This document shows positions 1-64,000 of a stretch of DNA of 64,000 bases, piece after piece; position 1 is the first letter of the stretch, and each line of letters begins with the position of its first letter. A program made the translations under genes and the position numbers. Source of the stretch: Geomonas sp. RF6. GTDB taxonomy: Bacteria; Desulfobacterota; Desulfuromonadia; Geobacterales; Geobacteraceae. Where the stretch lies: positions 2,677,001 through 2,741,000 of the forward strand of contig NZ_CP087999.1 of the NCBI RefSeq assembly GCF_021044625.1. Direction: 5' to 3'. Below the pieces are notes generated by a model. It made no database searches and was not told the origin of the DNA. It worked only from the letters and a program-made list of their open reading frames with translations.

Positions 1-1
1 C

Positions 2-922
2 GCCATCTCCGAGGCGGTGCGCGGCGACGCGGAAATGGGGAAAGAGGCGGTCGACGCGGCAATCGCCGGTATGCAGGCGATCAAGAGCGCCTCCCACATC
101 ACCGCTGAGGTCATCAGCAACCTTTCCCAGCGCACCGGCGACATCGGCGCGATGCTCTCCGTCATCGATGACGTGGCGGGGCAGACGAACCTTCTCGCCC
201 TCAACGCGGCGATCATCGCGGCGCAGGCCGGCGAGCACGGCAAGGGATTCGCGGTCGTCGCCGACGAGATAAAGCAGCTCGCCGAGCGCACCAGCCGCTC
301 CACCAGGGAGATCGCCGAGGTCATCAAGGGGGTTCAGGAGGAGACGCGCCGCGCGGTGCAGGCGATAGGGCAGGCGGAGCGCAGCATCAACGAAGGGGAG
401 TCGCTCTCGCAGAAATCGGGGGAGGCGCTGGTAAAGATCGTCTCCGGCGTGCAGATGGCGACGGCCCAGGTGGAAAGCATCGCACGGGCTACCATGGAGC
501 AGGCGAAGGGGAGCCAGATGATTCGCGAGGCGATGGCGCAGGTCGCGGAGATGGTGCGGCAGATAGCGTCGGCCACCAGCGAGCAGGGGAAGGGGAGCGC
601 CTTCATCATGGCCGAGGTGGAGAAGATGAATACCCTCACGATGCAGCTGAAGAATTCGACGCGGGAGCAGAGTCACACCGGCCACTTCATCGCCAAATCG
701 ACCGAGAACATCACCGAGATGATTCAGGCGATCAAGCAGGCGTGCGACGAGCAGAGCCGCGGCAGCGACATGATTCTCCCCGCGGTGGAGAACATCACCA
801 CCGCCACGGAAAGCAACCTGGACGGCGTCATCGTCCTCGTGGACAGCCTGGGGAACCTCGCCGGCCAGATCGACATGCTGCGTGAGGAGATCGGCCGCTT
901 CAGCATCGCCTCGGCCCGCTAA
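2..922 (+). CDS. Methyl-accepting chemotaxis protein, C-terminal part (5' end outside window)
   Basis: Cytoplasmic signalling domain of a chemoreceptor, which controls CheA kinase through CheW. The reading frame is already open at base 2, so the sensor and HAMP parts lie upstream of the window. The hairpin tip is recognisable by [10 protein letters not shown] followed by [18 protein letters not shown], flanked by long alpha-helical heptad sequence on both sides. At the tip the usual AAxEAARAGE pattern reads [10 protein letters not shown], so the conserved Glu and Arg are replaced by Ile and Gln. No C-terminal CheR-tethering pentapeptide is visible; the protein ends in SIASAR. The next gene, a CO-sensor type regulator, starts 34 bases downstream on the same strand. 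The family call is firm; the ligand is unknown. Confidence 0.93.
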
Positions 923-955
923 GGGCGTAGCGCAGCACCAGGCAAAGGGAAGCTC

Positions 956-1594
956 ATGCACGGAAAGATGCACCAGTCGCCGGACCTCGCCGAGTTCACC
1001 AAGGAGTTCAAGCCGAGGCGCCTCCCCCGCAAGACGATCATCTTCTCTCCCACCGACGAAATAGACGTCGTCTTCATGGTGAAGAAGGGGCGGCTGCGGG
1101 TGTACCTCGCCTTTGAGGACAAGGAATTCACCCTCGCCTTCCTGGAGCCCGGCGATTTCTTCAGCACGCACACGCGGGCTTTTGTGCAGTCGCTGGAGGA
1201 TACCGAGATCCTCGAGGTGAGCACTGCGCGCTTCCAGCAGAAAGCCACAGAAATTCCCGCCATTTCCCTCGGGATGATGAGGATTCTCGGATCCCTCTTC
1301 CGCAGTTCCATCTCCATCATAGAGGGGCTCGCCTTCAAGGACGTGCACCTGCGTCTGGTGGACTTCCTGGTGGAGTCCGCCGTGCAGCGCGGCCAGGCGG
1401 TCGAGGGTGGGATCCTGGTGGAACTCGGCCTCTCCACCGAAGACATCGCGCTTCTCGTCGGATCGACGAGGCAGACGATCTCCACCTTCCTGAACGGACT
1501 CATCAAGCGCGGCATCATCGAAAAGAAGGACCGTCGCACCCTCATCATCCGCGACCTCGAGGCGCTGAGGACGTGGAAGGATTCCGAGAAGTAG
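956..1594 (+). CDS. cooA: CooA-type CO-sensing transcriptional activator (CRP/FNR family)
   Basis: Predicted haem-containing activator that binds DNA when CO occupies the haem. The 212 residues have the CRP layout: cyclic-nucleotide-like effector domain (about 15-115), dimerisation helix (about 105-140) and winged helix-turn-helix (about 160-188, with STEDIALLVGSTRQTIS). In the loop where Rhodospirillum rubrum CooA carries its haem ligand His77 in FCMH, this protein has FSTH with His72, which supports CooA over a generic CRP. The redox-switch Cys75 of R. rubrum is Ser here. R. rubrum CooA uses the N-terminal Pro2 as second ligand; here the start is MHGKMHQ, so the second ligand would differ. 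The ATG has AAAGGGA about 6 bases upstream. A CooA-like operator lies 275 bases after the stop, just before the CO genes. Confidence 0.85.
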   Translation: MHGKMHQSPDLAEFTKEFKPRRLPRKTIIFSPTDEIDVVFMVKKGRLRVYLAFEDKEFTLAFLEPGDFFSTHTRAFVQSLEDTEILEVSTARFQQKATEIPAISLGMMRILGSLFRSSISIIEGLAFKDVHLRLVDFLVESAVQRGQAVEGGILVELGLSTEDIALLVGSTRQTISTFLNGLIKRGIIEKKDRRTLIIRDLEALRTWKDSEK

Positions 1595-1614
1595 CAAAAG
1601 GACGCTCGCAAAGG

Positions 1615-1752
1615 CTCATCCGAGAGTTCCGGGGAAGCCGTAACATGTTCCAATGAAGGGCCGCAGGGGGCCTCGCGTCCCCCCCTTCGCAAAGGGGGGA
1701 ACGTTAGTTCTCCTGCAGTGCTTCGTGGCAATGTACCCACGCTCCCCCAGGC
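1615..1752. repeat. Dispersed intergenic repeat, family C copy 1
   Basis: Fills much of the 382-base gap between cooA and the CO operon. It holds the palindrome CCCCCCTTCGCAAAGGGGGG followed by AACGTT, TGCAGTGCTTCGTGGCAATG and CCACGCTCCCCC. The same blocks in the same order recur near 55,690-55,770, and an inverted or rearranged version lies near 55,250. Its strong stem could end cooA transcription. No transposase is nearby, so this is a non-autonomous or REP-like repeat. The rest of the gap (1753-1976) holds the CO operon promoter and no gene. Confidence 0.75.
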
Positions 1753-1869
1753 TGCTTTTTTCTCTATCGGAAAAGATTCCTCTCCCCGCTTCCGCTCCCG
1801 GGACCAATGGCGAAAACCAGCTTGTCCTGTTTTAATGTAAACACTAAGTCACCGTCTTTTTTGCGAAAC

Positions 1870-1913
1870 TGTCGGTGACCTGACAGATCTTCCCTCCTCT
1901 TTTCTCCTATAGT
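1870..1913 (+). promoter_or_regulatory. CooA-type operator and promoter of the CO operon
   Basis: TGTCG-N6-TGACA (1870-1885) matches the five-base half-sites and six-base spacer known for R. rubrum CooA sites. A good -10 element, TATAGT, lies at 1908-1913, which puts transcription start near 1920 and the operator centre about 42 bases upstream. This is the position of a class II activator covering the -35 region. No good -35 hexamer is present, as expected for an activator-dependent promoter. The operator and -10 are read directly; the binding protein is inferred from the adjacent cooA. Confidence 0.75.
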
Positions 1914-1976
1914 CGTCCTGCATCCCACACCCCACACTACGCTGCTTCACGCAATTAGTTGCACATTGGAGTCTCC

Positions 1977-2888
1977 ATGACAGCGGAGCGACAGGAAGCA
2001 AACCACCCTCTGAGGCTGCTGCGCATAAACGCAGGCTCGTGCAACGGCTGTGACGTCGAACTCACCGCCACCGCCTGCCTCTCCCGTTTTTCCTTCGAAC
2101 GCGCAGGCTTCGTCCTCACCGAAGATCCCGCCGAGGCCCAGATCGTCCTCATTACCGGTCCGCTGACTGTCCGGGTGAAGGAACAGGTTCTTCAGCTTTA
2201 TGCCGAGGTCCCGGAGCCGCACGTCACCGTCGCCGTCGGCGTCTGCCCCGCTTCAGGGGGCGTCTTCCGCGACAGCTACGCGATCGCGGGCCCCGTCGAG
2301 CGCTACCTCCCCGTCGAGGTCAATGTGCCGGGCTGCCCTCCGCGCCCCCAGGCGATCATGGAGGGGATGCAGGGAGCGGCCGCGCTCTGGCGCCAGAAAA
2401 CAGGTCTCCCCTCCTTCTCCCCCGCTGCCGCCGAGGACGCCCCCGCAGCGCCTGCGCCGGAGGGGCCCGGCGTCGCCGTTCGCGGCAAGCTCTCCTACGA
2501 CCCAGCCGCCTGTGCCGCGTGCCGCATGTGCGAGCACGTCTGCGCCGGAGGGGCGATCACCTTCACCGAGGACGGCGACGGCGTGCACTTTTCCCTGCAG
2601 CACAATGCCTGCGCCTTTTGCGGCTTGTGCACGCACTACTGCAAGACCGGCGCGCTGAAGCAGACCGGAAACTGGCACACGGCGCACTCCCGGGAGGAGA
2701 AGGCGGATTTCGTGGAGAGCGCCTCCATCCCGTACCGCCCCTGCGCGGTTTGCGGTGAGCCGATCCTCCCGGTGCCGACTGACCTGATCCGGCTCGCCTT
2801 CCGCGGCGTGAACCGGGACCTGGTCCGCCTGCAGAACCTCTGCCCCGAGTGCCGACAGGCGGAGACGCTTCTAGGAGTCAGACGATGA
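1977..2888 (+). CDS. Fusion of hydrogenase small subunit (CooL/NuoB-like) with a two-cluster ferredoxin domain
   Basis: Electron-transfer subunit of a group 4 [NiFe] hydrogenase, 303 residues. Residues about 10-140 are NuoB/CooL-like, with proximal [4Fe-4S] ligands Cys22, Cys25 (SCNGC), Cys90 (GVCPASGG) and Cys120 (GCPPRP). After an Ala/Pro-rich linker (about 146-168) comes a ferredoxin domain with two CxxCxxCxxxC motifs (Cys179-189 and Cys212-222), equivalent to the separate CooX protein of R. rubrum. The tail has a further CxxC...CxxC set (Cys256, 259, 289, 292), like the C-terminal ribbon of HycF-type subunits. The ATG at 1977 is preferred over TTG at 1959 because GGAG sits 5 bases upstream. 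Its stop overlaps the next start by four bases (ATGA). Confidence 0.87.
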   Translation: MTAERQEANHPLRLLRINAGSCNGCDVELTATACLSRFSFERAGFVLTEDPAEAQIVLITGPLTVRVKEQVLQLYAEVPEPHVTVAVGVCPASGGVFRDSYAIAGPVERYLPVEVNVPGCPPRPQAIMEGMQGAAALWRQKTGLPSFSPAAAEDAPAAPAPEGPGVAVRGKLSYDPAACAACRMCEHVCAGGAITFTEDGDGVHFSLQHNACAFCGLCTHYCKTGALKQTGNWHTAHSREEKADFVESASIPYRPCAVCGEPILPVPTDLIRLAFRGVNRDLVRLQNLCPECRQAETLLGVRR

Positions 2889-3418
2889 ACGAATTTCAGG
2901 AAAAGGTAGCGGCGCGGCTTCGGTCGAGCGCCGGCAAGGAGGTGGAGATTTCCTGGCGCGCCTCCGGCAAAGGAGTGCAGACCGGCTGGTGCACGGTCGC
3001 CGCCGCAGATCTCTTCCCCGTCGCTCAGGGGGTGCAGGAGCTCGACGGCAGGCTCTCCGCAATCACCGGGTATCTCTGCGCGGGAAAAGCTGACGAGGGT
3101 GCCCGCCAACTCGCCTACCACTTCGACCTCGACGGCGCCACCCTCACCGTCACTGTCCCCCTGCCGCTGCACGGTGCCACCGTTCCATCCCTCACCCCGA
3201 TCTTTCGCAGCGCCGACTGGAACGAGCGGGAGCTCATGGAGCTCTACGAGGTCGAGGTCGCAGGTCACCCCGACCCGCGCCGCCTCTTTTTGGACGAGTC
3301 GCTGGAGCCTGCCGCGCTGGAGCGGCTGATCCCCTACTCCTCCTTTATCAATGCGGCGAGCCCGAAGACCCTCTTTGAGAAGGTCCTCCTCGATCAGGGA
3401 AAGGAGGGGGCACGATGA
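2885..3418 (+). CDS. cooU: Hydrogenase 30-kDa-like subunit (CooU/NuoC type)
   Basis: Structural partner of the large subunit in complex I-like hydrogenases. The 177-residue protein is short and shows the NuoC signature near its C-terminal half: DWNERELMELYEV followed by GHPDPRRLFLDE. The upstream part is a poorly conserved mixed alpha/beta region, as usual in this family. The gene overlaps both neighbours by four bases (ATGA junctions), so the three hydrogenase genes are probably translationally coupled. In R. rubrum the same order L-X-U-H is found, here with L and X fused. Confidence 0.85.
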   Translation: MNEFQEKVAARLRSSAGKEVEISWRASGKGVQTGWCTVAAADLFPVAQGVQELDGRLSAITGYLCAGKADEGARQLAYHFDLDGATLTVTVPLPLHGATVPSLTPIFRSADWNERELMELYEVEVAGHPDPRRLFLDESLEPAALERLIPYSSFINAASPKTLFEKVLLDQGKEGAR

Positions 3419-4497
3419 CGGCTTCCATCATTACCCTCGACTCCCGCCAGCTCCAGCTCGAAGAGCCGATGTACTTCAACCTCGAGATGGACGGTGACAG
3501 GGTCGCCACGGTGGACGTGGTGGCGGGGCAGAGCCACCGCGGACTGGAGACGCTCGTCCTCAAGCGCAACTTCTACCAGAACATCACGCTCCTTGAGCGC
3601 CTCTGCTCGCTCTGCTCCAACAGCCACCCCTCCACCTTCTGCATGGCCCTGGAGGAGATCGCGGGTATCGCGATCCCCGAGCGAGCGGAGTACCTGCGCG
3701 TCATCGCCGACGAGATCAAGCGGATCGCCTCGCACCTCTTCAACTGCGCACTCCTTGCCCACATCGCGGGGCGCGACGCCCTCTTCAAGGAGATCATGGA
3801 GCTGCGCGAGATCATGCAGGACACCAAGGAGGCGATCTACGGCAACCGCATGGACCTCGCGGCGAACTGCCTCGGCGGCGTGCGCTACGATCCCTCCCCC
3901 GAAGCCCTCTCCTACCTGAAGGGGCAGATGGAAAAGATGAAGCAGCCGCTGGAAACGCTTCTCTCCCTCTTCGGCTCGGACGCCGGGCTGCGCGCCCGGA
4001 TGGAAGGGGTGGGGGTCCTCTCCCCGGAGCAGGCGAAGGCGTGCGGCGTGGTGGGGCCGGTGGCGCGCGCCTGCGGCATCGGGTACGACACGCGGCGCAA
4101 GAGCCCCTACTTCGCCTACCCCGATCTCCCCTTCGAGGTCGTTGTGGAGGAGGGGGGGGATGTGCGGGCCCGGGCCCTGGTGAGGCTGCGGGAAGCGCGG
4201 GAGTCGGTGGGGATCATCGAGCGGTGCGTGGAGAGGATGCCGGGCGGCCCGGTAGCGCCGGAGGTTCTGCCGGAGGTCCCGGCAGGGGAGGCGATCGCGA
4301 AATCGGAGGCGCCGCGCGGGGAGCTTCTGTACTACCTCGTGACGGACGGCTCCCAGCTCCCGGTGCGCCTGAAGTGGCGGGTGCCGAGCTTCATGAACTG
4401 GGATGCCCTCGGTTTCATGCTCAGGGGGGAGCGGCTCGCCGATATCCCTCTCATCGTTAACAGCATCGATCCGTGCATCTCCTGCACGGACCGCTGA
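3415..4497 (+). CDS. cooH: [NiFe] hydrogenase large subunit (CooH/NuoD type)
   Basis: Catalytic subunit reducing protons to H2, or the reverse, at a [NiFe] centre; 360 residues. Both nickel-binding motifs are intact: RLCSLCSNSH (Cys64, Cys67, His71) and DPCISC (Cys354, Cys357) at the very end. Intact motifs separate it from NuoD of complex I, where these Cys are lost. The protein stops three residues after the last Cys (TDR), so there is no C-terminal extension to be removed by a maturation protease, and no such protease gene is nearby. The gene is coupled to cooU by a four-base overlap; hypA follows after 10 bases. Membrane subunits of the CooM/CooK type are absent from the window. Confidence 0.9.
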   Translation: MTASIITLDSRQLQLEEPMYFNLEMDGDRVATVDVVAGQSHRGLETLVLKRNFYQNITLLERLCSLCSNSHPSTFCMALEEIAGIAIPERAEYLRVIADEIKRIASHLFNCALLAHIAGRDALFKEIMELREIMQDTKEAIYGNRMDLAANCLGGVRYDPSPEALSYLKGQMEKMKQPLETLLSLFGSDAGLRARMEGVGVLSPEQAKACGVVGPVARACGIGYDTRRKSPYFAYPDLPFEVVVEEGGDVRARALVRLREARESVGIIERCVERMPGGPVAPEVLPEVPAGEAIAKSEAPRGELLYYLVTDGSQLPVRLKWRVPSFMNWDALGFMLRGERLADIPLIVNSIDPCISCTDR

Positions 4498-4507
4498 CGG
4501 AGGGCGC

Positions 4508-4858
4508 ATGCACGAGATGTCGCTGGTGGCAAGCCTGATGGAGCTGATCGAAGACACCGTGCAACGCCACGACGTACAGCGCGTGGGACGGGTCTTTCTG
4601 AAGGCGGGGAGAATGGCCGCGGTGGAGCCGATGACGCTGCGCGCCTGCTTCGAGGCGCTCTCGGAGGGGACGGCGGCACAGGGGGCGGATCTCGTCATCG
4701 AAGAGGTGCCGGTGAGTTGCTCCTGCCGGGAGTGCACGAAGATCTACCGGGTGGAGAGGTACGACTTCCGCTGCCCGGTGTGCGGCAGCGGCGATACGGA
4801 GCTCCTGACCGGAAGGGAGCTGAGGCTTGACAGGCTGGAAGCTCTCTCGGCAGCGTGA
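4508..4858 (+). CDS. hypA: Hydrogenase nickel incorporation protein HypA
   Basis: Nickel metallochaperone that delivers Ni to the hydrogenase large subunit with HypB. The 116-residue length is typical. The N-terminal MHEMS contains His2, the family nickel ligand. The zinc-binding site is the pair CRECxxx...CPVCGS (Cys73, Cys76, Cys89, Cys92), with an extra Cys71. The ORF stays open upstream, but the MHE start is diagnostic. It sits directly behind cooH, so it most likely serves this hydrogenase. It is the only hyp gene in the window; HypB-F must be encoded elsewhere. Confidence 0.93.
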   Translation: MHEMSLVASLMELIEDTVQRHDVQRVGRVFLKAGRMAAVEPMTLRACFEALSEGTAAQGADLVIEEVPVSCSCRECTKIYRVERYDFRCPVCGSGDTELLTGRELRLDRLEALSAA

Positions 4859-4934
4859 GCGCCGATGGCACCGCGGGCGAGTCATCCGGAGCGGAGACAG
4901 AAAAGGGAGCAGTGAAATTGCAAAGGAGAGGTCA

Positions 4935-5513
4935 ATGAACCAGAAAATTCAGCAGCGGGAAAATGCCATCGTTTTCTGCGATGCGGAGAAGTGCCTCGGA
5001 TGCCACAGCTGTGAGCTGGCATGCGCGGTCGCCCACGGTGGCAAGGATCTGCACACCTCGGCGCTCTTGGGGATGACGCTGCGCCCCCGCACGAAGGTCG
5101 TCGCAGTCGCCGACATCATGATGCCGGTACAGTGCCGGCAATGCGAGGACGCGCCGTGCGCCTTCGCCTGCCCCAGCGGGTCGATCCGGCAGGAAGAAGG
5201 GCTGGTCACCATCCAGCAGCAGACGTGCATGGGGTGCAAGGCGTGCGTCATGGTCTGTCCCTTCGGCGCCATCAGCGTGAAGGGGAGCGGCGACGGTGGT
5301 CCTGCCCGCACCCGCACCAACCGCGGTGTCGCCCACAAATGTGACCTGTGCGCCGGCACCGGCAGGGAAACCCCCGCCTGCGTGGAGGGGTGCCCCAGGA
5401 AGGCGCTCAGCCTCATCGATCTCGAGGAATACCGCCAGACACTGCGCGAGGCCAGGGTGGCGGAGCTCGCTCAATCTCATAAATACCTCAAGAAAAGGAA
5501 GGAAACGCTATGA
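4935..5513 (+). CDS. cooF: CO dehydrogenase electron-transfer protein CooF (four [4Fe-4S] ferredoxin)
   Basis: Passes electrons from CooS to the hydrogenase or other acceptors. The 192 residues, close to R. rubrum CooF, carry four cysteine groups of the DmsB/CooF type: Cys20-30 (CLGCHSCELAC), Cys67-79 (CRQCxxxxC...C), Cys98-108 (CMGCKACVMVC) and Cys136-153 (CDLC...C...C). An additional Cys15 lies just before the first group. The start has an excellent AAGGAGAG ribosome binding site 4-5 bases upstream, although the frame is open further up. The stop overlaps the cooS start by four bases, giving tight CooF:CooS coupling. Confidence 0.92.
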   Translation: MNQKIQQRENAIVFCDAEKCLGCHSCELACAVAHGGKDLHTSALLGMTLRPRTKVVAVADIMMPVQCRQCEDAPCAFACPSGSIRQEEGLVTIQQQTCMGCKACVMVCPFGAISVKGSGDGGPARTRTNRGVAHKCDLCAGTGRETPACVEGCPRKALSLIDLEEYRQTLREARVAELAQSHKYLKKRKETL

Positions 5514-7417
5514 GCCTCAACAAATCGACCGATCCGTCCGCAGCCGAGCTTCTCCCCCTGGCGAAAAAACAGGGGATCGAAACGGTGTGGGACCGCTACA
5601 AGGCGATGCAGCCGCAATGCGGCTACGGCCAGCTTGGCGTCTGCTGCCGCATCTGCTGGAAAGGCCCCTGCAGGGTCGACCCCTTCGGCGACGGCCCGCA
5701 GCGCGGGATCTGCGGCGCCGATGCCGACACCATCGTGGCGCGCAACGTGATCCGCATGATCGCCGCCGGTGCCGCGGGACACTCGGAGCACGGCCGGCAC
5801 ATAACGATCGCCCTCCTCGGAGTCGCCGAGGGTAAGCTCCCCGCCTACCAGATCCGCGACGAGGCGAAGCTGCGCTCCATCGCTGCGAAGCTGAAGATCG
5901 AGACGGAAGGGAAGGAGATAGCCGAGATCGCGAAGGAAATCGCGCTCGTGACCCTCTTTGACTTCCAGAACCAGGACCACGACCAGTGCCTTACCTGGCT
6001 CTCCTCCACCCTCACGGAAAAGCGCCTGGAAAAACTCGGCGCGCTGCACGTACTGCCGCACAACATCGACGCTACCATCACCAACATCATGGGACGGACC
6101 CTGGTCGGCTGCGATGCGGATCCGGCAAACCTGATCCTCGGGGGGGTGAAAGGGGCGCTCGCCGACTACGATGGCATGTGCCTCGCCACCGAGCTCTCCG
6201 ACGCCCTTTTCGGGACGCCGCAGCCGGTGGTCACCACAGCGAACCTCGGCGTGCTCCGTGAGGACGCGGTGAACATCGCGGTGCACGGCCACAACCCGCT
6301 CCTGAGCGAAGTCGTCTGTGACGTCGCCGCCCTCATGAACGACGAGGCGATCAAGGCGGGGGCCCCGGGGGGGATCAACATCGTGGGGATCTGCTGCACC
6401 GGAAACGAGGTGATGGTGCGCCACGGCGTCCCGCTGGCCGCCAACTACCTCTCCCAGGAGCTTGCGCTGGTGACCGGCGCGGTCGATGCCATGGTCGTAG
6501 ACGTGCAGTGCATCATGCCGTCGGTGGCGGGAATTGCCTCCTGCTTCCACACCCAGGTCATCACCACGCTGGATGAGAACAAGATGCCGGGCGCGACGCA
6601 CATTCCGCTGCGCACCGAGACCGCGACGGAGAGCGCCCGGCAGATCGTGGACACGGCGATCCAGGCGTTCAAGCGGCGCAACCCGGCAAGGGTGCACATT
6701 CCGGACACGAAGACAACCGCCGTTGCCGGCTTCAGCACGGAGGCGATTGTCGGTGCGCTGAGCCTTGTCAACGCGGAGGACCCGCTGAAGCCCCTCATCG
6801 ACAACATCGTGAACGGCAACATCCAGGGGGTCGCCCTCTTCGCAGGTTGCAACAACCCGCAGGTGCCGCAGGACAGCGCCTTCGTCACCATCGCGAAGAA
6901 GCTCGCGGCGAACAACGTCCTTCTCCTCGCCACCGGGTGCGGCGCGGGGGCGCTTGCCAAGCACGGCCTGATGAACCAGGAGGCGACGGAGAAGTTTGCC
7001 GGTGAAGGGCTGAAAGCGGTCCTTACCGCCGTCGGCAACGCCGCCGGCCTGAACGGCCCTCTGCCGCTGGTGCTGCACATGGGCTCCTGCGTAGACAACA
7101 GCCGTGCGGTCGAGGTTGCGGTCGCCGTCGCCAACAAGCTGGGGGTCGATCTCGACGCCCTGCCGCTGGTGGCATCCGCCTCCGAGGCGATGAGCGAGAA
7201 GGCAGTGGCGATCGGCACCTGGAGCGTGGCGCTCGGCATCCCGACTCACCTCGGGACCATGCCGCAGGTAACCGGCTCCCCGGTGGTAACCGAGCTCCTC
7301 ACCGCGACCGCGAAGGATCTTTTCGGCGGGTACTTCCTCGTCGAGCTCGATCCGGAGGCAGCCGCCGACAAGCTGCTGCAGGTGATCCAGGGGCGGCGCA
7401 AGGCGCTGGGGATCTAG
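5510..7417 (+). CDS. cooS: Anaerobic Ni-Fe carbon monoxide dehydrogenase catalytic subunit
   Basis: Oxidises CO with water to CO2, two protons and two electrons. The 635 residues align almost without offset to Carboxydothermus CODH II. D-cluster Cys37 and Cys45 and B-cluster Cys46, Cys49, Cys54 and Cys68 are present. C-cluster ligands are His261 (VHGHNP), Cys295/296, Cys334, Cys447, Cys477 and Cys527, and the catalytic Lys564 is kept (SEAMSEKAVA). The proton-relay histidines around His91, His94 and His97 are also present. All metal ligands being intact indicates an active enzyme. It is a stand-alone CODH, not part of an acetyl-CoA synthase, since no ACS gene is nearby. Confidence 0.96.
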   Translation: MSLNKSTDPSAAELLPLAKKQGIETVWDRYKAMQPQCGYGQLGVCCRICWKGPCRVDPFGDGPQRGICGADADTIVARNVIRMIAAGAAGHSEHGRHITIALLGVAEGKLPAYQIRDEAKLRSIAAKLKIETEGKEIAEIAKEIALVTLFDFQNQDHDQCLTWLSSTLTEKRLEKLGALHVLPHNIDATITNIMGRTLVGCDADPANLILGGVKGALADYDGMCLATELSDALFGTPQPVVTTANLGVLREDAVNIAVHGHNPLLSEVVCDVAALMNDEAIKAGAPGGINIVGICCTGNEVMVRHGVPLAANYLSQELALVTGAVDAMVVDVQCIMPSVAGIASCFHTQVITTLDENKMPGATHIPLRTETATESARQIVDTAIQAFKRRNPARVHIPDTKTTAVAGFSTEAIVGALSLVNAEDPLKPLIDNIVNGNIQGVALFAGCNNPQVPQDSAFVTIAKKLAANNVLLLATGCGAGALAKHGLMNQEATEKFAGEGLKAVLTAVGNAAGLNGPLPLVLHMGSCVDNSRAVEVAVAVANKLGVDLDALPLVASASEAMSEKAVAIGTWSVALGIPTHLGTMPQVTGSPVVTELLTATAKDLFGGYFLVELDPEAAADKLLQVIQGRRKALGI

Positions 7418-7472
7418 GAACAGGATTTAGGAAACACCCTGAAGGACGCAGGAATCAGCAACAACCGGCCTC

Positions 7473-7521
7473 ACGTTCCCTCCCCTTCAAGGGGAGGGAC
7501 AGGGTGGGGATGGGGGCAATC
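7473..7521. repeat. CCTCCC/GGGAGG palindromic repeat, family A copy 1
   Basis: A short copy of the paired GC-rich palindrome family: CCCTCCCCTTCAAGGGGAGGG followed by ACAGGGTGGGGATGGGGG. It lies in the 123-base gap between cooS and cooC and interrupts an otherwise tightly packed operon. The stem could lower cooC expression or stabilise the upstream mRNA. Confidence 0.75.
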
Positions 7522-7540
7522 CCCAGGGAGAACAAGCACG

Positions 7541-8392
7541 ATGTGTCAAGGGCACGATCACGATCATGAGCACCATCATCACCATCACCACGAGGAGAGC
7601 TGCAGCTCCTCCGGGAAAGGGGTAAAGATAGCGATCACCGGGAAGGGCGGGGTGGGGAAAACGACGCTTGCGGCGCTTTTGGCGCGCTCCTTTGCCGATC
7701 ACGGCGGGCGGGTGCTGGCGGTGGACGCCGATCCCGACGCCAATCTCGCCACTGCGCTCGGGATCTCCGCAGCCGCTCTTACCGAGGTGCAGCCGATCTC
7801 GCGGATGAAGGATCTCGCGAAGGAGCGCACCGGCGCCCAGGAAGGGTACGGGTCCTTTTTCAAGCTGAACCCGCAGGTGAACGATCTCCCCGACACCTTC
7901 AGCGTCGAGCACGACGGAGTCCGCCTCTTGCAGATGGGGACGGTGGAGCAGGGGGGGACGGGGTGCGTCTGCCCGGAACACACCCTGGTGAAGCGGTTGA
8001 TGAAGCATCTTCTTCTGGAGCGTGACGACGTCGTCATCATGGACATGGAGGCGGGTATCGAGCATCTCGGGCGTGGAACGGCCGAGTCGGTGGACGGCGT
8101 CATCGTCGTAGTCGAACCTGGGCAGCGCAGCGTACAGACCGCTCAGCAGATCACCCGCCTTGCCTCCGACATCGGGATCAGGAAAGTGTTCGTGGTGGGG
8201 AGCAAGGTCCAGAACGAGAAGGACAGGGAGTTTATAGAGGCGGCGCTCCCGGAGCACGAGCTGCTGGGCTTCATCTCCTACAGTGACGAGATAAAGCGCG
8301 CCGACATGGGTGAAGGGAGCGTCTCCGGGCAGAGCGCCCGCGAGGCGTGCGCCATACGCGAGAGGCTGATGGCACAGGTGGTTGCGGGGTGA
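7541..8392 (+). CDS. cooC: CO dehydrogenase nickel-insertion ATPase CooC with N-terminal His-rich tail
   Basis: MinD/NifH-type P-loop ATPase that inserts nickel into the CooS C-cluster. The deviant Walker A is GKGGVGKTT (34-42), the Asp switch is VDADPD (61-66), and the CVC motif (Cys142, Cys144), which binds metal at the dimer interface, is present. The first 19 residues hold ten histidines (HDHDHEH7), a tail resembling the His-rich region of CooJ, which is otherwise a separate nickel chaperone in R. rubrum. The start has AGGGAGA upstream. The 283 residues are longer than a plain CooC by about the length of this tail. No separate cooT or cooJ gene is seen. Confidence 0.92.
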   Translation: MCQGHDHDHEHHHHHHHEESCSSSGKGVKIAITGKGGVGKTTLAALLARSFADHGGRVLAVDADPDANLATALGISAAALTEVQPISRMKDLAKERTGAQEGYGSFFKLNPQVNDLPDTFSVEHDGVRLLQMGTVEQGGTGCVCPEHTLVKRLMKHLLLERDDVVIMDMEAGIEHLGRGTAESVDGVIVVVEPGQRSVQTAQQITRLASDIGIRKVFVVGSKVQNEKDREFIEAALPEHELLGFISYSDEIKRADMGEGSVSGQSAREACAIRERLMAQVVAG

Positions 8393-8410
8393 GTCGGACA
8401 GGTCGGACCG
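8393..8410. repeat. Two 9-bp GTCGGACNG tandem units
   Basis: Immediately after the cooC stop, GTCGGACAG and GTCGGACCG follow in tandem. The same 9-base unit occurs five times in tandem at 36,129-36,173. Function unknown. Confidence 0.6.
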
Positions 8411-8414
8411 CAAG

Positions 8415-8527
8415 ATCCCCCTCCCTTGACGGGAGGGGGACAGGGGGTGGGTGAAGCTGCCATCTGCTGAAATGGTGGCGCCTTCCCCCCCACCCTGTCC
8501 CTCCCCCGCAAGGGGGGAGGGGACGTG
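8415..8527. repeat. Paired GC-rich palindromes, family A copy 2
   Basis: Two palindromic arms (CCCCCTCCCTTGACGGGAGGGGG and CCCTCCCCCGCAAGGGGGGAGGGG) flank a central stretch containing GCTGCCATCTGCTGAAATGGTGGC. The element is nearly the reverse complement of the copy at 20,972-21,088. It separates the convergent cooC and phosphodiesterase genes and could act as a two-way terminator, although no T tract is present. Confidence 0.8.
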
Positions 8528-8532
8528 CGAGC

Positions 8533-8985
8533 CTACTCCTCGATCCGCACAATCTCCGCGTCGACCTTTCCGTCGACCACCTCCACCCGCGCGACGGTGA
8601 CGGGGAGGTGGAACCTTCGGGGGCCGGCGCTGCCGGGGTTCAGGTAGAGCACCCCCTCCTTCCTGGTGACAGCCGCCTTGTGGGAGTGCCCGCTGATGAC
8701 GCACCGGACCCCCTCCGGCAGCGCCTCCAGATCGTGCACGTTGTGTATCACCAGGAAGCGTGCTCCTCCCGCCTCAAACTCCTCTACATCCTTCAGTTTC
8801 TCCGACCAGGCTCCCTTGTCGCAGTTACCCCGTATGGCCACAAGTGGCGCCATTTCCCGCAGCGCCTCCAGCACGGCCTGGGAACAGACGTCCCCTCCGT
8901 GCACGATGAGGTCGCTGCCGCGCAACGCCTCCAGCGCGGCGGGGCGCATCACCTTGTGCGTGTCGGATATCACCCCGATCTTCAT
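8533..8985 (-). CDS. YfcE/MJ0936-family metallophosphoesterase
   Basis: Predicted cytoplasmic phosphodiesterase with a two-metal centre. The 150 residues carry the complete motif set: DTH (Asp8, His10), GGDV (Asp32), GNCD (Asn54), His81 (VIHN) and GHSH (His100, His102). The ATG is chosen because GGGAGG lies 4 bases upstream; the frame extends further upstream into terC but without a comparable site. terC starts upstream on the same strand with only 13 bases between the genes, so they may be co-transcribed. The physiological substrate cannot be read from the sequence. Confidence 0.9.
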   Translation of the reverse strand: MKIGVISDTHKVMRPAALEALRGSDLIVHGGDVCSQAVLEALREMAPLVAIRGNCDKGAWSEKLKDVEEFEAGGARFLVIHNVHDLEALPEGVRCVISGHSHKAAVTRKEGVLYLNPGSAGPRRFHLPVTVARVEVVDGKVDAEIVRIEE

Positions 8986-8998
8986 GGCTCCTCCCTTC

Positions 8999-9940
8999 TC
9001 ACTTCCCCTTCGGGGCGTGCCCGTGCTTGCCATGCATCTTGTCCGCCACGAGTGACACAACGATCGAAAGAACGAGCGTCCCGATGATCACGCCGAGGGA
9101 GACGTGCAGCGCGATGGGGTACAGGTCGCTCACGATCATCTTCACCCCGACAAAAGCGAGGATGAAGGAGACCCCGAGCTTCAGGTACCTGAACATGTCC
9201 ACCACATGGGCGAGGAGGTAGTACAGGGAGCGCAGTCCCATGATGGCGAAGACGTTGGAGCTGTACACGATGAAGGGATCTCGTGTGACCGCAAGGACCG
9301 CCGGGATCGAATCGACCGCGAAGATGACGTCGCTCGACTCGACCACCAGAAGTGTCAGGAATAGAGGGGTTACCGCGGTGACTCCATTTCTTCGGACGAA
9401 GAAGCGGTCGCCATGCTGCCTCTTCGTCACCGGGAAGCGGGTGCGCACCAGTCGCACGAGGAGATTTTTCTCCGGCTCAATCTCGTCGTCTCCGCCGAAG
9501 CACATCTTGATCCCCGTCACCACAAGGATCCCGCCGAAAAGGTAGACCATCCAGTGAAACTTCTCCATGAGCCCGATCCCCATGACGATGAAGACCGCCC
9601 TCATCACGAGAGCGCCGAGGATGCCCCACTTGAGGATCTTCGGCTGGTGGGCGCGGCTTACCTTGAAGTAGGAGAAGATCATGATGAAGACAAAGAGGTT
9701 GTCTACGGAGAGAGATTCCTCGATGACGTAGCCGGTGAAAAACTCCAGCGCCTTCACCTTGCCGAGGAAATACCAGACGGCGCCGTTGAAGAGAAGGGCC
9801 AGGGATACCCAGACGGTGGTCCACAAAAGCGCCTCACGAAACTTTATTTCGTGGCTATGGCGGTTGACCCAGAGATCGATCACAAACATAACGGAAACAA
9901 CGGCTACAAAAATAATCCACATCAAGCTCTGGGATGACAC
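8999..9940 (-). CDS. TerC/Alx-family integral membrane protein
   Basis: Inner-membrane protein of the TerC superfamily, linked in other bacteria to metal (manganese, tellurite) homeostasis or export. The 313 residues form about nine hydrophobic segments. The conserved acidic intramembrane motifs are present: EESLSVDNLFVF near residue 74 and VVESSDVIFAVDSIPA near residue 200, as in Alx. The C-terminus is short and His/Lys-rich (KMHGKHGHAPKGK). The start is GTG with AAGGAG 6 bases upstream; an in-frame ATG follows six codons later. No tel/ter partners are nearby, so Alx-like manganese transport is more likely than a ter resistance operon. Confidence 0.9.
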   Translation of the reverse strand: MSSQSLMWIIFVAVVSVMFVIDLWVNRHSHEIKFREALLWTTVWVSLALLFNGAVWYFLGKVKALEFFTGYVIEESLSVDNLFVFIMIFSYFKVSRAHQPKILKWGILGALVMRAVFIVMGIGLMEKFHWMVYLFGGILVVTGIKMCFGGDDEIEPEKNLLVRLVRTRFPVTKRQHGDRFFVRRNGVTAVTPLFLTLLVVESSDVIFAVDSIPAVLAVTRDPFIVYSSNVFAIMGLRSLYYLLAHVVDMFRYLKLGVSFILAFVGVKMIVSDLYPIALHVSLGVIIGTLVLSIVVSLVADKMHGKHGHAPKGK

Positions 9941-9955
9941 TAGCGCTCCTTCTTA

Positions 9956-9980
9956 TAAAAAGGACACCGTACGGTGTCTT
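9956..9980 (-). terminator. Rho-independent terminator after the Nudix gene
   Basis: Read on the minus strand, the perfect palindrome GACACCGTACGGTGTC (9963-9978) is followed by CCTTTTTATA. This gives a six-base stem with a GTAC loop and a T tract. It lies between the Nudix gene and the terC ribosome binding site, so terC probably has separate transcription or depends on read-through. A DNA-binding operator is the alternative reading of the palindrome. Confidence 0.65.
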
Positions 9981-10014
9981 GATCTGCACGTGAAAGCCTG
10001 CTTTCCACCGGCCG

Positions 10015-10479
10015 CTACGGCGCGTCGAGGAGTGCACACAACTCGTCTATGAAACCTGCCTGCCCCTTGATTATCTTCTCCCGGGCCAACTGAAGCGGAA
10101 ACCAATCTGCCTTGTCCACCTCGGGAAACTCCGACTGCAGACCCGATTTTGGCGGCCACTCCATGGTAAATGTGTTGCTGTGCGCCTTCGCGGGGTCGCA
10201 GTCACCCTCGAACGCCCAGGCGCTGATCGTCTTCCCCCCCGGCTGCTTCAGCGGTGTGAGCTTGCGGTACGGCTCCCGCGGCTGCACACCGGTTTCCTCT
10301 TCAAATTCCCGCTTTGCGGCCTGCAGCGACTCTTCCCCCTCGAGGCACTCCCCCTTCGGTATCGTCCACGCTCCGAGATCCTTCCCTCTCCAGAAGGGCC
10401 CTCCGGGGTGCACCAGAAAGAGCTCGATACCGGACGCCCCGTACCGGAACATCAGAAGCCCCGCGCTCTTCTTCGCCAT
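10015..10479 (-). CDS. Nudix hydrolase
   Basis: Predicted pyrophosphohydrolase of 154 residues. The Nudix box Gx5Ex7REUxEExGU is complete at residues 43-65, with REFEEETGV carrying the metal-binding glutamates. A WTIPKGE segment precedes it, as in the Ap4A-hydrolase-like group of small bacterial Nudix proteins acting on NTP or dinucleoside polyphosphates. The N-terminal SAGLLMFR and the family-typical FLVHPGGPFW match the DR0004-like Nudix group. tldD lies upstream on the same strand with a 30-base gap. The exact substrate is not determinable. Confidence 0.9.
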   Translation of the reverse strand: MAKKSAGLLMFRYGASGIELFLVHPGGPFWRGKDLGAWTIPKGECLEGEESLQAAKREFEEETGVQPREPYRKLTPLKQPGGKTISAWAFEGDCDPAKAHSNTFTMEWPPKSGLQSEFPEVDKADWFPLQLAREKIIKGQAGFIDELCALLDAP

Positions 10480-10509
10480 GGCGTCTCCTGTGGGGCCGCC
10501 TGCTGAGGA

Positions 10510-11892
10510 TCAGGCGGCGCCGCCGACGGTGATCCCGGAGATAAGGAGCGTTGGCTGGGCGTCCGCGACCGGCACCCCTTGCCCGTCCTTGCCGCAGGTT
10601 CCTATGCCAAAGCCGAGGTCGCTCCCCACCATGGTGATCGCCTTCAGCACCTCCGGACCGTTCCCCGTAAGGGTCGCCCCGCGCACCGGTTCACCTATGA
10701 TCCCGTTTTCGATGAGGTACCCTTCGGAGACCTCGAAGACGAAGTTGCCGTTGGTGGTGTTCACCTGGCCCCCCCCCATGCGCCGCACGAAAAGCCCCTG
10801 CTGCACCGTTTTCACGATCTCGTCCGGTGCGGAGCTTCCGGGGGCGATGAGGGTGTTGCTCATCCTCACGATCGGCCTCATGCGGTACGACTCTCTCCTC
10901 CCGTTCCCGGTGGAGGCGCAGCCGTCCTTCATGGCGGAGAGCCGGTCGTACATGTACCCCTTCAGGATGCCGTTTTCCACGAGGATGGTGCGCTGCCCCG
11001 CCGTCCCTTCGCTGTCGAAGAAGAAGGAGCCGCGCGCGTTGGCGATGGTGGCGTCGTCGACGACGGTGACAAGGGGGCTCGCCACCTCTTCTCCGATCCT
11101 CCCCGCGTACACGGATGTCCCCGCCTGCACGAGATCCGCTTCCAGTCCGTGCCCGATCGCCTCGTGCACCATCGTCCCCCCCGCCTCGGAGGAGAGGACG
11201 ACCGGGAAGGTGCCGCCGGGGGACTTGCGGGCGCCCAGCATCATGACGCCGCGTGCCGCCGCCTTCAGCGCCTGCTCCTCAGGGGAGGCGCCATTGAAGA
11301 GCTCGAAGCCGCGCAGCGCCCCGAGAGGCTCGTACCCGGTCTGCACGATCTCGCCGTCCTGCGCCACGACCTGCACCGTGAAGAGGGTGGAGGTGGCGTG
11401 GTCCTCGCTGAACTCGCCGAGCGAATTGGCGCACTGCGTCCGCACCCGGTTGTCGCGGTACATCGCCATGACCTGCCGCACCCGGCGGTCGTAGCCGCGG
11501 GCCGCGCGGTCGGCGCGGGTTACCAGCGCCACCTTCTCCTGGAGGGGGATACCGTCCGGCGCGATCTCCACGGGGAAGCCGGCGCTGACCCTTTTCTCGG
11601 TGAGATCGATGGAGCCGCCGAAGGCCCCGCCCCGCACCCCTCTGCTGAGGGTGTCGGCCAGGGCGAGGAGCGCCTCCTCGGTGAGCTGGTTCGTGTAGGC
11701 GTACGCGGTGGAGAGGTCGCTGACGACCCTGATGCCGATCCCCCGGTCAGCGGCGGAGAGAACACGCTCCACCTTCCCGTCGTCGCACAGGACCGCGTTG
11801 TAGGAGGAGTCCTCGAAGTAGATGTCGGCGAAGTCCCCCCCTGCGGAGAGGGCCCGGCGCAGGATCCGCTCGATGTCGAATCTATCCAGCAC
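10510..11892 (-). CDS. tldD: Metalloprotease TldD
   Basis: Cytoplasmic metalloprotease subunit that with PmbA/TldE processes peptides, including microcin B17 and CcdA in E. coli. The 460 residues match TldD length. The zinc-binding HExxxH is HEAIGH at 243-248, and the downstream glycine-rich ends (GRIGEEVASP, SEGTAGQRT, GTCGKDGQG) are typical. The start is a GTG that shares one base with the TAG of the upstream DUF4911 gene, with GGAGG 7 bases before it, so the two are coupled. The PmbA/TldE partner is not in the window. Confidence 0.92.
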   Translation of the reverse strand: MLDRFDIERILRRALSAGGDFADIYFEDSSYNAVLCDDGKVERVLSAADRGIGIRVVSDLSTAYAYTNQLTEEALLALADTLSRGVRGGAFGGSIDLTEKRVSAGFPVEIAPDGIPLQEKVALVTRADRAARGYDRRVRQVMAMYRDNRVRTQCANSLGEFSEDHATSTLFTVQVVAQDGEIVQTGYEPLGALRGFELFNGASPEEQALKAAARGVMMLGARKSPGGTFPVVLSSEAGGTMVHEAIGHGLEADLVQAGTSVYAGRIGEEVASPLVTVVDDATIANARGSFFFDSEGTAGQRTILVENGILKGYMYDRLSAMKDGCASTGNGRRESYRMRPIVRMSNTLIAPGSSAPDEIVKTVQQGLFVRRMGGGQVNTTNGNFVFEVSEGYLIENGIIGEPVRGATLTGNGPEVLKAITMVGSDLGFGIGTCGKDGQGVPVADAQPTLLISGITVGGAA

Positions 11893-12119
11893 TACTGACC
11901 TCCCTCGGTCACCTCGCTGACCGCTATCTCCCCGGAAATGGCGCCTATCAGTGCCGCGACGTCCCCGGCAAACGGAACGGGTGTCTCCACCCGCACGATC
12001 GCTCCCTTCGGGTCGACCGTGCTCATGGTGCACATCCCCTCGTACCCTTCCAGTATGAACTTCAGATAGACCAGATCCTTCGGTGCGACCCGGTACAACC
12101 TGCTGCAGCACTCCATCAT
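11892..12119 (-). CDS. DUF4911 family small protein
   Basis: Small conserved protein of unknown function, 75 residues. The start at ATGATG is preferred because GGGAGG lies just upstream; a longer frame exists but its extra 16 codons have no ribosome binding site. Visible features are a CC pair near the start (MMECCSRLYRV), the conserved stretch KDLVYLKFILEGYEG and a C-terminal alternating alpha/beta pattern. Its tight coupling to tldD (TAGTG junction) suggests shared regulation, not necessarily shared function. Confidence 0.75.
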   Translation of the reverse strand: MMECCSRLYRVAPKDLVYLKFILEGYEGMCTMSTVDPKGAIVRVETPVPFAGDVAALIGAISGEIAVSEVTEGGQ

Positions 12120-12236
12120 ATCCTCCCTGACGGCGGCCTCAAGCCGCCCCAGATTTCTTGATACCACTTGGCAGGTGAAAAGACAATTTTTCTTTGACGC
12201 GTTGCCTGGAGAGGGCGATCTGATATCTTTTGTGGT

Positions 12237-13538
12237 ATGCCATTAGATATAATTAATAAACTATTTGTCTCTATTTTTCGGAGGGTTGCGCCCGTGACGG
12301 CGGCGCTGGCGGGCTTTTGCACCGTCTGTTTCGGAGGCGTCGATGCGGCGCTCGCCGCCTTTCAGCCGGACCTTTCCATTAAAATCGCGACGGAGCCGGA
12401 CTCCACCTATCTGGACGAGGGAGTGTACGAGCACAACGTCGCCGTCGTCCAGGTAAAGTCCCAGGGAGCGGCACAGGGTGTGGCGGCGCAGTACCGGATA
12501 AAGATCAGAAATGCCGGAGATGCGGAGGACACCTTCAGGATCACCGGCGCCGGGAGCAGCAGCGGCTATACGGTGCAGTATCTCGATGAAAGCGGCGCGG
12601 ACCGCAGCGCCGAGATCGGCGCAGGGATGACCACCGCGCCCCTTCCCGCCGGCGGCAGCACCTACCTTACCCTCAAGGTCACGCCGTCGGCCCAGCCGCT
12701 GGCCCTCAACTTCGAGGTGCCGGTCCGCGCCCTCTCCGTCGCCGACGCCACGAAGGCGGACACTGTGAAGAGCGCCACCTGCTCCACCGGGAATGTTGCC
12801 GCGGTGGTGGTAAGCTCCCCGCCGGACCAGACCTCTCGCCCAGGTACTGTCGTCGTCTACCCCTATACCGTTACCAACACCGGTAACAGCGCGAACTCTT
12901 TCACCCTGAACGCCGCCGGCAGGTGGCAGGGGACCCTTTACGCCGACGACGGCGCCGGCGGCGGGGTGGCCGGGGACGGCACGCGGCAGCCGGGGGAGGG
13001 GAGCCTTGCGCTCTCCACCGGGGTGCTGGAGCCGGGGGGGAGCTACCGCCTCTTCCTGGCCGTTACCATCCCGGCCGATGCGGTGAACAGCACCTACAGC
13101 GAGCACATCCTCACCGTCAGCGGCACCGGAGCGAGCGTGTCGGACCGGGTCACCACCGCGGCGATCGCCCCGGCCCTCTCTCTCGCCGACACCGTGCGCA
13201 ACCTCACCCGCGGTGGCGTGTACGGCACGACGGCGGAGGCGGCTCCGGGGGACACCCTGGAGTACCGGCTCGCGGTAACCAGCAGCGGCAGCTTCGACGC
13301 CACCGACGTGGTGGTGAGAAGCGATGTACCTGCGAACACCAAATTTCTCAGCGGCTCCCTTCTGGTCAGCAACGCCCCCTCCAGCGCGATTGGCGGCTGC
13401 TCTCCGGCCTGCGGGGAGGCGGCGGAATCGTCCGGCACGATCGCCGCCTTCCTCGGGGAAGGGGCCACGGCGGGGTCGGGAGGTACCCTGCCGGTGGGGA
13501 AGACGCTGTATGTGTACTTCCGTGTGCAGGTTCTCTGA
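12237..13538 (+). CDS. Secreted DUF11/CARDB-like repeat protein
   Basis: Exported protein of 433 residues, probably cell-envelope or extracellular. An N-terminal signal peptide is visible (positive KLFVSIFRR, hydrophobic core, cleavage near AALAA-FQPD). The rest is beta-rich with Ig-like modules: a first module to about 175, a second starting near VVSSPPDQTSRPGTVVVYPY with the phrase VTNTGNSANSF, and a third DUF11-like module near TVRNLTRGGVYG with GDTLEYRLAVTSSG. The region upstream of the ATG lacks a clear ribosome binding site; a GTG at 12,294 with GGAGGG is an alternative. The giant OmpA-like gene follows after 81 bases and has related modules, suggesting a joint structure. Confidence 0.75.
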   Translation: MPLDIINKLFVSIFRRVAPVTAALAGFCTVCFGGVDAALAAFQPDLSIKIATEPDSTYLDEGVYEHNVAVVQVKSQGAAQGVAAQYRIKIRNAGDAEDTFRITGAGSSSGYTVQYLDESGADRSAEIGAGMTTAPLPAGGSTYLTLKVTPSAQPLALNFEVPVRALSVADATKADTVKSATCSTGNVAAVVVSSPPDQTSRPGTVVVYPYTVTNTGNSANSFTLNAAGRWQGTLYADDGAGGGVAGDGTRQPGEGSLALSTGVLEPGGSYRLFLAVTIPADAVNSTYSEHILTVSGTGASVSDRVTTAAIAPALSLADTVRNLTRGGVYGTTAEAAPGDTLEYRLAVTSSGSFDATDVVVRSDVPANTKFLSGSLLVSNAPSSAIGGCSPACGEAAESSGTIAAFLGEGATAGSGGTLPVGKTLYVYFRVQVL

Positions 13539-13619
13539 TACTGCAGTGACGGTGACCGGAAGAGGAGGGTCGGAGGGGCGTCGGGCCCTTCCGTTATGTG
13601 ATCATGGAGGGACGACGGT

Positions 13620-16600
13620 ATGCTGCGTGGGGCGCACAGGTTATCGAGCCTCGGCAGGAGAGTGTGGTGGGGCCTGCTCCTCCTCCTCTCCTTTCCACCG
13701 TCCGCTTCCCCCCTCACCCCTGCGGGAACGCTGATTTACCACTCTTTTCGCGGCAGTTACACCTCCCCTGCGCAAACGGCCCTCTCCAACGCGAGCGTCG
13801 TCACGGTGAAGGGGCTCTCCGACCCCACCATAGTCCCGCCACGCAGCGCCGCCTCTCCCACAGGGGTCCCGATCGACTTCCTGCACACCATAACGAACCG
13901 TGCAAACTTCCCGGACCGCTTCCTGCTGAAGGTGGCGAGCCAGCGCGCGCAGGCGGCTACCGGCGTCCCCCCCTGCAGGACCGCCTTCTACTCCGCCGAC
14001 CGGAAGACCGCACTGGTGGACGGCGATGGCGACGGGTACCCGGAAACCGCGTTCGTGGCGCCGGGTGGCTCCCTCGACGTGGTGCTGAGGGTCACCCCGG
14101 CGGCAGGGAGCGAAGGGGTGGTGGAGTCCTTTACCGTCACCGCCGTGTCGCTGCAGCTCTCTTCGGCAAGTTCCACCGTGCGGGACCAGCTCACGGTCCT
14201 CCAGGCAGGGGCCTGGGATCCGCCGGTGAAATCGGTCTCCCCCACCGGAACGGTCCTTCCCGGCGCGCTCCTTACCTACACGGTCTCCTTTGCCAACCAC
14301 AACACCTCGCCGGTGAACTCGGTGGTCATCACCGATACTCTCGACCCGCACCTCGCATACGTGGCGAACTCCGCTGCGTTCCCGGCCGGCCTCGGGGGGA
14401 CCGCCTCCTTCGACGGCGCCTCCCGCACCGTCACCTTCCAGATCCCGGCGGTGCCGGCGGGGTACGAGGGGAGCGTCACCTTCCAGGCGCGGGTGAGCGG
14501 CGACACCGCCGGCTACACGATCGCCAACAGTGCATTCATGGGAAGCGAGCTCTCCGACCAGCAGGTCCCCTCGAACCGGGTGGAGAACCCGGTGACCTCG
14601 GAAATCCTGCGTATCACCAAGACCTCCACCGCTGCGGCTGCCGAGGCCGGGGACATCGTCTCCTACACGGTGCGGGTGGAAAATGTCGGCGTCGCCCCGG
14701 TCTCCCACGTAACGATCTCCGACGTCCTCCCGAGCGGTTTCCGTTACCTGAAGGGCTCCAGCACCTTAAACGGCGCCAGCCTCCCCGATCCGCAGATCTC
14801 CGGGCGCGAGCTCATCTGGGACATCGGGAGCGTGGGGCCCGGCGAGGTGCGCCTCCTCTCCTACCGAACGGTAATCTCCGTCGATGCCCCTACAGGGTAT
14901 GGGACGAACTGGGTCCGCGGCAGCGGCACGATGCCCGCCGGATCGACAGCCACCGCCACCCCGGCGAGCGCGACTGTGAAGATCCGCTCCAGCATCCTCG
15001 GGGACAAGGTGGTCATCCTCGGGCGCGTCTTTGCGGACCGCAACGGGAACGGCGTCCCGGACGCGGGTGAGGGTGGGGTCGCGGGAGTCCGCATCTATCT
15101 CGAAGACGGCTCCTTCGTCTTCACCGACGAGGCAGGGCAGTACTCCTTCACCGGAGTCTCTGCGGGGCTCCACGTGGTGAAGATCGATTCCACCACCCTC
15201 CCCGGGGTCTACGTCCCGGTCCCCTACAACACCGCGTTTGCAGGGATCGGCTGGTCGCAGTTCGTCAATCCGCCGTTCGGCGGCCCGGTCCGCGGCGACT
15301 TCGCCCTCGCCGAGCGGGAGATTCCGGTAGCGCCGCTGGTGCCTCCGCCACCTTCCCTCGCGGTGCCGATGGATCCCTTTACCCTTCAGCCCCCCTTCCC
15401 GCCGCTGCCCCCCTCGGCAAATCCTCCCCTTGCGCCGGCCGCCCCCCCTGCCGGAGGTGCGCCGGGGAGGGGAGCTCTGCTGCCGAAAGAGGAAGAGAGA
15501 GTGGCTGCACAGCGCGAGGTGGCGGTGGGGCCCCCCGCGCGGCTGGTGGTGACGCCGGACAGGGTAGACATCCCGGCCGACAGCAGGAGCACCGTCCCCT
15601 TCCACGTCGAGATCCTCACCCGCGACGGGAAGAGGGTTGCCGGCGAGCGGCTGGTGACGGTGACCCTTGCCAAGGGGGCGATCATCGAGGGTGACGCGGC
15701 TCCCGAGCTTCCGGGGTACCAGGTGCTGGCACGGGACGGCTCCGCACTCTTCCACGTGCGCTCCACCGCGCTATCGGGGCAGGACGAGATGGTGATCGCC
15801 CTCGAGCGCCTGCGGGGGCGGGTCGACCTCTACTTCACCTCGGAGCTGCGCGACTGGATCGTCGTCGGCCTTGGCACCTTCAACGCGGGGTGGAACTCGC
15901 TGAGCGGCCATCTCGAGCCGGACGAGCCCCCGGACAGGGGGATCTACCACGATGAAAGGCTCGCCTTCTTTTCCAAAGGGAAGATCCTCGGGAAATACCT
16001 CCTCACCGCCGCCTACGACTCGGACAAGGTCCGCCCGGACGGCATATTCCAGCAGATCGATCCGGAGAAGTACTACCCGGTGTACGGCGACGCCAGCGAC
16101 ATAGGGTACGAGGCGCAGTCCAACAGCCGCTTCTTCGTGAAGCTGGAGGCGGGGCGCTCTTCTGCCTTGGTGGGGGACTACCGCACCGATCTCTCCGAAA
16201 ACGAGTTCTCCCGCTACGACCGCGCGCTAAACGGCGTCAAGGTGGAGCTAAAGGGCAGGTACGCGAGCGTGACCGGCTTTGAGAGCAAGACCTCCGAGGG
16301 AAACAGCAGGGAGGAGTTTCGCGGCAACGGCACCTCGGGGTACTTCTTCCTCACGGTGAAGCCGGTCCTGGAAAACAGCGAGCGGGTGCGGGTCGAGGTG
16401 CGGGACCGCTACCACTCCGAGCAGGTCCTCTCCACGGCGCAAAAGCTGCGCTTCGGCGACTACACCATCGACTACAACACCGGCGCGATCCTCTTCAAGG
16501 AACCGATCCCCTCCCTCGACCGCGACCTGAACCCGGTGTACATCGTGGTGACCTACCAGGGGGCGAACGGCGGAACGGAGCGCTACGTCTACGGCGGCCG

Positions 16601-19600
16601 CGGCGTCCTGAAGGGGCCGTGGGAGTCGGTTTTCGGCGGGACGGCGGTTGTGGAGGAGGCCGATATCAAGAACAGCACCCTCTTCGGGGTGGACGGCGCC
16701 CTGAAGATCGGGGAGCGGATTTCCCTGCGAGGGGAGGGTGCGCAGAGCGACAGTCTCGAGCGCGGGCGCGGCACCGCCTGGAAGATCGACCTCCTCGCCA
16801 ACCCGTTCGACGCCCTCGAGCTCGGCGCCTACTACCGGAAGGTCGACGACTCCTTCTTCAACAGCTCCATGACCGGCAGCGAGATCGGCACCGAGAAGTA
16901 CGGCGGGCTGGCCAACTGGCAAGTCGGGGCGAGCCGCCTGAAGGGGGAGAGCTTTGTGCAGAAGGATCCTTTCGGCACCTCCCTCTTTGGTAACGAGATC
17001 AGCGTGCAGCGGCGCTTCGGCAGCTTCGACACCGAAGGTGGTTTCAAGAGGATCGAGGAGGAGAAGGAGGGGGTGAAGGGGCATTCCGACATTCTCTTCG
17101 CAGGGTTCCACACGGCGCTTACCCCGTCCCTCGACGCCACGGTGAGGCGCGAGCAGCTCCTCTCCTCCAGCCCGATCCACGAGTACCAGACAAAGAGCCA
17201 GTTGAAGCTCGACTATCGCCTCTCCGCGTGGACCCACGCCTTCCTCACCGAGGAGTACCAGGAGGGGGCTCCCGACCTGCGCCAGTCGACACTCTTCGGG
17301 ATGGAGACGCGGCTCTCCGACCGGGTGCGCCTTACCACCGGCTACCAGCTGCAGCGCGGCGACACGGGGCCGAGCGACCACGCCAACGTCGACGTCAACT
17401 CGACCTTGTACCGGGAGGGGGCATTCACCCTCAATTCGCGCACCGGGTACCAGCTGGAAAACGCCCTGTCCGAGGAGAGGGGGCAGGCGATCCTGGGGCT
17501 GAGCGGCCGCTACGAGATCCGCAAAGGGACCTTTCTAAACTCCACTTTCGAGCGGGTGGAGACTGTGTACGGGGAGGGTGGGACCGGAACCGCCTTTACG
17601 GTGGCGGGGGAATACCTGCGGGAGGAAGGGCACAAAGTGACCGGGCGCTACGAGATCAAGGACGGCTCGGGGGAGACCAATTCCCTCTACGGGGCGGGGA
17701 TCGCCTGGAAAGCGACCCCCTCCTGGACGCTCCTGGGGAAGGCGACCTTCTGGGACCGCGACGCCTCCGCCGGCCACGACCGGCTCCTCGACAGCTACCT
17801 TGGCGGCTCCTTCCGGCCGCTGTACGACAATCCCTGGCAGCTCCTGACCCTCGCCCGCTTCAGGATCGACGACAAGGGGAGCGTCCCCGGCGGCGAGCGG
17901 GTGCGAAGCCTCGTCCTCTCCTCGGAGCCCACCTACCGCATCAACAGGAGGTGGAGCGCCCAGGGGAAGTACGCCGGGAAGGTGAGCTGGCAGAGGATCG
18001 CCGGTGAGGAGTTCCAGGCCTACACCGACCTCTTCCTCGCCGGCGGCGCGTACGACCTCGACGAGCGGTGGGAGCTCTCCCTCTACCTGAAGCTGACAAA
18101 CCAGTACGACACCGGTTACCACGGCATCGGCGCGGTCGGCAGCGCGGGGTTCCGCATCCTCCCGGACGTCGTCCTCCTTGCCGGCTACAACTACTCCCGC
18201 ATCGACGACCGCGACCTCACCGGGGAAAGTTTCCAGTCCCAGGGTCCGTTCGTGGGGGTGAAGGTGAAGTTCGACGAGCAGATCTTCCAGTCGGGTGAGC
18301 GCCGCGTCCAGGCGGTCCCGCTCCCTGCCCCCCCTCCCCCCGCAGCGCCGGCAGCGGCACCGGCAGCCACGCCCGCAGCCGCACCGGTCGCGGCGCCCCC
18401 ACCGGCTCCGGCGCCAAAAGCCGTCCCCGTCCTCTACCTCGCTGCGGCCGGAGAAGACGAGCCGCTGCAGCTCTCCGGAAGCGCCGAGCTCTTCACGCTC
18501 CTCGTCAATGGCGATCCGGCGCGGCTCTCCACCAGCGCCATCAAACTGGAGAGGAGAAAGCTCGCGGGGTCGGTGAACATGAAGAAGGGGACAAAGAAGC
18601 TGGAGAACCCGGTCGAATTCGGGATATCCCTCGACGGGGCGCAAAATGTCGCGCGCTGGCGCTTCACCATCAGCGACGATGCCGGAAAGGCGGTGCGCAC
18701 GATGGCGGGGGGGGGCGCCCCTCCTGCGAGCTTGAAGTGGGAAGGGGAGGTGGAGAGCGGCACACTGGTGTCGGGGCAGATCTACCAGTACCAGATCGAG
18801 CTCGAGCACCCCGACGGCTCCACCTTTGCCAGCGCCCGCTATCTCTTCGGCGTCGGCACCGACAGTGTCATCGTCCTCTCTGTGGCGGGGGGCGCCTTCG
18901 CCTTCGACTCCAGCAAGCTGACCCCGAAAGCGAAGAAGCTCCTGAGCCAGGTGGCGGTCGATATCAAGGCGCACCCGAAAGAGAAGGTCATCGTCGAGGG
19001 GCACACCGACAGCATCGGCACAGAGAGGTACAACATGGCCCTTTCCTGGAGAAGGTGCGATGCAGCTGCAGACTACCTGCAGGAGGTGGAGAACATTCCG
19101 GCGCGCCGCCTGAAGCGCGATCCGCGCGGCGAGCGCTATCCGATCGCCACGAACGAGACGGAGGAGGGGAGGAGCGAAAACCGCCGTGTCGCCATCAAGG
19201 CGAACTTCCCGTGGCGGGCGGCGAGGGAGCCGGATGACCGGTACCGCACGAAGCCGTACGCCATCATCAACGACCGCCGCCTCGATGTGGACGAGCAGGG
19301 GCGCTTCGCCACGGCGGTACCCGCCGACCTCCCGCTCCTGAAGGTGGAGATGGGGGATTCGCAGGGGAGAGTACTGAAGACGCGTCTCCCGGTTCCGGCG
19401 CTCGCGCTGAGGGCGCCGGCAGGGGAGACGGAGGTGCAGTACGGAGGGAGCACCGCCGGCTACTCCGTCGATTCGACTGGGGTGGCGAGCTGCATCCTCA
19501 CCGGCGTCACCAATCCTGGGAACAGGGTGGAGGTGGATGGCGAGGGGGTGGCGGTAGCCCCTGACGGATCGTTCTCCGTGCACCTCCCGCTGAAGGGTGG

Positions 19601-19715
19601 AGAGAACGTCTTCGGGCTCATCCTCAGAAACGACAGCGGCTGCTCGCGCCTCAACAACGTGCGTGTGCGCAGCAGCGCGAAGGCTCCGGCGCTGGAGAGC
19701 CGGCTCGCGCCATGA
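13620..19715 (+). CDS. Giant DUF11 / beta-barrel / OmpA-domain outer-membrane protein
   Basis: A 2031-residue envelope protein. Order of parts: signal peptide (to about 40); Ig-like module; two DUF11 modules (about 200-310 and 330-440) with VSPTGTVLPGALLTYTVSF and TAAAAEAGDIVSYTV; an SdrD-B-like module (about 468-530, RVFADRNGNGVPDAGE); a Pro-rich spacer (about 570-620); another Ig-like module; a long stretch of alternating amphipathic strands (about 740-1555) best read as an outer-membrane barrel; a Pro/Ala linker (about 1560-1600); an OmpA peptidoglycan-binding domain (about 1755-1866, FDSSKLTPKA and GHTDSIGTERYN); and a final Ig-like domain. The ATG has GGAGGG upstream. The stop overlaps the next gene by four bases. 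Role not known; anchoring or matrix display is inferred. Confidence 0.8.
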   Translation: MLRGAHRLSSLGRRVWWGLLLLLSFPPSASPLTPAGTLIYHSFRGSYTSPAQTALSNASVVTVKGLSDPTIVPPRSAASPTGVPIDFLHTITNRANFPDRFLLKVASQRAQAATGVPPCRTAFYSADRKTALVDGDGDGYPETAFVAPGGSLDVVLRVTPAAGSEGVVESFTVTAVSLQLSSASSTVRDQLTVLQAGAWDPPVKSVSPTGTVLPGALLTYTVSFANHNTSPVNSVVITDTLDPHLAYVANSAAFPAGLGGTASFDGASRTVTFQIPAVPAGYEGSVTFQARVSGDTAGYTIANSAFMGSELSDQQVPSNRVENPVTSEILRITKTSTAAAAEAGDIVSYTVRVENVGVAPVSHVTISDVLPSGFRYLKGSSTLNGASLPDPQISGRELIWDIGSVGPGEVRLLSYRTVISVDAPTGYGTNWVRGSGTMPAGSTATATPASATVKIRSSILGDKVVILGRVFADRNGNGVPDAGEGGVAGVRIYLEDGSFVFTDEAGQYSFTGVSAGLHVVKIDSTTLPGVYVPVPYNTAFAGIGWSQFVNPPFGGPVRGDFALAEREIPVAPLVPPPPSLAVPMDPFTLQPPFPPLPPSANPPLAPAAPPAGGAPGRGALLPKEEERVAAQREVAVGPPARLVVTPDRVDIPADSRSTVPFHVEILTRDGKRVAGERLVTVTLAKGAIIEGDAAPELPGYQVLARDGSALFHVRSTALSGQDEMVIALERLRGRVDLYFTSELRDWIVVGLGTFNAGWNSLSGHLEPDEPPDRGIYHDERLAFFSKGKILGKYLLTAAYDSDKVRPDGIFQQIDPEKYYPVYGDASDIGYEAQSNSRFFVKLEAGRSSALVGDYRTDLSENEFSRYDRALNGVKVELKGRYASVTGFESKTSEGNSREEFRGNGTSGYFFLTVKPVLENSERVRVEVRDRYHSEQVLSTAQKLRFGDYTIDYNTGAILFKEPIPSLDRDLNPVYIVVTYQGANGGTERYVYGGRGVLKGPWESVFGGTAVVEEADIKNSTLFGVDGALKIGERISLRGEGAQSDSLERGRGTAWKIDLLANPFDALELGAYYRKVDDSFFNSSMTGSEIGTEKYGGLANWQVGASRLKGESFVQKDPFGTSLFGNEISVQRRFGSFDTEGGFKRIEEEKEGVKGHSDILFAGFHTALTPSLDATVRREQLLSSSPIHEYQTKSQLKLDYRLSAWTHAFLTEEYQEGAPDLRQSTLFGMETRLSDRVRLTTGYQLQRGDTGPSDHANVDVNSTLYREGAFTLNSRTGYQLENALSEERGQAILGLSGRYEIRKGTFLNSTFERVETVYGEGGTGTAFTVAGEYLREEGHKVTGRYEIKDGSGETNSLYGAGIAWKATPSWTLLGKATFWDRDASAGHDRLLDSYLGGSFRPLYDNPWQLLTLARFRIDDKGSVPGGERVRSLVLSSEPTYRINRRWSAQGKYAGKVSWQRIAGEEFQAYTDLFLAGGAYDLDERWELSLYLKLTNQYDTGYHGIGAVGSAGFRILPDVVLLAGYNYSRIDDRDLTGESFQSQGPFVGVKVKFDEQIFQSGERRVQAVPLPAPPPPAAPAAAPAATPAAAPVAAPPPAPAPKAVPVLYLAAAGEDEPLQLSGSAELFTLLVNGDPARLSTSAIKLERRKLAGSVNMKKGTKKLENPVEFGISLDGAQNVARWRFTISDDAGKAVRTMAGGGAPPASLKWEGEVESGTLVSGQIYQYQIELEHPDGSTFASARYLFGVGTDSVIVLSVAGGAFAFDSSKLTPKAKKLLSQVAVDIKAHPKEKVIVEGHTDSIGTERYNMALSWRRCDAAADYLQEVENIPARRLKRDPRGERYPIATNETEEGRSENRRVAIKANFPWRAAREPDDRYRTKPYAIINDRRLDVDEQGRFATAVPADLPLLKVEMGDSQGRVLKTRLPVPALALRAPAGETEVQYGGSTAGYSVDSTGVASCILTGVTNPGNRVEVDGEGVAVAPDGSFSVHLPLKGGENVFGLILRNDSGCSRLNNVRVRSSAKAPALESRLAP

Positions 19716-20938
19716 CGCGGCTGCGGGGGTGGAAAAAGGGGGCGGCGCTCGCCGCCGAGGCGGTGGCCTCCCTTTTCATGGTCCTTGCCTCCTTCGGCCT
19801 CTTCATGGCGATCCTCTACCACTTCTTCCCAACCGGAACGCCGCTGCGCGAATTCATCGAGGACGAAGGGTCCGGTGCTTCGCGACCTGGCCCGGAGGAA
19901 AAGAAGCCGCAGGCGACCCTTGCTTCTCTCTTGCGGGACGTGCGGTGCAGAAGGGGAAACTCGGTGGCGTGGGGAGCGGCGCGCACCGGCATGCCCCTCT
20001 TCACCCAGGACGCCGTGCAGACCTTCGACCGCTCCGAGGCCTGCATCCTCTTCAACTCCAGGGACCAGCTCACTCTCGGGAGCAATTCGCTCGTCCTGGT
20101 AAACGGGGGGTGGGACGCGGAAGAGCAGGGGGCGCGCACCGTCCGGGTGGCGGTGAGCGGCGACGTGCGGGGAAGGATCTCCGGGAGCGGGAAAGTGACG
20201 CTCGAATTGTCCGCCGCAGGGCGCGTTGCCCGCATCGGGGGGAAGGGTGCCGACTTTCGCATCACCCACAAGACGAGCCGCTCTGCCACCCTCACCGTAT
20301 ATGCCGGCGAGGCGGAGGTCGTCGGAGCACGAGGGGGGGTGCGGGTGACCCCGAATCACGGCGTCCTCCTCACCCCGGGGAGCCGGGGTGTCACCACCTT
20401 CCAGATCCCCGGGGCTCCTCTCCCCACCGGGCCGGGGCGGACGCTGTACCGCTTCCGCGAGCTTCCCCCCAAGCTCGAATTCAGCTGGACCGGCGCCAAG
20501 GGGGAATACCATTTCCAGCTCGCGAAGGACGAGCGCTTCCAGCGGCTCGTGAAGGACCTGCGGGTGGACGATCCCCGGTGCACCGTCGGCTTCATGGAGC
20601 AGGGTGTCTACTTCTGGCGGGTGAGCCGGGTGGAGCAGGGGGCGGAAGGCCCCTTTGGCCGGACCGGGCGGATCGAGCTGCAGGAGCGCACGGCGCGCCC
20701 CACGCTGAAGGTCGAGTTCCCGCCGAAGCAGATGGAGACGGAATCGTGCACCGTCACGGGGTCCACTGACCCGGGGATCCGCATCTACGTGAACGGCACC
20801 GAAGCCGAGACGAGCGGTGACGGGAGCTTTAGCGCCACGGTGGCGCTGAAGCGCGGCGTCAACCTCATGCGGGTGGAGGCGGTCGACGAGGCCGGGAACG
20901 CCAGCTACGCCTCGCGGGTCGTGTACGGGAAGTTCTAA
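19712..20938 (+). CDS. FecR-domain membrane-anchored protein
   Basis: Predicted envelope protein of 408 residues. A single N-terminal membrane segment (about 15-38) is followed by a periplasmic FecR domain (about 70-230): GMPLFTQDAVQTFDRSEACI, LGSNSLVLVN and VYAGEAEVVGARGGVRVTPN are FecR phrases. A beta-rich region with YxFRELPPKLEFSW follows, and an Ig-like last domain (about 325-408, TVTGSTDPGIRIYVNG) resembles the last domain of the preceding giant protein. Start and stop overlap the giant gene (ATGA), so both are made together. FecR domains in this setting are usually structural or regulatory without a sigma factor; none is encoded nearby. Confidence 0.8.
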   Translation: MTRLRGWKKGAALAAEAVASLFMVLASFGLFMAILYHFFPTGTPLREFIEDEGSGASRPGPEEKKPQATLASLLRDVRCRRGNSVAWGAARTGMPLFTQDAVQTFDRSEACILFNSRDQLTLGSNSLVLVNGGWDAEEQGARTVRVAVSGDVRGRISGSGKVTLELSAAGRVARIGGKGADFRITHKTSRSATLTVYAGEAEVVGARGGVRVTPNHGVLLTPGSRGVTTFQIPGAPLPTGPGRTLYRFRELPPKLEFSWTGAKGEYHFQLAKDERFQRLVKDLRVDDPRCTVGFMEQGVYFWRVSRVEQGAEGPFGRTGRIELQERTARPTLKVEFPPKQMETESCTVTGSTDPGIRIYVNGTEAETSGDGSFSATVALKRGVNLMRVEAVDEAGNASYASRVVYGKF

Positions 20939-20971
20939 AGTATCAAGGAAGATTTCGTGAGGTTCGCGAGA

Positions 20972-21088
20972 CCCTGCCCCTCCCCCCTTGCGGGGGAGGG
21001 GCAGGGTGGGGGTGCAGGTGCCACAAGTTCAGAAGGTGGCAGCTTCACCCACCCCCTGCCCCCCTCCCGTCAAGGGAGGGGGAACGTG
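20972..21088. repeat. Paired GC-rich palindromes, family A copy 3
   Basis: Two palindromic arms (CCTCCCCCCTTGCGGGGGAGGGG and CCCTCCCGTCAAGGGAGGGGG) around a centre with GGTGGCAGCTTCACCCACC. It is close to the reverse complement of the 8.4-kb copy, including GGCAGCTTCACCCACCCCCTG. It occupies most of the gap between the FecR-like gene and the sensor kinase and may attenuate read-through. Confidence 0.82.
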
Positions 21089-21120
21089 AGCCCTGACGAT
21101 TTTCAGGAGGGGGAGCTGTC

Positions 21121-22902
21121 ATGCGAGAGAAGCTCAAGTTTCCGCTCAGGTTCAAGATTCTGGTGGCCCAGCTCCTGGTGGTGACCGTGGTGCTAAGCCT
21201 CATCACCTTCACCATGGCGAAGCTCTTCCATACGGACAAGACCGCCTACATCCACGACCTGACCTCCACGATGGCTGTGCACATCTCGGAGGAGGCGAAC
21301 TCGCTTCTCGTGGGGTACCGGGAGAGGGTGCGCCTCTTTGCCCGGGTCATGGCGCAGGAGGGGGGAGAGGAACGGGAGCGGGTTCTGAGGACCCTCTTCG
21401 AGGAGTTCCCGGAATTCATCATGGTGAGCCGGAGAGGCTCCGGCGCGGAGGAAACGGTGTACAACTCCGGCACTCTCTCCGAATACGGACTCACCAAAGA
21501 GGACCTCCAGAAGTACCGCGCCGCCCACCCGCTCCCCGCGCGGCTGAGCGCCGGGGAGCCGTACCTGGAAAACTCCACCCTGACGCCGAAGCTCCCGACC
21601 CTTACCGTGACGGTCCTCGATGGGGAGGAGGGGCGCCCGGTGACCGTCTCCGCCGTCATTCGGCTGGCGAAGCTGCAACGGCTGGCGCACCGCTCCCGGG
21701 TCTTCGAGACCTTCCTCCTGGACAGGACCGGTACCCTCATGGCGCACAGTGACCCCCGAAAGATCGCCGGGCATCTCCCCCCCCTGTGGCGGGAGCGGCT
21801 GAAGAAGATCCAGAGTCCCGGGATGACCATGGAGTACGAGGAGCGCGGCAAGGGGATGGTCGGAGGGTTCGCGCCGGTGCGCGTCGGGGGGATAACCGCG
21901 GTGGTACAGATCCCGAAGAGTGCAGCCTACCTTACCTCCCGGGAGATCCTCGGCGACCTGCTGACTCTCTCGCTCCTTCTTCTTGCCGGCGCGGCGCTTC
22001 TGAGCATGGTCTGGTCCCGCAAGCTCACCCGCCCCATCGAGGAGCTTTCCGACGCCACGCGGGTGGTGGCGCAGGGGAATTTCCAGGTGGAGCTGGTAAA
22101 TTCATCAGGCGACGAGATAGGGGCCCTCGCCTCTTCCTTCAACACCATGGCGAAAGAGCTCATGAGCAGGGAGAAGTCGCTGAAGGAGCTGTACGGGCAG
22201 CTGATCCAGTCGGAGAAGATGGCTGCCTTCGGGGCGCTCGGTGCCGGGATCGCGCATGAGGTGAAGAACCCGCTGGCGGGGATACTGGGGATCACCCAGC
22301 TCTCCCTGCGGGGGGTGGACGAGGGGCACCCGCTGAAGAAGAACCTCCTCATCATCGAGAAGGAGACGAAGCGGTGCAAGACGATCATCGAGAACCTGCT
22401 GAAGTTCGCCCGCCAGGAGCAGGTGGAATTCACCCCGGTGGACGTCACCCAGGTCGTGGCGGACGCCCTGGCGATCGTGGACCATCAGCTCGGCATAAAC
22501 AACGTGACGGTGGAGAAGGATCTGGAGGAGGGGCTCCCTCCCTGTCGCGGCAACGCAAACCAGCTGCAGCAGGTGCTGATGAACCTGATGATCAATGCCC
22601 AGCAGGCAATGGACGGGAACGCAGGGAAGGTGCGGGTGTGCGCCCGCAGGGGGGAGGAGGGGACCGTGGAGCTGACGGTGTGCGACAACGGCCCCGGCAT
22701 CCCCGAGGAGGTGAAGGCGAGGGTTTTCGAGCCGTTCTTCACCACGAAGCCGGCGGGGAAGGGGACGGGGCTCGGGCTTTCGGTAAGTTACGGCATCGTG
22801 AAGGATCACGGCGGCGAGATACGGATCGAGAACGGCGCAGAAGGCGGAACGGTCTTCGTAATCACACTCCCAGCGGGTGAGGAAGCGGCCGCCGTGGCGT
22901 AA
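21121..22902 (+). CDS. Membrane sensor histidine kinase (Cache-HAMP-HisKA-HATPase)
   Basis: Two-component sensor of 593 residues. A first membrane segment (about 14-36), a periplasmic Cache-like sensor (about 40-270) and a second membrane segment (about 277-299) are followed by HAMP (about 300-352, RKLTRPIEELSDATRVVAQG), the HisKA phospho-acceptor His379 (GAGIAHEVKNPL) and an ATPase domain with N box (MNLMINAQQA), G1 (DNGPGIP) and G2 (GKGTGLGLS). Everything needed for autophosphorylation is intact. The start has GGAGGGGGAG upstream. The REC-GGDEF gene begins 14 bases after the stop and is the obvious partner. The ligand is unknown. Confidence 0.93.
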   Translation: MREKLKFPLRFKILVAQLLVVTVVLSLITFTMAKLFHTDKTAYIHDLTSTMAVHISEEANSLLVGYRERVRLFARVMAQEGGEERERVLRTLFEEFPEFIMVSRRGSGAEETVYNSGTLSEYGLTKEDLQKYRAAHPLPARLSAGEPYLENSTLTPKLPTLTVTVLDGEEGRPVTVSAVIRLAKLQRLAHRSRVFETFLLDRTGTLMAHSDPRKIAGHLPPLWRERLKKIQSPGMTMEYEERGKGMVGGFAPVRVGGITAVVQIPKSAAYLTSREILGDLLTLSLLLLAGAALLSMVWSRKLTRPIEELSDATRVVAQGNFQVELVNSSGDEIGALASSFNTMAKELMSREKSLKELYGQLIQSEKMAAFGALGAGIAHEVKNPLAGILGITQLSLRGVDEGHPLKKNLLIIEKETKRCKTIIENLLKFARQEQVEFTPVDVTQVVADALAIVDHQLGINNVTVEKDLEEGLPPCRGNANQLQQVLMNLMINAQQAMDGNAGKVRVCARRGEEGTVELTVCDNGPGIPEEVKARVFEPFFTTKPAGKGTGLGLSVSYGIVKDHGGEIRIENGAEGGTVFVITLPAGEEAAAVA

Positions 22903-22916
22903 GCAAAGGAGGCGAT

Positions 22917-23864
22917 ATGGACCTTTTGGTTGTGGACGATGAGGAAACCTTACGAAGCGTTGTGTCGCAGGTGCTGAGCGCGGACGGCTTCAAGGTGGCG
23001 GAGGCCGCCAGCGGAGAGGAGGCGCTCGAGGCCTTCCGGGAGCAGGCCCACCCCCTGGTGATAACCGACATCAGGATGGGGGGGATCAGCGGGATCCAGC
23101 TCCTTACCGAGATCAAGGAGCAGAGCCCGGACACCCAGGTGGTGATCATGACGAGCCACGCCTCCCTCGACAGCGCCATAACCTGTCTGAGAGCCGGCGC
23201 CTACGACTACCTCATAAAGCCGTTCGAGAGTCTCGACCTCATTTCGGCGGTGGCGGGGAGGGCGGCGGAGAAGGCGCGGCTGGTGGCGCAGAACAGGGAT
23301 CTCCTGGCCCAGCTTAAAAAGGCGAACGAGGAGCTGCAGGCGGCAAACGACGTGCTGAAGGAGATCGCGGTGCGGGACGGACTGACCGCGCTGCACAACC
23401 ACCGGCACTTCCAGGAGGCGCTGGCGGCGGAGGTGGCGCGGGCGAAGAGGTACCAGAGCCAGTGCTCCGTCATCTTCCTCGATGTGGACAACTTCAAGAT
23501 CTACAACGACACCCACGGGCACCCGCAGGGGGACCGGCTCCTGCGCACGCTGGCGGAGATACTGACTTCGCAGCTGAGGTGCACCGATCTGGCGGCGCGC
23601 TATGGGGGGGAAGAGTTCGTGGTGATGCTCCCCGAGACGGCGAAGGAGGCGGCGCTGAAGATCGCCGAGATGCTGCGGCAGAGGGTGGAGGCGCACGACT
23701 TTGCAGGGGGGGCGACGCAGCCGCTGGGGCGGGTCACCATAAGCCTCGGCGTCGCCTGCTTCCCGGAGGACGGCGACGACCCTGCGGCGATCCTGGAGTA
23801 TGCCGACCAGGGGCTGTACAAGGCAAAACACGGCGGGAAGAACCGGGTGGTCGGCTACCCCTGA
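22917..23864 (+). CDS. Response regulator with GGDEF diguanylate cyclase output
   Basis: Makes c-di-GMP under control of the upstream kinase (PleD/WspR-like principle). Residues 1-118 are a receiver domain with acidic pocket Asp7/Asp8, phospho-acceptor Asp51 (VITDIRMGG) and Lys101. A coiled coil (about 118-150) leads to the GGDEF domain, with active-site GGEEF at 230-234 and an inhibitory I-site RCTD at 221-224, the usual five residues before GGEEF. Both are intact, so an active, product-inhibited cyclase is expected. The 3' end overlaps the convergent arnD gene by ten bases. Confidence 0.94.
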   Translation: MDLLVVDDEETLRSVVSQVLSADGFKVAEAASGEEALEAFREQAHPLVITDIRMGGISGIQLLTEIKEQSPDTQVVIMTSHASLDSAITCLRAGAYDYLIKPFESLDLISAVAGRAAEKARLVAQNRDLLAQLKKANEELQAANDVLKEIAVRDGLTALHNHRHFQEALAAEVARAKRYQSQCSVIFLDVDNFKIYNDTHGHPQGDRLLRTLAEILTSQLRCTDLAARYGGEEFVVMLPETAKEAALKIAEMLRQRVEAHDFAGGATQPLGRVTISLGVACFPEDGDDPAAILEYADQGLYKAKHGGKNRVVGYP

Positions 23865-24748
23865 ACCGCAACGAGCCCCGCGCGCCCCGGTATCTCACCC
23901 ATGGAGAGGGGCGCCTCAGGGGCAGTTGCACGGTGCTCTGCGGCAACTTCGCGAAGGGTCGCGAAGCGCACTCCCCTCTCCTGCAGCTTTTTGAGGAGAT
24001 CGACAAAGGAGGCGGAGAGGACCCCACCTTCCATCTCGGCGTGGATGGTGTGGACGTTCAGTCCGGGGAGGAGGCGGGAGAGGTAGAAGTCGTTCACGTT
24101 TTCGGCGGTGATTCCGCCGGTGCCGAGGATCTCGTCGAGGGTCGGCCAGGTCGTCGGGATCTGCAGCGTGTTGTAGCGGCGCCCCTCAAAGAGGGGGTAG
24201 AAGGGGGAGTGCCCCCTGCTGTCGCTGCAGTAGTCGAGGGCGAGGGAGTCCTGGAAGGCGAGGGAGCGGGCCGAGACGGTCCAGCCGGGGGCGGCGACGC
24301 TTTTCACCGGTTCCCCCACGATCTCCCTGAAAAGTTCGGTGGCGCGTCCAAGTGTGGCGGCCACCTTTTTTTCGTCGTAGCGCGGCAGGTAGTCGTGCCA
24401 GTCCACGTGATCCCAGCAGTGCACGCCGGTCTCGTGCCCCTGTGCGGAGGTCTCCTTCAGGATGTGGGGGAAGGAGGAGGCGATCCGGGGGGCGGGGAGG
24501 AGCGTCCCGTACAGCATGGTGCGCACACCGTAGGCGCCGGGAGCGCCGGTGCGAAGCATCTTCTGCAGGAACCCCTTCCGCGTGAAGACGCGGCGCAGCG
24601 CCTTTCCGGAGTTGTCCGGTCCCATGGAGAAGTAGTACGTCGCCTTCACCCCCGCCTTTTCCATGATCTCCAGGAGGCGCGGCACGCCGTCGCGGGTTCC
24701 GGCGTAGGTGTCGACGTCGACTTTCAGAGCTACAGTGAATTGGTGCAT
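23855..24748 (-). CDS. arnD: Polysaccharide deacetylase, ArnD-like deformylase
   Basis: Removes the formyl group from undecaprenyl-phosphate 4-deoxy-4-formamido-L-arabinose in the lipid A aminoarabinose pathway. The 297 residues match ArnD length. The NodB-type motifs are KVDVDTYAGTRDG near the start (metal-binding Asp), TYYFSMGPDNSGKALRR, HETGVHCWDHVDWHDYL (His-x3-His motif) and APGWTVSARS. These phrases match ArnD rather than generic chitin deacetylases. It is the last gene of the arn block on this strand, separated from arnA(C) by a REP pair. The pathway context supports the call. Confidence 0.9.
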   Translation of the reverse strand: MHQFTVALKVDVDTYAGTRDGVPRLLEIMEKAGVKATYYFSMGPDNSGKALRRVFTRKGFLQKMLRTGAPGAYGVRTMLYGTLLPAPRIASSFPHILKETSAQGHETGVHCWDHVDWHDYLPRYDEKKVAATLGRATELFREIVGEPVKSVAAPGWTVSARSLAFQDSLALDYCSDSRGHSPFYPLFEGRRYNTLQIPTTWPTLDEILGTGGITAENVNDFYLSRLLPGLNVHTIHAEMEGGVLSASFVDLLKKLQERGVRFATLREVAAEHRATAPEAPLSMGEIPGRAGLVAVQG

Positions 24749-24779
24749 CGTGTGCTTTCCTGGGCGAAAACGTGCCCTT

Positions 24780-24878
24780 GTAGGCCGGAATAAGCGGTAG
24801 CGTTTCCGGCATTCGTTGCCGCGCGACCTCGTCTTTGTGGACCGCCGGGAACGCCTGGCGGCTTATCCCGGCCTACAT
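24780..24878. repeat. Pair of inverted REP-like units, family B copy 1
   Basis: GTAGGCCGGAATAAGCG...CGTTTCCGGCA (24,780-24,811) and CGCCGGGAACGCC...GGCTTATCCCGGCCTACAT (24,842-24,878) face each other around a 30-base centre. Each unit is an imperfect palindrome whose end GGCCTAC resembles enterobacterial REP sequences. It lies between arnA(C) and arnD. Units of the same family occur at 39.96, 40.02, 46.84 and 48.96 kb. Confidence 0.85.
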
Positions 24879-24906
24879 GGACTCCATTGACGCCATGCAG
24901 CCACCC

Positions 24907-25947
24907 TTACAGCAGGTGCTCGATCTTTTCCCGCTGCTCGATGAGGTAGAAGTCGAGCGTGCTGCGCAGCGCGTCGTCTATCGTCGTGGCGGGCTCCCAC
25001 CCGAGCCGCTCCTTCGCGTTCTTCACCGAAGGGACGCGGGTCAGCATGTCCTGGTATCCCTTGCCGTAGAAGCTGTCCGAGGTGGTCTCCACGATCTGGC
25101 AATTTTCCGCCTTCTCCCGGTATTCCGGATATTCCCGCACCATGTCGCGCAGCTTGAGTGCCAGCTCCTTCACGGAGAGATCGTTCGTGGGATTGCCGAT
25201 GTTGAAGATCCCGTTGTCCGCGCCGCCCTCCCTGTTCTCGATGATCCTCATGAGGCAGTCGATGCCGTCCTCCACGAAGGTGAAGGAGCGCCGCTGGTTG
25301 CCGCCGTCCACGAGGAGGATCGGCTCCCCCGCCACGATGTTGTACAGGAACTGGGTAAGGACCCTGGAGCTCCCTTCCTTCGCGGTGGAGATGGAGTCGA
25401 GCTTCGGTCCGATCCAGTTGAAGGGGCGGAAAAGGGTGTACTGCAGCCCTTCGTGCTCACCGTAGGCGTAGATCACGCGGTCGAGCATCTGCTTCGCGCA
25501 GGAGTAGATCCAGCGCTCCTTGTTGATCGGGCCGAGCATGAGGGGGGAGTTCTCCTCGTCGAACTCGGAGTCGGGGCTCATGCCGTACACCTCGGAGGTG
25601 GAGGGGAAGATGACCCTTTTCTTGTATTTCACGCACTGGCGGATGATCTTCAGGTTCTCCTCGAAGTCGAGCTCGAAGACGCGCAGCGGGTCCTTCACGT
25701 AGGTGACGGGGGTGGCGATCGCCACCAGCGGCAGTACCACGTCGCACTTCTTGATGTTGTACTCGATCCACTCCTTGTTGATGGTGATGTCACCTTCGAG
25801 GAAGTGGAAGCGGGGGTGCCCGATGGAGTGCTCCAGCTTGTCGTCGCTCATGTCGAGGCCGTACACTTCCCAATCGGTGGTATCGAGGATCCTCCTGGTG
25901 AGGGCGTTGCCGATGAAGCCGTTCACGCCCAATATCAGCACTTTCAT
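24907..25947 (-). CDS. arnA: UDP-glucuronate oxidative decarboxylase (ArnA C-terminal domain as a separate protein)
   Basis: NAD-dependent short-chain dehydrogenase converting UDP-glucuronate to UDP-4-keto-pentose in aminoarabinose synthesis. The 346 residues correspond to the C-terminal half of E. coli ArnA. The nucleotide-binding GVNGFIG is at 7-13. The catalytic region has PSTSEVYGM and RWIYSCAKQMLDR (Tyr and Lys of the YxxxK). FYGKGYQDMLTR near the end holds the Arg used by ArnA for decarboxylation. In E. coli this activity is fused to the formyltransferase; here the two are separate genes in the same order of function. A hairpin lies in the 114-base gap upstream. Confidence 0.9.
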   Translation of the reverse strand: MKVLILGVNGFIGNALTRRILDTTDWEVYGLDMSDDKLEHSIGHPRFHFLEGDITINKEWIEYNIKKCDVVLPLVAIATPVTYVKDPLRVFELDFEENLKIIRQCVKYKKRVIFPSTSEVYGMSPDSEFDEENSPLMLGPINKERWIYSCAKQMLDRVIYAYGEHEGLQYTLFRPFNWIGPKLDSISTAKEGSSRVLTQFLYNIVAGEPILLVDGGNQRRSFTFVEDGIDCLMRIIENREGGADNGIFNIGNPTNDLSVKELALKLRDMVREYPEYREKAENCQIVETTSDSFYGKGYQDMLTRVPSVKNAKERLGWEPATTIDDALRSTLDFYLIEQREKIEHLL

Positions 25948-26019
25948 TTGTATCTCCAGTCTCTTCTGTTTTTGATGCCGCCCCGTGCGGAAAGGGGGGC
26001 AAATACCTCTAAATGGCGA

Positions 26020-26039
26020 GAGCCGGAATCACCCGGCTC
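26020..26039 (-). other. Intercistronic hairpin between arnA(N) and arnA(C)
   Basis: GAGCCGG-AATCAC-CCGGCTC forms a seven-base perfect stem with a six-base loop. There is no T tract, so it is more likely an mRNA-stabilising or attenuating structure than a terminator. Confidence 0.5.
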
Positions 26040-26061
26040 ATTCGTGAATGCGAAAAAGGGT

Positions 26062-27012
26062 TTACTGCGCGGCCGCGCTCTGCACTGCCGGTGCCTCGTC
26101 GGAAAAGGTGCGCCCCACGAGGTCCTGCTGCATGGCGTAGACCGGTCCCTGCTCCTCCGGAGCTTCCTCTTCCTGCAAGACGCCGATCTGCAGGAGCCCG
26201 TCCCCTGTCCCGACGAGGAAAGGGGAGGCGCTGACGATCTTCCCGGGCTCGGCGCTCCCCTCCACCGGGGTGGCGCTCCAGATGATGATCTTTTTCCCGT
26301 CCAGGTGGGTGAATGCTCCGGGGTAGGGGTGGGTGACTCCGCGGATCAGGTTGTAGATCTCCCGGGCGCTTCTCGACCAGTCGATGCGGCCGTCGGCGGG
26401 GCGCCTCCCCCCGAAGTAGCTCCCCTGCGAGAGATCCATCGGCGTTCTCGACGCCGTTCCCTGCACGAGCAGGGGGTAGGCGCGGGAGAGGACCGCCACG
26501 GCGGCGTCGGTTACCTTGTTGAAGACGTCGAAGGCGGTGTCGGTAAAGGCGATCGGCACCTTCTCCTGGTCGACGATGTCGCCGGCGTCCGGCTTCTCCG
26601 TCATGTAGTGCAGCGTCGCGCCGGTCTCTTCCTCGCCGTTGATGATCGCCCAGTTCACCGGCACCCGCCCGCGGTACTTCGGAAGATAGGAGCCGTGCAG
26701 GTTCAGCGCGCCGCGCGCCGGAATCTCCAGCACCTCGGGGCGGATCATGTTGCGGTAGTAGAAGGAAAAAAGGAAGTCGGGGGATATCTCCCGCAGGAGT
26801 TCCACGTTCTCCCTCAGGTTTATGTCGGAAGTGAGCACCGGGATGCCGTGCTCCTCGGCGAGCTCGCGCACCGAGGCGAACCAGATCTCCTCACTCGGGG
26901 CGTCGTCGTGGGTAAATACAAGCGCCACCTCGGCGTCCTGCCGGATCAGTTCCTCCAGGCAGCGGTAGCCGACGTTGTGATAGGCGCAGACGACCAGGAC
27001 GTTCGATTTCAT
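26062..27012 (-). CDS. arnA: UDP-Ara4N formyltransferase (ArnA N-terminal domain as a separate protein)
   Basis: Transfers a formyl group from N10-formyl-THF to UDP-4-amino-4-deoxy-L-arabinose. Of 316 residues, about 1-200 are the formyltransferase core with catalytic Asn104, His106 (LNLHGSYLPKYRG) and Asp142 (KPDAGDIVD), two positions away from E. coli ArnA numbering; about 205-300 are the OB-fold-like FMT C-terminal domain. The ATG at 27,012 (MKSNVLVV) is chosen because GAGG lies 5 bases upstream and E. coli ArnA starts with a similar MK; ATG 27,015 and GTG 27,018 are alternatives. The tail EAPAVQSAAAQ is extra. Starts right after arnC. Confidence 0.9.
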   Translation of the reverse strand: MKSNVLVVCAYHNVGYRCLEELIRQDAEVALVFTHDDAPSEEIWFASVRELAEEHGIPVLTSDINLRENVELLREISPDFLFSFYYRNMIRPEVLEIPARGALNLHGSYLPKYRGRVPVNWAIINGEEETGATLHYMTEKPDAGDIVDQEKVPIAFTDTAFDVFNKVTDAAVAVLSRAYPLLVQGTASRTPMDLSQGSYFGGRRPADGRIDWSRSAREIYNLIRGVTHPYPGAFTHLDGKKIIIWSATPVEGSAEPGKIVSASPFLVGTGDGLLQIGVLQEEEAPEEQGPVYAMQQDLVGRTFSDEAPAVQSAAAQ

Positions 27013-27014
27013 CA

Positions 27015-27998
27015 TCACCTCGTCACCTTCAGTCCCGCCGCCGTCGCTTCTGCCGCGTCGAAACCGTGCACCCTGCGCACCACGTAGCGCGGTCTCCTGC
27101 GCACTTCCTGGTAGATCCGCCCCACATACTCGCCGACGATGCCGATCCCGAAGATGATGATCCCGACGAAGAAGAAGAGGATGGCGAAGAGGGTGAAGAC
27201 CCCTTCCACCTCCGCCCCGATGACGAAGCGGCGCACCAGGAGGAAGATGGCAAAGGCCATCGATGCGAGGGAGGTGCAGATCCCCATCAGGGCGAAAAGC
27301 TGCAGCGGCACCACGGAAAAGCCGGTCATCAGGTCGAAGTTCAGGCGGATCAGCTTGTACAGCGAGTACTTGCTCTCACCTTCGCTGCGCTCCGCGTGGG
27401 CGACCTCGATCTCCACCGGGTTCGCCGCAAAGGTCTGGGCGAGCGCCGGGATAAAGGTCGTCGTCTCGCTGCAGCGGTTTATGTTATCGACGACGTTTCT
27501 GGAGTAGGCGCGCAGCATGCAGCCGTAGTCGCTCATCTGCATGCCGGTCATCTTGTTGGTGGTGATGTTGACGATCCGGGAGGCGGCCTTGCGGAAAATG
27601 GTGTCGCGCCTCTTCATGCGGATGGTGCCGACGACGTCGTGCCCCTTCTCGATCTGCGCCACGAGCTTCGGGATCTCTTCCGGCGGGTTCTGCAGGTCGG
27701 CGTCCAGCGTCACCACGATCGCGCCGCGGCTGAGCTCGAAGGCGGCGAGAATGGCCATGTGCTGCCCGAAGTTGCCGTTGAACTCGATGACCCGCACCTC
27801 GGGGATCTCTTTGGCGAAGGACTTGAGGATCCGCAGCGTGCCGTCGCGGGAGCCGTCGTCGGTGAAGATGATCTCGAACGGGGTATCCATCCCTCGCAGG
27901 ACCGGCAGGATCCTGTCCATCATCTGAGGGAGGTTCTTCTCCTCGTTGTAGGCGGGGATGACAATACTTATATATGGGGTTTCTTCGAGCTGGTTCAC
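27015..27998 (-). CDS. arnC: Undecaprenyl-phosphate Ara4FN transferase ArnC (GT2)
   Basis: Moves the formamido-arabinose unit from UDP to undecaprenyl phosphate at the inner membrane. The 327 residues comprise a GT-A domain (about 8-220) with VIPAYNEEKN, FTDDGSRDGT and the metal-binding TLDADLQNPPEE, then two membrane segments (about 232-258 and 266-290) and a basic cytosolic tail. The generic family (dolichol-phosphate mannosyltransferase-like) is certain; the ArnC assignment rests on the neighbours. The start is GTG with AAGGACC upstream. Spacing to arnB is 18 bases. Confidence 0.9.
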   Translation of the reverse strand: MNQLEETPYISIVIPAYNEEKNLPQMMDRILPVLRGMDTPFEIIFTDDGSRDGTLRILKSFAKEIPEVRVIEFNGNFGQHMAILAAFELSRGAIVVTLDADLQNPPEEIPKLVAQIEKGHDVVGTIRMKRRDTIFRKAASRIVNITTNKMTGMQMSDYGCMLRAYSRNVVDNINRCSETTTFIPALAQTFAANPVEIEVAHAERSEGESKYSLYKLIRLNFDLMTGFSVVPLQLFALMGICTSLASMAFAIFLLVRRFVIGAEVEGVFTLFAILFFFVGIIIFGIGIVGEYVGRIYQEVRRRPRYVVRRVHGFDAAEATAAGLKVTR

Positions 27999-28016
27999 TG
28001 CTTCGGGTCCTTCCCT

Positions 28017-29180
28017 TTAGCGTCTGTTTGCGGCAATCACGTCCTTCACGGCGGCAACCACGTCCCGGGCGTCATCCGGCGTCATGAGGGGGAAGAGCGG
28101 CAGGGAGAGGATCCTCTCGGAGGCGTAGTCGGCTACCGGGAGCTCTCCTGCGGGGATGCGCAGCGTCTCCTGGTAGTAGCTGTGATGGTGGATCGCCTTG
28201 AAATGGAGTCCGGTGCCGATGTTGCGGGCCTTCAGCTCCACCATGAAGCGGTCGCGGTCGATGGAGAGCTCCTCGATGCGTACCAGCGGGGTGTACAGGT
28301 GCCAGGCGTGGCGGTGCGGGTAGGGGACGAGCGAGGGGGTGGCGATCTCCGGTACCTCCGCAAAGGCGTCCTGGTAGATCTGCGCGAGCTCCTGGCGCTT
28401 TCCGATGAAGCCGTCGAGCTTGTCGAGCTGGTGCAGGCCGAGCGCCGCCTGCAGGTCCATCATGTTGTACTTGAACCCGGGGAGCACGATGTCGTAGTTC
28501 GGCGTGCCGCTCGCCTCGTAGCGCTTCCACGCCTCGCGGTTCATGCCGTGGAACTTCATGAGGGAGATTTCCTCCGCCATCTGCTCGTTTGCGGTGGCAA
28601 CCATCCCCCCCTCTCCGGTGGTGATGTTCTTTATCGGGTGGAAGGAGAAGACGGAGACGCTATTCAAGGATCCGATGCGCTTCCCCTTGTACTCGGTGCC
28701 GATGGCGTGCGCCGCGTCCTCGATGACTGCGATGCCGTGCTCTGCCGCGATGGCGAAGATGGCGTCCATGTCGCACGGCTGACCGGCGAAGTGCACCGGG
28801 ATGATTGCCTTCGTGCGCGGGGTGATGCGGGCGCGGATCTTTTCCGGGTCGATATTGAGGGTGCCTGGCTGGATGTCGGCGAGGACGGGGGTGCCGCCGC
28901 TTTGCAGGATCATCGTCACGGTGGCGGCGAAGGTCATCGGGGTGGTGATGACTTCGTCCCCGGGCGCGAGCTTCAGGGCGAGGAGTGCGAGGTGCAGCCC
29001 CGCGGTCGCGGAGGCGAGGGGAACGGCAAAGGGAGCGCCGGTGTAGCTCTTGAAGGCCTCCTCGAAGCGCTTCACCTTCGGGCCGGTGGTGATCCACCCG
29101 CTGCGCAAGGAGTCGACGACCTCGTTTATCTCCTCATCACCGATGGTCGGTATGGAAAATGGCAGAAATGTCTCGCGCAC
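28017..29180 (-). CDS. arnB: UDP-4-amino-4-deoxy-L-arabinose aminotransferase ArnB
   Basis: PLP-dependent DegT/DnrJ/EryC1 aminotransferase, 387 residues, that converts the 4-keto sugar nucleotide to UDP-Ara4N with glutamate. The Schiff-base lysine is Lys184 in FHPIKNITTGEGG; VIEDAAHAIG carries the PLP-contacting Asp. The GTG at 29,180 (VRETFLPFS) is preferred over an upstream ATG because AGGAGG stands 7 bases before it. Closely spaced before arnC. ArnT, ArnE/F and Ugd are not found in the window, so the pathway must be completed elsewhere. Confidence 0.92.
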   Translation of the reverse strand: MRETFLPFSIPTIGDEEINEVVDSLRSGWITTGPKVKRFEEAFKSYTGAPFAVPLASATAGLHLALLALKLAPGDEVITTPMTFAATVTMILQSGGTPVLADIQPGTLNIDPEKIRARITPRTKAIIPVHFAGQPCDMDAIFAIAAEHGIAVIEDAAHAIGTEYKGKRIGSLNSVSVFSFHPIKNITTGEGGMVATANEQMAEEISLMKFHGMNREAWKRYEASGTPNYDIVLPGFKYNMMDLQAALGLHQLDKLDGFIGKRQELAQIYQDAFAEVPEIATPSLVPYPHRHAWHLYTPLVRIEELSIDRDRFMVELKARNIGTGLHFKAIHHHSYYQETLRIPAGELPVADYASERILSLPLFPLMTPDDARDVVAAVKDVIAANRR

Positions 29181-29327
29181 GGCGTATCCTCCTTCTGATG
29201 AAAGCAGTGAATATTGCATGAATGGCCGGCACGGTCAAACCTTTTCGGGCCGGGAAAGGCGCCTGCGCCGTAAACAGACGGTTTCGTCATCTTCCCGTCA
29301 TCGTGCGAGCCGCGGCCGCGGGAGGGA

Positions 29328-30557
29328 TCAGCGCTCCGCTGCCGCCGCACCCTTTTCGCGGCGGATGAGATCGAACTCCCCCGCCCCCGCGATACCTTCC
29401 ACGAAGACCGTCTGGTTCGGGTGCGCCGTCGCGAGCTCCTCCCCTTCGGCGCCGGTCATCCTCGTCAGGGTGAAGGGTGTCGAGGAGCACCCCTTTCCTA
29501 TGAGTTCCAGCCGGTCTCCGAGCTCTATGCGGTTTCGCACCTTGAGCTCGGTCTTCCCGCCGGGGGCCGGCCCCTGCACGAGCGCCACGAACTCGTAGTT
29601 GCGCACGTAGCGGGAGAGGTACTCGTGGTCGAGGTCGCGCGGTTTTCCGAGGAGAAAGCCGGTGCTGTAGCCGCGATGGCTGATCTTGCTGAGCTCTTCG
29701 AGCCACTCCCGCTTTACCTGGAAGTTTTCAGGGTCCTCGCAGTAGGAGTCGATCGCTTCCCGGTACACCCGCACCACGGAGGCGACATAGTAGATCCCCT
29801 TCATGCGCCCCTCGATCTTCAGCGAGCTCACTCCGCTCTGCACGATGTCGGGGAGCTGCTCGAGGAGGCAGAGGTCCTTCGAGTTGAAGATGAAGGTCCC
29901 CCCCTCCTTTTCCTCGACCGGGAAGTACTCACCGGGCCTGGTCTCCTCCACGATGGCGTAGTTCCAGCGGCAGGGGTGGGCGCACTCGCCGCGGTTGGCG
30001 TCGCGCCCGGCCATGGCGCTGGAGAGGAGGCAGCGGCCGGAGTAGGAGATGCACATGGCGCCGTGGATGAAGACCTCCAGCTCCGCCTTCGTGCGGGCTG
30101 CGGTCTGGCGGATCTCCTCCAGCGACATCTCGCGGGCGAGGTTCACCCGGGCCACGCCGAAGCGCTCCCAGAAGAGGACGCTCTGGAAGTTCCTGGTGTT
30201 CGCCTGCGTGGAGAGGTGGATCTCCCGCTGCGGCGAGATCTCCCGGATGAGGGCGATGACGCCGGGGTCGGCGGCGATGTAGGCGTCGCAGGGGAGGGGA
30301 TCGAGCTCCCGCAGCACCCCTTCCAGTTTTTCAAATTCATCGTTCACCGGGAAGGAGTTGAGGGTGAGGTACACCTTGACGCCGCGGGCATGGGCGTAGT
30401 CGAGTGCGTACTTCAGCTCCTCAATGGAGAAGTTCTGGGCGAGATTCCTGAGGCTGAAGGAGTTGAGACCGAGATACACCGCGTCCGCGCCGTAGCGGAT
30501 CGCGACCTTGAGCTTTTCCATGTTCCCGGCAGGAGCGAGCAGTTCCGGTTTCTTCAA
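29328..30557 (-). CDS. U32 family protein, TrhP (YegQ)-like
   Basis: Member of peptidase family U32. Related E. coli proteins (TrhP/YegQ, RlhA) hydroxylate RNA bases rather than cut proteins, so a role in prephenate-dependent tRNA uridine hydroxylation is plausible. The 409 residues have an N-terminal TIM-barrel start (PELLAPAGNMEKLKVAIRYG), STQANTRNFQS and the U32 cysteine signature ELEVFIHGAMCISYSGRC, then CxxxC (CAHPCRW), the probable Fe-S ligands; EGRMKGIYY is also family-typical. 147 bases separate it from arnB; whether they share a transcript is unclear. Assignment to TrhP rather than another U32 branch is moderate. Confidence 0.85.
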   Translation of the reverse strand: MKKPELLAPAGNMEKLKVAIRYGADAVYLGLNSFSLRNLAQNFSIEELKYALDYAHARGVKVYLTLNSFPVNDEFEKLEGVLRELDPLPCDAYIAADPGVIALIREISPQREIHLSTQANTRNFQSVLFWERFGVARVNLAREMSLEEIRQTAARTKAELEVFIHGAMCISYSGRCLLSSAMAGRDANRGECAHPCRWNYAIVEETRPGEYFPVEEKEGGTFIFNSKDLCLLEQLPDIVQSGVSSLKIEGRMKGIYYVASVVRVYREAIDSYCEDPENFQVKREWLEELSKISHRGYSTGFLLGKPRDLDHEYLSRYVRNYEFVALVQGPAPGGKTELKVRNRIELGDRLELIGKGCSSTPFTLTRMTGAEGEELATAHPNQTVFVEGIAGAGEFDLIRREKGAAAAER

Positions 30558-30715
30558 TGGTTCCTCTTCGACTTTGACTGTGCGTATATAGAATTGCCGC
30601 GCTGGGACTCATCCCGCTGGAGGGGGGGAGCGAGGTGCGGGGTCAGGGCAAGTGCGGCCAGAAGCGGATCATAGCACAGCGGCAGCTGGTAATGAACCGT
30701 AAAGGTGCTTTCTCC

Positions 30716-30749
30716 TTGACATTGACAATAGGATAGTTTTAATTATGTT
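30716..30749 (+). promoter_or_regulatory. Putative promoter of the ybgF-like operon
   Basis: Two overlapping -35 hexamers TTGACATTGACA (30,716-30,727) precede an AT-rich stretch offering -10 candidates TTAATT (30,739) and TATGTT (30,744) at 16-17 bases. It lies 20-50 bases before the start codon, and the gap between the divergent U32 and ybgF-like genes contains no other gene. Confidence 0.5.
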
Positions 30750-30770
30750 GATTTTTGACCGGGAGGGGTG

Positions 30771-31523
30771 ATGGGAAGGAGATTTTGGCCAATTATCAGT
30801 ATCTTTTGCCTCGTCACGGCCGGTTGCGCCGGGAGCGAGACGGTGCTGCGCAAGCAGGTGGAGATGGAGGGGACGATCGAGCAGCTCACCCGGCAGGAGA
30901 AGGCGCTCGACGCCCGCATTGCCGAGCTTTCCCGCGAGTTGCGTGATCTGCAGCAGAGGATGAAGGGGACGGAGGCCGATGTAGACGCCATCCGTCCCGG
31001 CCTGGACCAGCTGAAGGCTTCCAACGACGCCCTGTACCAGCGCCTTGCGGAGCAGCAGCCGTCCTCCCCGGGGGGAGAGGTGCACCCCCAGCGGGTCGAG
31101 GCGCAGGCCGATGGCACCGTCGCGCACCCGGTCGCCGTGGCCGCCGCCGAGAAGGGGGGGCAGGAGGCGTATGCCCGCGCCTTTGCCGTGTACAGCCAGG
31201 GAAACTACCCCCGCGCGATCGAGGCATTCGAAGCGTTCGTGCGCGCCGAGCCGCAGAGCGAATTCGCGCCGAACGCCTTGTACTGGGCCGGTGAGTGCTA
31301 CTACGCCCAGAAGCTGTACGACAGCGCCCTCAAATCGTTCCAGAGAGTGGTGAGCGAGTATCCGAAGGCGCGCAAGGTGCCGGACGCCATGCTGAAAGCC
31401 GGTTTCTCCCTCATTGGCCTCAAGGACCCGGTCCGCGCCCGCGGCGAGCTGCAATCGCTGGTGGAAAAGTATCCGAAGAGCCCGGCTGCCGTAAAGGCGA
31501 AGGAAAAACTGGGGCACCTGTAG
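30771..31523 (+). CDS. Tol-Pal associated lipoprotein, YbgF/CpoB-like TPR protein
   Basis: Envelope coordinator that in E. coli links Tol-Pal constriction with peptidoglycan synthesis. The 250-residue protein has a lipoprotein signal peptide with lipobox LVTAGC, so it should be lipid-anchored, unlike soluble E. coli CpoB. Residues about 24-90 form a coiled coil, followed by a low-complexity linker and a C-terminal TPR domain (about 128-250) with EAYARAFAVYSQGNYPRAI and YYAQKLYDSALKSFQRVV, the YbgF pattern. The ATG has GGAGG 4 bases upstream. tol-pal genes are not in the window. Confidence 0.88.
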   Translation: MGRRFWPIISIFCLVTAGCAGSETVLRKQVEMEGTIEQLTRQEKALDARIAELSRELRDLQQRMKGTEADVDAIRPGLDQLKASNDALYQRLAEQQPSSPGGEVHPQRVEAQADGTVAHPVAVAAAEKGGQEAYARAFAVYSQGNYPRAIEAFEAFVRAEPQSEFAPNALYWAGECYYAQKLYDSALKSFQRVVSEYPKARKVPDAMLKAGFSLIGLKDPVRARGELQSLVEKYPKSPAAVKAKEKLGHL

Positions 31524-31541
31524 CCCCCGAAGAGGAACGGT

Positions 31542-32573
31542 ATGAACAGAAAGATCTTCGTCCCCTGGTCCCTACTTTTTGCCCTGACCCTCCCCGCCGC
31601 CACCTATGCGGCCGCTGGCGAGAGCCCCACGATCTACACCATCGAGAAGGGGGACACCCTGTGGGGGCTGTCCCGGCGCTTCCTGCACGACCCATACTAC
31701 TGGCCGAACATGTGGGCGGTGAACCCCGCGATCGGGAATCCGCACTTCATCTACCCCGGGCAGCGCGTCAGGGTGTACAGCGACCGGATCGAGCTGGAGC
31801 AAAAAGGGACCATGCCCCCTGCTTCCGCAGAGACTCCCGCTCCCGCAGAGCCGGGGGGGAGTAAGGAGGCGGCCGAGGAGGCGCCGCAGGCGCAGGGCTT
31901 CACCGTCACCGGGGCGGAGGGGTTCCTGCTGGAGGATGAGATCCATCCCTCAGGGTACATCGTCTCCACAAACCAGAACAGGGTGATGGTGGGGTCCGAC
32001 GACATCGTCTACACCGACATCGGGAGAAGAAACGGCGCGAACGTCGGCGACCGCTACGCGATCTACAGGAAGATGGCGGCGGTCAGTCACCCGGTCACCA
32101 ATGTGATCCTCGGCTACCGGGTCCTCGCTCTTGGCGAGCTGCAGCTCTCCGAGGTGGAGGAGAAGGTCTCCAAGGGTCTCGTCACCAAGTCGTTCCAGGA
32201 GATCGGGGCCGGGGCCTTCCTCCTGCCGTGGCGCGAGAAGCGGGTCAGCGTCCCCCTGAAGGGCGCCGACCGCGACCTTACCGGCTACATCGCGGAGACC
32301 CAGACCGGCAACAGGGCGCTCGCCAGCGGAGACATCGTCTACCTCGATCTCGGCAGCTCCCATGGGGTGAAGCCCGGCAATCTCCTGTACGTCGTCCGCG
32401 ACGTGGTACCCGATCAGCGCTACGCCCTGAACAAGATAGAGAAGCTGCCAGCCGAGGTCGTCGGCGCCGTCGTGGTACTGGAGACGGGGGTGAACACTTC
32501 CACCGCCGCGATCGTGAAAAGTGTCGACACCGTCTACCGTGGCGACCGCGTGGAGTTGAAGAAGAGCAGATAG
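31542..32573 (+). CDS. LysM-domain periplasmic protein
   Basis: Predicted secreted peptidoglycan-binding protein of 343 residues. After a signal peptide (cleavage near AAATYAA) comes one LysM domain (about 30-78): YTIEKGDTLWGLSRRFL, then DPYYWPNMWAVNPAIGNPHFIYPGQRV. A low-complexity Ala/Pro/Glu segment (about 88-115) leads to a C-terminal beta-rich region of about 220 residues that contains two similar GDIVY(T/L)D phrases and is typical of the Geobacter LysM proteins encoded next to dprA. No catalytic domain is recognisable, so it probably binds rather than cuts. It starts 18 bases after the YbgF-like gene and ends 16 bases before dprA. Confidence 0.85.
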   Translation: MNRKIFVPWSLLFALTLPAATYAAAGESPTIYTIEKGDTLWGLSRRFLHDPYYWPNMWAVNPAIGNPHFIYPGQRVRVYSDRIELEQKGTMPPASAETPAPAEPGGSKEAAEEAPQAQGFTVTGAEGFLLEDEIHPSGYIVSTNQNRVMVGSDDIVYTDIGRRNGANVGDRYAIYRKMAAVSHPVTNVILGYRVLALGELQLSEVEEKVSKGLVTKSFQEIGAGAFLLPWREKRVSVPLKGADRDLTGYIAETQTGNRALASGDIVYLDLGSSHGVKPGNLLYVVRDVVPDQRYALNKIEKLPAEVVGAVVVLETGVNTSTAAIVKSVDTVYRGDRVELKKSR

Positions 32574-32589
32574 ATTCCGGGGGGGCCGC

Positions 32590-33669
32590 ATGGACCACCT
32601 GCACTGGTTTGCCCTCAAATCGGTTCCCCAGATCGGAAACGTGCTCTTTCGCAGACTGCTCGCCCACTTCGGCACGCCGGAGCGGGCGCTTGCGGCGACC
32701 GAGGCGGAGCTCTCGGCGGTGAAGGGGATGAACCAGGGAGCGATCAGCGCCCTCAGAAGCCACGACGGGCGCGCCTTCGCCGAGGCGGAGCGCGACAGGG
32801 TGGCGGCGGGGAAGGTCGCGGTCGTCGACATCCTCTCGCCGGACTACCCGAAACCCCTCCTGGAGATCGCCGATCCCCCACCTTTCCTCTACCTCGCCGG
32901 GACCATCGCCGGGTACGAGCCAGCCATCGCCATCGTCGGCTCCCGCCGGGCCTCCCCCGGCGGGCTCGCCATCACCACCCGCCTGGCGCGCGACCTCGCC
33001 GCCCGGGGGATAACCGTCGTCTCCGGGCTCGCGCGGGGAATCGACGCCGCGGCGCACTGGGGAGCGCTGAAAGGTGGAGGGCGCAGCATAGCGGTGCTGG
33101 GGTGTGGTGTCGACGTGGTCTACCCGCTGGAAAACGCGGTCCTCTACGCCGAGCTCGCGGCCCGCGGTGGGATCGTCAGCGAGTTTTCGATGGGGAGCGA
33201 GCCGATCCCTGAGAACTTCCCGAGGCGCAACCGGATCATCAGCGCGCTGTGCGCCGGCGTGCTCGTCGTGGAGGCGGGGGAAAAGAGCGGCTCCCTCATC
33301 ACCGCCCGTTTTGCCCTGGAACAGGGGCGCGAAGTCTTCGCCGTCCCCGGAAACGTCAACATGAGCTCCAGCAGGGGGGGGAACGCCCTCATAAAGGCGG
33401 GGGCAAAGCTGGTGGAGCGGGTGGAGGATATCCTCGAAGAGCTCCCCTATCTCTCCTCCCGCCCCGCCACCGAAACGTCGGAACCATCCTTTTCCTTCTC
33501 CCCGGAGGAGGGGAAGCTGTACGATCTCCTTCGTCAGGCACCGCTGCAGATCGATGATATCATTGTGCAAAGTGCGTTGACAGTGGGGGAGGTTTCCGCT
33601 ATTTTACTGCGCCTGGAGCTCAAAGGGGCGATTGTGCAACTTCCCGGCAAGCATTTTGCTATTGCGTGA
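32590..33669 (+). CDS. dprA: DNA-processing protein DprA (Smf)
   Basis: Loads RecA on incoming single-stranded DNA during natural transformation or recombination. The 359 residues comprise an N-terminal helix-hairpin-helix/SAM-like part (about 1-75), the Rossmann-like DprA core (about 80-285) with IVGSRRASPGG, VSGLARGIDAAAHWGAL, AVLGCGVDVVYP and EKSGSLITARFALEQGR, and a C-terminal winged helix (about 300-359). All core motifs are intact. The order dprA-topA-trmFO recurs in many bacteria. Few other competence genes are in the window. Confidence 0.95.
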   Translation: MDHLHWFALKSVPQIGNVLFRRLLAHFGTPERALAATEAELSAVKGMNQGAISALRSHDGRAFAEAERDRVAAGKVAVVDILSPDYPKPLLEIADPPPFLYLAGTIAGYEPAIAIVGSRRASPGGLAITTRLARDLAARGITVVSGLARGIDAAAHWGALKGGGRSIAVLGCGVDVVYPLENAVLYAELAARGGIVSEFSMGSEPIPENFPRRNRIISALCAGVLVVEAGEKSGSLITARFALEQGREVFAVPGNVNMSSSRGGNALIKAGAKLVERVEDILEELPYLSSRPATETSEPSFSFSPEEGKLYDLLRQAPLQIDDIIVQSALTVGEVSAILLRLELKGAIVQLPGKHFAIA

Positions 33670-33744
33670 CATCCGGGTTTTTTGACATCATCAGTACGAA
33701 AAAGCCCCTTCGCTCGCGGTTCATCCGCACACTAAGGTGATCAT

Positions 33745-36045
<2,301 letters not shown>

Positions 36046-36064
36046 TCCCGACCGCAGGCGGTGA

Positions 36065-36088
36065 GGGGGCAGGATACTGCCCCCTTTT
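36065..36088 (+). terminator. Rho-independent terminator 1 after topA
   Basis: Perfect eight-base stem GGGGGCAG-GATA-CTGCCCCC followed by TTTT. Confidence 0.85.
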
Positions 36089-36097
36089 GCAGGTACC

Positions 36098-36119
36098 GGG
36101 GTCTTTGACCCCTTTTTTT
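36098..36119 (+). terminator. Rho-independent terminator 2 after topA
   Basis: GGGGTC-TTT-GACCCC followed by seven T residues, ten bases behind the first terminator. Together they should stop read-through from topA into trmFO. Confidence 0.85.
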
Positions 36120-36128
36120 GTTGGTGCT

Positions 36129-36173
36129 GTCGGACCTGTCCGACCAGTCTGACCGGTCTGACGGGTCCGACTC
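36129..36173. repeat. Five tandem 9-bp GTCNGACNN units
   Basis: Exact 9-base periodicity: GTCGGACCT, GTCCGACCA, GTCTGACCG, GTCTGACGG, GTCCGACTC. The first and last units also form an inverted pair GTCGGACC/GGTCCGAC. It lies between the topA terminators and the trmFO start, where the promoter of trmFO should be. Two units of the same type follow cooC. Confidence 0.85.
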
Positions 36174-36197
36174 GCTGACCACAATAGAAGGAAAACC

Positions 36198-37526
36198 ATG
36201 ACCGAAAGAATCACCATCATCGGCGGCGGGCTCGCCGGTTGCGAGGCGGCCTGGCAGGCGGCAAAGCTCGGCGTGCCGGTGCGACTCTACGAGATGAAGC
36301 CGGAGCGCTACAGCGAGGCGCACCACCTCCCGGGGCTCAGCGAGCTCGTCTGCTCCAACTCCCTGCGGGGCGATTCGCTGGAGAATGCGGTCGGTCTCCT
36401 CAAGGAGGAGCTGCGCCGCCTCTCCTCCCTCTTCATGGAGGGGGCGGAGGAGACGAAGGTCCCCGCGGGAGGCGCGCTGGCGGTCGATCGCGAGCTCTTT
36501 TCCTCCTACATCACGAAAAAGATCGAGTCCCATCCGCTGATCGAGATCGAGCGCAGCGAGGTCACCAAGATCCCGGAGGAGGGGATCGTGGTGGTCGCCT
36601 CCGGGCCCCTCACCAGCGCCGGGCTGGCCGACGAGATCTCCGCGCTCGTCGGGGAATACCTCTACTTCTACGATGCCATCGCCCCGATCGTGACGGCGGA
36701 CTCCCTCGACTTCGAAAAGGTGTTCGCCATGTCTCGCTACGGCAAGGGGGACGGCAATGAGTATCTCAACTGCCCCTTCTCCGAGGAGGAGTACAACACC
36801 TTCGTTGGCGAGATCCTGCAGGCGGAGAAGGTCGAGCCGAAGGGGTTCGAAAAGATCGTCCACTTCGAGGGGTGCATGCCTATCGAGGAGATGGCGAGCC
36901 GTGGGCCTGAGACGCTGCGCTTCGGACCGATGAAGCCTGTGGGGCTGCCTGACCCGAAGACGGGGCGGGAACCGCACGCAGTCGTGCAGTTGCGCCAGGA
37001 GAACCGGGACGCGACGCTGTTCAACCTGGTCGGCTTCCAGACGAAGCTCACCTGGCCGGAACAGCGCCGCATCTTCCGCACCATTCCCGGACTGGAAGGG
37101 GCCGAATTCGTGCGCCTGGGCTCCATGCACCGCAACACCTTCATCAACGCGCCGCGCCTCCTCGACGGGACCTGCCAGCTGAAGAAGGACGGGCGCATCT
37201 TCTTCGCCGGCCAGATCACCGGGGTCGAAGGGTACGTGGAGTCGGCTTCCAGCGGCTTTCTCGCCGGCATCAACGCCGCCCGCCTGGCGCTCGGCCTTCC
37301 TCTCACGGTGCCGCCGCCGGAGACCGCGATCGGCGCGCTTGTCTGCCACATCACCAACGCGGAGGCGGCGCATTTTCAGCCGATGAACGTGAATTACGGT
37401 TTATTCCCCGCGCTTTCTGGTAAGGTGAAAAAGAAGGAGAAGCGCGATCATCTGAGCAGGCGGGCGCTCGCGGCACTGGAGTCGTGGCAGTCCTCCCTTT
37501 CGGAGGGTGCACTCGCTGTCGATTAG
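36198..37526 (+). CDS. trmFO: tRNA (uracil-54-C5)-methyltransferase, folate/FAD-dependent, TrmFO
   Basis: Makes ribothymidine-54 in tRNA T-loops using methylenetetrahydrofolate and FAD. The 442 residues start with the FAD-binding [19 protein letters not shown], followed by the family phrases [30 protein letters not shown] (with the catalytic-site Cys) and later [19 protein letters not shown]. Length and motifs match TrmFO (GidA-like, previously Gid). The start has AGAAGGAAAACC upstream. A small membrane-protein gene and maf follow on the same strand. Confidence 0.96.
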
Positions 37527-37545
37527 GCCGCCATGGGAGGTGGTT

Positions 37546-37779
37546 ATGTCGGGGGGAAAGGAAGAACAGGAAATCAGTGTATTGGGACGTCTCTGTTGCG
37601 TCGATCTCATGGTCATCTTCATGGGGTTCGTCACGACCGTGTACGGCATCGTTTCCAGCAACTGGGAAAAAGCCCTGATCGGTGCCGTGGTGACTGCCGG
37701 GGCTCTGGCCCTGTGGCAGATCTGCAAGAGATGGTGCAGAAGTAGCAGCAGCGAGTGCATGGAGAAGAGGGAAGAATGA
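37546..37779 (+). CDS. Small membrane protein of unknown function
   Basis: Not recognised as a named family. The 77 residues start after a strong GGGAGG ribosome binding site and hold two hydrophobic segments (about 18-35 and 42-58) and a Cys/Ser-rich basic tail (KRWCRSSSSEC). The stop overlaps the maf start by four bases (ATGA), so translation of maf probably depends on this gene. Its size, topology and coupling support a real gene. Confidence 0.7.
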   Translation: MSGGKEEQEISVLGRLCCVDLMVIFMGFVTTVYGIVSSNWEKALIGAVVTAGALALWQICKRWCRSSSSECMEKREE

Positions 37780-38351
37780 AGAAGATTGTATTGGCATCCG
37801 CATCGCCGCGCCGCAGCGAGCTCCTCGAGTCCGCTGAAATCACCTTCACCGTGACACCCGCCGATATCGACGAAACGCCGCTGCCGGACGAGGATCCGGT
37901 GGATCATGTCATGAGGCTTGCCGAAGGGAAAGCGCGCGCTGCCGCCTCACTGGTGGAGGGACGCTTTTTTGTGGGCGCCGATACCATCGTGCTGTGCGAT
38001 GGCGAGATCATGGGGAAGCCGAAGGACGCCGCCGACGCGGAGCGGATGCTGAAGAAACTCTCCGGCATCGCCCACGAGGTGGTGACCGGCTTTGCGATCT
38101 ACGACCGGGAAAGAGACGGCGCAGTCGTTGAAGCGGCGCGGACGAAGGTATTCTTCAAGGCGCTGCGCGACGAGGAGATCGACAGCTATATCGCCACCGG
38201 CTGCCCCTTTGACAAGGCGGGGGCCTACGCCATCCAGGGTGGTGCCGCGCATATGGTACAGAGGATCGAAGGGTCCTACACCAACGTGGTGGGGCTGCCG
38301 CTTTGCGAGGTCGTCGAGGCCTTGCGGCGCATGGGCGCATTGCAGGAGTAG
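37776..38351 (+). CDS. maf: Maf-family nucleotide pyrophosphatase
   Basis: House-cleaning enzyme that hydrolyses dTTP/UTP or modified nucleotides and influences septation. The 191 residues show the Maf start MKKIVLASASPRRSELL, the conserved VGADTIV with EIMGKP, and DKAGAYAIQG near the end. In the Maf split, the middle substrate loop suggests the dTTP/UTPase (YhdE-like) branch, but this is inference. Coupled upstream to a small membrane protein; yggS begins 29 bases downstream. Confidence 0.93.
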   Translation: MKKIVLASASPRRSELLESAEITFTVTPADIDETPLPDEDPVDHVMRLAEGKARAAASLVEGRFFVGADTIVLCDGEIMGKPKDAADAERMLKKLSGIAHEVVTGFAIYDRERDGAVVEAARTKVFFKALRDEEIDSYIATGCPFDKAGAYAIQGGAAHMVQRIEGSYTNVVGLPLCEVVEALRRMGALQE

Positions 38352-38380
38352 CTTTCCGGAAGCTCTTTGAGGGGGGTGCC

Positions 38381-39073
38381 GTGTCTATAGCGTATAACCT
38401 TGAAGTGATCCACCAGCGCATGGCGGAGGCCGCCCGGAAGTCGGGGCGTTCCGCGGACCAGGTGCGCCTGGTGGCCGTGTCGAAGACGAAGCCGGCAGAG
38501 GCGATTGCCGATGCTTTCAGGTGCGGGCAGCAGGTCTTCGGCGAGAACTACGTCCAGGAGCTCACCGAAAAGGCCGGCCTTCTGGGTGAGGGGATCCGCT
38601 GGCACTTCATCGGATCCCTGCAGAGCAACAAGGTACGGCAGATCGCGGGGATGGTGGAACTGATCCACTCCGTCGACCGCATATCCCTGGCGCGCGAGAT
38701 CGACCGGCAGTGGGGGCTCATCGGGAAGGTGTGCGACGTCCTCATCCAGGTGAACATATCGCAGGAAGAGACGAAGAGCGGCACGACCACTGCGGACCTT
38801 CTGGACCTGGTGCGCCAAGTGGCGGAGCTTCCGCACGTACGTATCAAGGGGCTTATGACGATGCCCCCTTTCTTTGACGACCCTGAAGGTGCGCGCCCCT
38901 ACTTCCGTGAGCTCCAAAGGCTTGCAGGCGAGGTCGCCGCAGCCGGTATCCCCGGGGTGGAGATGAAAGAGTTGTCCATGGGGATGTCCGGCGACTTCGA
39001 GGTGGCGATAGAGGAAGGTGCCACTCTGGTGCGTGTCGGCTCCGCCCTCTTCGGGGAGCGTGTGTACCGGTAA
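38381..39073 (+). CDS. yggS: YggS-family PLP homeostasis protein
   Basis: PLP-binding protein of the PLPBP/COG0325 family, which buffers free pyridoxal phosphate and affects amino-acid metabolism. The 230 residues carry the PLP lysine Lys35 (VAVSKTKP), GENYVQEL, WHFIGSLQSNK, the core VNISQEETKSG and the phosphate-binding end LSMGMSGDFEVAI with VRVGSALFGER. The start is a GTG with GGGGGG upstream; the ORF extends into maf but only this GTG has the family N-terminus. Confidence 0.93.
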   Translation: MSIAYNLEVIHQRMAEAARKSGRSADQVRLVAVSKTKPAEAIADAFRCGQQVFGENYVQELTEKAGLLGEGIRWHFIGSLQSNKVRQIAGMVELIHSVDRISLAREIDRQWGLIGKVCDVLIQVNISQEETKSGTTTADLLDLVRQVAELPHVRIKGLMTMPPFFDDPEGARPYFRELQRLAGEVAAAGIPGVEMKELSMGMSGDFEVAIEEGATLVRVGSALFGERVYR

Positions 39074-39091
39074 CGGTAAGAGGAAGAGATT

Positions 39092-39316
39092 ATGCAGGAA
39101 AGTAAGGAACGAGGGCACCTGCGGCGTCCTTTCGTCATTGTGGGAGCGCTTTTCGGTGCCGCTCTCTCCGGCTGGTATCTTTACCACCACGCCGCGGCAC
39201 CGTTGGTGGTGCCCGACCCGGTCTGGCTGCGCTTCGTGAACGTCGCGCTGATCATGTTCTGCACGATTTACGTCGCGAATCTGCTGCGGAGGGTGGTGGA
39301 GCGGGGGCGGAAGTAG
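39092..39316 (+). CDS. Small membrane protein of unknown function
   Basis: Not recognised. 74 residues with two hydrophobic segments (about 14-32 and 46-65), a basic N-terminus (KERGHLRRP) and a basic C-terminus (RRVVERGRK), predicted to sit in the inner membrane. It follows yggS by 18 bases and has AAGAGGAAGAG upstream of the ATG, so it is probably the last gene of the maf-yggS unit. It does not resemble the other small membrane proteins of the window by eye. Confidence 0.6.
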   Translation: MQESKERGHLRRPFVIVGALFGAALSGWYLYHHAAAPLVVPDPVWLRFVNVALIMFCTIYVANLLRRVVERGRK

Positions 39317-39329
39317 ATTCCGCGCGGGG

Positions 39330-39701
39330 CTACCCTTCTTCCCCGACCTTTGCGGGGAAAGGGATCATGCGGGAGAGAACCTCGATGCGCCGCGCCAGCA
39401 GCGACTCCGCCACTGCGTACGCCAGCGATATCCCCGAGTACAGCCCGAGCACCGCCGTCGTCTCTTGCGACACCTCGACGCTGCCATGCTTGCTGAGCCA
39501 GGCCAGGAGCAGGAGCAGTGCGCCGTACCCGAGGTGCCGTCTCACCCACCCGTTTTCTTCGGCCTGCAGCAGGCGAAGCCTCCACAATTCCCCTTCGAGA
39601 AAGAGCTCCTCGCTCTTGATCCACGTCCAGTAGATCTTGGGGAGCATCATGAAGGCCATGGTAAAAGTTACGGTCATCATCAGTGCGGTAGTTACTGTCA
39701 T
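39330..39701 (-). CDS. Small membrane protein, paralogue A
   Basis: Unknown function; 123 residues with N-terminal, middle and C-terminal hydrophobic segments. It is clearly homologous along its whole length to the next minus-strand gene: shared MTFxM, PKIYWTW/PRIYWAW, RLLQ and a VLGLYSGISLAYAV/VLALYAGTSFFYAV segment. GAAGGA stands 3-6 bases before the ATG. GAAGATAAT occurs about 70 bases upstream, a motif shared with the paralogue. Ends only 13 bases from the convergent small gene. Confidence 0.75.
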   Translation of the reverse strand: MTVTTALMMTVTFTMAFMMLPKIYWTWIKSEELFLEGELWRLRLLQAEENGWVRRHLGYGALLLLLAWLSKHGSVEVSQETTAVLGLYSGISLAYAVAESLLARRIEVLSRMIPFPAKVGEEG

Positions 39702-39954
39702 CGGTCCTTCTCCGTTCGGGTACTTGGCGTATCCAATAGCATAAAAAGGCCCAAAACCGCAGCATGAAGAAATTATCTTCGGCTAATCGCGCTCTTTCAG
39801 GAATTGCGGGGGCTTAGGGAGTCGCGGAAAGTGCTGTCGGGGGTAACTCTGAAGTGCACGGGGGAGTAGTTCCGTGGAAAGGGCGGGGGATGTGCCGCGA
39901 TTTGACTGGATGGAGGGAAGAGCGGGCTGAGTTCGCGCGGGCGTAGAAGGTGGA

Positions 39955-40057
39955 CTGCCGGGAACGCCTGGCGGCTTATCCCGGCCTACATACTTCAGCT
40001 GGCGCAGAGGGGCAGGTCGTCCATGTAGGCCGGAATAAGCGCAGCGTTTCCGGCATC
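39955..40057. repeat. Pair of inverted REP-like units, family B copy 2
   Basis: TGCCGGGAACGCC...GGCTTATCCCGGCCTACA (about 39,955-39,990) and ATGTAGGCCGGAATAAGCG...CGTTTCCGGCA (40,022-40,056) face each other, with the units in opposite order to the 24.8-kb copy. The element lies between the two paralogous small membrane genes. The remainder of the 415-base gap (39,702-40,116) shows no gene. Confidence 0.85.
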
Positions 40058-40116
40058 TGCCGCCGCCAGAGGTCAGCCGGAATCCCGTATCCGCTCCCCG
40101 CCCCAGGATCCGCCTG

Positions 40117-40485
40117 CTACCCGCCTTCTGCTTTTGCCGCCATCGGGATCGTCGCGGAAAGCTTCTCCACTTTCAGCGCCAGCATCGATTCCAGCACGGC
40201 ATAGAAGAATGAGGTGCCGGCATAGAGCGCCAGCACTGCGCACACGGACTCGGGGGCGTCGGGAGCCATCTGCTTGACGACCCAGATCATGAGCACCACG
40301 AGGATCCCGCACCCCAGGTGCAGTGCCGCCCATTCATTCTGCTGCCTCTGCAAGAGACGCAGGGCACGCGCCTCTCCCTCGGCAAAAAGAATCTCCGCAG
40401 TGAGCCAGGCCCAGTATATGCGAGGCGCCATGACTACGGTCATGATGAAGGTCATGGCTAGTATGAGAACCGTTACCAGTGACAT
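40117..40485 (-). CDS. Small membrane protein, paralogue B
   Basis: Unknown function; 122 residues with hydrophobic segments at about 4-22, 58-76 and 82-104. The ATG at 40,485 has AGGAG 8 bases upstream; a longer frame to 40,632 lacks such a site. Close sequence similarity to paralogue A indicates a local duplication followed by divergence and REP insertion. The conserved PRIYWAW, the amphipathic helix ending in ALRLLQRQQNEW and a charged C-terminus suggest a membrane-bound scaffold-type protein, but no known family is recognised. Confidence 0.75.
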   Translation of the reverse strand: MSLVTVLILAMTFIMTVVMAPRIYWAWLTAEILFAEGEARALRLLQRQQNEWAALHLGCGILVVLMIWVVKQMAPDAPESVCAVLALYAGTSFFYAVLESMLALKVEKLSATIPMAAKAEGG

Positions 40486-40863
40486 AAAACTCGCTCCTGT
40501 TTTGTATACGATACCTAAAAGAGGGTGCCTCGGGAAGGGTAGGGGCACATTATCTTCTCTTAACCTTTTCGTTGTGGACCCGTGTGCGGGTGCCCTTCCG
40601 GTGAGCGCTTTCCCAAGCAGGAATAGGTCCAAAAAACGCCTCGGCGAATTAATCTTTCTTTAGCTCTTTTGGCAGTATTTACAGGGGCTTTGCTCTCTCC
40701 GCCTCCTTGTATCGCCGGAGGGGGCTGTATTCATCCTGAGCAGCTGGATCTTTGCTGCACAGGCGTCCGACGATCGTGCGACGAGGCTTGGAAAAGTTTA
40801 AGTTGTCGCGCTACCCCGTTTCTGTTAACGCTTGAGGGTTACCACCGCCACAATGGAGAGCTC
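40486..40863. other. Intergenic region without a recognised gene
   Basis: Divergent upstream region of paralogue B and the ABC-F gene, 378 bases. GAAGATAAT (minus strand, 40,549-40,557) is shared with the region upstream of paralogue A. No tRNA, repeat or convincing ORF is seen; an upstream extension of the ABC-F frame to 40,669 has no conserved sequence. Confidence 0.5.
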
Positions 40864-42489
40864 ATGATTCATCTGTCCAACATAAGCAAACAGTACGGCT
40901 CGCAGATCCTTTTCCGTGACGCGAGCTTCCAGATACTCCCCGGGACCAGAACGGGCCTTGTCGGTCCGAACGGCGCGGGGAAAACCACCATCTTCAGGAT
41001 CATCACCGGTGAAGAGGAAGTCGATCGCGGGGAGATGGTGGCCGGCAAGCGCACCACCATCGGGTATTTCTCCCAGAATATAGGCGAAATGGCCGGGCGC
41101 TCCGCGCTCCAGGAGGTCATGTCCGTATCGGAGGAGACGGTGCGCCTCGCTGCCGAGCTGAAGCGGATGGAGGAGGAGATGTCGCAGCCGATGTCCGATG
41201 ACGCCATGGCAGCACTCCTCGAGCGGTACGGCGTCGCCATGGAAGAGTTCGAGCACCGCGGCGGCTACGACCTCGACTCCCGCGCGCAGGCGGTACTTAC
41301 CGGCCTCGGCATCGGCCCCGACCGCTTCCACAATCCGGTGGAATCGTTCAGCGGCGGGTGGCGCATGCGCGTCGCGCTCGCCGGCATCCTTACCCTGAAG
41401 CCCGACGTCCTCCTCCTGGACGAGCCGACCAACCACCTCGACGTGGAATCGATCATCTGGCTCGAGGAGTGGCTCGCCACCGAGTTCGACGGCGCCCTCC
41501 TCATGACGAGCCACGACCGCGACTTCATGAACCGGGTGGTCACGCGCATCATCGAGGTGGCGAACAAGACTGTGACGACCTACTCCGGCAACTACGACTT
41601 CTACGAGAGGGAGCGCGAGATCCGGCGTGAGCAGCTCCTGGCGAGCCACAAGCGCCAGCAGGAGATGCTAGCCAAGGAGGAGGAATTCATCGCCCGCTAC
41701 GCCGCCCGCGCCTCCCACGCGGCGCAGGTGCAGTCCCGCGTGAAGAAGCTGGAGAAGCTGGAGCGGATCGAGATTCCCCCCGAGGAACGGGTGGTGAAGT
41801 TCAACTTCAGCGAGCCTCCCCGCAGCGGGGACGACGTGGTGGTGATGGATGGCCTGGCGAAGAGCTGGGAGACTCCGGACGGGCAGAGCGTGCCGGTCTT
41901 CTCCGGCGTTTCCGGGATCGTCCGGCGCCTCGGGAAGATCGCGGTGGTCGGCGTCAACGGCGCCGGAAAGTCGACCTTCCTGAAGGTGCTGGCAGGGCAA
42001 ACGGAGCCGACCGCCGGGAAGGTGACGCTCGGGGCAAACGTGGAGGTCGGCTACTTCAGCCAGCACGCCATGGAGATCCTCGACCCGAAAAAGACCGTGT
42101 TCGAGACACTGCAGGACGTGATGCCGCAGGCAACGATCGGCGTGATCCGCAACCTCCTCGGGGCGTTCCTCTTCCAGAACGACGACGTGGATAAAAGGAT
42201 CGAGAGCCTCTCCGGCGGCGAGAAGAGCCGCGTGGTGCTGGCGACCCTCCTGGCGCGGCCGGTGAACTTCCTCATCCTCGACGAGCCGACCAACCACCTG
42301 GATATCCGCTCCCGCGAGGTACTCCTCAACGCGCTGGAAGACTTCTCCGGCACCGTCATTCTGGTGAGCCACGACCGCCACTTCCTGAGGAAGCTGGTGG
42401 ACCGCGTCATCGAGGTCGACCACGGTGAGATGCGCCACTACGAGGGGAATTACGACTACTACCTTTCCAAGGTGCAGGCCGCCTGCTAG
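40864..42489 (+). CDS. ABC-F family ATPase
   Basis: Soluble ATPase with two ABC domains that acts on the ribosome (EttA/Uup/YbiT/YheS group). The 541 residues contain Walker A GPNGAGKTT and signature SFSGGWRMR with LLLDEPTNHLD in domain 1, an ABC-F linker rich in Arg, Lys and Glu (about 240-310), and GVNGAGKST, SLSGGEKSR and LILDEPTNHLD in domain 2. Both ATP sites are intact. No membrane domain is attached. The start at MIHLSNISKQYG, with GGAG upstream, gives the usual N-terminus. Which ABC-F subgroup it belongs to is not decided here. Confidence 0.93.
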   Translation: MIHLSNISKQYGSQILFRDASFQILPGTRTGLVGPNGAGKTTIFRIITGEEEVDRGEMVAGKRTTIGYFSQNIGEMAGRSALQEVMSVSEETVRLAAELKRMEEEMSQPMSDDAMAALLERYGVAMEEFEHRGGYDLDSRAQAVLTGLGIGPDRFHNPVESFSGGWRMRVALAGILTLKPDVLLLDEPTNHLDVESIIWLEEWLATEFDGALLMTSHDRDFMNRVVTRIIEVANKTVTTYSGNYDFYEREREIRREQLLASHKRQQEMLAKEEEFIARYAARASHAAQVQSRVKKLEKLERIEIPPEERVVKFNFSEPPRSGDDVVVMDGLAKSWETPDGQSVPVFSGVSGIVRRLGKIAVVGVNGAGKSTFLKVLAGQTEPTAGKVTLGANVEVGYFSQHAMEILDPKKTVFETLQDVMPQATIGVIRNLLGAFLFQNDDVDKRIESLSGGEKSRVVLATLLARPVNFLILDEPTNHLDIRSREVLLNALEDFSGTVILVSHDRHFLRKLVDRVIEVDHGEMRHYEGNYDYYLSKVQAAC

Positions 42490-42580
42490 GGGTGCAGTCT
42501 CCCCGGTTCCCCGGGCACCCTTCGCGGGGCGCAGCCGCATGTCGAAGGGCATGAAGGGGAATGACTTCTTTCTTTGCTGT

Positions 42581-42609
42581 TTGTGTTGAGCGTTAGGGCG
42601 TGCTATAAC
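42581..42609 (+). promoter_or_regulatory. Putative promoter for the 125-residue protein
   Basis: TTGTGT (42,581-42,586), a 17-base spacer and TATAAC (42,604-42,609) preceded by TG one base before, an extended -10. About 100 bases before the start codon. Confidence 0.5.
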
Positions 42610-42709
42610 TGCGACTTTGAGGAGCGCCTCACCTCGCCGGCGATGTCGCCCCCAGACCTGTAGCCAGCGCCGTGGCGGTGCAATTTTTTCTGAAAAAGGA
42701 GAGATAGAG

Positions 42710-43087
42710 ATGGCCAATAAACCGGAAATGACCTTCAAGTACATCTTCACCTACGACTACAACCCCGTCTATGTGAATGGTGCACACGGAGGGGTCTCTC
42801 CCCGCGGGGAGCTGGTGGTGAACTTTTACCTGGAGCGCCAGCCGCTGCCCAACTCCATCACGCACGAGATCACCCAGCAGGGGACGATCGGCTCCGAGAC
42901 CGACTCCGAACCGTCGGATCTGAACCGCAGCCTGGTGCGCCACGTAACGAACGGCGTGGTGCTGAACTACCAGACCGCGCGGGAACTGCATTACTGGCTA
43001 GGTGAGAAGCTGAAGGAGATGGAGGCGCTGGAGAAGGCAAGAGCGGCTATGGCTTCCGAAGCTGTCAAACCGCAGGCGACGCACTAG
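42710..43087 (+). CDS. Conserved small protein of unknown function
   Basis: Not recognised with certainty. The 125 residues are soluble and have an N-terminal beta-rich part (MTFKYIFTYDYNPVYVNGAHG, GELVVNFYLERQPLP) and a helical C-terminal part (YQTARELHYWLGEKLKEMEAL). The pattern of an NPVYVN/ELVVNF start and a late VVLNYQTARELHYWL is loosely like DUF3467 proteins, which is a weak guess. The ATG has AAAGGAGAG upstream. It has its own promoter and terminator, so it is a single-gene unit. Confidence 0.7.
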   Translation: MANKPEMTFKYIFTYDYNPVYVNGAHGGVSPRGELVVNFYLERQPLPNSITHEITQQGTIGSETDSEPSDLNRSLVRHVTNGVVLNYQTARELHYWLGEKLKEMEALEKARAAMASEAVKPQATH

Positions 43088-43154
43088 GCTTTTCAAAGGT
43101 AGTGCAGGAACCTTAACAGGTGACTGCTCTCGAAAGAGGAATCGCACCATCGAT

Positions 43155-43181
43155 GGGGGGCACAACTTGTGCCCCCCTTTT
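43155..43181 (+). terminator. Rho-independent terminator
   Basis: GGGGGGCACAA and TTGTGCCCCCC form an eleven-base inverted repeat around one C, followed by TTTT. It ends the 125-residue gene and lies just before the rlmI start, so rlmI needs its own promoter or read-through. Confidence 0.88.
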
Positions 43182-43199
43182 CACATGAGGAAGAAAGTT

Positions 43200-44405
43200 A
43201 TGCCGCAGCACACCGGGGTCGTGGGCCCCGAATCGGTTCGCATGCTGGAACTCGGGCACCCCTGGATCATCGCCGACGCCTTCACGAAGCGCTGGCCCGC
43301 TGGAGAGGCGGGCGACCTGGTGGAACTGGTTGACCAGGGGGGGCGCTTTCTGGCGGTTGCCCTCCTGGACCCGAAGGAGCGCATAGTCGCGCGCGTCCTG
43401 TCACGCTCCCGGATGACGCTGGACAAGAAGTGGCTCGCCAGGCGCGTCGCGCAGGCGGTGGAGCTGCGCGCCCGCCACGCCTCCCTTTCCGAGACAACCG
43501 CGTACCGGCTGGTAAACGGCGAAGGGGACGGGCTTCCCGGGGTGACGGTGGACCGCTACGGCGATTTCCTCATGGTGCAGCTTTACTCCGCCGGATGGCG
43601 CAGGTATCTGAAGCTTCTTACCCAGGTGCTGCAGGACCAGCTCGCGCCCGCGGGGATCTACGAAAAGGTGCGCCCTCAAAACACCCGCGAGCTCGAGGCG
43701 AAGGAGAAGAAATTCGCGCGTCTGCTGTATGGCGAGCCGGCCGGGGAGCCGCTCCTGGTGCAGGAGAACGGGCTGAACTTCCAGGTGCGGCTGGAGAGCG
43801 GCCTCGACTGCGGACTCTTCCTCGATCAGCGGAAAAACCGTGCCGAGCTCATGACGCGGGTCGCGGGAAAGCGCTTTCTGAACCTCTTTTCCTACACCGG
43901 TGCCTTCTCGGTGGCGGCTGCGGCGGCTGGCGCGAGCCTCGTTACCAGTGTCGATGCCTCCCCCTCCTACATGGAGATTGCTCGGGCAAACTTCGGCGTG
44001 AACCGGCTCAATCCGAAGAGGCACGAATTTCTGGTAGGGGACTGCCTGGCAGTGCTCGGGGAGCTCGCGGGGCAAAAGAAGGAGTACGACATCGTCCTCA
44101 TGGACCCACCTTCCTTCTCCACCACCTCCAAAAGCCGCTTCACAACCAAAGGGGGAACGAGTGATCTGGTGGCGGCCGCGCTGAAGGTCCTGGCGCCGGG
44201 GGGGATGCTCATCACCTCCTCGAACCACCAGAAGGTCGATCTCGCCGATTACCTGAAGGAGCTGCGGCGCGGCGCGCTGCAGGCGGGGAGCGGCCTGCAG
44301 GTCATCTCCCTCTCCGGGCAGCCGGAGGACTTCCCCTATCCCGTTACCTTCCCCGAAGGGCGCTATCTGAAATACGCGGTGTGCGTGAAGTCGGATCCGA
44401 TGTAA
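43200..44405 (+). CDS. rlmI: 23S rRNA (cytosine-C5) methyltransferase RlmI-like
   Basis: SAM-dependent methyltransferase; E. coli RlmI makes m5C1962 in 23S rRNA. The 401 residues have an N-terminal PUA domain (about 1-75), a central EEHD-like part and the Rossmann methyltransferase (about 185-400). Motifs: FLDQRKNR, NLFSYTGAFSVAAAAAGA (SAM-binding), VDASPSYMEIA and the catalytic DPPSFSTTSK. The ATG at 43,200 (MPQHTG) is favoured by GAGGAAG 6 bases upstream; ATG 43,185 lies at the edge of the terminator. A small unknown gene follows after six bases. Confidence 0.9.
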   Translation: MPQHTGVVGPESVRMLELGHPWIIADAFTKRWPAGEAGDLVELVDQGGRFLAVALLDPKERIVARVLSRSRMTLDKKWLARRVAQAVELRARHASLSETTAYRLVNGEGDGLPGVTVDRYGDFLMVQLYSAGWRRYLKLLTQVLQDQLAPAGIYEKVRPQNTRELEAKEKKFARLLYGEPAGEPLLVQENGLNFQVRLESGLDCGLFLDQRKNRAELMTRVAGKRFLNLFSYTGAFSVAAAAAGASLVTSVDASPSYMEIARANFGVNRLNPKRHEFLVGDCLAVLGELAGQKKEYDIVLMDPPSFSTTSKSRFTTKGGTSDLVAAALKVLAPGGMLITSSNHQKVDLADYLKELRRGALQAGSGLQVISLSGQPEDFPYPVTFPEGRYLKYAVCVKSDPM

Positions 44406-44411
44406 GGTGAA

Positions 44412-44999
44412 ATGATGGCTACGAAAAAAGAGGTCTATTGCCAGCAGGTACTGCAGCCGGAAGGGACCGTCTTTTCCGTGCAGTGGGTGGATGTGCCGAA
44501 GCCGGTGGCAGCGGGAGTGGATGCCCGCTCCGTCATGGAGAGATACTTCGCCTTTATCAGGACGATGACTTTCGCCGTCGTGCGGCCGACTGTGGCGAAG
44601 AGCGGCGGGGTGGAGTTTCGTTTTCTCTCCTCTTCCCTTTCACTCCTTACCTTTGCACCGCCTCGCTACGAGTGCGAGCGGAAGCGGACCGCCGTTCACC
44701 TCGACATGGTGGGGGGAAAGCTGGTGCAGAGCCCCTGCGGGAGGGGCCTCTTCTCCATGTTCACCGAGGAGATGGAGGATTCGGTCAAGGTTACGGTGCG
44801 ACTGGACGGTTTTCGCCCGGCGCTCCTCGGGTGCGCCACACCGACGCTGCCGCGCCGGCTTCTCTATCGCTTGACGCAGGCCAGCGTGCACAAGTGGGCT
44901 ACGATCGCGTTTCTCATGCGGTTTTACCGGGAGGTTACCGGCGTGAAGGTGCACCCGGAGGTGAAGCCGGTGCAGCTGAGGGAAGGGGTAAAGATCTAG
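44412..44999 (+). CDS. Conserved protein of unknown function downstream of rlmI
   Basis: Not recognised. The 195 residues are beta-rich in the first 130 (VFSVQWVDVPKPV, MTFAVVRPTVAKSGGVEFRFL, VKVTVRLDGFRPAL) and helical at the end (TQASVHKWATIAFLMRFYREVTG). No membrane segment or signal peptide is seen. The first codons MMATKKE follow the rlmI stop by six bases with AAGGTGAA as a ribosome binding site, so it is in the rlmI unit and may relate to RNA or ribosome function by context only. Confidence 0.65.
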   Translation: MMATKKEVYCQQVLQPEGTVFSVQWVDVPKPVAAGVDARSVMERYFAFIRTMTFAVVRPTVAKSGGVEFRFLSSSLSLLTFAPPRYECERKRTAVHLDMVGGKLVQSPCGRGLFSMFTEEMEDSVKVTVRLDGFRPALLGCATPTLPRRLLYRLTQASVHKWATIAFLMRFYREVTGVKVHPEVKPVQLREGVKI

Positions 45000-45019
45000 A
45001 AATTTGTATCGCTGTAATC

Positions 45020-45163
45020 CACCGGCCCCGTGTGCCTTTAGCAGAGCACGAGGTCAGGCGTCCCCTCCCTTTCAAGGGGAGGGACAGGATGGGGATGGGG
45101 TAGATGTTAGCGGCGCCGACCCATCCCCCTCCTGTCCTCCCCCTTGAAAGGGGAGGGACGCGG
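45020..45163. repeat. Paired GC-rich palindromes, family A copy 4
   Basis: CCCTCCCTTTCAAGGGGAGGGACAGGATGGGGATGGGG and its mirrored partner lie about a GCGGCGCCGACC centre. Its left flank (CCTTTAGCAGAGCA and AGGCGTCCCCTCCC) is nearly the reverse complement of the right flank of the 58.3-kb copy. No gene in the stretch. Confidence 0.82.
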
Positions 45164-45240
45164 TGCCGACGGCTTGCTCTCATTCATCTCCGCCCCGGAT
45201 TCCCGGAAGAACCCTTCGCAAATGCGGCGACGCAGAGCGC

Positions 45241-45414
45241 CTACTTCTGCCCTTTTTCTCTGTTGATCCTTTCGTACAGCTCTATCTGCTCTCGCAGGGA
45301 GAGCTTCTTTCCGCACGATTTCTTTCGGCACATCCTGCAACGGTCATCCGAGCACCACTGGCAGAAGGTGCAGTCGGGGCAGGGGAGCTTTTTTGCCGGC
45401 TGATTTTCTGTCAC
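45241..45414 (-). CDS. Small cysteine-rich protein (57 residues)
   Basis: Too short for the usual ORF cut-off. Reads from GTG at 45,414 to TAG: a seven-Cys cluster CPDCTFCQWC...CRMC...SC within the first 35 residues, then a helical tail (SLREQIELYERINREKGQK). The cysteines (12, 15, 18, 21, 26, 29, 34) form CxxCxxCxxC plus CxxC, able to bind zinc or an Fe-S cluster. GGGGG lies about 4-8 bases before the start (an adjacent GTG is an alternative). The low-complexity charged tail looks protein-like. Between two well-separated genes; function unknown. Confidence 0.65.
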   Translation of the reverse strand: MTENQPAKKLPCPDCTFCQWCSDDRCRMCRKKSCGKKLSLREQIELYERINREKGQK

Positions 45415-45470
45415 CACGCCCCCCTTATGGTTCGGCGCGCCGGGCGGCGCGCCTCCATATCCTGCTCTTC

Positions 45471-46283
45471 CTAGAAGACAATGTTTCTCTTCGGCGCGCT
45501 TCCTTCCACGATCCTCGCAAACGATTTCCCCTGGTCGGCATTCACCAGCAGGTAGCGCGGGAGTTTCACCAGCGTGTCGCGCGGCCCTACGTGGTGCGCC
45601 TCGATCGTGAAGGTCCCCTGATATCCGACTTCGGTCGCCTTTTTCAGCAGGTAATCGTCATAGATCCCGAAGGGCCACGCGAGGAGCGTGACCTTGGTGC
45701 CGAGCTGCTGCTCGAGGCGGTCTTTCGATTTCTTGAGCTGGATGTTGACGAACTTTTCGTACTCGGTCGGAGACATCTTCTTCTTGTCCCGCTTGAAGTT
45801 CGGATGCCAGAAGGTGTGGGACTGGATGTCGAAAAGCCCGGTCTTTTGCAGCGACTTCAACTGGTCCCACGTCATGGCGTACTTCGCGTTGGAGATCGCG
45901 GAGGGGTAGACAAAGACGGTCACCGGGACGTTGTACTTCTTGGCCAGCGGGAGCATGTCGCTGTACACGGACTTGTGCGCGTCGTCCTCGCAGATCACCA
46001 CGGACTTCGGCCCCGGCGCCGGTCCCTTCTTCTGCATGTAGTCGATCACCGTCTTCAGGGGGATGACCTTGTAGCCGTTCTCCTTCAGAAACTTGAGATG
46101 CTCCTCGAACACGGAGGTCTTTATGGTCATGCCGTCTGCCACCGTGGGACCGAAACGATGGTAGAGGAGGATCGGGACGTTGATCCCCTGCGCCTGGGGC
46201 TGGGGCTGGCTCTGCTGAGCCTGGGCGAGGGAAGCGAAAGTAAGGAATGCTGCGAAAAGAAGGGAAAAGATACGGCCTTTCAT
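45471..46283 (-). CDS. Exported polysaccharide deacetylase
   Basis: NodB-homology deacetylase of 270 residues acting on envelope or extracellular N-acetylated glycans. A signal peptide is visible (cleavage near AQAQQ). Motifs: VPILLYHRF at the start of the fold, CEDDAHKS (metal-binding Asp pair, in place of the usual TFDDG) and SHTFWHPN (His-x3-His), then WPFGIYDD. The order matches PgaB/IcaB-like deacetylase folds. The substitution of TFDDG by CEDDA is unusual. The gene is monocistronic by spacing; GGAGG lies about 11 bases before the ATG. Confidence 0.87.
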   Translation of the reverse strand: MKGRIFSLLFAAFLTFASLAQAQQSQPQPQAQGINVPILLYHRFGPTVADGMTIKTSVFEEHLKFLKENGYKVIPLKTVIDYMQKKGPAPGPKSVVICEDDAHKSVYSDMLPLAKKYNVPVTVFVYPSAISNAKYAMTWDQLKSLQKTGLFDIQSHTFWHPNFKRDKKKMSPTEYEKFVNIQLKKSKDRLEQQLGTKVTLLAWPFGIYDDYLLKKATEVGYQGTFTIEAHHVGPRDTLVKLPRYLLVNADQGKSFARIVEGSAPKRNIVF

Positions 46284-46430
46284 CAGGGTGCTGACCTCCG
46301 GTGCATCTAATGTGTGGGGAAAATGGGACGAGCTAGGTATAGCAGAAACACCGGGATTGTGGAATGGGGAAGTTGCGTCCGCAGCAGATATTTTGAAGAT
46401 ATTAGTGTAGTTACATCAGGAGGTTCCGCG

Positions 46431-46448
46431 ACTTCGGCATGCCGAAGT
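46431..46448. other. Perfect 18-bp palindrome
   Basis: ACTTCGGCATGCCGAAGT is perfectly self-complementary. It lies in the 399-base gap between the deacetylase and the short peptide gene, and there is no T tract. It may be an operator for either flank; no regulator can be named. Confidence 0.6.
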
Positions 46449-46599
46449 GCGATCCCCGTCCCCGAAATCTGCTGCTATTGTAGGTGTCAACTTTTTCGTT
46501 GAGAATGTCTGTTTTGTGGCACCCTTTTAGACGGGGGAAATCCGGGCCAGCATGTCAGATCTTGCTGTCATTCAACGGCTTATGATTGGTATACGGTGT

Positions 46600-46615
46600 T
46601 GGCTTGGGAATTGCT
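46600..46615 (+). promoter_or_regulatory. Putative sigma-54 promoter of the 27-residue peptide gene
   Basis: TGGC-N7-TTGCT has the invariant GG and GC at the spacing of -24/-12 promoters; it differs from the consensus TGGCAC by TT at the AC position. Transcription would start near 46,627, about 56 bases before the peptide start. An imperfect inverted repeat (ATGTCAG...CTGTCAT, 46,552-46,571) upstream could be an activator site. Confidence 0.55.
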
Positions 46616-46682
46616 ATAAGGTACGCCGCAGCCTTTAATTCAATGCAATGTCAAAATGTGCCAGTAAAGAAGGAGGAGCGTT

Positions 46683-46766
46683 ATGAAGGTTATCCGCAAG
46701 AACATGGCCAGTGAGCTGAAAACCACGAGGGTGAAGCGCCAGGTAGTATCGATGCTGGCAGCCTGA
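46683..46766 (+). CDS. Short peptide gene (27 residues)
   Basis: Reads MKVIRKNMASELKTTRVKRQ plus seven further residues ending in LAA; highly basic, amphipathic and without Cys. The AAGGAGGAG ribosome binding site 4 bases before the ATG is among the best in the window. A sigma-54-like promoter lies upstream and a strong hairpin (46,775-46,805) downstream, so promoter, ribosome binding site, ORF and hairpin make a complete small unit. No known family is recognised; it could be a small regulatory or secreted peptide, or a leader. Confidence 0.55.
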   Translation: MKVIRKNMASELKTTRVKRQVVSMLAA

Positions 46767-46774
46767 TAGCGAAA

Positions 46775-46805
46775 GGGGAGGGGTGCCGCCAAGCACTCCC
46801 TCCCC
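46775..46805 (+). terminator. Hairpin after the short peptide gene
   Basis: GGGGAGGGGTGC and GCACTCCCTCCCC pair with one bulged T around a CGCCAA loop. The stem is strong but is followed by CACTAC rather than a T tract, so it is a terminator or an mRNA 3' stabiliser. Confidence 0.55.
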
Positions 46806-46840
46806 CACTACTACCGACTCTCTTCCTGTTGCTGCGGCGA

Positions 46841-46872
46841 TGCCGGAAACGCTGCGCTTATTCCGGCCTACA
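46841..46872. repeat. REP-like unit, family B copy 3
   Basis: TGCCGGAAACGCTGCGCTTATTCCGGCCTACA. It lies just past the 3' end of ligA. A near-identical unit in the same orientation lies before ligA. Confidence 0.85.
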
Positions 46873-46890
46873 GTACAACACGCCCTATCA

Positions 46891-49339
<2,449 letters not shown>

Positions 49340-49343
<4 letters not shown>

Positions 49344-49531
49344 CGAGACTTCCTGCGTGGGATATCTTCAAGCTCTTTCTCGCTACCCCCCAGCTCAGCG
49401 AGCCTTCGGGCGCTCTCCCTCGCTATGAGCGCCTGCAGCCCCAGCTTCACCAGCGCTGTTTTCTCCGTTACCCCCGTTAGTCTCGATGCGGTGTCGAGAA
49501 GTGCGTCATCGATGTTCATGGTGGTCCTCAT
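49340..49531 (-). CDS. vapB: VapB-like antitoxin
   Basis: Antitoxin partner of the following PIN toxin. The 63 residues start MRTTMNIDDALLD, a VapB (type II, AbrB/RHH-like, DUF2191) N-terminus; the C-terminal part (LAELGGSEKELEDIPRRK) is charged and probably wraps the toxin. The ATG at 49,531 has GGAGGAG directly upstream; a longer start six codons earlier is less likely. Autoregulation is usual but no operator was identified. Confidence 0.87.
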
Positions 49532-49647
49532 CGGCTCCTCCGTATGCATCTATGATATGTCTTAATATGTACCGAGAAGATGCATGCGTCAACAAAATCG
49601 GTTCTTCACCATCCGCCCCCCTCGGGCTGTTGTCTCAGTTTTATACA

Positions 49648-49674
49648 TTGTTTATTAGCTATCGTTGTGATAAT
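49648..49674 (+). promoter_or_regulatory. Weak promoter candidate before the giant secreted protein
   Basis: TTGTTT, 15 bases, GATAAT preceded by TG (TTGTGATAAT). The spacing is short, so it is a weak call. The AT-rich 174-base gap between vapB and the secreted protein holds no gene. Confidence 0.35.
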
Positions 49675-49735
49675 GGATATCGCCTCATGTGTGGCATGAC
49701 CACATCTTTAATGCAATGCAGACCCAGGAGGACAG

Positions 49736-52700
49736 ATGCATCGGAACCACACCCCGAGGGGGCGGCTCTTCCCACTTATCTCCTTAAGACCGATCCTCAT
49801 GGCGGCTGCCGTGGTACTGTCAGCTGCCTTTCCCGCGGCTGGAAGCGCAGGCGCCGCCGGTGCGGGAGTGACGCGCGCCGTTCCTGCGGACTTCCCCACG
49901 ATACAGGGTGCGATCGACGCCGCTGGCAATGGCGACACCATTGTCGTGGCGCCTGGTCTCTACCGCGAGCGCATCAACTTCAAGGGTAAGGCAATAACCT
50001 TGAAGAGCAGCGAGGGGCCCCGGACCACCTTCATAAACGGCTCCCACAAAGGCTCCGTCGTGACCCTTTCTTCCGGCGAGTGGAATACCTCGGTCCTCAC
50101 CGGGTTCACCATTCAAAATGGCGGCCCGCAGTCGGGGCTGCTGAGCGGCGGAGGGATCTATATAGAAAATGCCTCGCCGATCATCTCCAACAACATCATC
50201 ACCGGGAACTCCGCATGCGACGGCGCGGGGATCTTCGCCTCGGGGAGCCCGATAATCCGCAACAACACCATCTCAGGCAACAGGCAGGAAGGGTGCAGCG
50301 GGGGAAACGGCGGTGGTGGCATTGCACTCCTTGGCGGCAGCGGCGAGGTGGTGGATAACCTCATAGTCAGTAACCTCATGCCCGAATCGCGCGGAGGGGG
50401 GATCTCACTTGCCCGCCCGGAGGGTAAACACACCGTCCGCGGCAACATCATCCGCAACAACCGCGCGGGGTGGGGGGGCGGCGGTGCCTACCTGATCACC
50501 TCCGAAGAATCCCGCCTGGTGCAGAACGTGATCTTCGGAAATAGCAGCGAAAGGGGGGGCGGCGTACTGATCGACCTCGGCGGGACCCTGCTGCACAACA
50601 CTATCACGGATAACTACGCTCACATCGGCGCAGGGATCTCCTTCGGCAGGAACCCCGGAAGCGGCGAGATCGCCAACAACATAATCACCGGCGGGAACGG
50701 GCAGACCGTCATCTACAGCGAGATGGATGCGTCGGCAAACCGCCCACTGAGGCGAAATGTCCTCTTTTCCTCCTCAAACACCATCTTTGGCGGCAGCTAC
50801 GTCGGATATGACCTGGCGGGGAATGTGGCGGCGGATCCTCGCCTGAGCGCTTCCGCGTATGGCTATTTCGGCCTTATGTCCGGCTCCCCCGCCATCGATG
50901 CCGGCGACAGCACGATTGCCGGCATCCCCTCCACCGACATCACCGGATCTCCACGGTTCGTGGCGGGTATCGCCGGCGGCCCGGCAGCGGTCGATGCCGG
51001 TGCCTTCGAATTCGATCCCTCGGAGCCACGGGTGGAACTGGTCGGGATACCGTCCCCCGTCTCACGGGATTCCGAGACGTTCAGCATCACCGTCGTCGGC
51101 GACGATCTGCTCTCCTACCGCTTCGCTGTCGACGACGGTACCTTCTCCGAGGACCTCCCGGCTGACGTCCCTCAGCTGAACCTGGGGAACCTTTCTCCCG
51201 GCAGCCATACCGTCGCCGTCGCAGGCGCCTTCCGCACCGGCAGGCAACGGGTAGAGTCCGCCACGGTAGCCCACTGGACCATCGACAATGCCCCCCCCGT
51301 CACCACGGCGATCCCCGGGAGCGGCACCTTCAACGAGCGCCAGACGGTGACCCTTTCCTGTGACGACGGCACCGGCAGCGGGTGCGTGGAGACCTTGTAC
51401 TGTCTCGGTCCCGACTGTGTGCCGAACACACGATACGAAGGACCGATCGCCGTCAACTCCCCCACCGCGCTGCGCTACTACTCGCACGACGCCTTCGGGT
51501 ACGCTGAATCGATCACGACGGCGAGCTACAACTTCACCGCCACCGTCTCCGGGCGGGCAACAGACAGCGTCACGGGCGCAGGGACCCCCCTTGTCCGCGT
51601 TAACGCCTATGACGCCGCGACCGGCATGTACCGCGGCTCCGCCGAGACAAGCAGCACGGGAGAATTCCTCATCAGCGGATTGCCCGCCGGGATCTACAAG
51701 TTCAGTTTCTACGGCAACGGCTATGCCACCATGTGGTACGGAGGGAGTCTCAGCGCCTCCGGTGCACGTACCGTTGTGGTCGCCGCTCCGGGGACGAAGA
51801 GCGGTATTGACGCGGCACTGACAAAGGGAGGGAGCATCGCCGGCACCGTTACCGACGCCGTCTCCGGCGCGGGGGTAGAGGGTGTCAACGTGACCATACT
51901 GGATTACTACTCCGTCTTCACGGACAGTACAGGTGCATACCTCATTTCGGGGCTACCCGCCGGGAAATACACCGTGCAGTTCCAGCCACCTTACAACTCC
52001 CCCTACCTGAAGGGTGATACAGCCACTGTTTCCGTGACTGCTCCGCTTGTCGCAGGGGGAATCGACTGCAGGCTCAAGAGAGGGGGGGCGATAACCGGCA
52101 CGGTGACTAGCAGCACCGGTGCCGCCATGCCCGATGTCCACGTTTCCGCCATCGACGCCATCACCGGCGGGCAGCTCACCACGACGAACACCGACAGTTC
52201 CGGGCAGTACACTCTCGCGGGGCTGCCGTCGGGGAACTACAAGATCTCCTTTACCTCTTACGGATACGGCACCGGCTGGTACGCCGCAAGCTCCACGCCG
52301 AGCGGCGCGACCGTACTGTCGGTCACTGCACCGGAGACGTTGTCGGGCACCGACTATGTCCTCAAGCAGGGGGGGACCATCACCGGCACCGTCAGGGACA
52401 AGGTCTCCGGCGCCGGCATCGCCAATGCCTACGTCTCCGCTTTCGATATCGCCATGCACGGGTATTTTTCCGGCTCTTACACCGACAGCTCCGGAGCTTA
52501 CAGCCTCTCCGGGCTCCCCTCCGGAACCTACCTGATCAGGTTCTCAGCACCGGGATACGTCGAGCAGTGGGCAGGGGGGACCGACGAGCAGGGGACCGGC
52601 ACCTCGATCGCAGTAGCCGCGCCGGGAACAACCGCCGGTGTCGACGGAGCACTCACCACGGGGGGCTCCATAAGCGGAACGATCGTTGACAAGAAGACGG

Positions 52701-55210
52701 GAATACCACTCCAGTCGATCTGCGTCGGCGCCTACAGGGGGGCGGAGCTGTTGTGGACGAGCGCCGCATGCACAGACGACAGCGGCCGCTACTCCATCGA
52801 CAGTCTCCCGAGCGGCTCATACCGGCTACAGACCTACATGAATGGGCAGGGGTACTACGACCAGTGGTACACGGAAGCTGGAACCTCTACGCCCAGGAGC
52901 GTGGCGGTCGTGGCGCCGAATGCGACCACCGGGATGGACTTTGCCCTGGAGCAGGGGGGAGTAATCAGCGGCCGGGTCTTCGACCGCGAGACGAATGAAC
53001 CTCTCGCAGGTGCGGCGATAACTGCAATTGGCGTCGGCAGCAGCTATGTCGTTTCAGGCTACACCGACAGCCAGGGTGCCTACACCATTATTTCCGTACC
53101 GAGCGGGAACTACAAGGTGGACTTCAACGCCTCCGGGTACATCTCCCGGTGGTTTGGGGATGAGGAGACCGAGGGCGCGGCCGCGACAGTGGCGGTAACA
53201 GCGGGGAGCGAGACCGCGGGTGTGGATGCCTACCTCAGCAGGGGGGGGAGGATATCCGGCACCGTTTCGGATGGTAGTACCGGAGCAGGCGTCAGCGGCG
53301 TCCAGGTCTACGCCATCGACCGATCAACCGGCTCCTGGGAAGGTGCCGCCTATACCGACGAGAATGGCAGGTACACCATCACGCAGCTGCGCAGCGGCTC
53401 GTACCGGGTGAAGGTCGACCCCTTCTTCGGCTCCGCGTACCTCGGCAGGTGGTACGGTTCGCCATGCGCTGATACAGTGTCGGTAACCGCACCTGCAGAG
53501 ACAGGTGGCATCGACATCCCTTTGATCCGGGGGGGGAGCATCACCGGCCGGGTCACCGACGCTGTCACAGGACTCGGTATCCGCCAGGTTAATATTTCCT
53601 GGACGGCTGGAGGGGCGGGGTACGGCACCACCATCGGTTCGAATTACATCGATGAAACCGGCTCCTACACACTCTCCGGACTTCTCCCCGGGATGTACAC
53701 AGTCTCCTTCAGCGCTGACGGGTACATCCGGGGTACCAGCGCCATCGCCACAATTACGGGGACTGAGATAGTGAGCGGAATCGATGTGGCTCTCGCTCCG
53801 GGTGCGAGGATCAGCGGCACGCTGCGTGACGCGGTCACCGGTTCACCACTCCCCGGAATCATGGTCATGGCAGTCGGCAGCACATACGGCGCCGGGGCAA
53901 GCACGACCTTCAGCAGTTCCTCCGGAAGTTACACCCTCAGCGGGCTGCCGGCTGGTGAGTACCGGATCTACTTCGGCGCGGGCGGCGCGGCCGCGGGATA
54001 TCTTCGTTCCTCATACGCCGACCCTGTCACCGTCGCGGCAGCGGAGAGTGTCACCGGCGTAGATTCCGCGCTTCACAGGGCCGGCGCCCTGACCGGTCGG
54101 GTGATCGATCCTCTTACTGGAGAGCCAGTCGCAGATGTTGCCGCAGTCGCACACGATCCCGTCACCGGTGCCCGGGTTGCCGGCGCATACTCTGATCAGT
54201 CCGGGATATATACGATCTGGGTGCCGAGCGGCACCTACAGTATCGAGTTCCCAGCCAGGAGAGATTCCGACGGCGGGTACCTGGGGCGCTGGTACGGTGC
54301 GGAGACGACGGCGGTGCAGGTAGCGGTAGAGGCGCCGGAAGTCATCAAGCTTGCCGACACCCCTTTGAGCAGGGGAGGCGCCATCTTCGGCCGCGTCGTC
54401 GTGAACAGCTGCTTTGCGGCGTCCTCCATTGCCATTGTTGTGTATGACGCGCAGACGGGGGAGACGGTGACCACGGTCGGAGTGGGGCTCGATTATGCCG
54501 ATGCCTTCAGCATAGGGGGGCTACCCTCCGGCAGGTACAAGCTCTTTGTGGATACGGGGGGCAGCGATTTTGTTCGCCAGTGGTACCCCAACAGCGGCGG
54601 CTTTGAAGGGGCCCAGGAGATAGAGGTCCGTGCGGGGAGCGTGAGCGGCGGCATAGAGATCACCCTCGAGAGCGCCGGTGGTATCGTCTCCGGTACGGTC
54701 TGCTCCGGCTGGTCCGGAAACGTGCAGTTGCGCGACCGCTTTTCCGGGGCAATCGTGGCGCAAACGTCAGCTACAGCGGGCGCATTCCGCTTCACCGGCA
54801 TCCCTGACGGCACCTACAGCGTCTTCTTCTCAGCCGACGGCCGGCTCTGGTATGCGGCGGGGAGCGGGGATGCATCTTCCGTCGTGGTAAGCGGCGCGGT
54901 CGCAGTGCCGATAGAGGCGTGCCCGGGGTGGCCGCTGCAGGGGGTGCCGACCATCACCGATGTTATGAAGGCGTTGCGGATTACCGTCGGCTCGCTGGAT
55001 GCCACACCAGATCTGATGGAGGTCTTCGATATCGCCCCTGTTGTTGCGGGGGTCTCTTCCCCCGACGGGAAGGTGGACATCAGCGATGTCGTCATCCTGC
55101 TGAGGCTCGCGGTGGGACTTCCGGTATTCGGCCCGCCCACCTCTGGCGGTGGTGGCAGCGTTATCAGTACCGGGAGCGGGTTCGTGCTGGAGCAGGTGGG
55201 GGGGCAATAA
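49736..55210 (+). CDS. Giant secreted protein: beta-helix, twelve carboxypeptidase-regulatory repeats, dockerin-like end
   Basis: An 1824-residue exported protein. A signal peptide (about 1-45) is followed by a right-handed parallel beta-helix (about 60-420; repeated short strands with NN and GGG turns such as SGGGIYIENASPIISNNIITGN), an Ig-like segment (about 425-600), twelve CarboxypepD-regulatory-like repeats of about 85-100 residues (about 605-1720) and a terminal dockerin-like pair (VPTITDVMKALRITVG, DGKVDISDVVILLRLAVGL). Each repeat has GGxIxGTVxD, TDxxGxYxLxGLPxGxYxxxF and VxAxxxxxGIDxxL. The ATG has AGGAGG upstream. Extracellular, glycan- or matrix-related function is inferred; no cohesin is seen in the window. 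Confidence 0.85.
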   Translation: MHRNHTPRGRLFPLISLRPILMAAAVVLSAAFPAAGSAGAAGAGVTRAVPADFPTIQGAIDAAGNGDTIVVAPGLYRERINFKGKAITLKSSEGPRTTFINGSHKGSVVTLSSGEWNTSVLTGFTIQNGGPQSGLLSGGGIYIENASPIISNNIITGNSACDGAGIFASGSPIIRNNTISGNRQEGCSGGNGGGGIALLGGSGEVVDNLIVSNLMPESRGGGISLARPEGKHTVRGNIIRNNRAGWGGGGAYLITSEESRLVQNVIFGNSSERGGGVLIDLGGTLLHNTITDNYAHIGAGISFGRNPGSGEIANNIITGGNGQTVIYSEMDASANRPLRRNVLFSSSNTIFGGSYVGYDLAGNVAADPRLSASAYGYFGLMSGSPAIDAGDSTIAGIPSTDITGSPRFVAGIAGGPAAVDAGAFEFDPSEPRVELVGIPSPVSRDSETFSITVVGDDLLSYRFAVDDGTFSEDLPADVPQLNLGNLSPGSHTVAVAGAFRTGRQRVESATVAHWTIDNAPPVTTAIPGSGTFNERQTVTLSCDDGTGSGCVETLYCLGPDCVPNTRYEGPIAVNSPTALRYYSHDAFGYAESITTASYNFTATVSGRATDSVTGAGTPLVRVNAYDAATGMYRGSAETSSTGEFLISGLPAGIYKFSFYGNGYATMWYGGSLSASGARTVVVAAPGTKSGIDAALTKGGSIAGTVTDAVSGAGVEGVNVTILDYYSVFTDSTGAYLISGLPAGKYTVQFQPPYNSPYLKGDTATVSVTAPLVAGGIDCRLKRGGAITGTVTSSTGAAMPDVHVSAIDAITGGQLTTTNTDSSGQYTLAGLPSGNYKISFTSYGYGTGWYAASSTPSGATVLSVTAPETLSGTDYVLKQGGTITGTVRDKVSGAGIANAYVSAFDIAMHGYFSGSYTDSSGAYSLSGLPSGTYLIRFSAPGYVEQWAGGTDEQGTGTSIAVAAPGTTAGVDGALTTGGSISGTIVDKKTGIPLQSICVGAYRGAELLWTSAACTDDSGRYSIDSLPSGSYRLQTYMNGQGYYDQWYTEAGTSTPRSVAVVAPNATTGMDFALEQGGVISGRVFDRETNEPLAGAAITAIGVGSSYVVSGYTDSQGAYTIISVPSGNYKVDFNASGYISRWFGDEETEGAAATVAVTAGSETAGVDAYLSRGGRISGTVSDGSTGAGVSGVQVYAIDRSTGSWEGAAYTDENGRYTITQLRSGSYRVKVDPFFGSAYLGRWYGSPCADTVSVTAPAETGGIDIPLIRGGSITGRVTDAVTGLGIRQVNISWTAGGAGYGTTIGSNYIDETGSYTLSGLLPGMYTVSFSADGYIRGTSAIATITGTEIVSGIDVALAPGARISGTLRDAVTGSPLPGIMVMAVGSTYGAGASTTFSSSSGSYTLSGLPAGEYRIYFGAGGAAAGYLRSSYADPVTVAAAESVTGVDSALHRAGALTGRVIDPLTGEPVADVAAVAHDPVTGARVAGAYSDQSGIYTIWVPSGTYSIEFPARRDSDGGYLGRWYGAETTAVQVAVEAPEVIKLADTPLSRGGAIFGRVVVNSCFAASSIAIVVYDAQTGETVTTVGVGLDYADAFSIGGLPSGRYKLFVDTGGSDFVRQWYPNSGGFEGAQEIEVRAGSVSGGIEITLESAGGIVSGTVCSGWSGNVQLRDRFSGAIVAQTSATAGAFRFTGIPDGTYSVFFSADGRLWYAAGSGDASSVVVSGAVAVPIEACPGWPLQGVPTITDVMKALRITVGSLDATPDLMEVFDIAPVVAGVSSPDGKVDISDVVILLRLAVGLPVFGPPTSGGGGSVISTGSGFVLEQVGGQ

Positions 55211-55218
55211 AGAGGGGC

Positions 55219-55340
55219 ATTCCGGGAAATCCTGGGACGGTGGATGTACGCTTGCCACGAAGCACTGCACGAGGCCTCGCGTCCCCCCCTTTGCAAAGGT
55301 TCATCCGGGAATTCCGGGAATTCAGCCCGGTCGCTTCCGT
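55219..55340. repeat. Dispersed repeat, family C copy 2 (rearranged)
   Basis: Contains the inverted CTTGCCACGAAGCACTGCA, the shared CGAGGCCTCGCGTCCCCCCCTTTGCAAAGG and TTCATCCGGGAATTCCGGG, blocks that appear in another order at 1.6 kb and 55.7 kb. Confidence 0.7.
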
Positions 55341-55367
55341 TGACGTGAGGGGACACTAGTGGCGCCG

Positions 55368-55464
55368 CGCTGGAGCACAGGCTTCCCAGCCTGTACCGCG
55401 GCGCCAGCCGCGCGGTCTGTGGCGGCTGCGCCGCCATCGCAGGCAAGATGCCTACGCTCCAGCG
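55368..55464. repeat. 97-bp MITE-like element with 9-bp terminal inverted repeats
   Basis: Begins CGCTGGAGC and ends GCTCCAGCG, an exact inverted pair. The interior is GC-rich with CAGGCTTCCCAGCCTG and GGCGGCTGCGCCGCC. No ORF or transposase is present. It sits among family C repeats. Confidence 0.7.
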
Positions 55465-55479
55465 TGGGGGCACCCGGAT

Positions 55480-55790
55480 TCTTTGTAGCGCGTTCCCCAG
55501 AAATCCCGGAAGACCCTTTACGAAGGGGGGACAGGGGGGATTTGACTTGGCCAGGACCGTCCTGCAAAGTGCGGAATTGCTGTGGTCTCAAGCCATACCT
55601 TTGATTCATTTGCAAAACAACTGGGGGCTTATGTCGTTGATCTTAAAACTGCCGCAGCACTGCGGAACTGAGGAGACTTGAAGATTAAATCCCCCCTGCC
55701 CCCCCCTTCGCAAAGGGGGGAACGTTGGGCCTTCTGCAGTGATTCGTGGCAATGTAGCCACGCTCCCCCGGAATTCCCGGATGGATTGAC
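55480..55790. repeat. Dispersed repeat, family C copy 3, within the 632-base gap
   Basis: Includes CCCTTCGCAAAGGGGGGAACGTT, TGCAGTGATTCGTGGCAATGTAGCCACGCTCCCCC and CCGGAATTCCCGGATGGA. It matches the 1.6-kb copy in order. Around 55,495-55,530 a diverged half (CCCGGAAGACCCTTTACGAAGGGGGG) is also present. The whole gap 55,211-55,842 is filled by repeats; no gene is seen. Confidence 0.75.
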
Positions 55791-55842
55791 GCAATAGCCT
55801 CGCCTACGCCTTTGGGGCACCAAAACCTTCCTTTCCGACCGG

Positions 55843-56889
55843 CTATTTCGCCCTCTCCGCCGGATTTTCGGCGCTCAGTACTCGCGTGATCCTGTCGGGC
55901 GTGCTGGGATGGCTGTTCAGAATATCCAGGGATATGGGGGGATCTTCTTCCTTCTTGGCGGCGGAGGAGAGGCGGCCGAGTATCTCGGCGTAAACCCGCG
56001 GTCGCACCCCCTCCGATTTGAGATAGGCGACCGCCGCGTCATCCGCTTCATACTCGAATTCCCGCGAGTACCCTGCGCTGATGAGGGTGGCCGGGAGGGT
56101 GGCGGCGAGGGAGGTGACGGAGGTTATGTCGCCCGTCACGGCGGCGATGACTACTCCGGCCCCGGAGCTTTGCAATAGCTGCCGGAGAGCATGTCGGTAG
56201 CGGATGTGCCCGGACTCGTGCGCGAGGACGGCGGCCAGCTCCTCGTCGCTTCTGGCCAGGGCGACCATGGCGTCGGTGATGACTATCGTCCCTCCAGGGA
56301 GGGCAAAGGCGTTCGCGCCGATTGCTCCCCCGTTTCGAAATTCCAGCCTGTATTTCCTCCCGTCGGCGTTACGCGCGGCGACTCTGCCGAGAATCCCTGT
56401 TATCTCGCGCCGGCGGGACTTGGAGAGCCGCGACGGCTTGAGATACATGTGATCCAGTTGCGCCAGCGCCTCCTTTCCCACTCCCTCTTCCGCGTCCGGT
56501 TTCACCGCCCAGGCGACCTGCTTCACCAGCGCGGGGATGACTGTCTTGATGAACCCCGCCACCATGAGGGAGGTCAAAAGGAGGGCGACGATGGCCAGCG
56601 GGATGCTGCGCTCCCACCGGACCAGGACCGACCAGAAGCGCCCCTCCTTCTTCTCGCCCAGCACCCTTTCAACTTCCGCGTCTGTTGCGAGCTGGCACAG
56701 CGCGCCGCCGGGAAGGAGAAGGGAGCGGCGTACCCCGGGGATTGTCGGTGCCACTTTTATCTCCGCGACGGCACAACTCGCTTCCACTCCGGCGCCAGCA
56801 AAGCGCACCTCCGCTCCCACCCGCTCGACCGTCACGGAGTGGCGCGCCGCGCTCTTCCCGTCGAAGTATATCCCCCTGACCGTACTCAC
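55843..56889 (-). CDS. M48-family metallopeptidase, membrane-bound
   Basis: Predicted zinc peptidase of the Ste24/HtpX clan, 348 residues. After a small N-terminal beta-domain (1-80), a membrane segment lies at about 96-116. The zinc motif HExxH is in LAAVLAHESGHIRYRHAL (about residue 222), with the third ligand Glu in EFEYEADDAAV (about residue 278). HPSTPDRI near the end is typical of BepA/Oma1-like M48 proteins of the periplasm, so a role in outer-membrane protein quality control is plausible. The start GTG overlaps the upstream DUF898 stop (GTGA), so both are co-translated. Confidence 0.9.
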   Translation of the reverse strand: MSTVRGIYFDGKSAARHSVTVERVGAEVRFAGAGVEASCAVAEIKVAPTIPGVRRSLLLPGGALCQLATDAEVERVLGEKKEGRFWSVLVRWERSIPLAIVALLLTSLMVAGFIKTVIPALVKQVAWAVKPDAEEGVGKEALAQLDHMYLKPSRLSKSRRREITGILGRVAARNADGRKYRLEFRNGGAIGANAFALPGGTIVITDAMVALARSDEELAAVLAHESGHIRYRHALRQLLQSSGAGVVIAAVTGDITSVTSLAATLPATLISAGYSREFEYEADDAAVAYLKSEGVRPRVYAEILGRLSSAAKKEEDPPISLDILNSHPSTPDRITRVLSAENPAERAK

Positions 56890-58184
56890 AGGCCAATCTC
56901 GATACCGAACATGTCGCCGATCTCCTCACCGGTTGACCCGATCCGCTGGTGCCCCCACCCAAGGAAGCTGTCGTGGTCGTCGTTCAGTTCCAGCGCGAGG
57001 TGGTCCATGCGGTAGCGGGTGAGGCGCACTGTCGCCCAGGGGATAAGGAGGCCACAGGAGCAGACGACCGCGACGGCGCTGGAGAGGTAGAGCCAGGCCA
57101 TGGGGGCGATTTCCAGCGTGCTGGAAAAGCGGCTGTTCTTGATGCGGGTGGCATTCCAGGTCAGGTTGGCAAGAGCGGTGCGCAGGTAGATGGTGAAGAA
57201 GAGGTAGAAGAAGGAGGATGCTGCCAGCGCCCCCACGGTCCAGGCGATCACCTTCACTTTCATGCCGCTGCTGGAAGAAAGCGACAGGAAAAGGAGAGAG
57301 ATGTCGTCCAGAAAGGATGAGAGGACGATGGCGAGGAAGACGAAGCCGATGAAGGTGGCGATGAGCCAGCCGAGTGCCTTCAGGAAGACGGCGTAGTAGT
57401 CCCTTGCCTCGGCATGGAAGGTACAGCGTGTGCGCCCGTAGCCGCTGTTTTCCACCAGGAATTTTTTCTGCCGGTAAATCATGTACGGCGTGATGAGGCC
57501 GAAAGTGACCGGGATGAGACACGGCAGCCCCGCGAAGACGACGTAGGCCTCACGGTAGTTGGGGGTGAAGGTAAAGCGGATGTTGCGGTGCGCGGAGTAG
57601 CGCATGTTGAAGATGCGGGAGCGCACGATGAGCCAGGGCATGGCCATGAAGAAGAGGACGCTGCAGACCGTGGCTACGGATGGGTTCACCCTGGAGCCTA
57701 CCGAGTAAAGGATGAAGAAGATCGCCGCGACAAGCCATCCCTTGAAAATGATGAAGGGGTCCGCGAGGTACTCGAACGGGACGTCGTCGAGGCTCGTGTT
57801 GCCGTAAAAGTACCTGCGCTGGCGCACCTTCGCCCAGGCGGAGTAAATGCCGAAGGTGACGATCTTCAGCATGGTGTTGACGATCCATATCCCGAAGTAG
57901 TTCCCGGCGGTTCCGGTGAAGCTGAATTTGATGGCGCGGCGCACCGGTCGCCTGGGCGGGACGGGGGGGATAGGCGTAACCGGGGGGGAGTGGTCAGCGA
58001 CTGCCAGCGCCTCGCGTATCGGCAGAGCGGGTTCTTTCGGCGAGACGGGGGCTTCAGGCGGATCGAGCGGAAATCTGCTGCCGCATTTTGGACAGGTGGC
58101 GGTGGTCGTCCCCGCCGGGATGCGCGAAGGGGCGTATGCTCGGGAAAAGTCGCAGGATGGACAGGTGACGGTTACAAGAGGCAT
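56886..58184 (-). CDS. DUF898 (YjgN-like) membrane protein with zinc-ribbon
   Basis: A 432-residue protein. The N-terminus has a zinc-ribbon (MJ0042-type) with CPSC at 8-11 and CPKC about 22 residues later, then a Pro/Ala linker (about 60-88), and a DUF898/YjgN membrane domain with about six hydrophobic segments and family phrases TLKIVTFGIYSAWAKVR-like, YRQKKFLVENSGYG and NLTWNATRIKNSRF. The ATG at 58,184 has GGAG 5 bases upstream. Coupling to the M48 protease suggests a joint role at the envelope; the function of DUF898 is not established. Confidence 0.85.
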   Translation of the reverse strand: MPLVTVTCPSCDFSRAYAPSRIPAGTTTATCPKCGSRFPLDPPEAPVSPKEPALPIREALAVADHSPPVTPIPPVPPRRPVRRAIKFSFTGTAGNYFGIWIVNTMLKIVTFGIYSAWAKVRQRRYFYGNTSLDDVPFEYLADPFIIFKGWLVAAIFFILYSVGSRVNPSVATVCSVLFFMAMPWLIVRSRIFNMRYSAHRNIRFTFTPNYREAYVVFAGLPCLIPVTFGLITPYMIYRQKKFLVENSGYGRTRCTFHAEARDYYAVFLKALGWLIATFIGFVFLAIVLSSFLDDISLLFLSLSSSSGMKVKVIAWTVGALAASSFFYLFFTIYLRTALANLTWNATRIKNSRFSSTLEIAPMAWLYLSSAVAVVCSCGLLIPWATVRLTRYRMDHLALELNDDHDSFLGWGHQRIGSTGEEIGDMFGIEIGL

Positions 58185-58295
58185 GCACTCTCCGCGGTGG
58201 CTACTCTGGATGTTGAGCGGGTGGTTCTCGGGCGGGGACAAACTACCATAAGCTTAATGGAAAAACATTATTTTTGTAGCGCACCGGTTCCTGCG

Positions 58296-58402
58296 ATCGG
58301 CGCGGCCAACCTCTGCCCCATCCCCACCCTGTCCCTCCCCTTGAAAGGGAGGGGACGCCTGAGATCCTGCTCTGCTAAAGGAACACAGGGCCCGGTCGCG
58401 CA
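58296..58402. repeat. GC-rich palindrome, family A copy 5
   Basis: CCCCATCCCCACCCTGTCCCTCCCCTTGAAAGGGAGGGG with the flank GACGCCTGAGATCCTGCTCTGCTAAAGG, which is almost the reverse complement of the copy at 45.0 kb. It occupies the centre of a 428-base gap (58,185-58,612); the remainder has no gene. Confidence 0.82.
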
Positions 58403-58612
58403 AGCGATACAGGCTTACTCCAAGCTCTCGGATGAGCCTTTCCCGATTCGTCACCGAAAGCCTCTTAACAGCATCGAGCAGCTGATTTTCGCCACGTTCC
58501 ACTCCTTCGACAGAGTGAGCCGGTGTCGTGGGACCTTGCATTGAACTTCCCATTCTGGTAACAATGGTGAGCCTTTTTCCGGGCTTCTTCTTCTGATTCA
58601 GAGGTTTTTCAT

Positions 58613-60646
58613 ATGCTTGACCTGTCCAGACTGAACCCAGAGCAGCTTGCCGCGGTGCAGCATACCGAGGGGGCGCTCCTCGTTCTCGCCGGTGCCGGCT
58701 CCGGGAAGACCGGCGTCATCACCTACCGGATCGCGCACCTCATCCTCGACAAGCACGTCCCCCCCGACCGCATCCTCGCCGTGACCTTCACCAACAAGGC
58801 CGCAAAGGAGATGAAGGAGCGCGTGGAGCATCTGGTGGGGAGAAAGGCGTCGAAGGGTATCGTCATCTCCACCTTCCACTCTCTCGGCGTCAGGGTGCTC
58901 AAAAGGGACATCGAGCGGCTCGGCTACAAGCGGAACTTCTCCATCTACTCCACGGCGGACCAGGTCGGGCTCGTGCGCCAGATCGTGCGCGAGCTCAACA
59001 CGGAGGGGAAGAAGTACGACGCGGAGGCGCTGATCTGGCGCATCTCCGGCGCGAAGAACAAGCTGATCCCGCCCGAGGGGTACACTCCGATGCCGGGGGA
59101 CGATATCGACCGCATGGCCGCGCTCGTCTATCCCCGTTACCAGTCCGCCCTGAAGGCATTCAACGCCATCGACTTCGACGACATCATCATGCTCACAGCG
59201 GAGCTTTTGCAGCACCATCCGCCGGTGCTGAAGTACTGGCAGGAGCGTTTCAGCCACCTCATGGTGGACGAGTACCAGGACACGAACTCCTCGCAGTACC
59301 TGCTCATCAACCTTCTGGCGGCCGGGAGCAGAAACCTCTGCGTCGTGGGGGACGACGACCAGTCCATCTACGGCTGGCGCGGCGCGGACGTCGGGAACAT
59401 CCTCGATTTCGAGAAGGACTTCAACGGGTGCCGCACCATCAAGCTGGAGCAGAACTACCGCTCCACCGGCAACATTCTGGAAGCCGCCAACAGCGTCATC
59501 GGCAACAACAAGATCCGGAAGGCGAAGAGGCTCTGGACGGCGACGGGGACCGGAAAACTCATCGACCTGTGTATCGTGCAGGATGACGAGGAGGAGGCGA
59601 CCTCGGTCGTGGAGCGGATCCAGCTGGAGCGCTTCAAGAACAACACCCCCTACAGCGAGTTCGCCATCCTGTACCGCACCAACGCCCAGAGCAGGGCTTT
59701 CGAAGAGCAGCTGCGCTTCGAGGACATCCCGTACGTCCTGATCGGCGGCACGCAGTTTTACGAGCGGAAGGAGGTTAAGGACTCCCTTTCCTACCTGAAG
59801 GTGATCGCCAACCCGCTCGACGAGGTCGCGCTCCTGCGCATCGTCAACTTCCCGAAACGCGGCATCGGCGACGGCACCGTGATCCGTATCAACCAGTGGT
59901 CGATCGAGCAGGAGTGCCCCCTTTTCGAGGCGTTCGGCAGGGTGGAGGAGATCGAGGGGATCGGGGACGCCACGAAGGAGAAGGTGCTAGCCTTTCATCG
60001 CACCCTTCTGGACGCGGCGCGCGATTTCGAGCGGGAAGGGGGGCTGGCCGAGAAGGGGAAGGCCCTTCTGCAGAAGCTGAAGATCGAGGAGGAGATCTAC
60101 CGCACCATCGATGACGCCCCCACCGCGAAGAGAAAGGTGGAAAACGTGGAGCAGATCATCAACTCCATGGCCGCCTACGAGGAGCGGATCCCGAAGCCGA
60201 CGCTCGCCGGCTTTCTGGAGAAGGTGTCACTCATGGACGAGGACCGCTTCTCCGGGAAGGACAAGAAGGATCACGGCCGGGACGCGGTGACGCTGATGTC
60301 GCTGCACTCCAGCAAGGGGCTGGAATTCCCCTTCGTATTCCTCGTGGGGCTCGAGGAGGAGATCCTGCCGCACAAGAGGGCGATCTACGAGGACTTCACC
60401 GTCGACGAGGAGAGGCGTCTTTGCTACGTGGGGATCACCCGTGCCCGCCAGCAGCTGGTGATGACCCGCGCGCTGTACCGTAAAAAGTACGGCAAGCTGC
60501 AGGAGCGCATCCCGTCACGCTTTCTGGACGAGATGCCGCAGCCGGTGCTCAACGTGATCCAGAGCGGAGTGGCGGCGGGCTCTGCGGAGGAAGAGGTGAA
60601 GACGGCGGAGGACTTTTTCGCGAAGATGAAGGCGATGCTGGGGTAG
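58613..60646 (+). CDS. rep: Rep/PcrA-type superfamily 1 DNA helicase
   Basis: A 3'-5' helicase that clears proteins or restarts forks. The 677 residues are close to E. coli Rep. Motifs in order: Q-motif start (LNPEQLAAVQHTEG), Walker A GAGSGKT, TFTNKAAKEMKERV, VDEYQDTNSSQYLL, GDDDQSIYGWRGA, QNYRSTGNILEAAN, and, late, VTLMSLHSSKGLEFPFVF and VGITRARQQL. All seven motifs are intact. AGAGG precedes the ATG by about 8 bases. It may equally be called PcrA/UvrD-like; length and the middle insertion favour Rep. Confidence 0.92.
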   Translation: MLDLSRLNPEQLAAVQHTEGALLVLAGAGSGKTGVITYRIAHLILDKHVPPDRILAVTFTNKAAKEMKERVEHLVGRKASKGIVISTFHSLGVRVLKRDIERLGYKRNFSIYSTADQVGLVRQIVRELNTEGKKYDAEALIWRISGAKNKLIPPEGYTPMPGDDIDRMAALVYPRYQSALKAFNAIDFDDIIMLTAELLQHHPPVLKYWQERFSHLMVDEYQDTNSSQYLLINLLAAGSRNLCVVGDDDQSIYGWRGADVGNILDFEKDFNGCRTIKLEQNYRSTGNILEAANSVIGNNKIRKAKRLWTATGTGKLIDLCIVQDDEEEATSVVERIQLERFKNNTPYSEFAILYRTNAQSRAFEEQLRFEDIPYVLIGGTQFYERKEVKDSLSYLKVIANPLDEVALLRIVNFPKRGIGDGTVIRINQWSIEQECPLFEAFGRVEEIEGIGDATKEKVLAFHRTLLDAARDFEREGGLAEKGKALLQKLKIEEEIYRTIDDAPTAKRKVENVEQIINSMAAYEERIPKPTLAGFLEKVSLMDEDRFSGKDKKDHGRDAVTLMSLHSSKGLEFPFVFLVGLEEEILPHKRAIYEDFTVDEERRLCYVGITRARQQLVMTRALYRKKYGKLQERIPSRFLDEMPQPVLNVIQSGVAAGSAEEEVKTAEDFFAKMKAMLG

Positions 60647-60723
60647 GACGAGGGAACGTGGCCGTAATCGAGCCTTGGCTTTGGCCCGGCTTTGCTATAC
60701 ACCTATAGGAAAGGAGGCTTGTC

Positions 60724-60948
60724 ATGCTGGCCATAGACTTGCCGGAAGACATACAAATGAGACTTGATCGGCTGGCGAAGGCGACGGGACGGCCGAAAAG
60801 TTTCTATGCACGGGAAGCGATCATCGAATATCTGGATGATCTCGAAGATGCATATCTCGCTGAAAAAGAGCTAGCGGAAATTCGTGCCGGGAAGGCAAAG
60901 ACTATTCCGCTGGAGGAAGTGATGCGGGAATATGAGCTGGAAGATTGA
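60724..60948 (+). CDS. Ribbon-helix-helix antitoxin, RelB/CopG-like
   Basis: Antitoxin of 74 residues. The N-terminal RHH phrase MLAIDLPEDIQMRLDRLAKATGRPKSFYAREAIIEYL binds DNA and dimerises; the C-terminus (ELAEIRAGKAKTIPLEEV) binds the toxin. GGAGG lies about 5 bases before the ATG. The start of the RelE-like toxin overlaps its end by 17 bases, the usual order and coupling of RelBE modules. Confidence 0.9.
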   Translation: MLAIDLPEDIQMRLDRLAKATGRPKSFYAREAIIEYLDDLEDAYLAEKELAEIRAGKAKTIPLEEVMREYELED

Positions 60949-61204
60949 GTTCTCACCTGCTGCAAAGAGGGAACTGGACAGGTTGGATCGTCCTATCGCC
61001 CGCCGCATCCTCAATTTCCTTTCGGAACGTGTTTCGAAGCTCGACGATCCGCGTGCTATGGGTGCAGCCCTCAAAGGGCCGCACCTAGGAGAGTTCTGGA
61101 AATACAGGATCGGAGACTATCGCATAATCGCCAAGATAGAAGATTCACAGCTGCTTATACTGGTGCTCAGGGTTGGTAACCGGCGCGACATATACGAACG
61201 GTGA
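60932..61204 (+). CDS. RelE/ParE-family toxin
   Basis: Toxin of 90 residues, expected to cleave mRNA on the ribosome or act on gyrase. The compact fold shows MSWKIEFSPAAKRELDRLD, AALKGPHLGEFWKYRIGDYRIIAKI and LILVLRVGNRRDIY, with the positively charged residues (Lys, Arg) and C-terminal Arg-Tyr typical of RelE proteins. Full length, so the module looks intact. Confidence 0.9.
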   Translation: MSWKIEFSPAAKRELDRLDRPIARRILNFLSERVSKLDDPRAMGAALKGPHLGEFWKYRIGDYRIIAKIEDSQLLILVLRVGNRRDIYER

Positions 61205-61250
61205 TGGAGGTGGCCCCGAACTCCTGAGCAAGTGTCCCCCCGCAACAATC

Positions 61251-61856
61251 CTATCTCGTAAGCGTCTTCTCCCCGTGCTTCCACCCCAGCGGGCATAGCC
61301 CTCCCGTCTGCAGCGCCTCGAGGACGCGCAGTGTCTCTTCCACGCTGCGTCCGACGTCCATGTTGTGCACGACCTGGTACTGCAGCACCCCCTGCGGGTC
61401 GATGATGTAGAGCGCACGCAGGGCCATCCCCTCCTTTTCGTCCAGACAACCGTAGTCGCGGGCGACCTCCTTGTTTATGTCCGAGAGAAGCGGAAAGCCG
61501 AGTTTCCCCAGGTCCCCGCGCTGTACCCAGGCGAGATGGGAGTACTTGCTGTCGGTCGATGCACCGACGACTTCCGCATTCATCTTGCGGAAAGATTCCA
61601 GTGCCTCGCTGAACCCTTTTATCTCCGTCGGGCAGACGAAGGTGAAGTCGGCGGGGTAGAAAAAGAGGACGAGCCACTTCCCCTTGTAGTCGGAGAGGGA
61701 GATCCTTTTGAATTCCTTCCCCTTCTGCATGCCGACCAGTGCGTCGAGGGAGAACTCCGGTGCCGGTTGCCCCACCTTCGCCTGATAGCGGTCTTCGGCA
61801 TGCCCCTGGAGAGGAAGTGCCAGCGCGGCCAAAAGTATCATCGTTGCGAGTTTCAT
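61251..61856 (-). CDS. Exported 2-Cys peroxiredoxin (AhpC/Prx1 type)
   Basis: Thiol peroxidase of 201 residues reducing hydrogen peroxide or organic peroxides. An N-terminal signal peptide (MKLATMILLAALALPLQGHA) marks it as periplasmic, which is uncommon for this group. Peroxidatic Cys75 lies in FYPADFTFVCPTEI and resolving Cys188 in GGLCPLGWKHG. GKWLVLFF and RALYIIDPQGVLQ are typical. The ATG has AAGGAG upstream; a longer frame exists without one. The periplasmic reductant is not obvious in the window. Confidence 0.92.
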   Translation of the reverse strand: MKLATMILLAALALPLQGHAEDRYQAKVGQPAPEFSLDALVGMQKGKEFKRISLSDYKGKWLVLFFYPADFTFVCPTEIKGFSEALESFRKMNAEVVGASTDSKYSHLAWVQRGDLGKLGFPLLSDINKEVARDYGCLDEKEGMALRALYIIDPQGVLQYQVVHNMDVGRSVEETLRVLEALQTGGLCPLGWKHGEKTLTR

Positions 61857-61928
61857 GATGCGTCTCCTTGCTGATCCTATTACCATAACCGGGGGTAAAG
61901 GCGCGCCCCCTGCCGTTTTGCCAGTTTT

Positions 61929-61956
61929 AATATACCGGCGGGTCAACCATTTGCAA
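61929..61956 (-). promoter_or_regulatory. Putative promoter of the peroxiredoxin gene
   Basis: Reading the minus strand: TTGCAA (61,956-61,951), a 16-base spacer, TATATT (61,934-61,929). About 75 bases before the start codon. Confidence 0.5.
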
Positions 61957-62039
61957 CGCTGACAGTAAAAACTGTTCACCAACCACTCCATGTGTGATAG
62001 ATAGTGGAGATAAATCTAACCCAAAGGAGCGCGATAGAC

Positions 62040-62555
62040 ATGTCCGAAGAAAAAAACCCCGTTGTTCTGATGGAAACTTCGATGGGAAACGTGAAGATCG
62101 AGCTTTTCAAGGACAAGGCGCCGATCTCGGTGCGTAACTTCCTTTCCTACGTCAAGGACCAGTACTACGACGGGACCATCTTTCACCGCGTCATCAACGG
62201 ATTCATGGTCCAGGGCGGCGGTATGGATGAAAACATGCAGCAGAAAAAGACGAAGTTCGCCATCAAGAACGAGGCAACGAACGGCCTGAGCAACAAGCGC
62301 GGCACCCTCGCCATGGCAAGGACCGCCGTCGTCGATAGCGCTACTTCCCAGTTCTTCATCAACCTGGTGGACAACGCGTTCCTCGACCACTCCGGGAAGT
62401 CGCCGGACCGCTACGGCTATGCCGTTTTCGGGCAGGTGGTGGAAGGGATGGATGTGGTTGATGCCATCCGCACCGTTAAGACAGGGAACAAGGGCGGGCA
62501 CTCCGATGTTCCGGTGGAGCCGGTATTCATCAAGTCCGTCAAGGTCGAGGAATAG
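62040..62555 (+). CDS. ppiB: Cyclophilin-type peptidyl-prolyl isomerase
   Basis: Catalyses proline cis-trans isomerisation. The 171 residues have no signal peptide, so cytosolic, like PpiB. Motifs: [14 protein letters not shown] (active-site Arg and Phe), SQFFINL and [22 protein letters not shown] lies 10 bases before the ATG, which gives the [12 protein letters not shown] start; an upstream in-frame start is weaker. A terminator follows. Confidence 0.93.
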
Positions 62556-62585
62556 CCGCTGCCGTTCAATTGACCGCACGAGTAG

Positions 62586-62617
62586 GAGCCCCGGCTGTCG
62601 CGGTTGGGGCTCTTTTT
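62586..62617 (+). terminator. Rho-independent terminator after ppiB
   Basis: GAGCCCC and GGGGCTC form a seven-base stem with a 13-base loop followed by TTTTT. Confidence 0.85.
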
Positions 62618-62740
62618 GCGTCTTGGATCCGCAATGCGGTCGGTACGGTGCCAAACCAAAAGCTTCTGCCGAAGGGGTCGCACAGCGGCATCCGCGGTCC
62701 ATGATTAGCAACTGGGTGTTGACAATCCGCCGAGAATGTG

Positions 62741-62770
62741 TTGACAAAAACGGTTCCGCGCCTATACAAT
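62741..62770 (+). promoter_or_regulatory. Promoter of metK
   Basis: TTGACA (62,741-62,746), 16 bases, TATACA (62,763-62,768; TACAAT two bases later is an alternative with 18). Transcription would start near 62,777, leaving a leader of about 45 bases. Confidence 0.65.
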
Positions 62771-62821
62771 CCTGCCTTTGGTTTTGCCCGTTTATATCAA
62801 TACCGCAGAGGGGGTTTCTTC

Positions 62822-63991
62822 ATGGAGATGAAGGACTATATCTTTACTTCCGAATCCGTTTCGGAGGGGCATCCCGACAAGGTCGCAGATCAGGTTTCCG
62901 ATGCCATCCTGGACGCCATTCTCACCCAGGATCCCAAGGCCCGCGTCGCTTGCGAAACGCTGGTGACCACAGGGATGGCTGTCATTGCCGGTGAGATTAC
63001 CACCAACGCCATCGTGGACTACCCGAAGATCGTTCGCGAAACGATCCAGGAAATCGGCTACAACGACTCCGCCATGGGCTTTGACTGGGAAACCTGCGCT
63101 ATCCTCACTTCCATCGACAAGCAGTCCCCGGACATCGCCCAGGGCGTGACCGAAGGGGAAGGCCTCTACAAGGAGCAGGGCGCCGGCGACCAGGGGCTCA
63201 TGTTCGGCTATGCCTGCACCGAAACTCCCGAGCTCATGCCGATGTCCATCCTGCTTGCCCACAAGCTGGTGCAGAAGCTCTCCGACGTGCGCAAAAACGG
63301 CGTGCTGAACTTCCTGCGTCCGGACTCCAAGTCGCAGGTCTCCATCCAGTACATCGACGACAAGCCGGTGGCTGTCGATACCGTCGTCATCTCCTCGCAG
63401 CACACCCCCGAGGTCTCCCACGAGATGATCAAGGAAGGGATCATCGAGGAAGTCGTCAAAAAGATCATTCCGGCGGAACTTCTCACCGACAAGACCCGCT
63501 TCCTCATCAACCCGACCGGGCGCTTCGTCATCGGCGGCCCGATGGGCGACTGCGGTCTCACCGGCCGCAAGATCATCGTGGACAGCTACGGCGGGCACGG
63601 CGCCCACGGCGGCGGCGCTTTCTCCGGAAAGGACCCCAGCAAGGTGGACCGCTCCGCGGCTTACATGGGGCGCTACGTGGCGAAAAACCTGGTCGCTGCA
63701 GGGCTGTGCGAGAAGTGCGAAGTGCAGGTTGCCTACGCAATCGGCGTCGCCGAGCCGGTATCGGTCATGGTTGACACTTCCGGCACCGGCAAGCTCCCCT
63801 CTGCCCGCATCGCCGAAATCGTGCGCGAAGTATTCGACCTTCGCCCGCGCGGCATCATCGAGCAGCTCGACCTGCTGCGCCCGATCTACAAGAAGACCGC
63901 TGCCTACGGCCACTTCGGCCGCGAGCTGCCGGAATTCACCTGGGAGCGCACCGACAAGGTCGCCCTCATCAGGGAAAAGGCCGGGATCTAA
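62822..63991 (+). CDS. metK: S-adenosylmethionine synthetase
   Basis: Makes SAM from ATP and methionine. The 389 residues are complete and start [27 protein letters not shown]. Motifs: the ATP-binding GAGDQG (in [13 protein letters not shown]), [33 protein letters not shown] (phosphate binding) and SGTGKLP. The stop lies just inside the window end. No regulatory leader is seen. Confidence 0.97.
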
Positions 63992-64000
63992 GCGATCTGC

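Follow-up and report, generated by a model that had tools for sequence, protein, structure and literature searches.

A conserved CO dehydrogenase–hydrogenase locus without a membrane arm in Geomonas and its relatives, and its probable role as a soluble CO:H+ oxidoreductase

The CooMKLXUH hydrogenase belongs to group 4c, whose members are regarded as membrane enzymes that for the most part pump ions. The window analysed here, a 64,000-nucleotide stretch of the Geomonas sp. RF6 genome, raises the question of how such a hydrogenase would work where no membrane arm is encoded beside it. The gene order is cooA–[CooL-X fusion]–cooU–cooH–hypA–cooF–cooS–cooC, with all genes between positions 1977 and 8392 on the plus strand (Table 1). 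The original prediction held that no CooM/CooK-type genes adjoin the locus, and indeed no PF00361 or PF00146 match was found inside the window. It also listed hydrogenase subunits L(X), U and H; all of these are present, with the correction that L and X form a single fused protein.

Table 1. Features of the coo locus, with positions in the window.
Feature	Position	Strand	Evidence and remarks
cooA, CooA-type regulator (CRP/FNR, predicted CO-sensing)	956..1594	+	phmmer best PDB matches 2fmy/2hkx CooA-1 (1.8e-64, 4.4e-63); 1ft9 6.4e-35
CooA-box-like palindrome TGTCGGTGACCTGACA	1870..1885	.	91 bases 5′ of LX start codon
CooL-CooX fusion (LX), 303 aa	1977..2888	+	PF01058 4.6e-23; Fer4 models slightly under cut-offs
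LX linker, approximately residues 151-168	2427..2480	+	pLDDT <50 in model; occupies place of armed-CooX helix/loop
CooU, NuoC-like, 177 aa	2885..3418	+	PF00329 1.6e-17
CooH, [NiFe] hydrogenase large subunit, 360 aa	3415..4497	+	PF00346 4.7e-65; PF00374 4.5e-9
HypA nickel chaperone	4508..4858	+	TIGR00100 7.8e-28, over cut-off
CooF, HydN/HycB-like polyferredoxin, expected CooS-LX link	4935..5513	+	Pfam Fer4 matches; place and orthologs
CooS, Ni-CO dehydrogenase catalytic subunit, 635 aa	5510..7417	+	TIGR01702 9.5e-229, over cut-off; 1jqk 2.3e-274
CooC-type Ni-insertion ATPase, His-rich N-terminus	7541..8392	+	P-loop CbiA family match; named from place and orthologs

The catalytic part of the enzyme appears complete. 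In a profile search the top PDB matches of CooH were MBH 6cfw_L and FHL 7z0s_E, and NuoB-like, NuoI-like and NuoC-like partners adjoin the large subunit, as in a group 4 catalytic module. CooH carries the N-terminal CxxC and C-terminal DPCxxC pairs of group 4 CooH-type enzymes as CSLC and DPCISC, in agreement with the earlier claim that the hydrogenase metal ligands are intact. Of 17 relatives, 15 have a hypA match at the locus (L063 and L066 do not); it is also absent from a further locus, L098, so that 3 of 18 arm-less relatives are without it. Because Cys64, Cys67, Cys354 and Cys357 of CooH were invariant in 18/18 aligned orthologs and hypA was matched in so many relatives, we conclude that the Ni-Fe site is kept. 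Comparison of coding sequences further indicates that CooH evolves under purifying selection (dN/dS 0.04–0.10 in 7/7 pairs). Residues 6-635 of CooS align with the R. rubrum CO dehydrogenase (1jqk; also 1su6), and the Cys/His columns that bind the metals of the C-, B- and D-clusters are kept. CooF scored best against AegA (9.7e-41) and HydN (3.5e-40) in NCBIfam, both under the cut-off. LX consists of a NuoB-like small subunit, a variable linker and a 2x[4Fe-4S] ferredoxin domain with extra Cys pairs near the C-terminus that resemble HycF; it matched MbhJ (4e-32), HycG (1e-26) and, from residue 167 only, HycF (3.8e-10) in the PDB. Its predicted structure is of moderate quality and lends weak support (mean pLDDT 70.6, pTM 0.56); Foldseek placed the L part with MbhJ/HycG and the X part with HycF, and no solved L-X-type fusion was among the 50 matches listed. 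CooS, CooF and the cluster motifs of LX could together provide a complete electron path to the intact Ni-Fe site of CooH. No 19-residue Kyte-Doolittle window exceeded 1.6 in LX, U, H, HypA, F or C, and CooS has one such window at 1.75.

A membrane arm might still be encoded elsewhere, and other arm genes of the cooM, cooK, ech or nuo type were therefore sought genome-wide. The closed 5.26 Mb genome has 15 PF00361 and 5 PF00146 matches, which lie in three Nuo clusters (the third read gene by gene, the first two placed from family matches and position), one Ech operon, one Ehr-type cluster and one Mrp operon. The Nuo, Ech and Ehr clusters each bring their own peripheral subunits, and the large subunit of the Ehr-type cluster has no CxxC pairs. 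EchA and EchB are absent from the coo locus, the Ech operon being a separate one at 5.04 Mb. Neither these profiles nor the reading of the Mrp, third Nuo, Ech and Ehr clusters revealed a CooM/CooK pair at the locus or in the closed genome; the CooA-controlled cooMK pair that would have overturned the original prediction was thus looked for and not found. One PF00361 frame of CooM-like length (1148 aa, at 1.8686 Mb) was set aside since it lies in the Mrp operon and reads as an MrpD-like half fused to a DNA-ligase-like half. Four other PF03063 matches were considered as a possible second CO dehydrogenase, of which three are hybrid-cluster proteins by NCBIfam and the fourth (L029) belongs to the same family as read from its MFCYQCEQ start.

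The search was also extended to relatives, with the genome-wide CooM (PF00361) scan covering the window's genome. By tblastn, no membrane subunits were detected in the fetched regions of 17 relatives. Among the 18 arm-less genomes no PF00146 match fell in the CooK score range: the scores were in the NuoH range (312-438 bits) or the Ehr range (105-118 bits), and the sole score between 118 and 312 was that of EchB (153.7 bits), present in the window's genome only. As a control, CooK was found in 7/7 armed genomes, matched by coordinates, at 195-226 bits; because some other arms in these genomes score close to this range (e.g. 180-205 bits), a score within it is no proof of CooK. The L098 genome has one NuoH and, where a contig ends, a partial PF00146 match that spans 129 columns and scores 188.5 bits, which we read as a piece of NuoH.

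Orthologous CooH was found in 18 of the 141 genomes of the order, each time at an arm-less locus, and one further arm-less locus was found in a metagenome-assembled genome (MAG), L098; the arm-less module spans two families and four genera. For comparison we carried out a wider scan of genome contigs and examined the best 80 of 173 relatives, classing a locus as armed when its fetched region had a tblastn match to EchB, NuoH or HyfC. This gave L100 and 61 other armed loci, with cooM–cooK by similarity, and five unclassed loci (L140, L162, L122, L125 and L157, all of which except L140 are cut by contig ends). L087-L097 and L099 lie on the same contigs as loci already among L061-L077, and neither the tree nor the contrasts include them. 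Arm-less CooH is 52-64% identical to CooH of loci read as armed. In the tree of CooH sequences, one side of a branch with support 100/100 consists of the 19 arm-less loci, from Geomonas and its kin, and closest to them is L100, a Desulfuromonadales MAG with cooM–cooK, at a node whose support of 94/88 is just below the tree program's star mark of 95/80. Since the arm-less loci form one branch and their nearest relative is armed, a single loss of the arm, in an ancestor belonging to the Desulfuromonadales lineage, is most likely. L140 (Consotaella) and L162 were considered as a second loss; neither has an M/K match nearby, but both kept the X membrane-helix motif. The L subunit of L140 retains SPW, and the genome of L140 has two PF00146 matches (195 and 198 bits) elsewhere. 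Neither locus was therefore included among the arm-less ones.

The arm-less and armed loci differ at the elements that face the membrane. L and X are a fused ORF in 18/19 arm-less versus 0/62 armed loci (the latter from the best 80 of 173 relatives); in L070 the reading frame is broken between the two parts. Armed CooX begins with an amphipathic helix and a GPSTxPFPF loop, and this motif was found in 62/62 armed loci (57 by strict pattern, 5 variants by eye) versus 0/19 arm-less loci, the linker standing there in LX. In keeping with this, armed CooX of L100 covers HycF residues 1-162, whereas the X part of the window's fusion begins at HycF residue 28. Every solved structure of the complex I superfamily is said to contain such a helix (PMC9474812). 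The SPW start of CooL occurred in 60/60 armed loci (two of the 62 armed L proteins being unextracted) and in 0/19 arm-less loci, and the NDUFS7-type interface loop of arm-less CooL has likewise lost three residues. At CooH residue 12, in the β1-β2 interface loop, per-position residue fractions gave Gln in 19/19 arm-less and His in 61/62 armed loci; the corresponding loop His of HycE is described as sitting in a pocket with membrane subunits (PMC9474812). CooH Asp136 is invariant in armed loci and mostly Arg in arm-less loci, a change that alone tells little because HycE has Lys there. Hence the X helix, the L SPW, the loop residues and the CooH His of a CO dehydrogenase/energy-converting hydrogenase are all gone, and by sequence comparison those portions of LX and CooH which in relatives touch the membrane or its loops are deleted or replaced. 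Because these docking parts are gone, the soluble enzyme, one of the options in the original prediction, is favoured over an arm encoded elsewhere.

The locus comes with a CooA-like regulator. The closest CRP fold to the regulator is CooA, its heme axial His motif is kept (GDFFSTHTRA), and a box lies upstream of the coo genes. The Cys of FCTHTRA in C. hydrogenoformans CooA-1 is Ser here, and Ser was found at this second-ligand position in 16/16 arm-less sequences with the motif read, a count made without L061 (regex unmatched), L062 and L077 (no CooA ORF in the script). The published CooA-box consensus is TGTCGGCnnGCCGACA (PMC545781). A box occurs at the same site in 18/18 loci examined, L098 being outside the count, with 17 exact to TGTCRN6YGACA and one mismatch in L064. 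The strict palindrome was present as a single copy in 12/18 arm-less genomes, in every case at the coo locus. Those 12 do not include the window's genome, whose looser box is one of nine near-chance genome-wide matches, none of which is near the Ech, Nuo or Ehr arm clusters.

From these data we consider it quite likely that the locus encodes a CO dehydrogenase/energy-converting hydrogenase (CooMKLXUH plus CooFS) that lost its arm once and is now a soluble cytoplasmic CO:H+ oxidoreductase. We also think it likely, if with slightly more reserve, that the complex I superfamily has here a natural and conserved member without an arm: an energy-converting CO hydrogenase that became detached in evolution from its proton pump and, with its cut face remodelled, turned into a water-gas-shift enzyme that is soluble and uncoupled. 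The putative remodelling comprises fusion of two subunits, loss of a membrane helix and replacement of coupling-loop residues. Since the proton pump and its docking parts are lost, the enzyme of these iron-reducing bacteria is probably free in the cytoplasm and yields no energy by itself. Removal of HycC/HycD from E. coli abolished formate hydrogenlyase activity in vivo and left about 5% of dye-linked hydrogenase activity (PMC5061711). This speaks against the reading, since simple amputation leaves an almost inactive enzyme and the arm-less one must have undergone some further adaptation. In the proposed mechanism CO would induce the operon through the CooA-like regulator and its box, CooS would oxidise CO, and electrons would pass from CooF to X, L and CooH, where H2 would be made without pumping. 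The step from the CO couple to the H2 couple is given as -20 kJ/mol (PMC13077300); because none of it would be spent on pumping, all of it would draw CO down. Uptake hydrogenases would then retake the H2, and an uptake-type [NiFe] large-subunit gene (PF00374, >700 bits) is present in 18/18 genomes. The role would be CO removal and H2 supply, with energy gained only downstream.

Other explanations were weighed against this reading. If LXUH docked on another membrane arm, such as EchA-EchB at the Ech operon, it could still conserve energy, and the window's genome does have an Ech hydrogenase with both subunits, whose EchE is 36% identical to CooH. We judge this very unlikely, as the docking elements are lost, the Ech, Nuo and Ehr loci have no nearby CooA palindrome, Ech by our reading already possesses C, E and F subunits, and an EchB-range PF00146 match is absent from the other 17 module genomes (two of them drafts of 78% and 90% completeness). 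The locus might instead be a detoxifying CO sink whose electrons go mainly to ferredoxin or another acceptor, with H2 minor. Such a role would resemble that of the G. sulfurreducens CooS-CooF-FNOR system, which is reported to oxidise CO with NADP+ reduced and no H2 from extracts (PMC4703632), and the amputated formate hydrogenlyase is low in hydrogenase activity (PMC5061711). However, the Ni-Fe site has been kept, and none of the eight locus proteins matched an FNOR family in Pfam/NCBIfam profiles, which makes a mere sink unlikely.

A decaying remnant, in which the arm genes were lost by accident and the hydrogenase fell out of use, would fit the loss of two subunits, the L070 frame break and the lack of a CooH ortholog, at the threshold used, in 123/141 genomes of the order. 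Purifying selection largely refutes it, and the invariant ligands, the conserved CooA box and the persistence of the module over two families and four genera leave it extremely improbable.

Among known systems, the CooMKLXUH-CooFS enzymes of R. rubrum, Rx. gelatinosus and C. hydrogenoformans share CooA, L, X, U, H, F, S, C and the Ni-Fe ligands with the Geomonas-type locus, which differs in having no CooM/CooK, a fused L-X, and no X helix, SPW, NDUFS7-loop residues or CooH His. HycE/G/F of formate hydrogenlyase and MbhL/J/N of MBH match CooH, L and X, but these enzymes have membrane arms and an N-terminal membrane element in HycF/MbhN, and the arm-less coo enzyme has neither. A cytoplasmic subcomplex of P. 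furiosus MBH was reportedly engineered by McTernan in 2015. That subcomplex and E. coli formate hydrogenlyase without HycCD are likewise peripheral arms minus membrane subunits, but both are man-made and the latter is nearly inactive (PMC5061711), whereas the arm-less coo locus is natural, conserved and remodelled. The G. sulfurreducens system is also a CO dehydrogenase operon of a related bacterium with predicted cytoplasmic proteins, in which NAD(P) reduction replaces the hydrogenase and RcoM replaces CooA (PMC4703632). The G. bemidjiensis cluster cooLXUH-hypA-cooFSC (Gbem_0067-0074) is apparently the same as our L076; it was reported in 2010 with a proposed proton gradient, in a passage that is silent on the absence of membrane subunits (PMC2996986). 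Geobacter has been classed as CODH-ECH (PMC6687684, PMC13077300). The literature searched, which included few subscription papers, contained no description of an arm-less CO dehydrogenase–hydrogenase.

These results suggest that the number of energy-conserving CO oxidisers can come out too high in genome surveys that score CODH-ECH by large and small hydrogenase subunits. The proton gradient proposed for G. bemidjiensis may likewise be mistaken. If the predicted enzyme behaves as such, a mesophilic catalyst that turns CO into H2 in soluble form could be a simple one to use. An arm-less clade with a strongly selected active site is also a natural experiment on the residues that couple catalysis to the arm, a question common to complex I.

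The window (2,677,001-2,741,000) lies in a closed genome of 5,258,610 bases. Locus genes were called by ORF finding and family searches, which upheld the coordinates and gene content originally proposed for 1977-8392, except that L and X are a single protein (LX). The gene pairs LX-U, U-H and F-S share overlaps of a few bases, suggesting an operon-like arrangement, and the R. rubrum CODH aligned to CooS across 630 residues. CooC (7541-8392) carries a His-rich N-terminal extension, also present in 15 of 15 readable relatives (among related loci L061 and L063-L076), that is like a built-in nickel store.

Genes of the CODH-hydrogenase locus, in window positions
Feature	Position	Strand	Basis
CooA-like regulator	956-1594	+	ORF, family search
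NuoB-like protein fused to two-cluster ferredoxin (LX)	1977-2888	+	ORF, family search
NuoC-like subunit (CooU)	2885-3418	+	ORF, family search
Hydrogenase large subunit (CooH)	3415-4497	+	ORF, family search
HypA	4508-4858	+	ORF, family search
CooF	4935-5513	+	ORF, family search
CooS	5510-7417	+	ORF, family search
CooC	7541-8392	+	ORF, family search

The original prediction left two readings: either the CooM/CooK-like membrane arm is encoded elsewhere, or the hydrogenase works without one. Whole-genome searches returned 15 matches to the CooM/NuoL-type family PF00361 and five to the CooK/NuoH-type family PF00146, and PF00346 located large subunits at six places, the window locus counted. Two Nuo clusters were placed from these matches, whereas a third was identified by reading its genes, as were an Ech hydrogenase operon (EchA, EchB, EchC, EchE, EchF, HypA, HypB), an Mrp operon and a cluster of Ehr type in which the large subunit has no Ni-Fe CxxC pairs. 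Apart from the Mrp arm, every arm comes with peripheral subunits of its own. Thus, no cooMK pair was found elsewhere, as all PF00361 and PF00146 places belong to Nuo, Ech or Ehr clusters with their own partners or to the Mrp operon. By reading, genes resembling [FeFe] hydrogenase, NuoF and NuoE directly follow the Ech operon (region L024, genome about 5,034,700-5,045,700), and the Mrp operon contains a 1145-aa ORF (region L022, 6432-9869, minus strand; genome about 1,866,431-1,869,868) in which an MrpD-like antiporter half is fused to a half resembling an ATP-dependent DNA ligase.

CooH orthologs with 66-70% identity occurred in 18 of the 141 genomes of the order (the window's own included), spread over four of 29 genera and two families; relatives include Geomonas, Citrifermentans and Pelotalea. 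LX, U, H and F were matched in all 17 relatives, S and cooA in 16, and C and hypA in 15, with several of the missing genes falling at contig ends. The regions fetched from these relatives, in which the L062, L064 and L077 contigs are short, gave zero tblastn matches to EchA, EchB, NuoH, NuoL, NuoM, NuoN, HyfB or HyfC. Across the 18 arm-less genomes, PF00146 scored only at NuoH and Ehr levels apart from one EchB in the window's genome, and the 17 others had no match in the EchB range. Four Ehr-level matches in relatives were opened and Ehr genes were present. As a control, the same search was applied to armed genomes and recovered CooK, identified by its coordinates, in 7 of 7, with scores of 195-226 bits.

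For a wider comparison we used the best 80 of 173 relatives from a scan of genome contigs (84,980 species by the database description). Among the 86 loci compared, 62 had NuoH/CooK-like genes beside the hydrogenase, 19 did not (window included) and five were unclassed. In the CooH tree, which was midpoint-rooted and included one distant Ech row, the 19 arm-less loci formed one side of a branch with 100/100 support. Closest to them was L100, a Desulfuromonadales MAG locus (support 94/88, just below the star mark) with the order cooM (cut by the contig end)-cooK-L-X-U-H-hypB-hypA-F-S. The simplest reading of this rooted tree would be a single loss of the arm from an armed ancestor. Two other loci, L140 (Consotaella; 8243-11050), beside XdhC-like and molybdenum-hydroxylase-like genes, and L162 (1-2469), which starts at a contig end, have L-X-U-H genes with neither M/K nor CODH matches nearby. 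Both retain the membrane motif of X, and L140 retains the SPW of L, suggesting that their arm may be elsewhere.

The face that would dock with the arm is altered in the arm-less loci. Of these 19 loci, 18 had L and X as a single ORF, against none of 62 armed ones; in the sole exception, L070, the frame reads as broken at the linker, around 11,040-11,140, either naturally or through a sequencing error. Armed CooX begins with an FLKILxRNLxxGPSTDPFPFGETFTP-like stretch, and in L100 its alignment starts at HycF residue 1 and at MbhN residue 6. For the window LX the HycF alignment starts no earlier than residue 28. The N-terminal CooX motif occurred in 62/62 armed loci (57 by strict pattern, five variants by eye) versus 0/19 arm-less loci, and an SPW ahead of the first CooL cluster motif in 60/60 versus 0/19. 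CooH residue 12, which aligns with HycE chain position 200, is His in 61 of 62 armed loci and Gln in all 19 arm-less loci. We take that position to be native His188 (a tag shift of 12, from HycE length). His188 and HycD Phe122 belong to the pocket that holds a cysteine of a HycC loop, and HycG 69-80 forms the NDUFS7 loop, which is among the four loops at the interface of the soluble and membrane parts (PMC9474812). The loop equivalent to HycG 69-80, residues 44-55 of the window LX by alignment, has Thr48, Glu49 and Glu53 in place of the armed Cys (60/60), Gly (59/60) and His (60/60; from printed fractions), which persist in 0, 1 and 0 of 19 arm-less loci. CooH Met125, His126 and Asp136 (Lys in HycE at the last place) are 94-100% conserved when armed and mostly Arg in arm-less loci; the active-site Cys residues did not change. 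An extra DRHLRSxSP repeat between the two cluster motifs of X in L076 (apparently the Geobacter bemidjiensis cluster; 7875-8891) and in L077 (867-1841) is perhaps the intragenic multicopy sequence of a figure legend in PMC2996986.

All 18 loci examined carry a CooA box upstream of LX, 17 of them an exact one, in agreement with the Desulfovibrio and R. rubrum consensus TGTCGGCnnGCCGACA (PMC545781). In the window's genome TGTCRN6YGACA occurred at 9 places versus 7 for a reversed-pattern control, a count near chance; one palindrome lies 91 bases before LX and none of the nine is near arm genes. Among the 18 genomes scanned, the stricter CTGTCGGN4CCGACAG was found in 12, as a single copy at the coo locus in each, and was absent from the window's own. 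The cooA gene precedes LX in most relatives and follows cooC in L061, L063 and L066, where the box is still upstream of LX. Where C. hydrogenoformans CooA-1 has a Cys, CooA of the arm-less clade and of several armed loci has Ser, so the oxidised heme may have a different ligand.

The G. bemidjiensis genome paper listed cooLXUH-hypA-cooFSC and suggested a proton gradient (PMC2996986), and Geobacter was counted as a CODH-ECH carrier in PMC6687684, which scored loci by large and small hydrogenase subunits, and in PMC13077300. G. sulfurreducens has a different CODH cluster, unlike the window locus, and its extracts yield no H2 from CO (PMC4703632). The portions of the literature covered by our search held no mention of a missing arm in this CODH-hydrogenase; the cluster itself has been known since 2010.

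CooH dN/dS was 0.038-0.104 in 7 of 7 close pairs, by which measure the arm-less hydrogenase is probably still in use. No 19-residue hydropathy window exceeded 1.6 in LX, U, H, HypA, F or C; the single CooS window, at 1.75, was put down to its globular core. Deletion of E. coli HycCD abolished formate-hydrogenlyase activity in vivo, leaving a soluble complex with about 5% of dye-linked hydrogenase activity (PMC5061711). This loss counts against a soluble enzyme, and the arm-less clade must have overcome it; the remodelled face may be how it did so. A cytoplasmic subcomplex of P. furiosus MBH is reportedly catalytically active, going by the title of McTernan 2015.

In the scheme we propose, whose CO induction, enzyme activity and cellular location are predicted from sequence, CO would activate CooA, CooS would oxidise CO to CO2, and electrons would travel from CooF via the clusters of X and L and reach CooH, which would reduce protons to H2. 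All 18 arm-less genomes encode a PF00374 large subunit scoring over 700 bits, and by reading two such hydrogenases in the window's genome have Tat-signal small subunits, which probably allows re-oxidation of H2 produced in the cell. Without the arm the reaction would be uncoupled and could draw CO down further than an enzyme that pumps could, with energy gained only if the uptake hydrogenases oxidise the H2.
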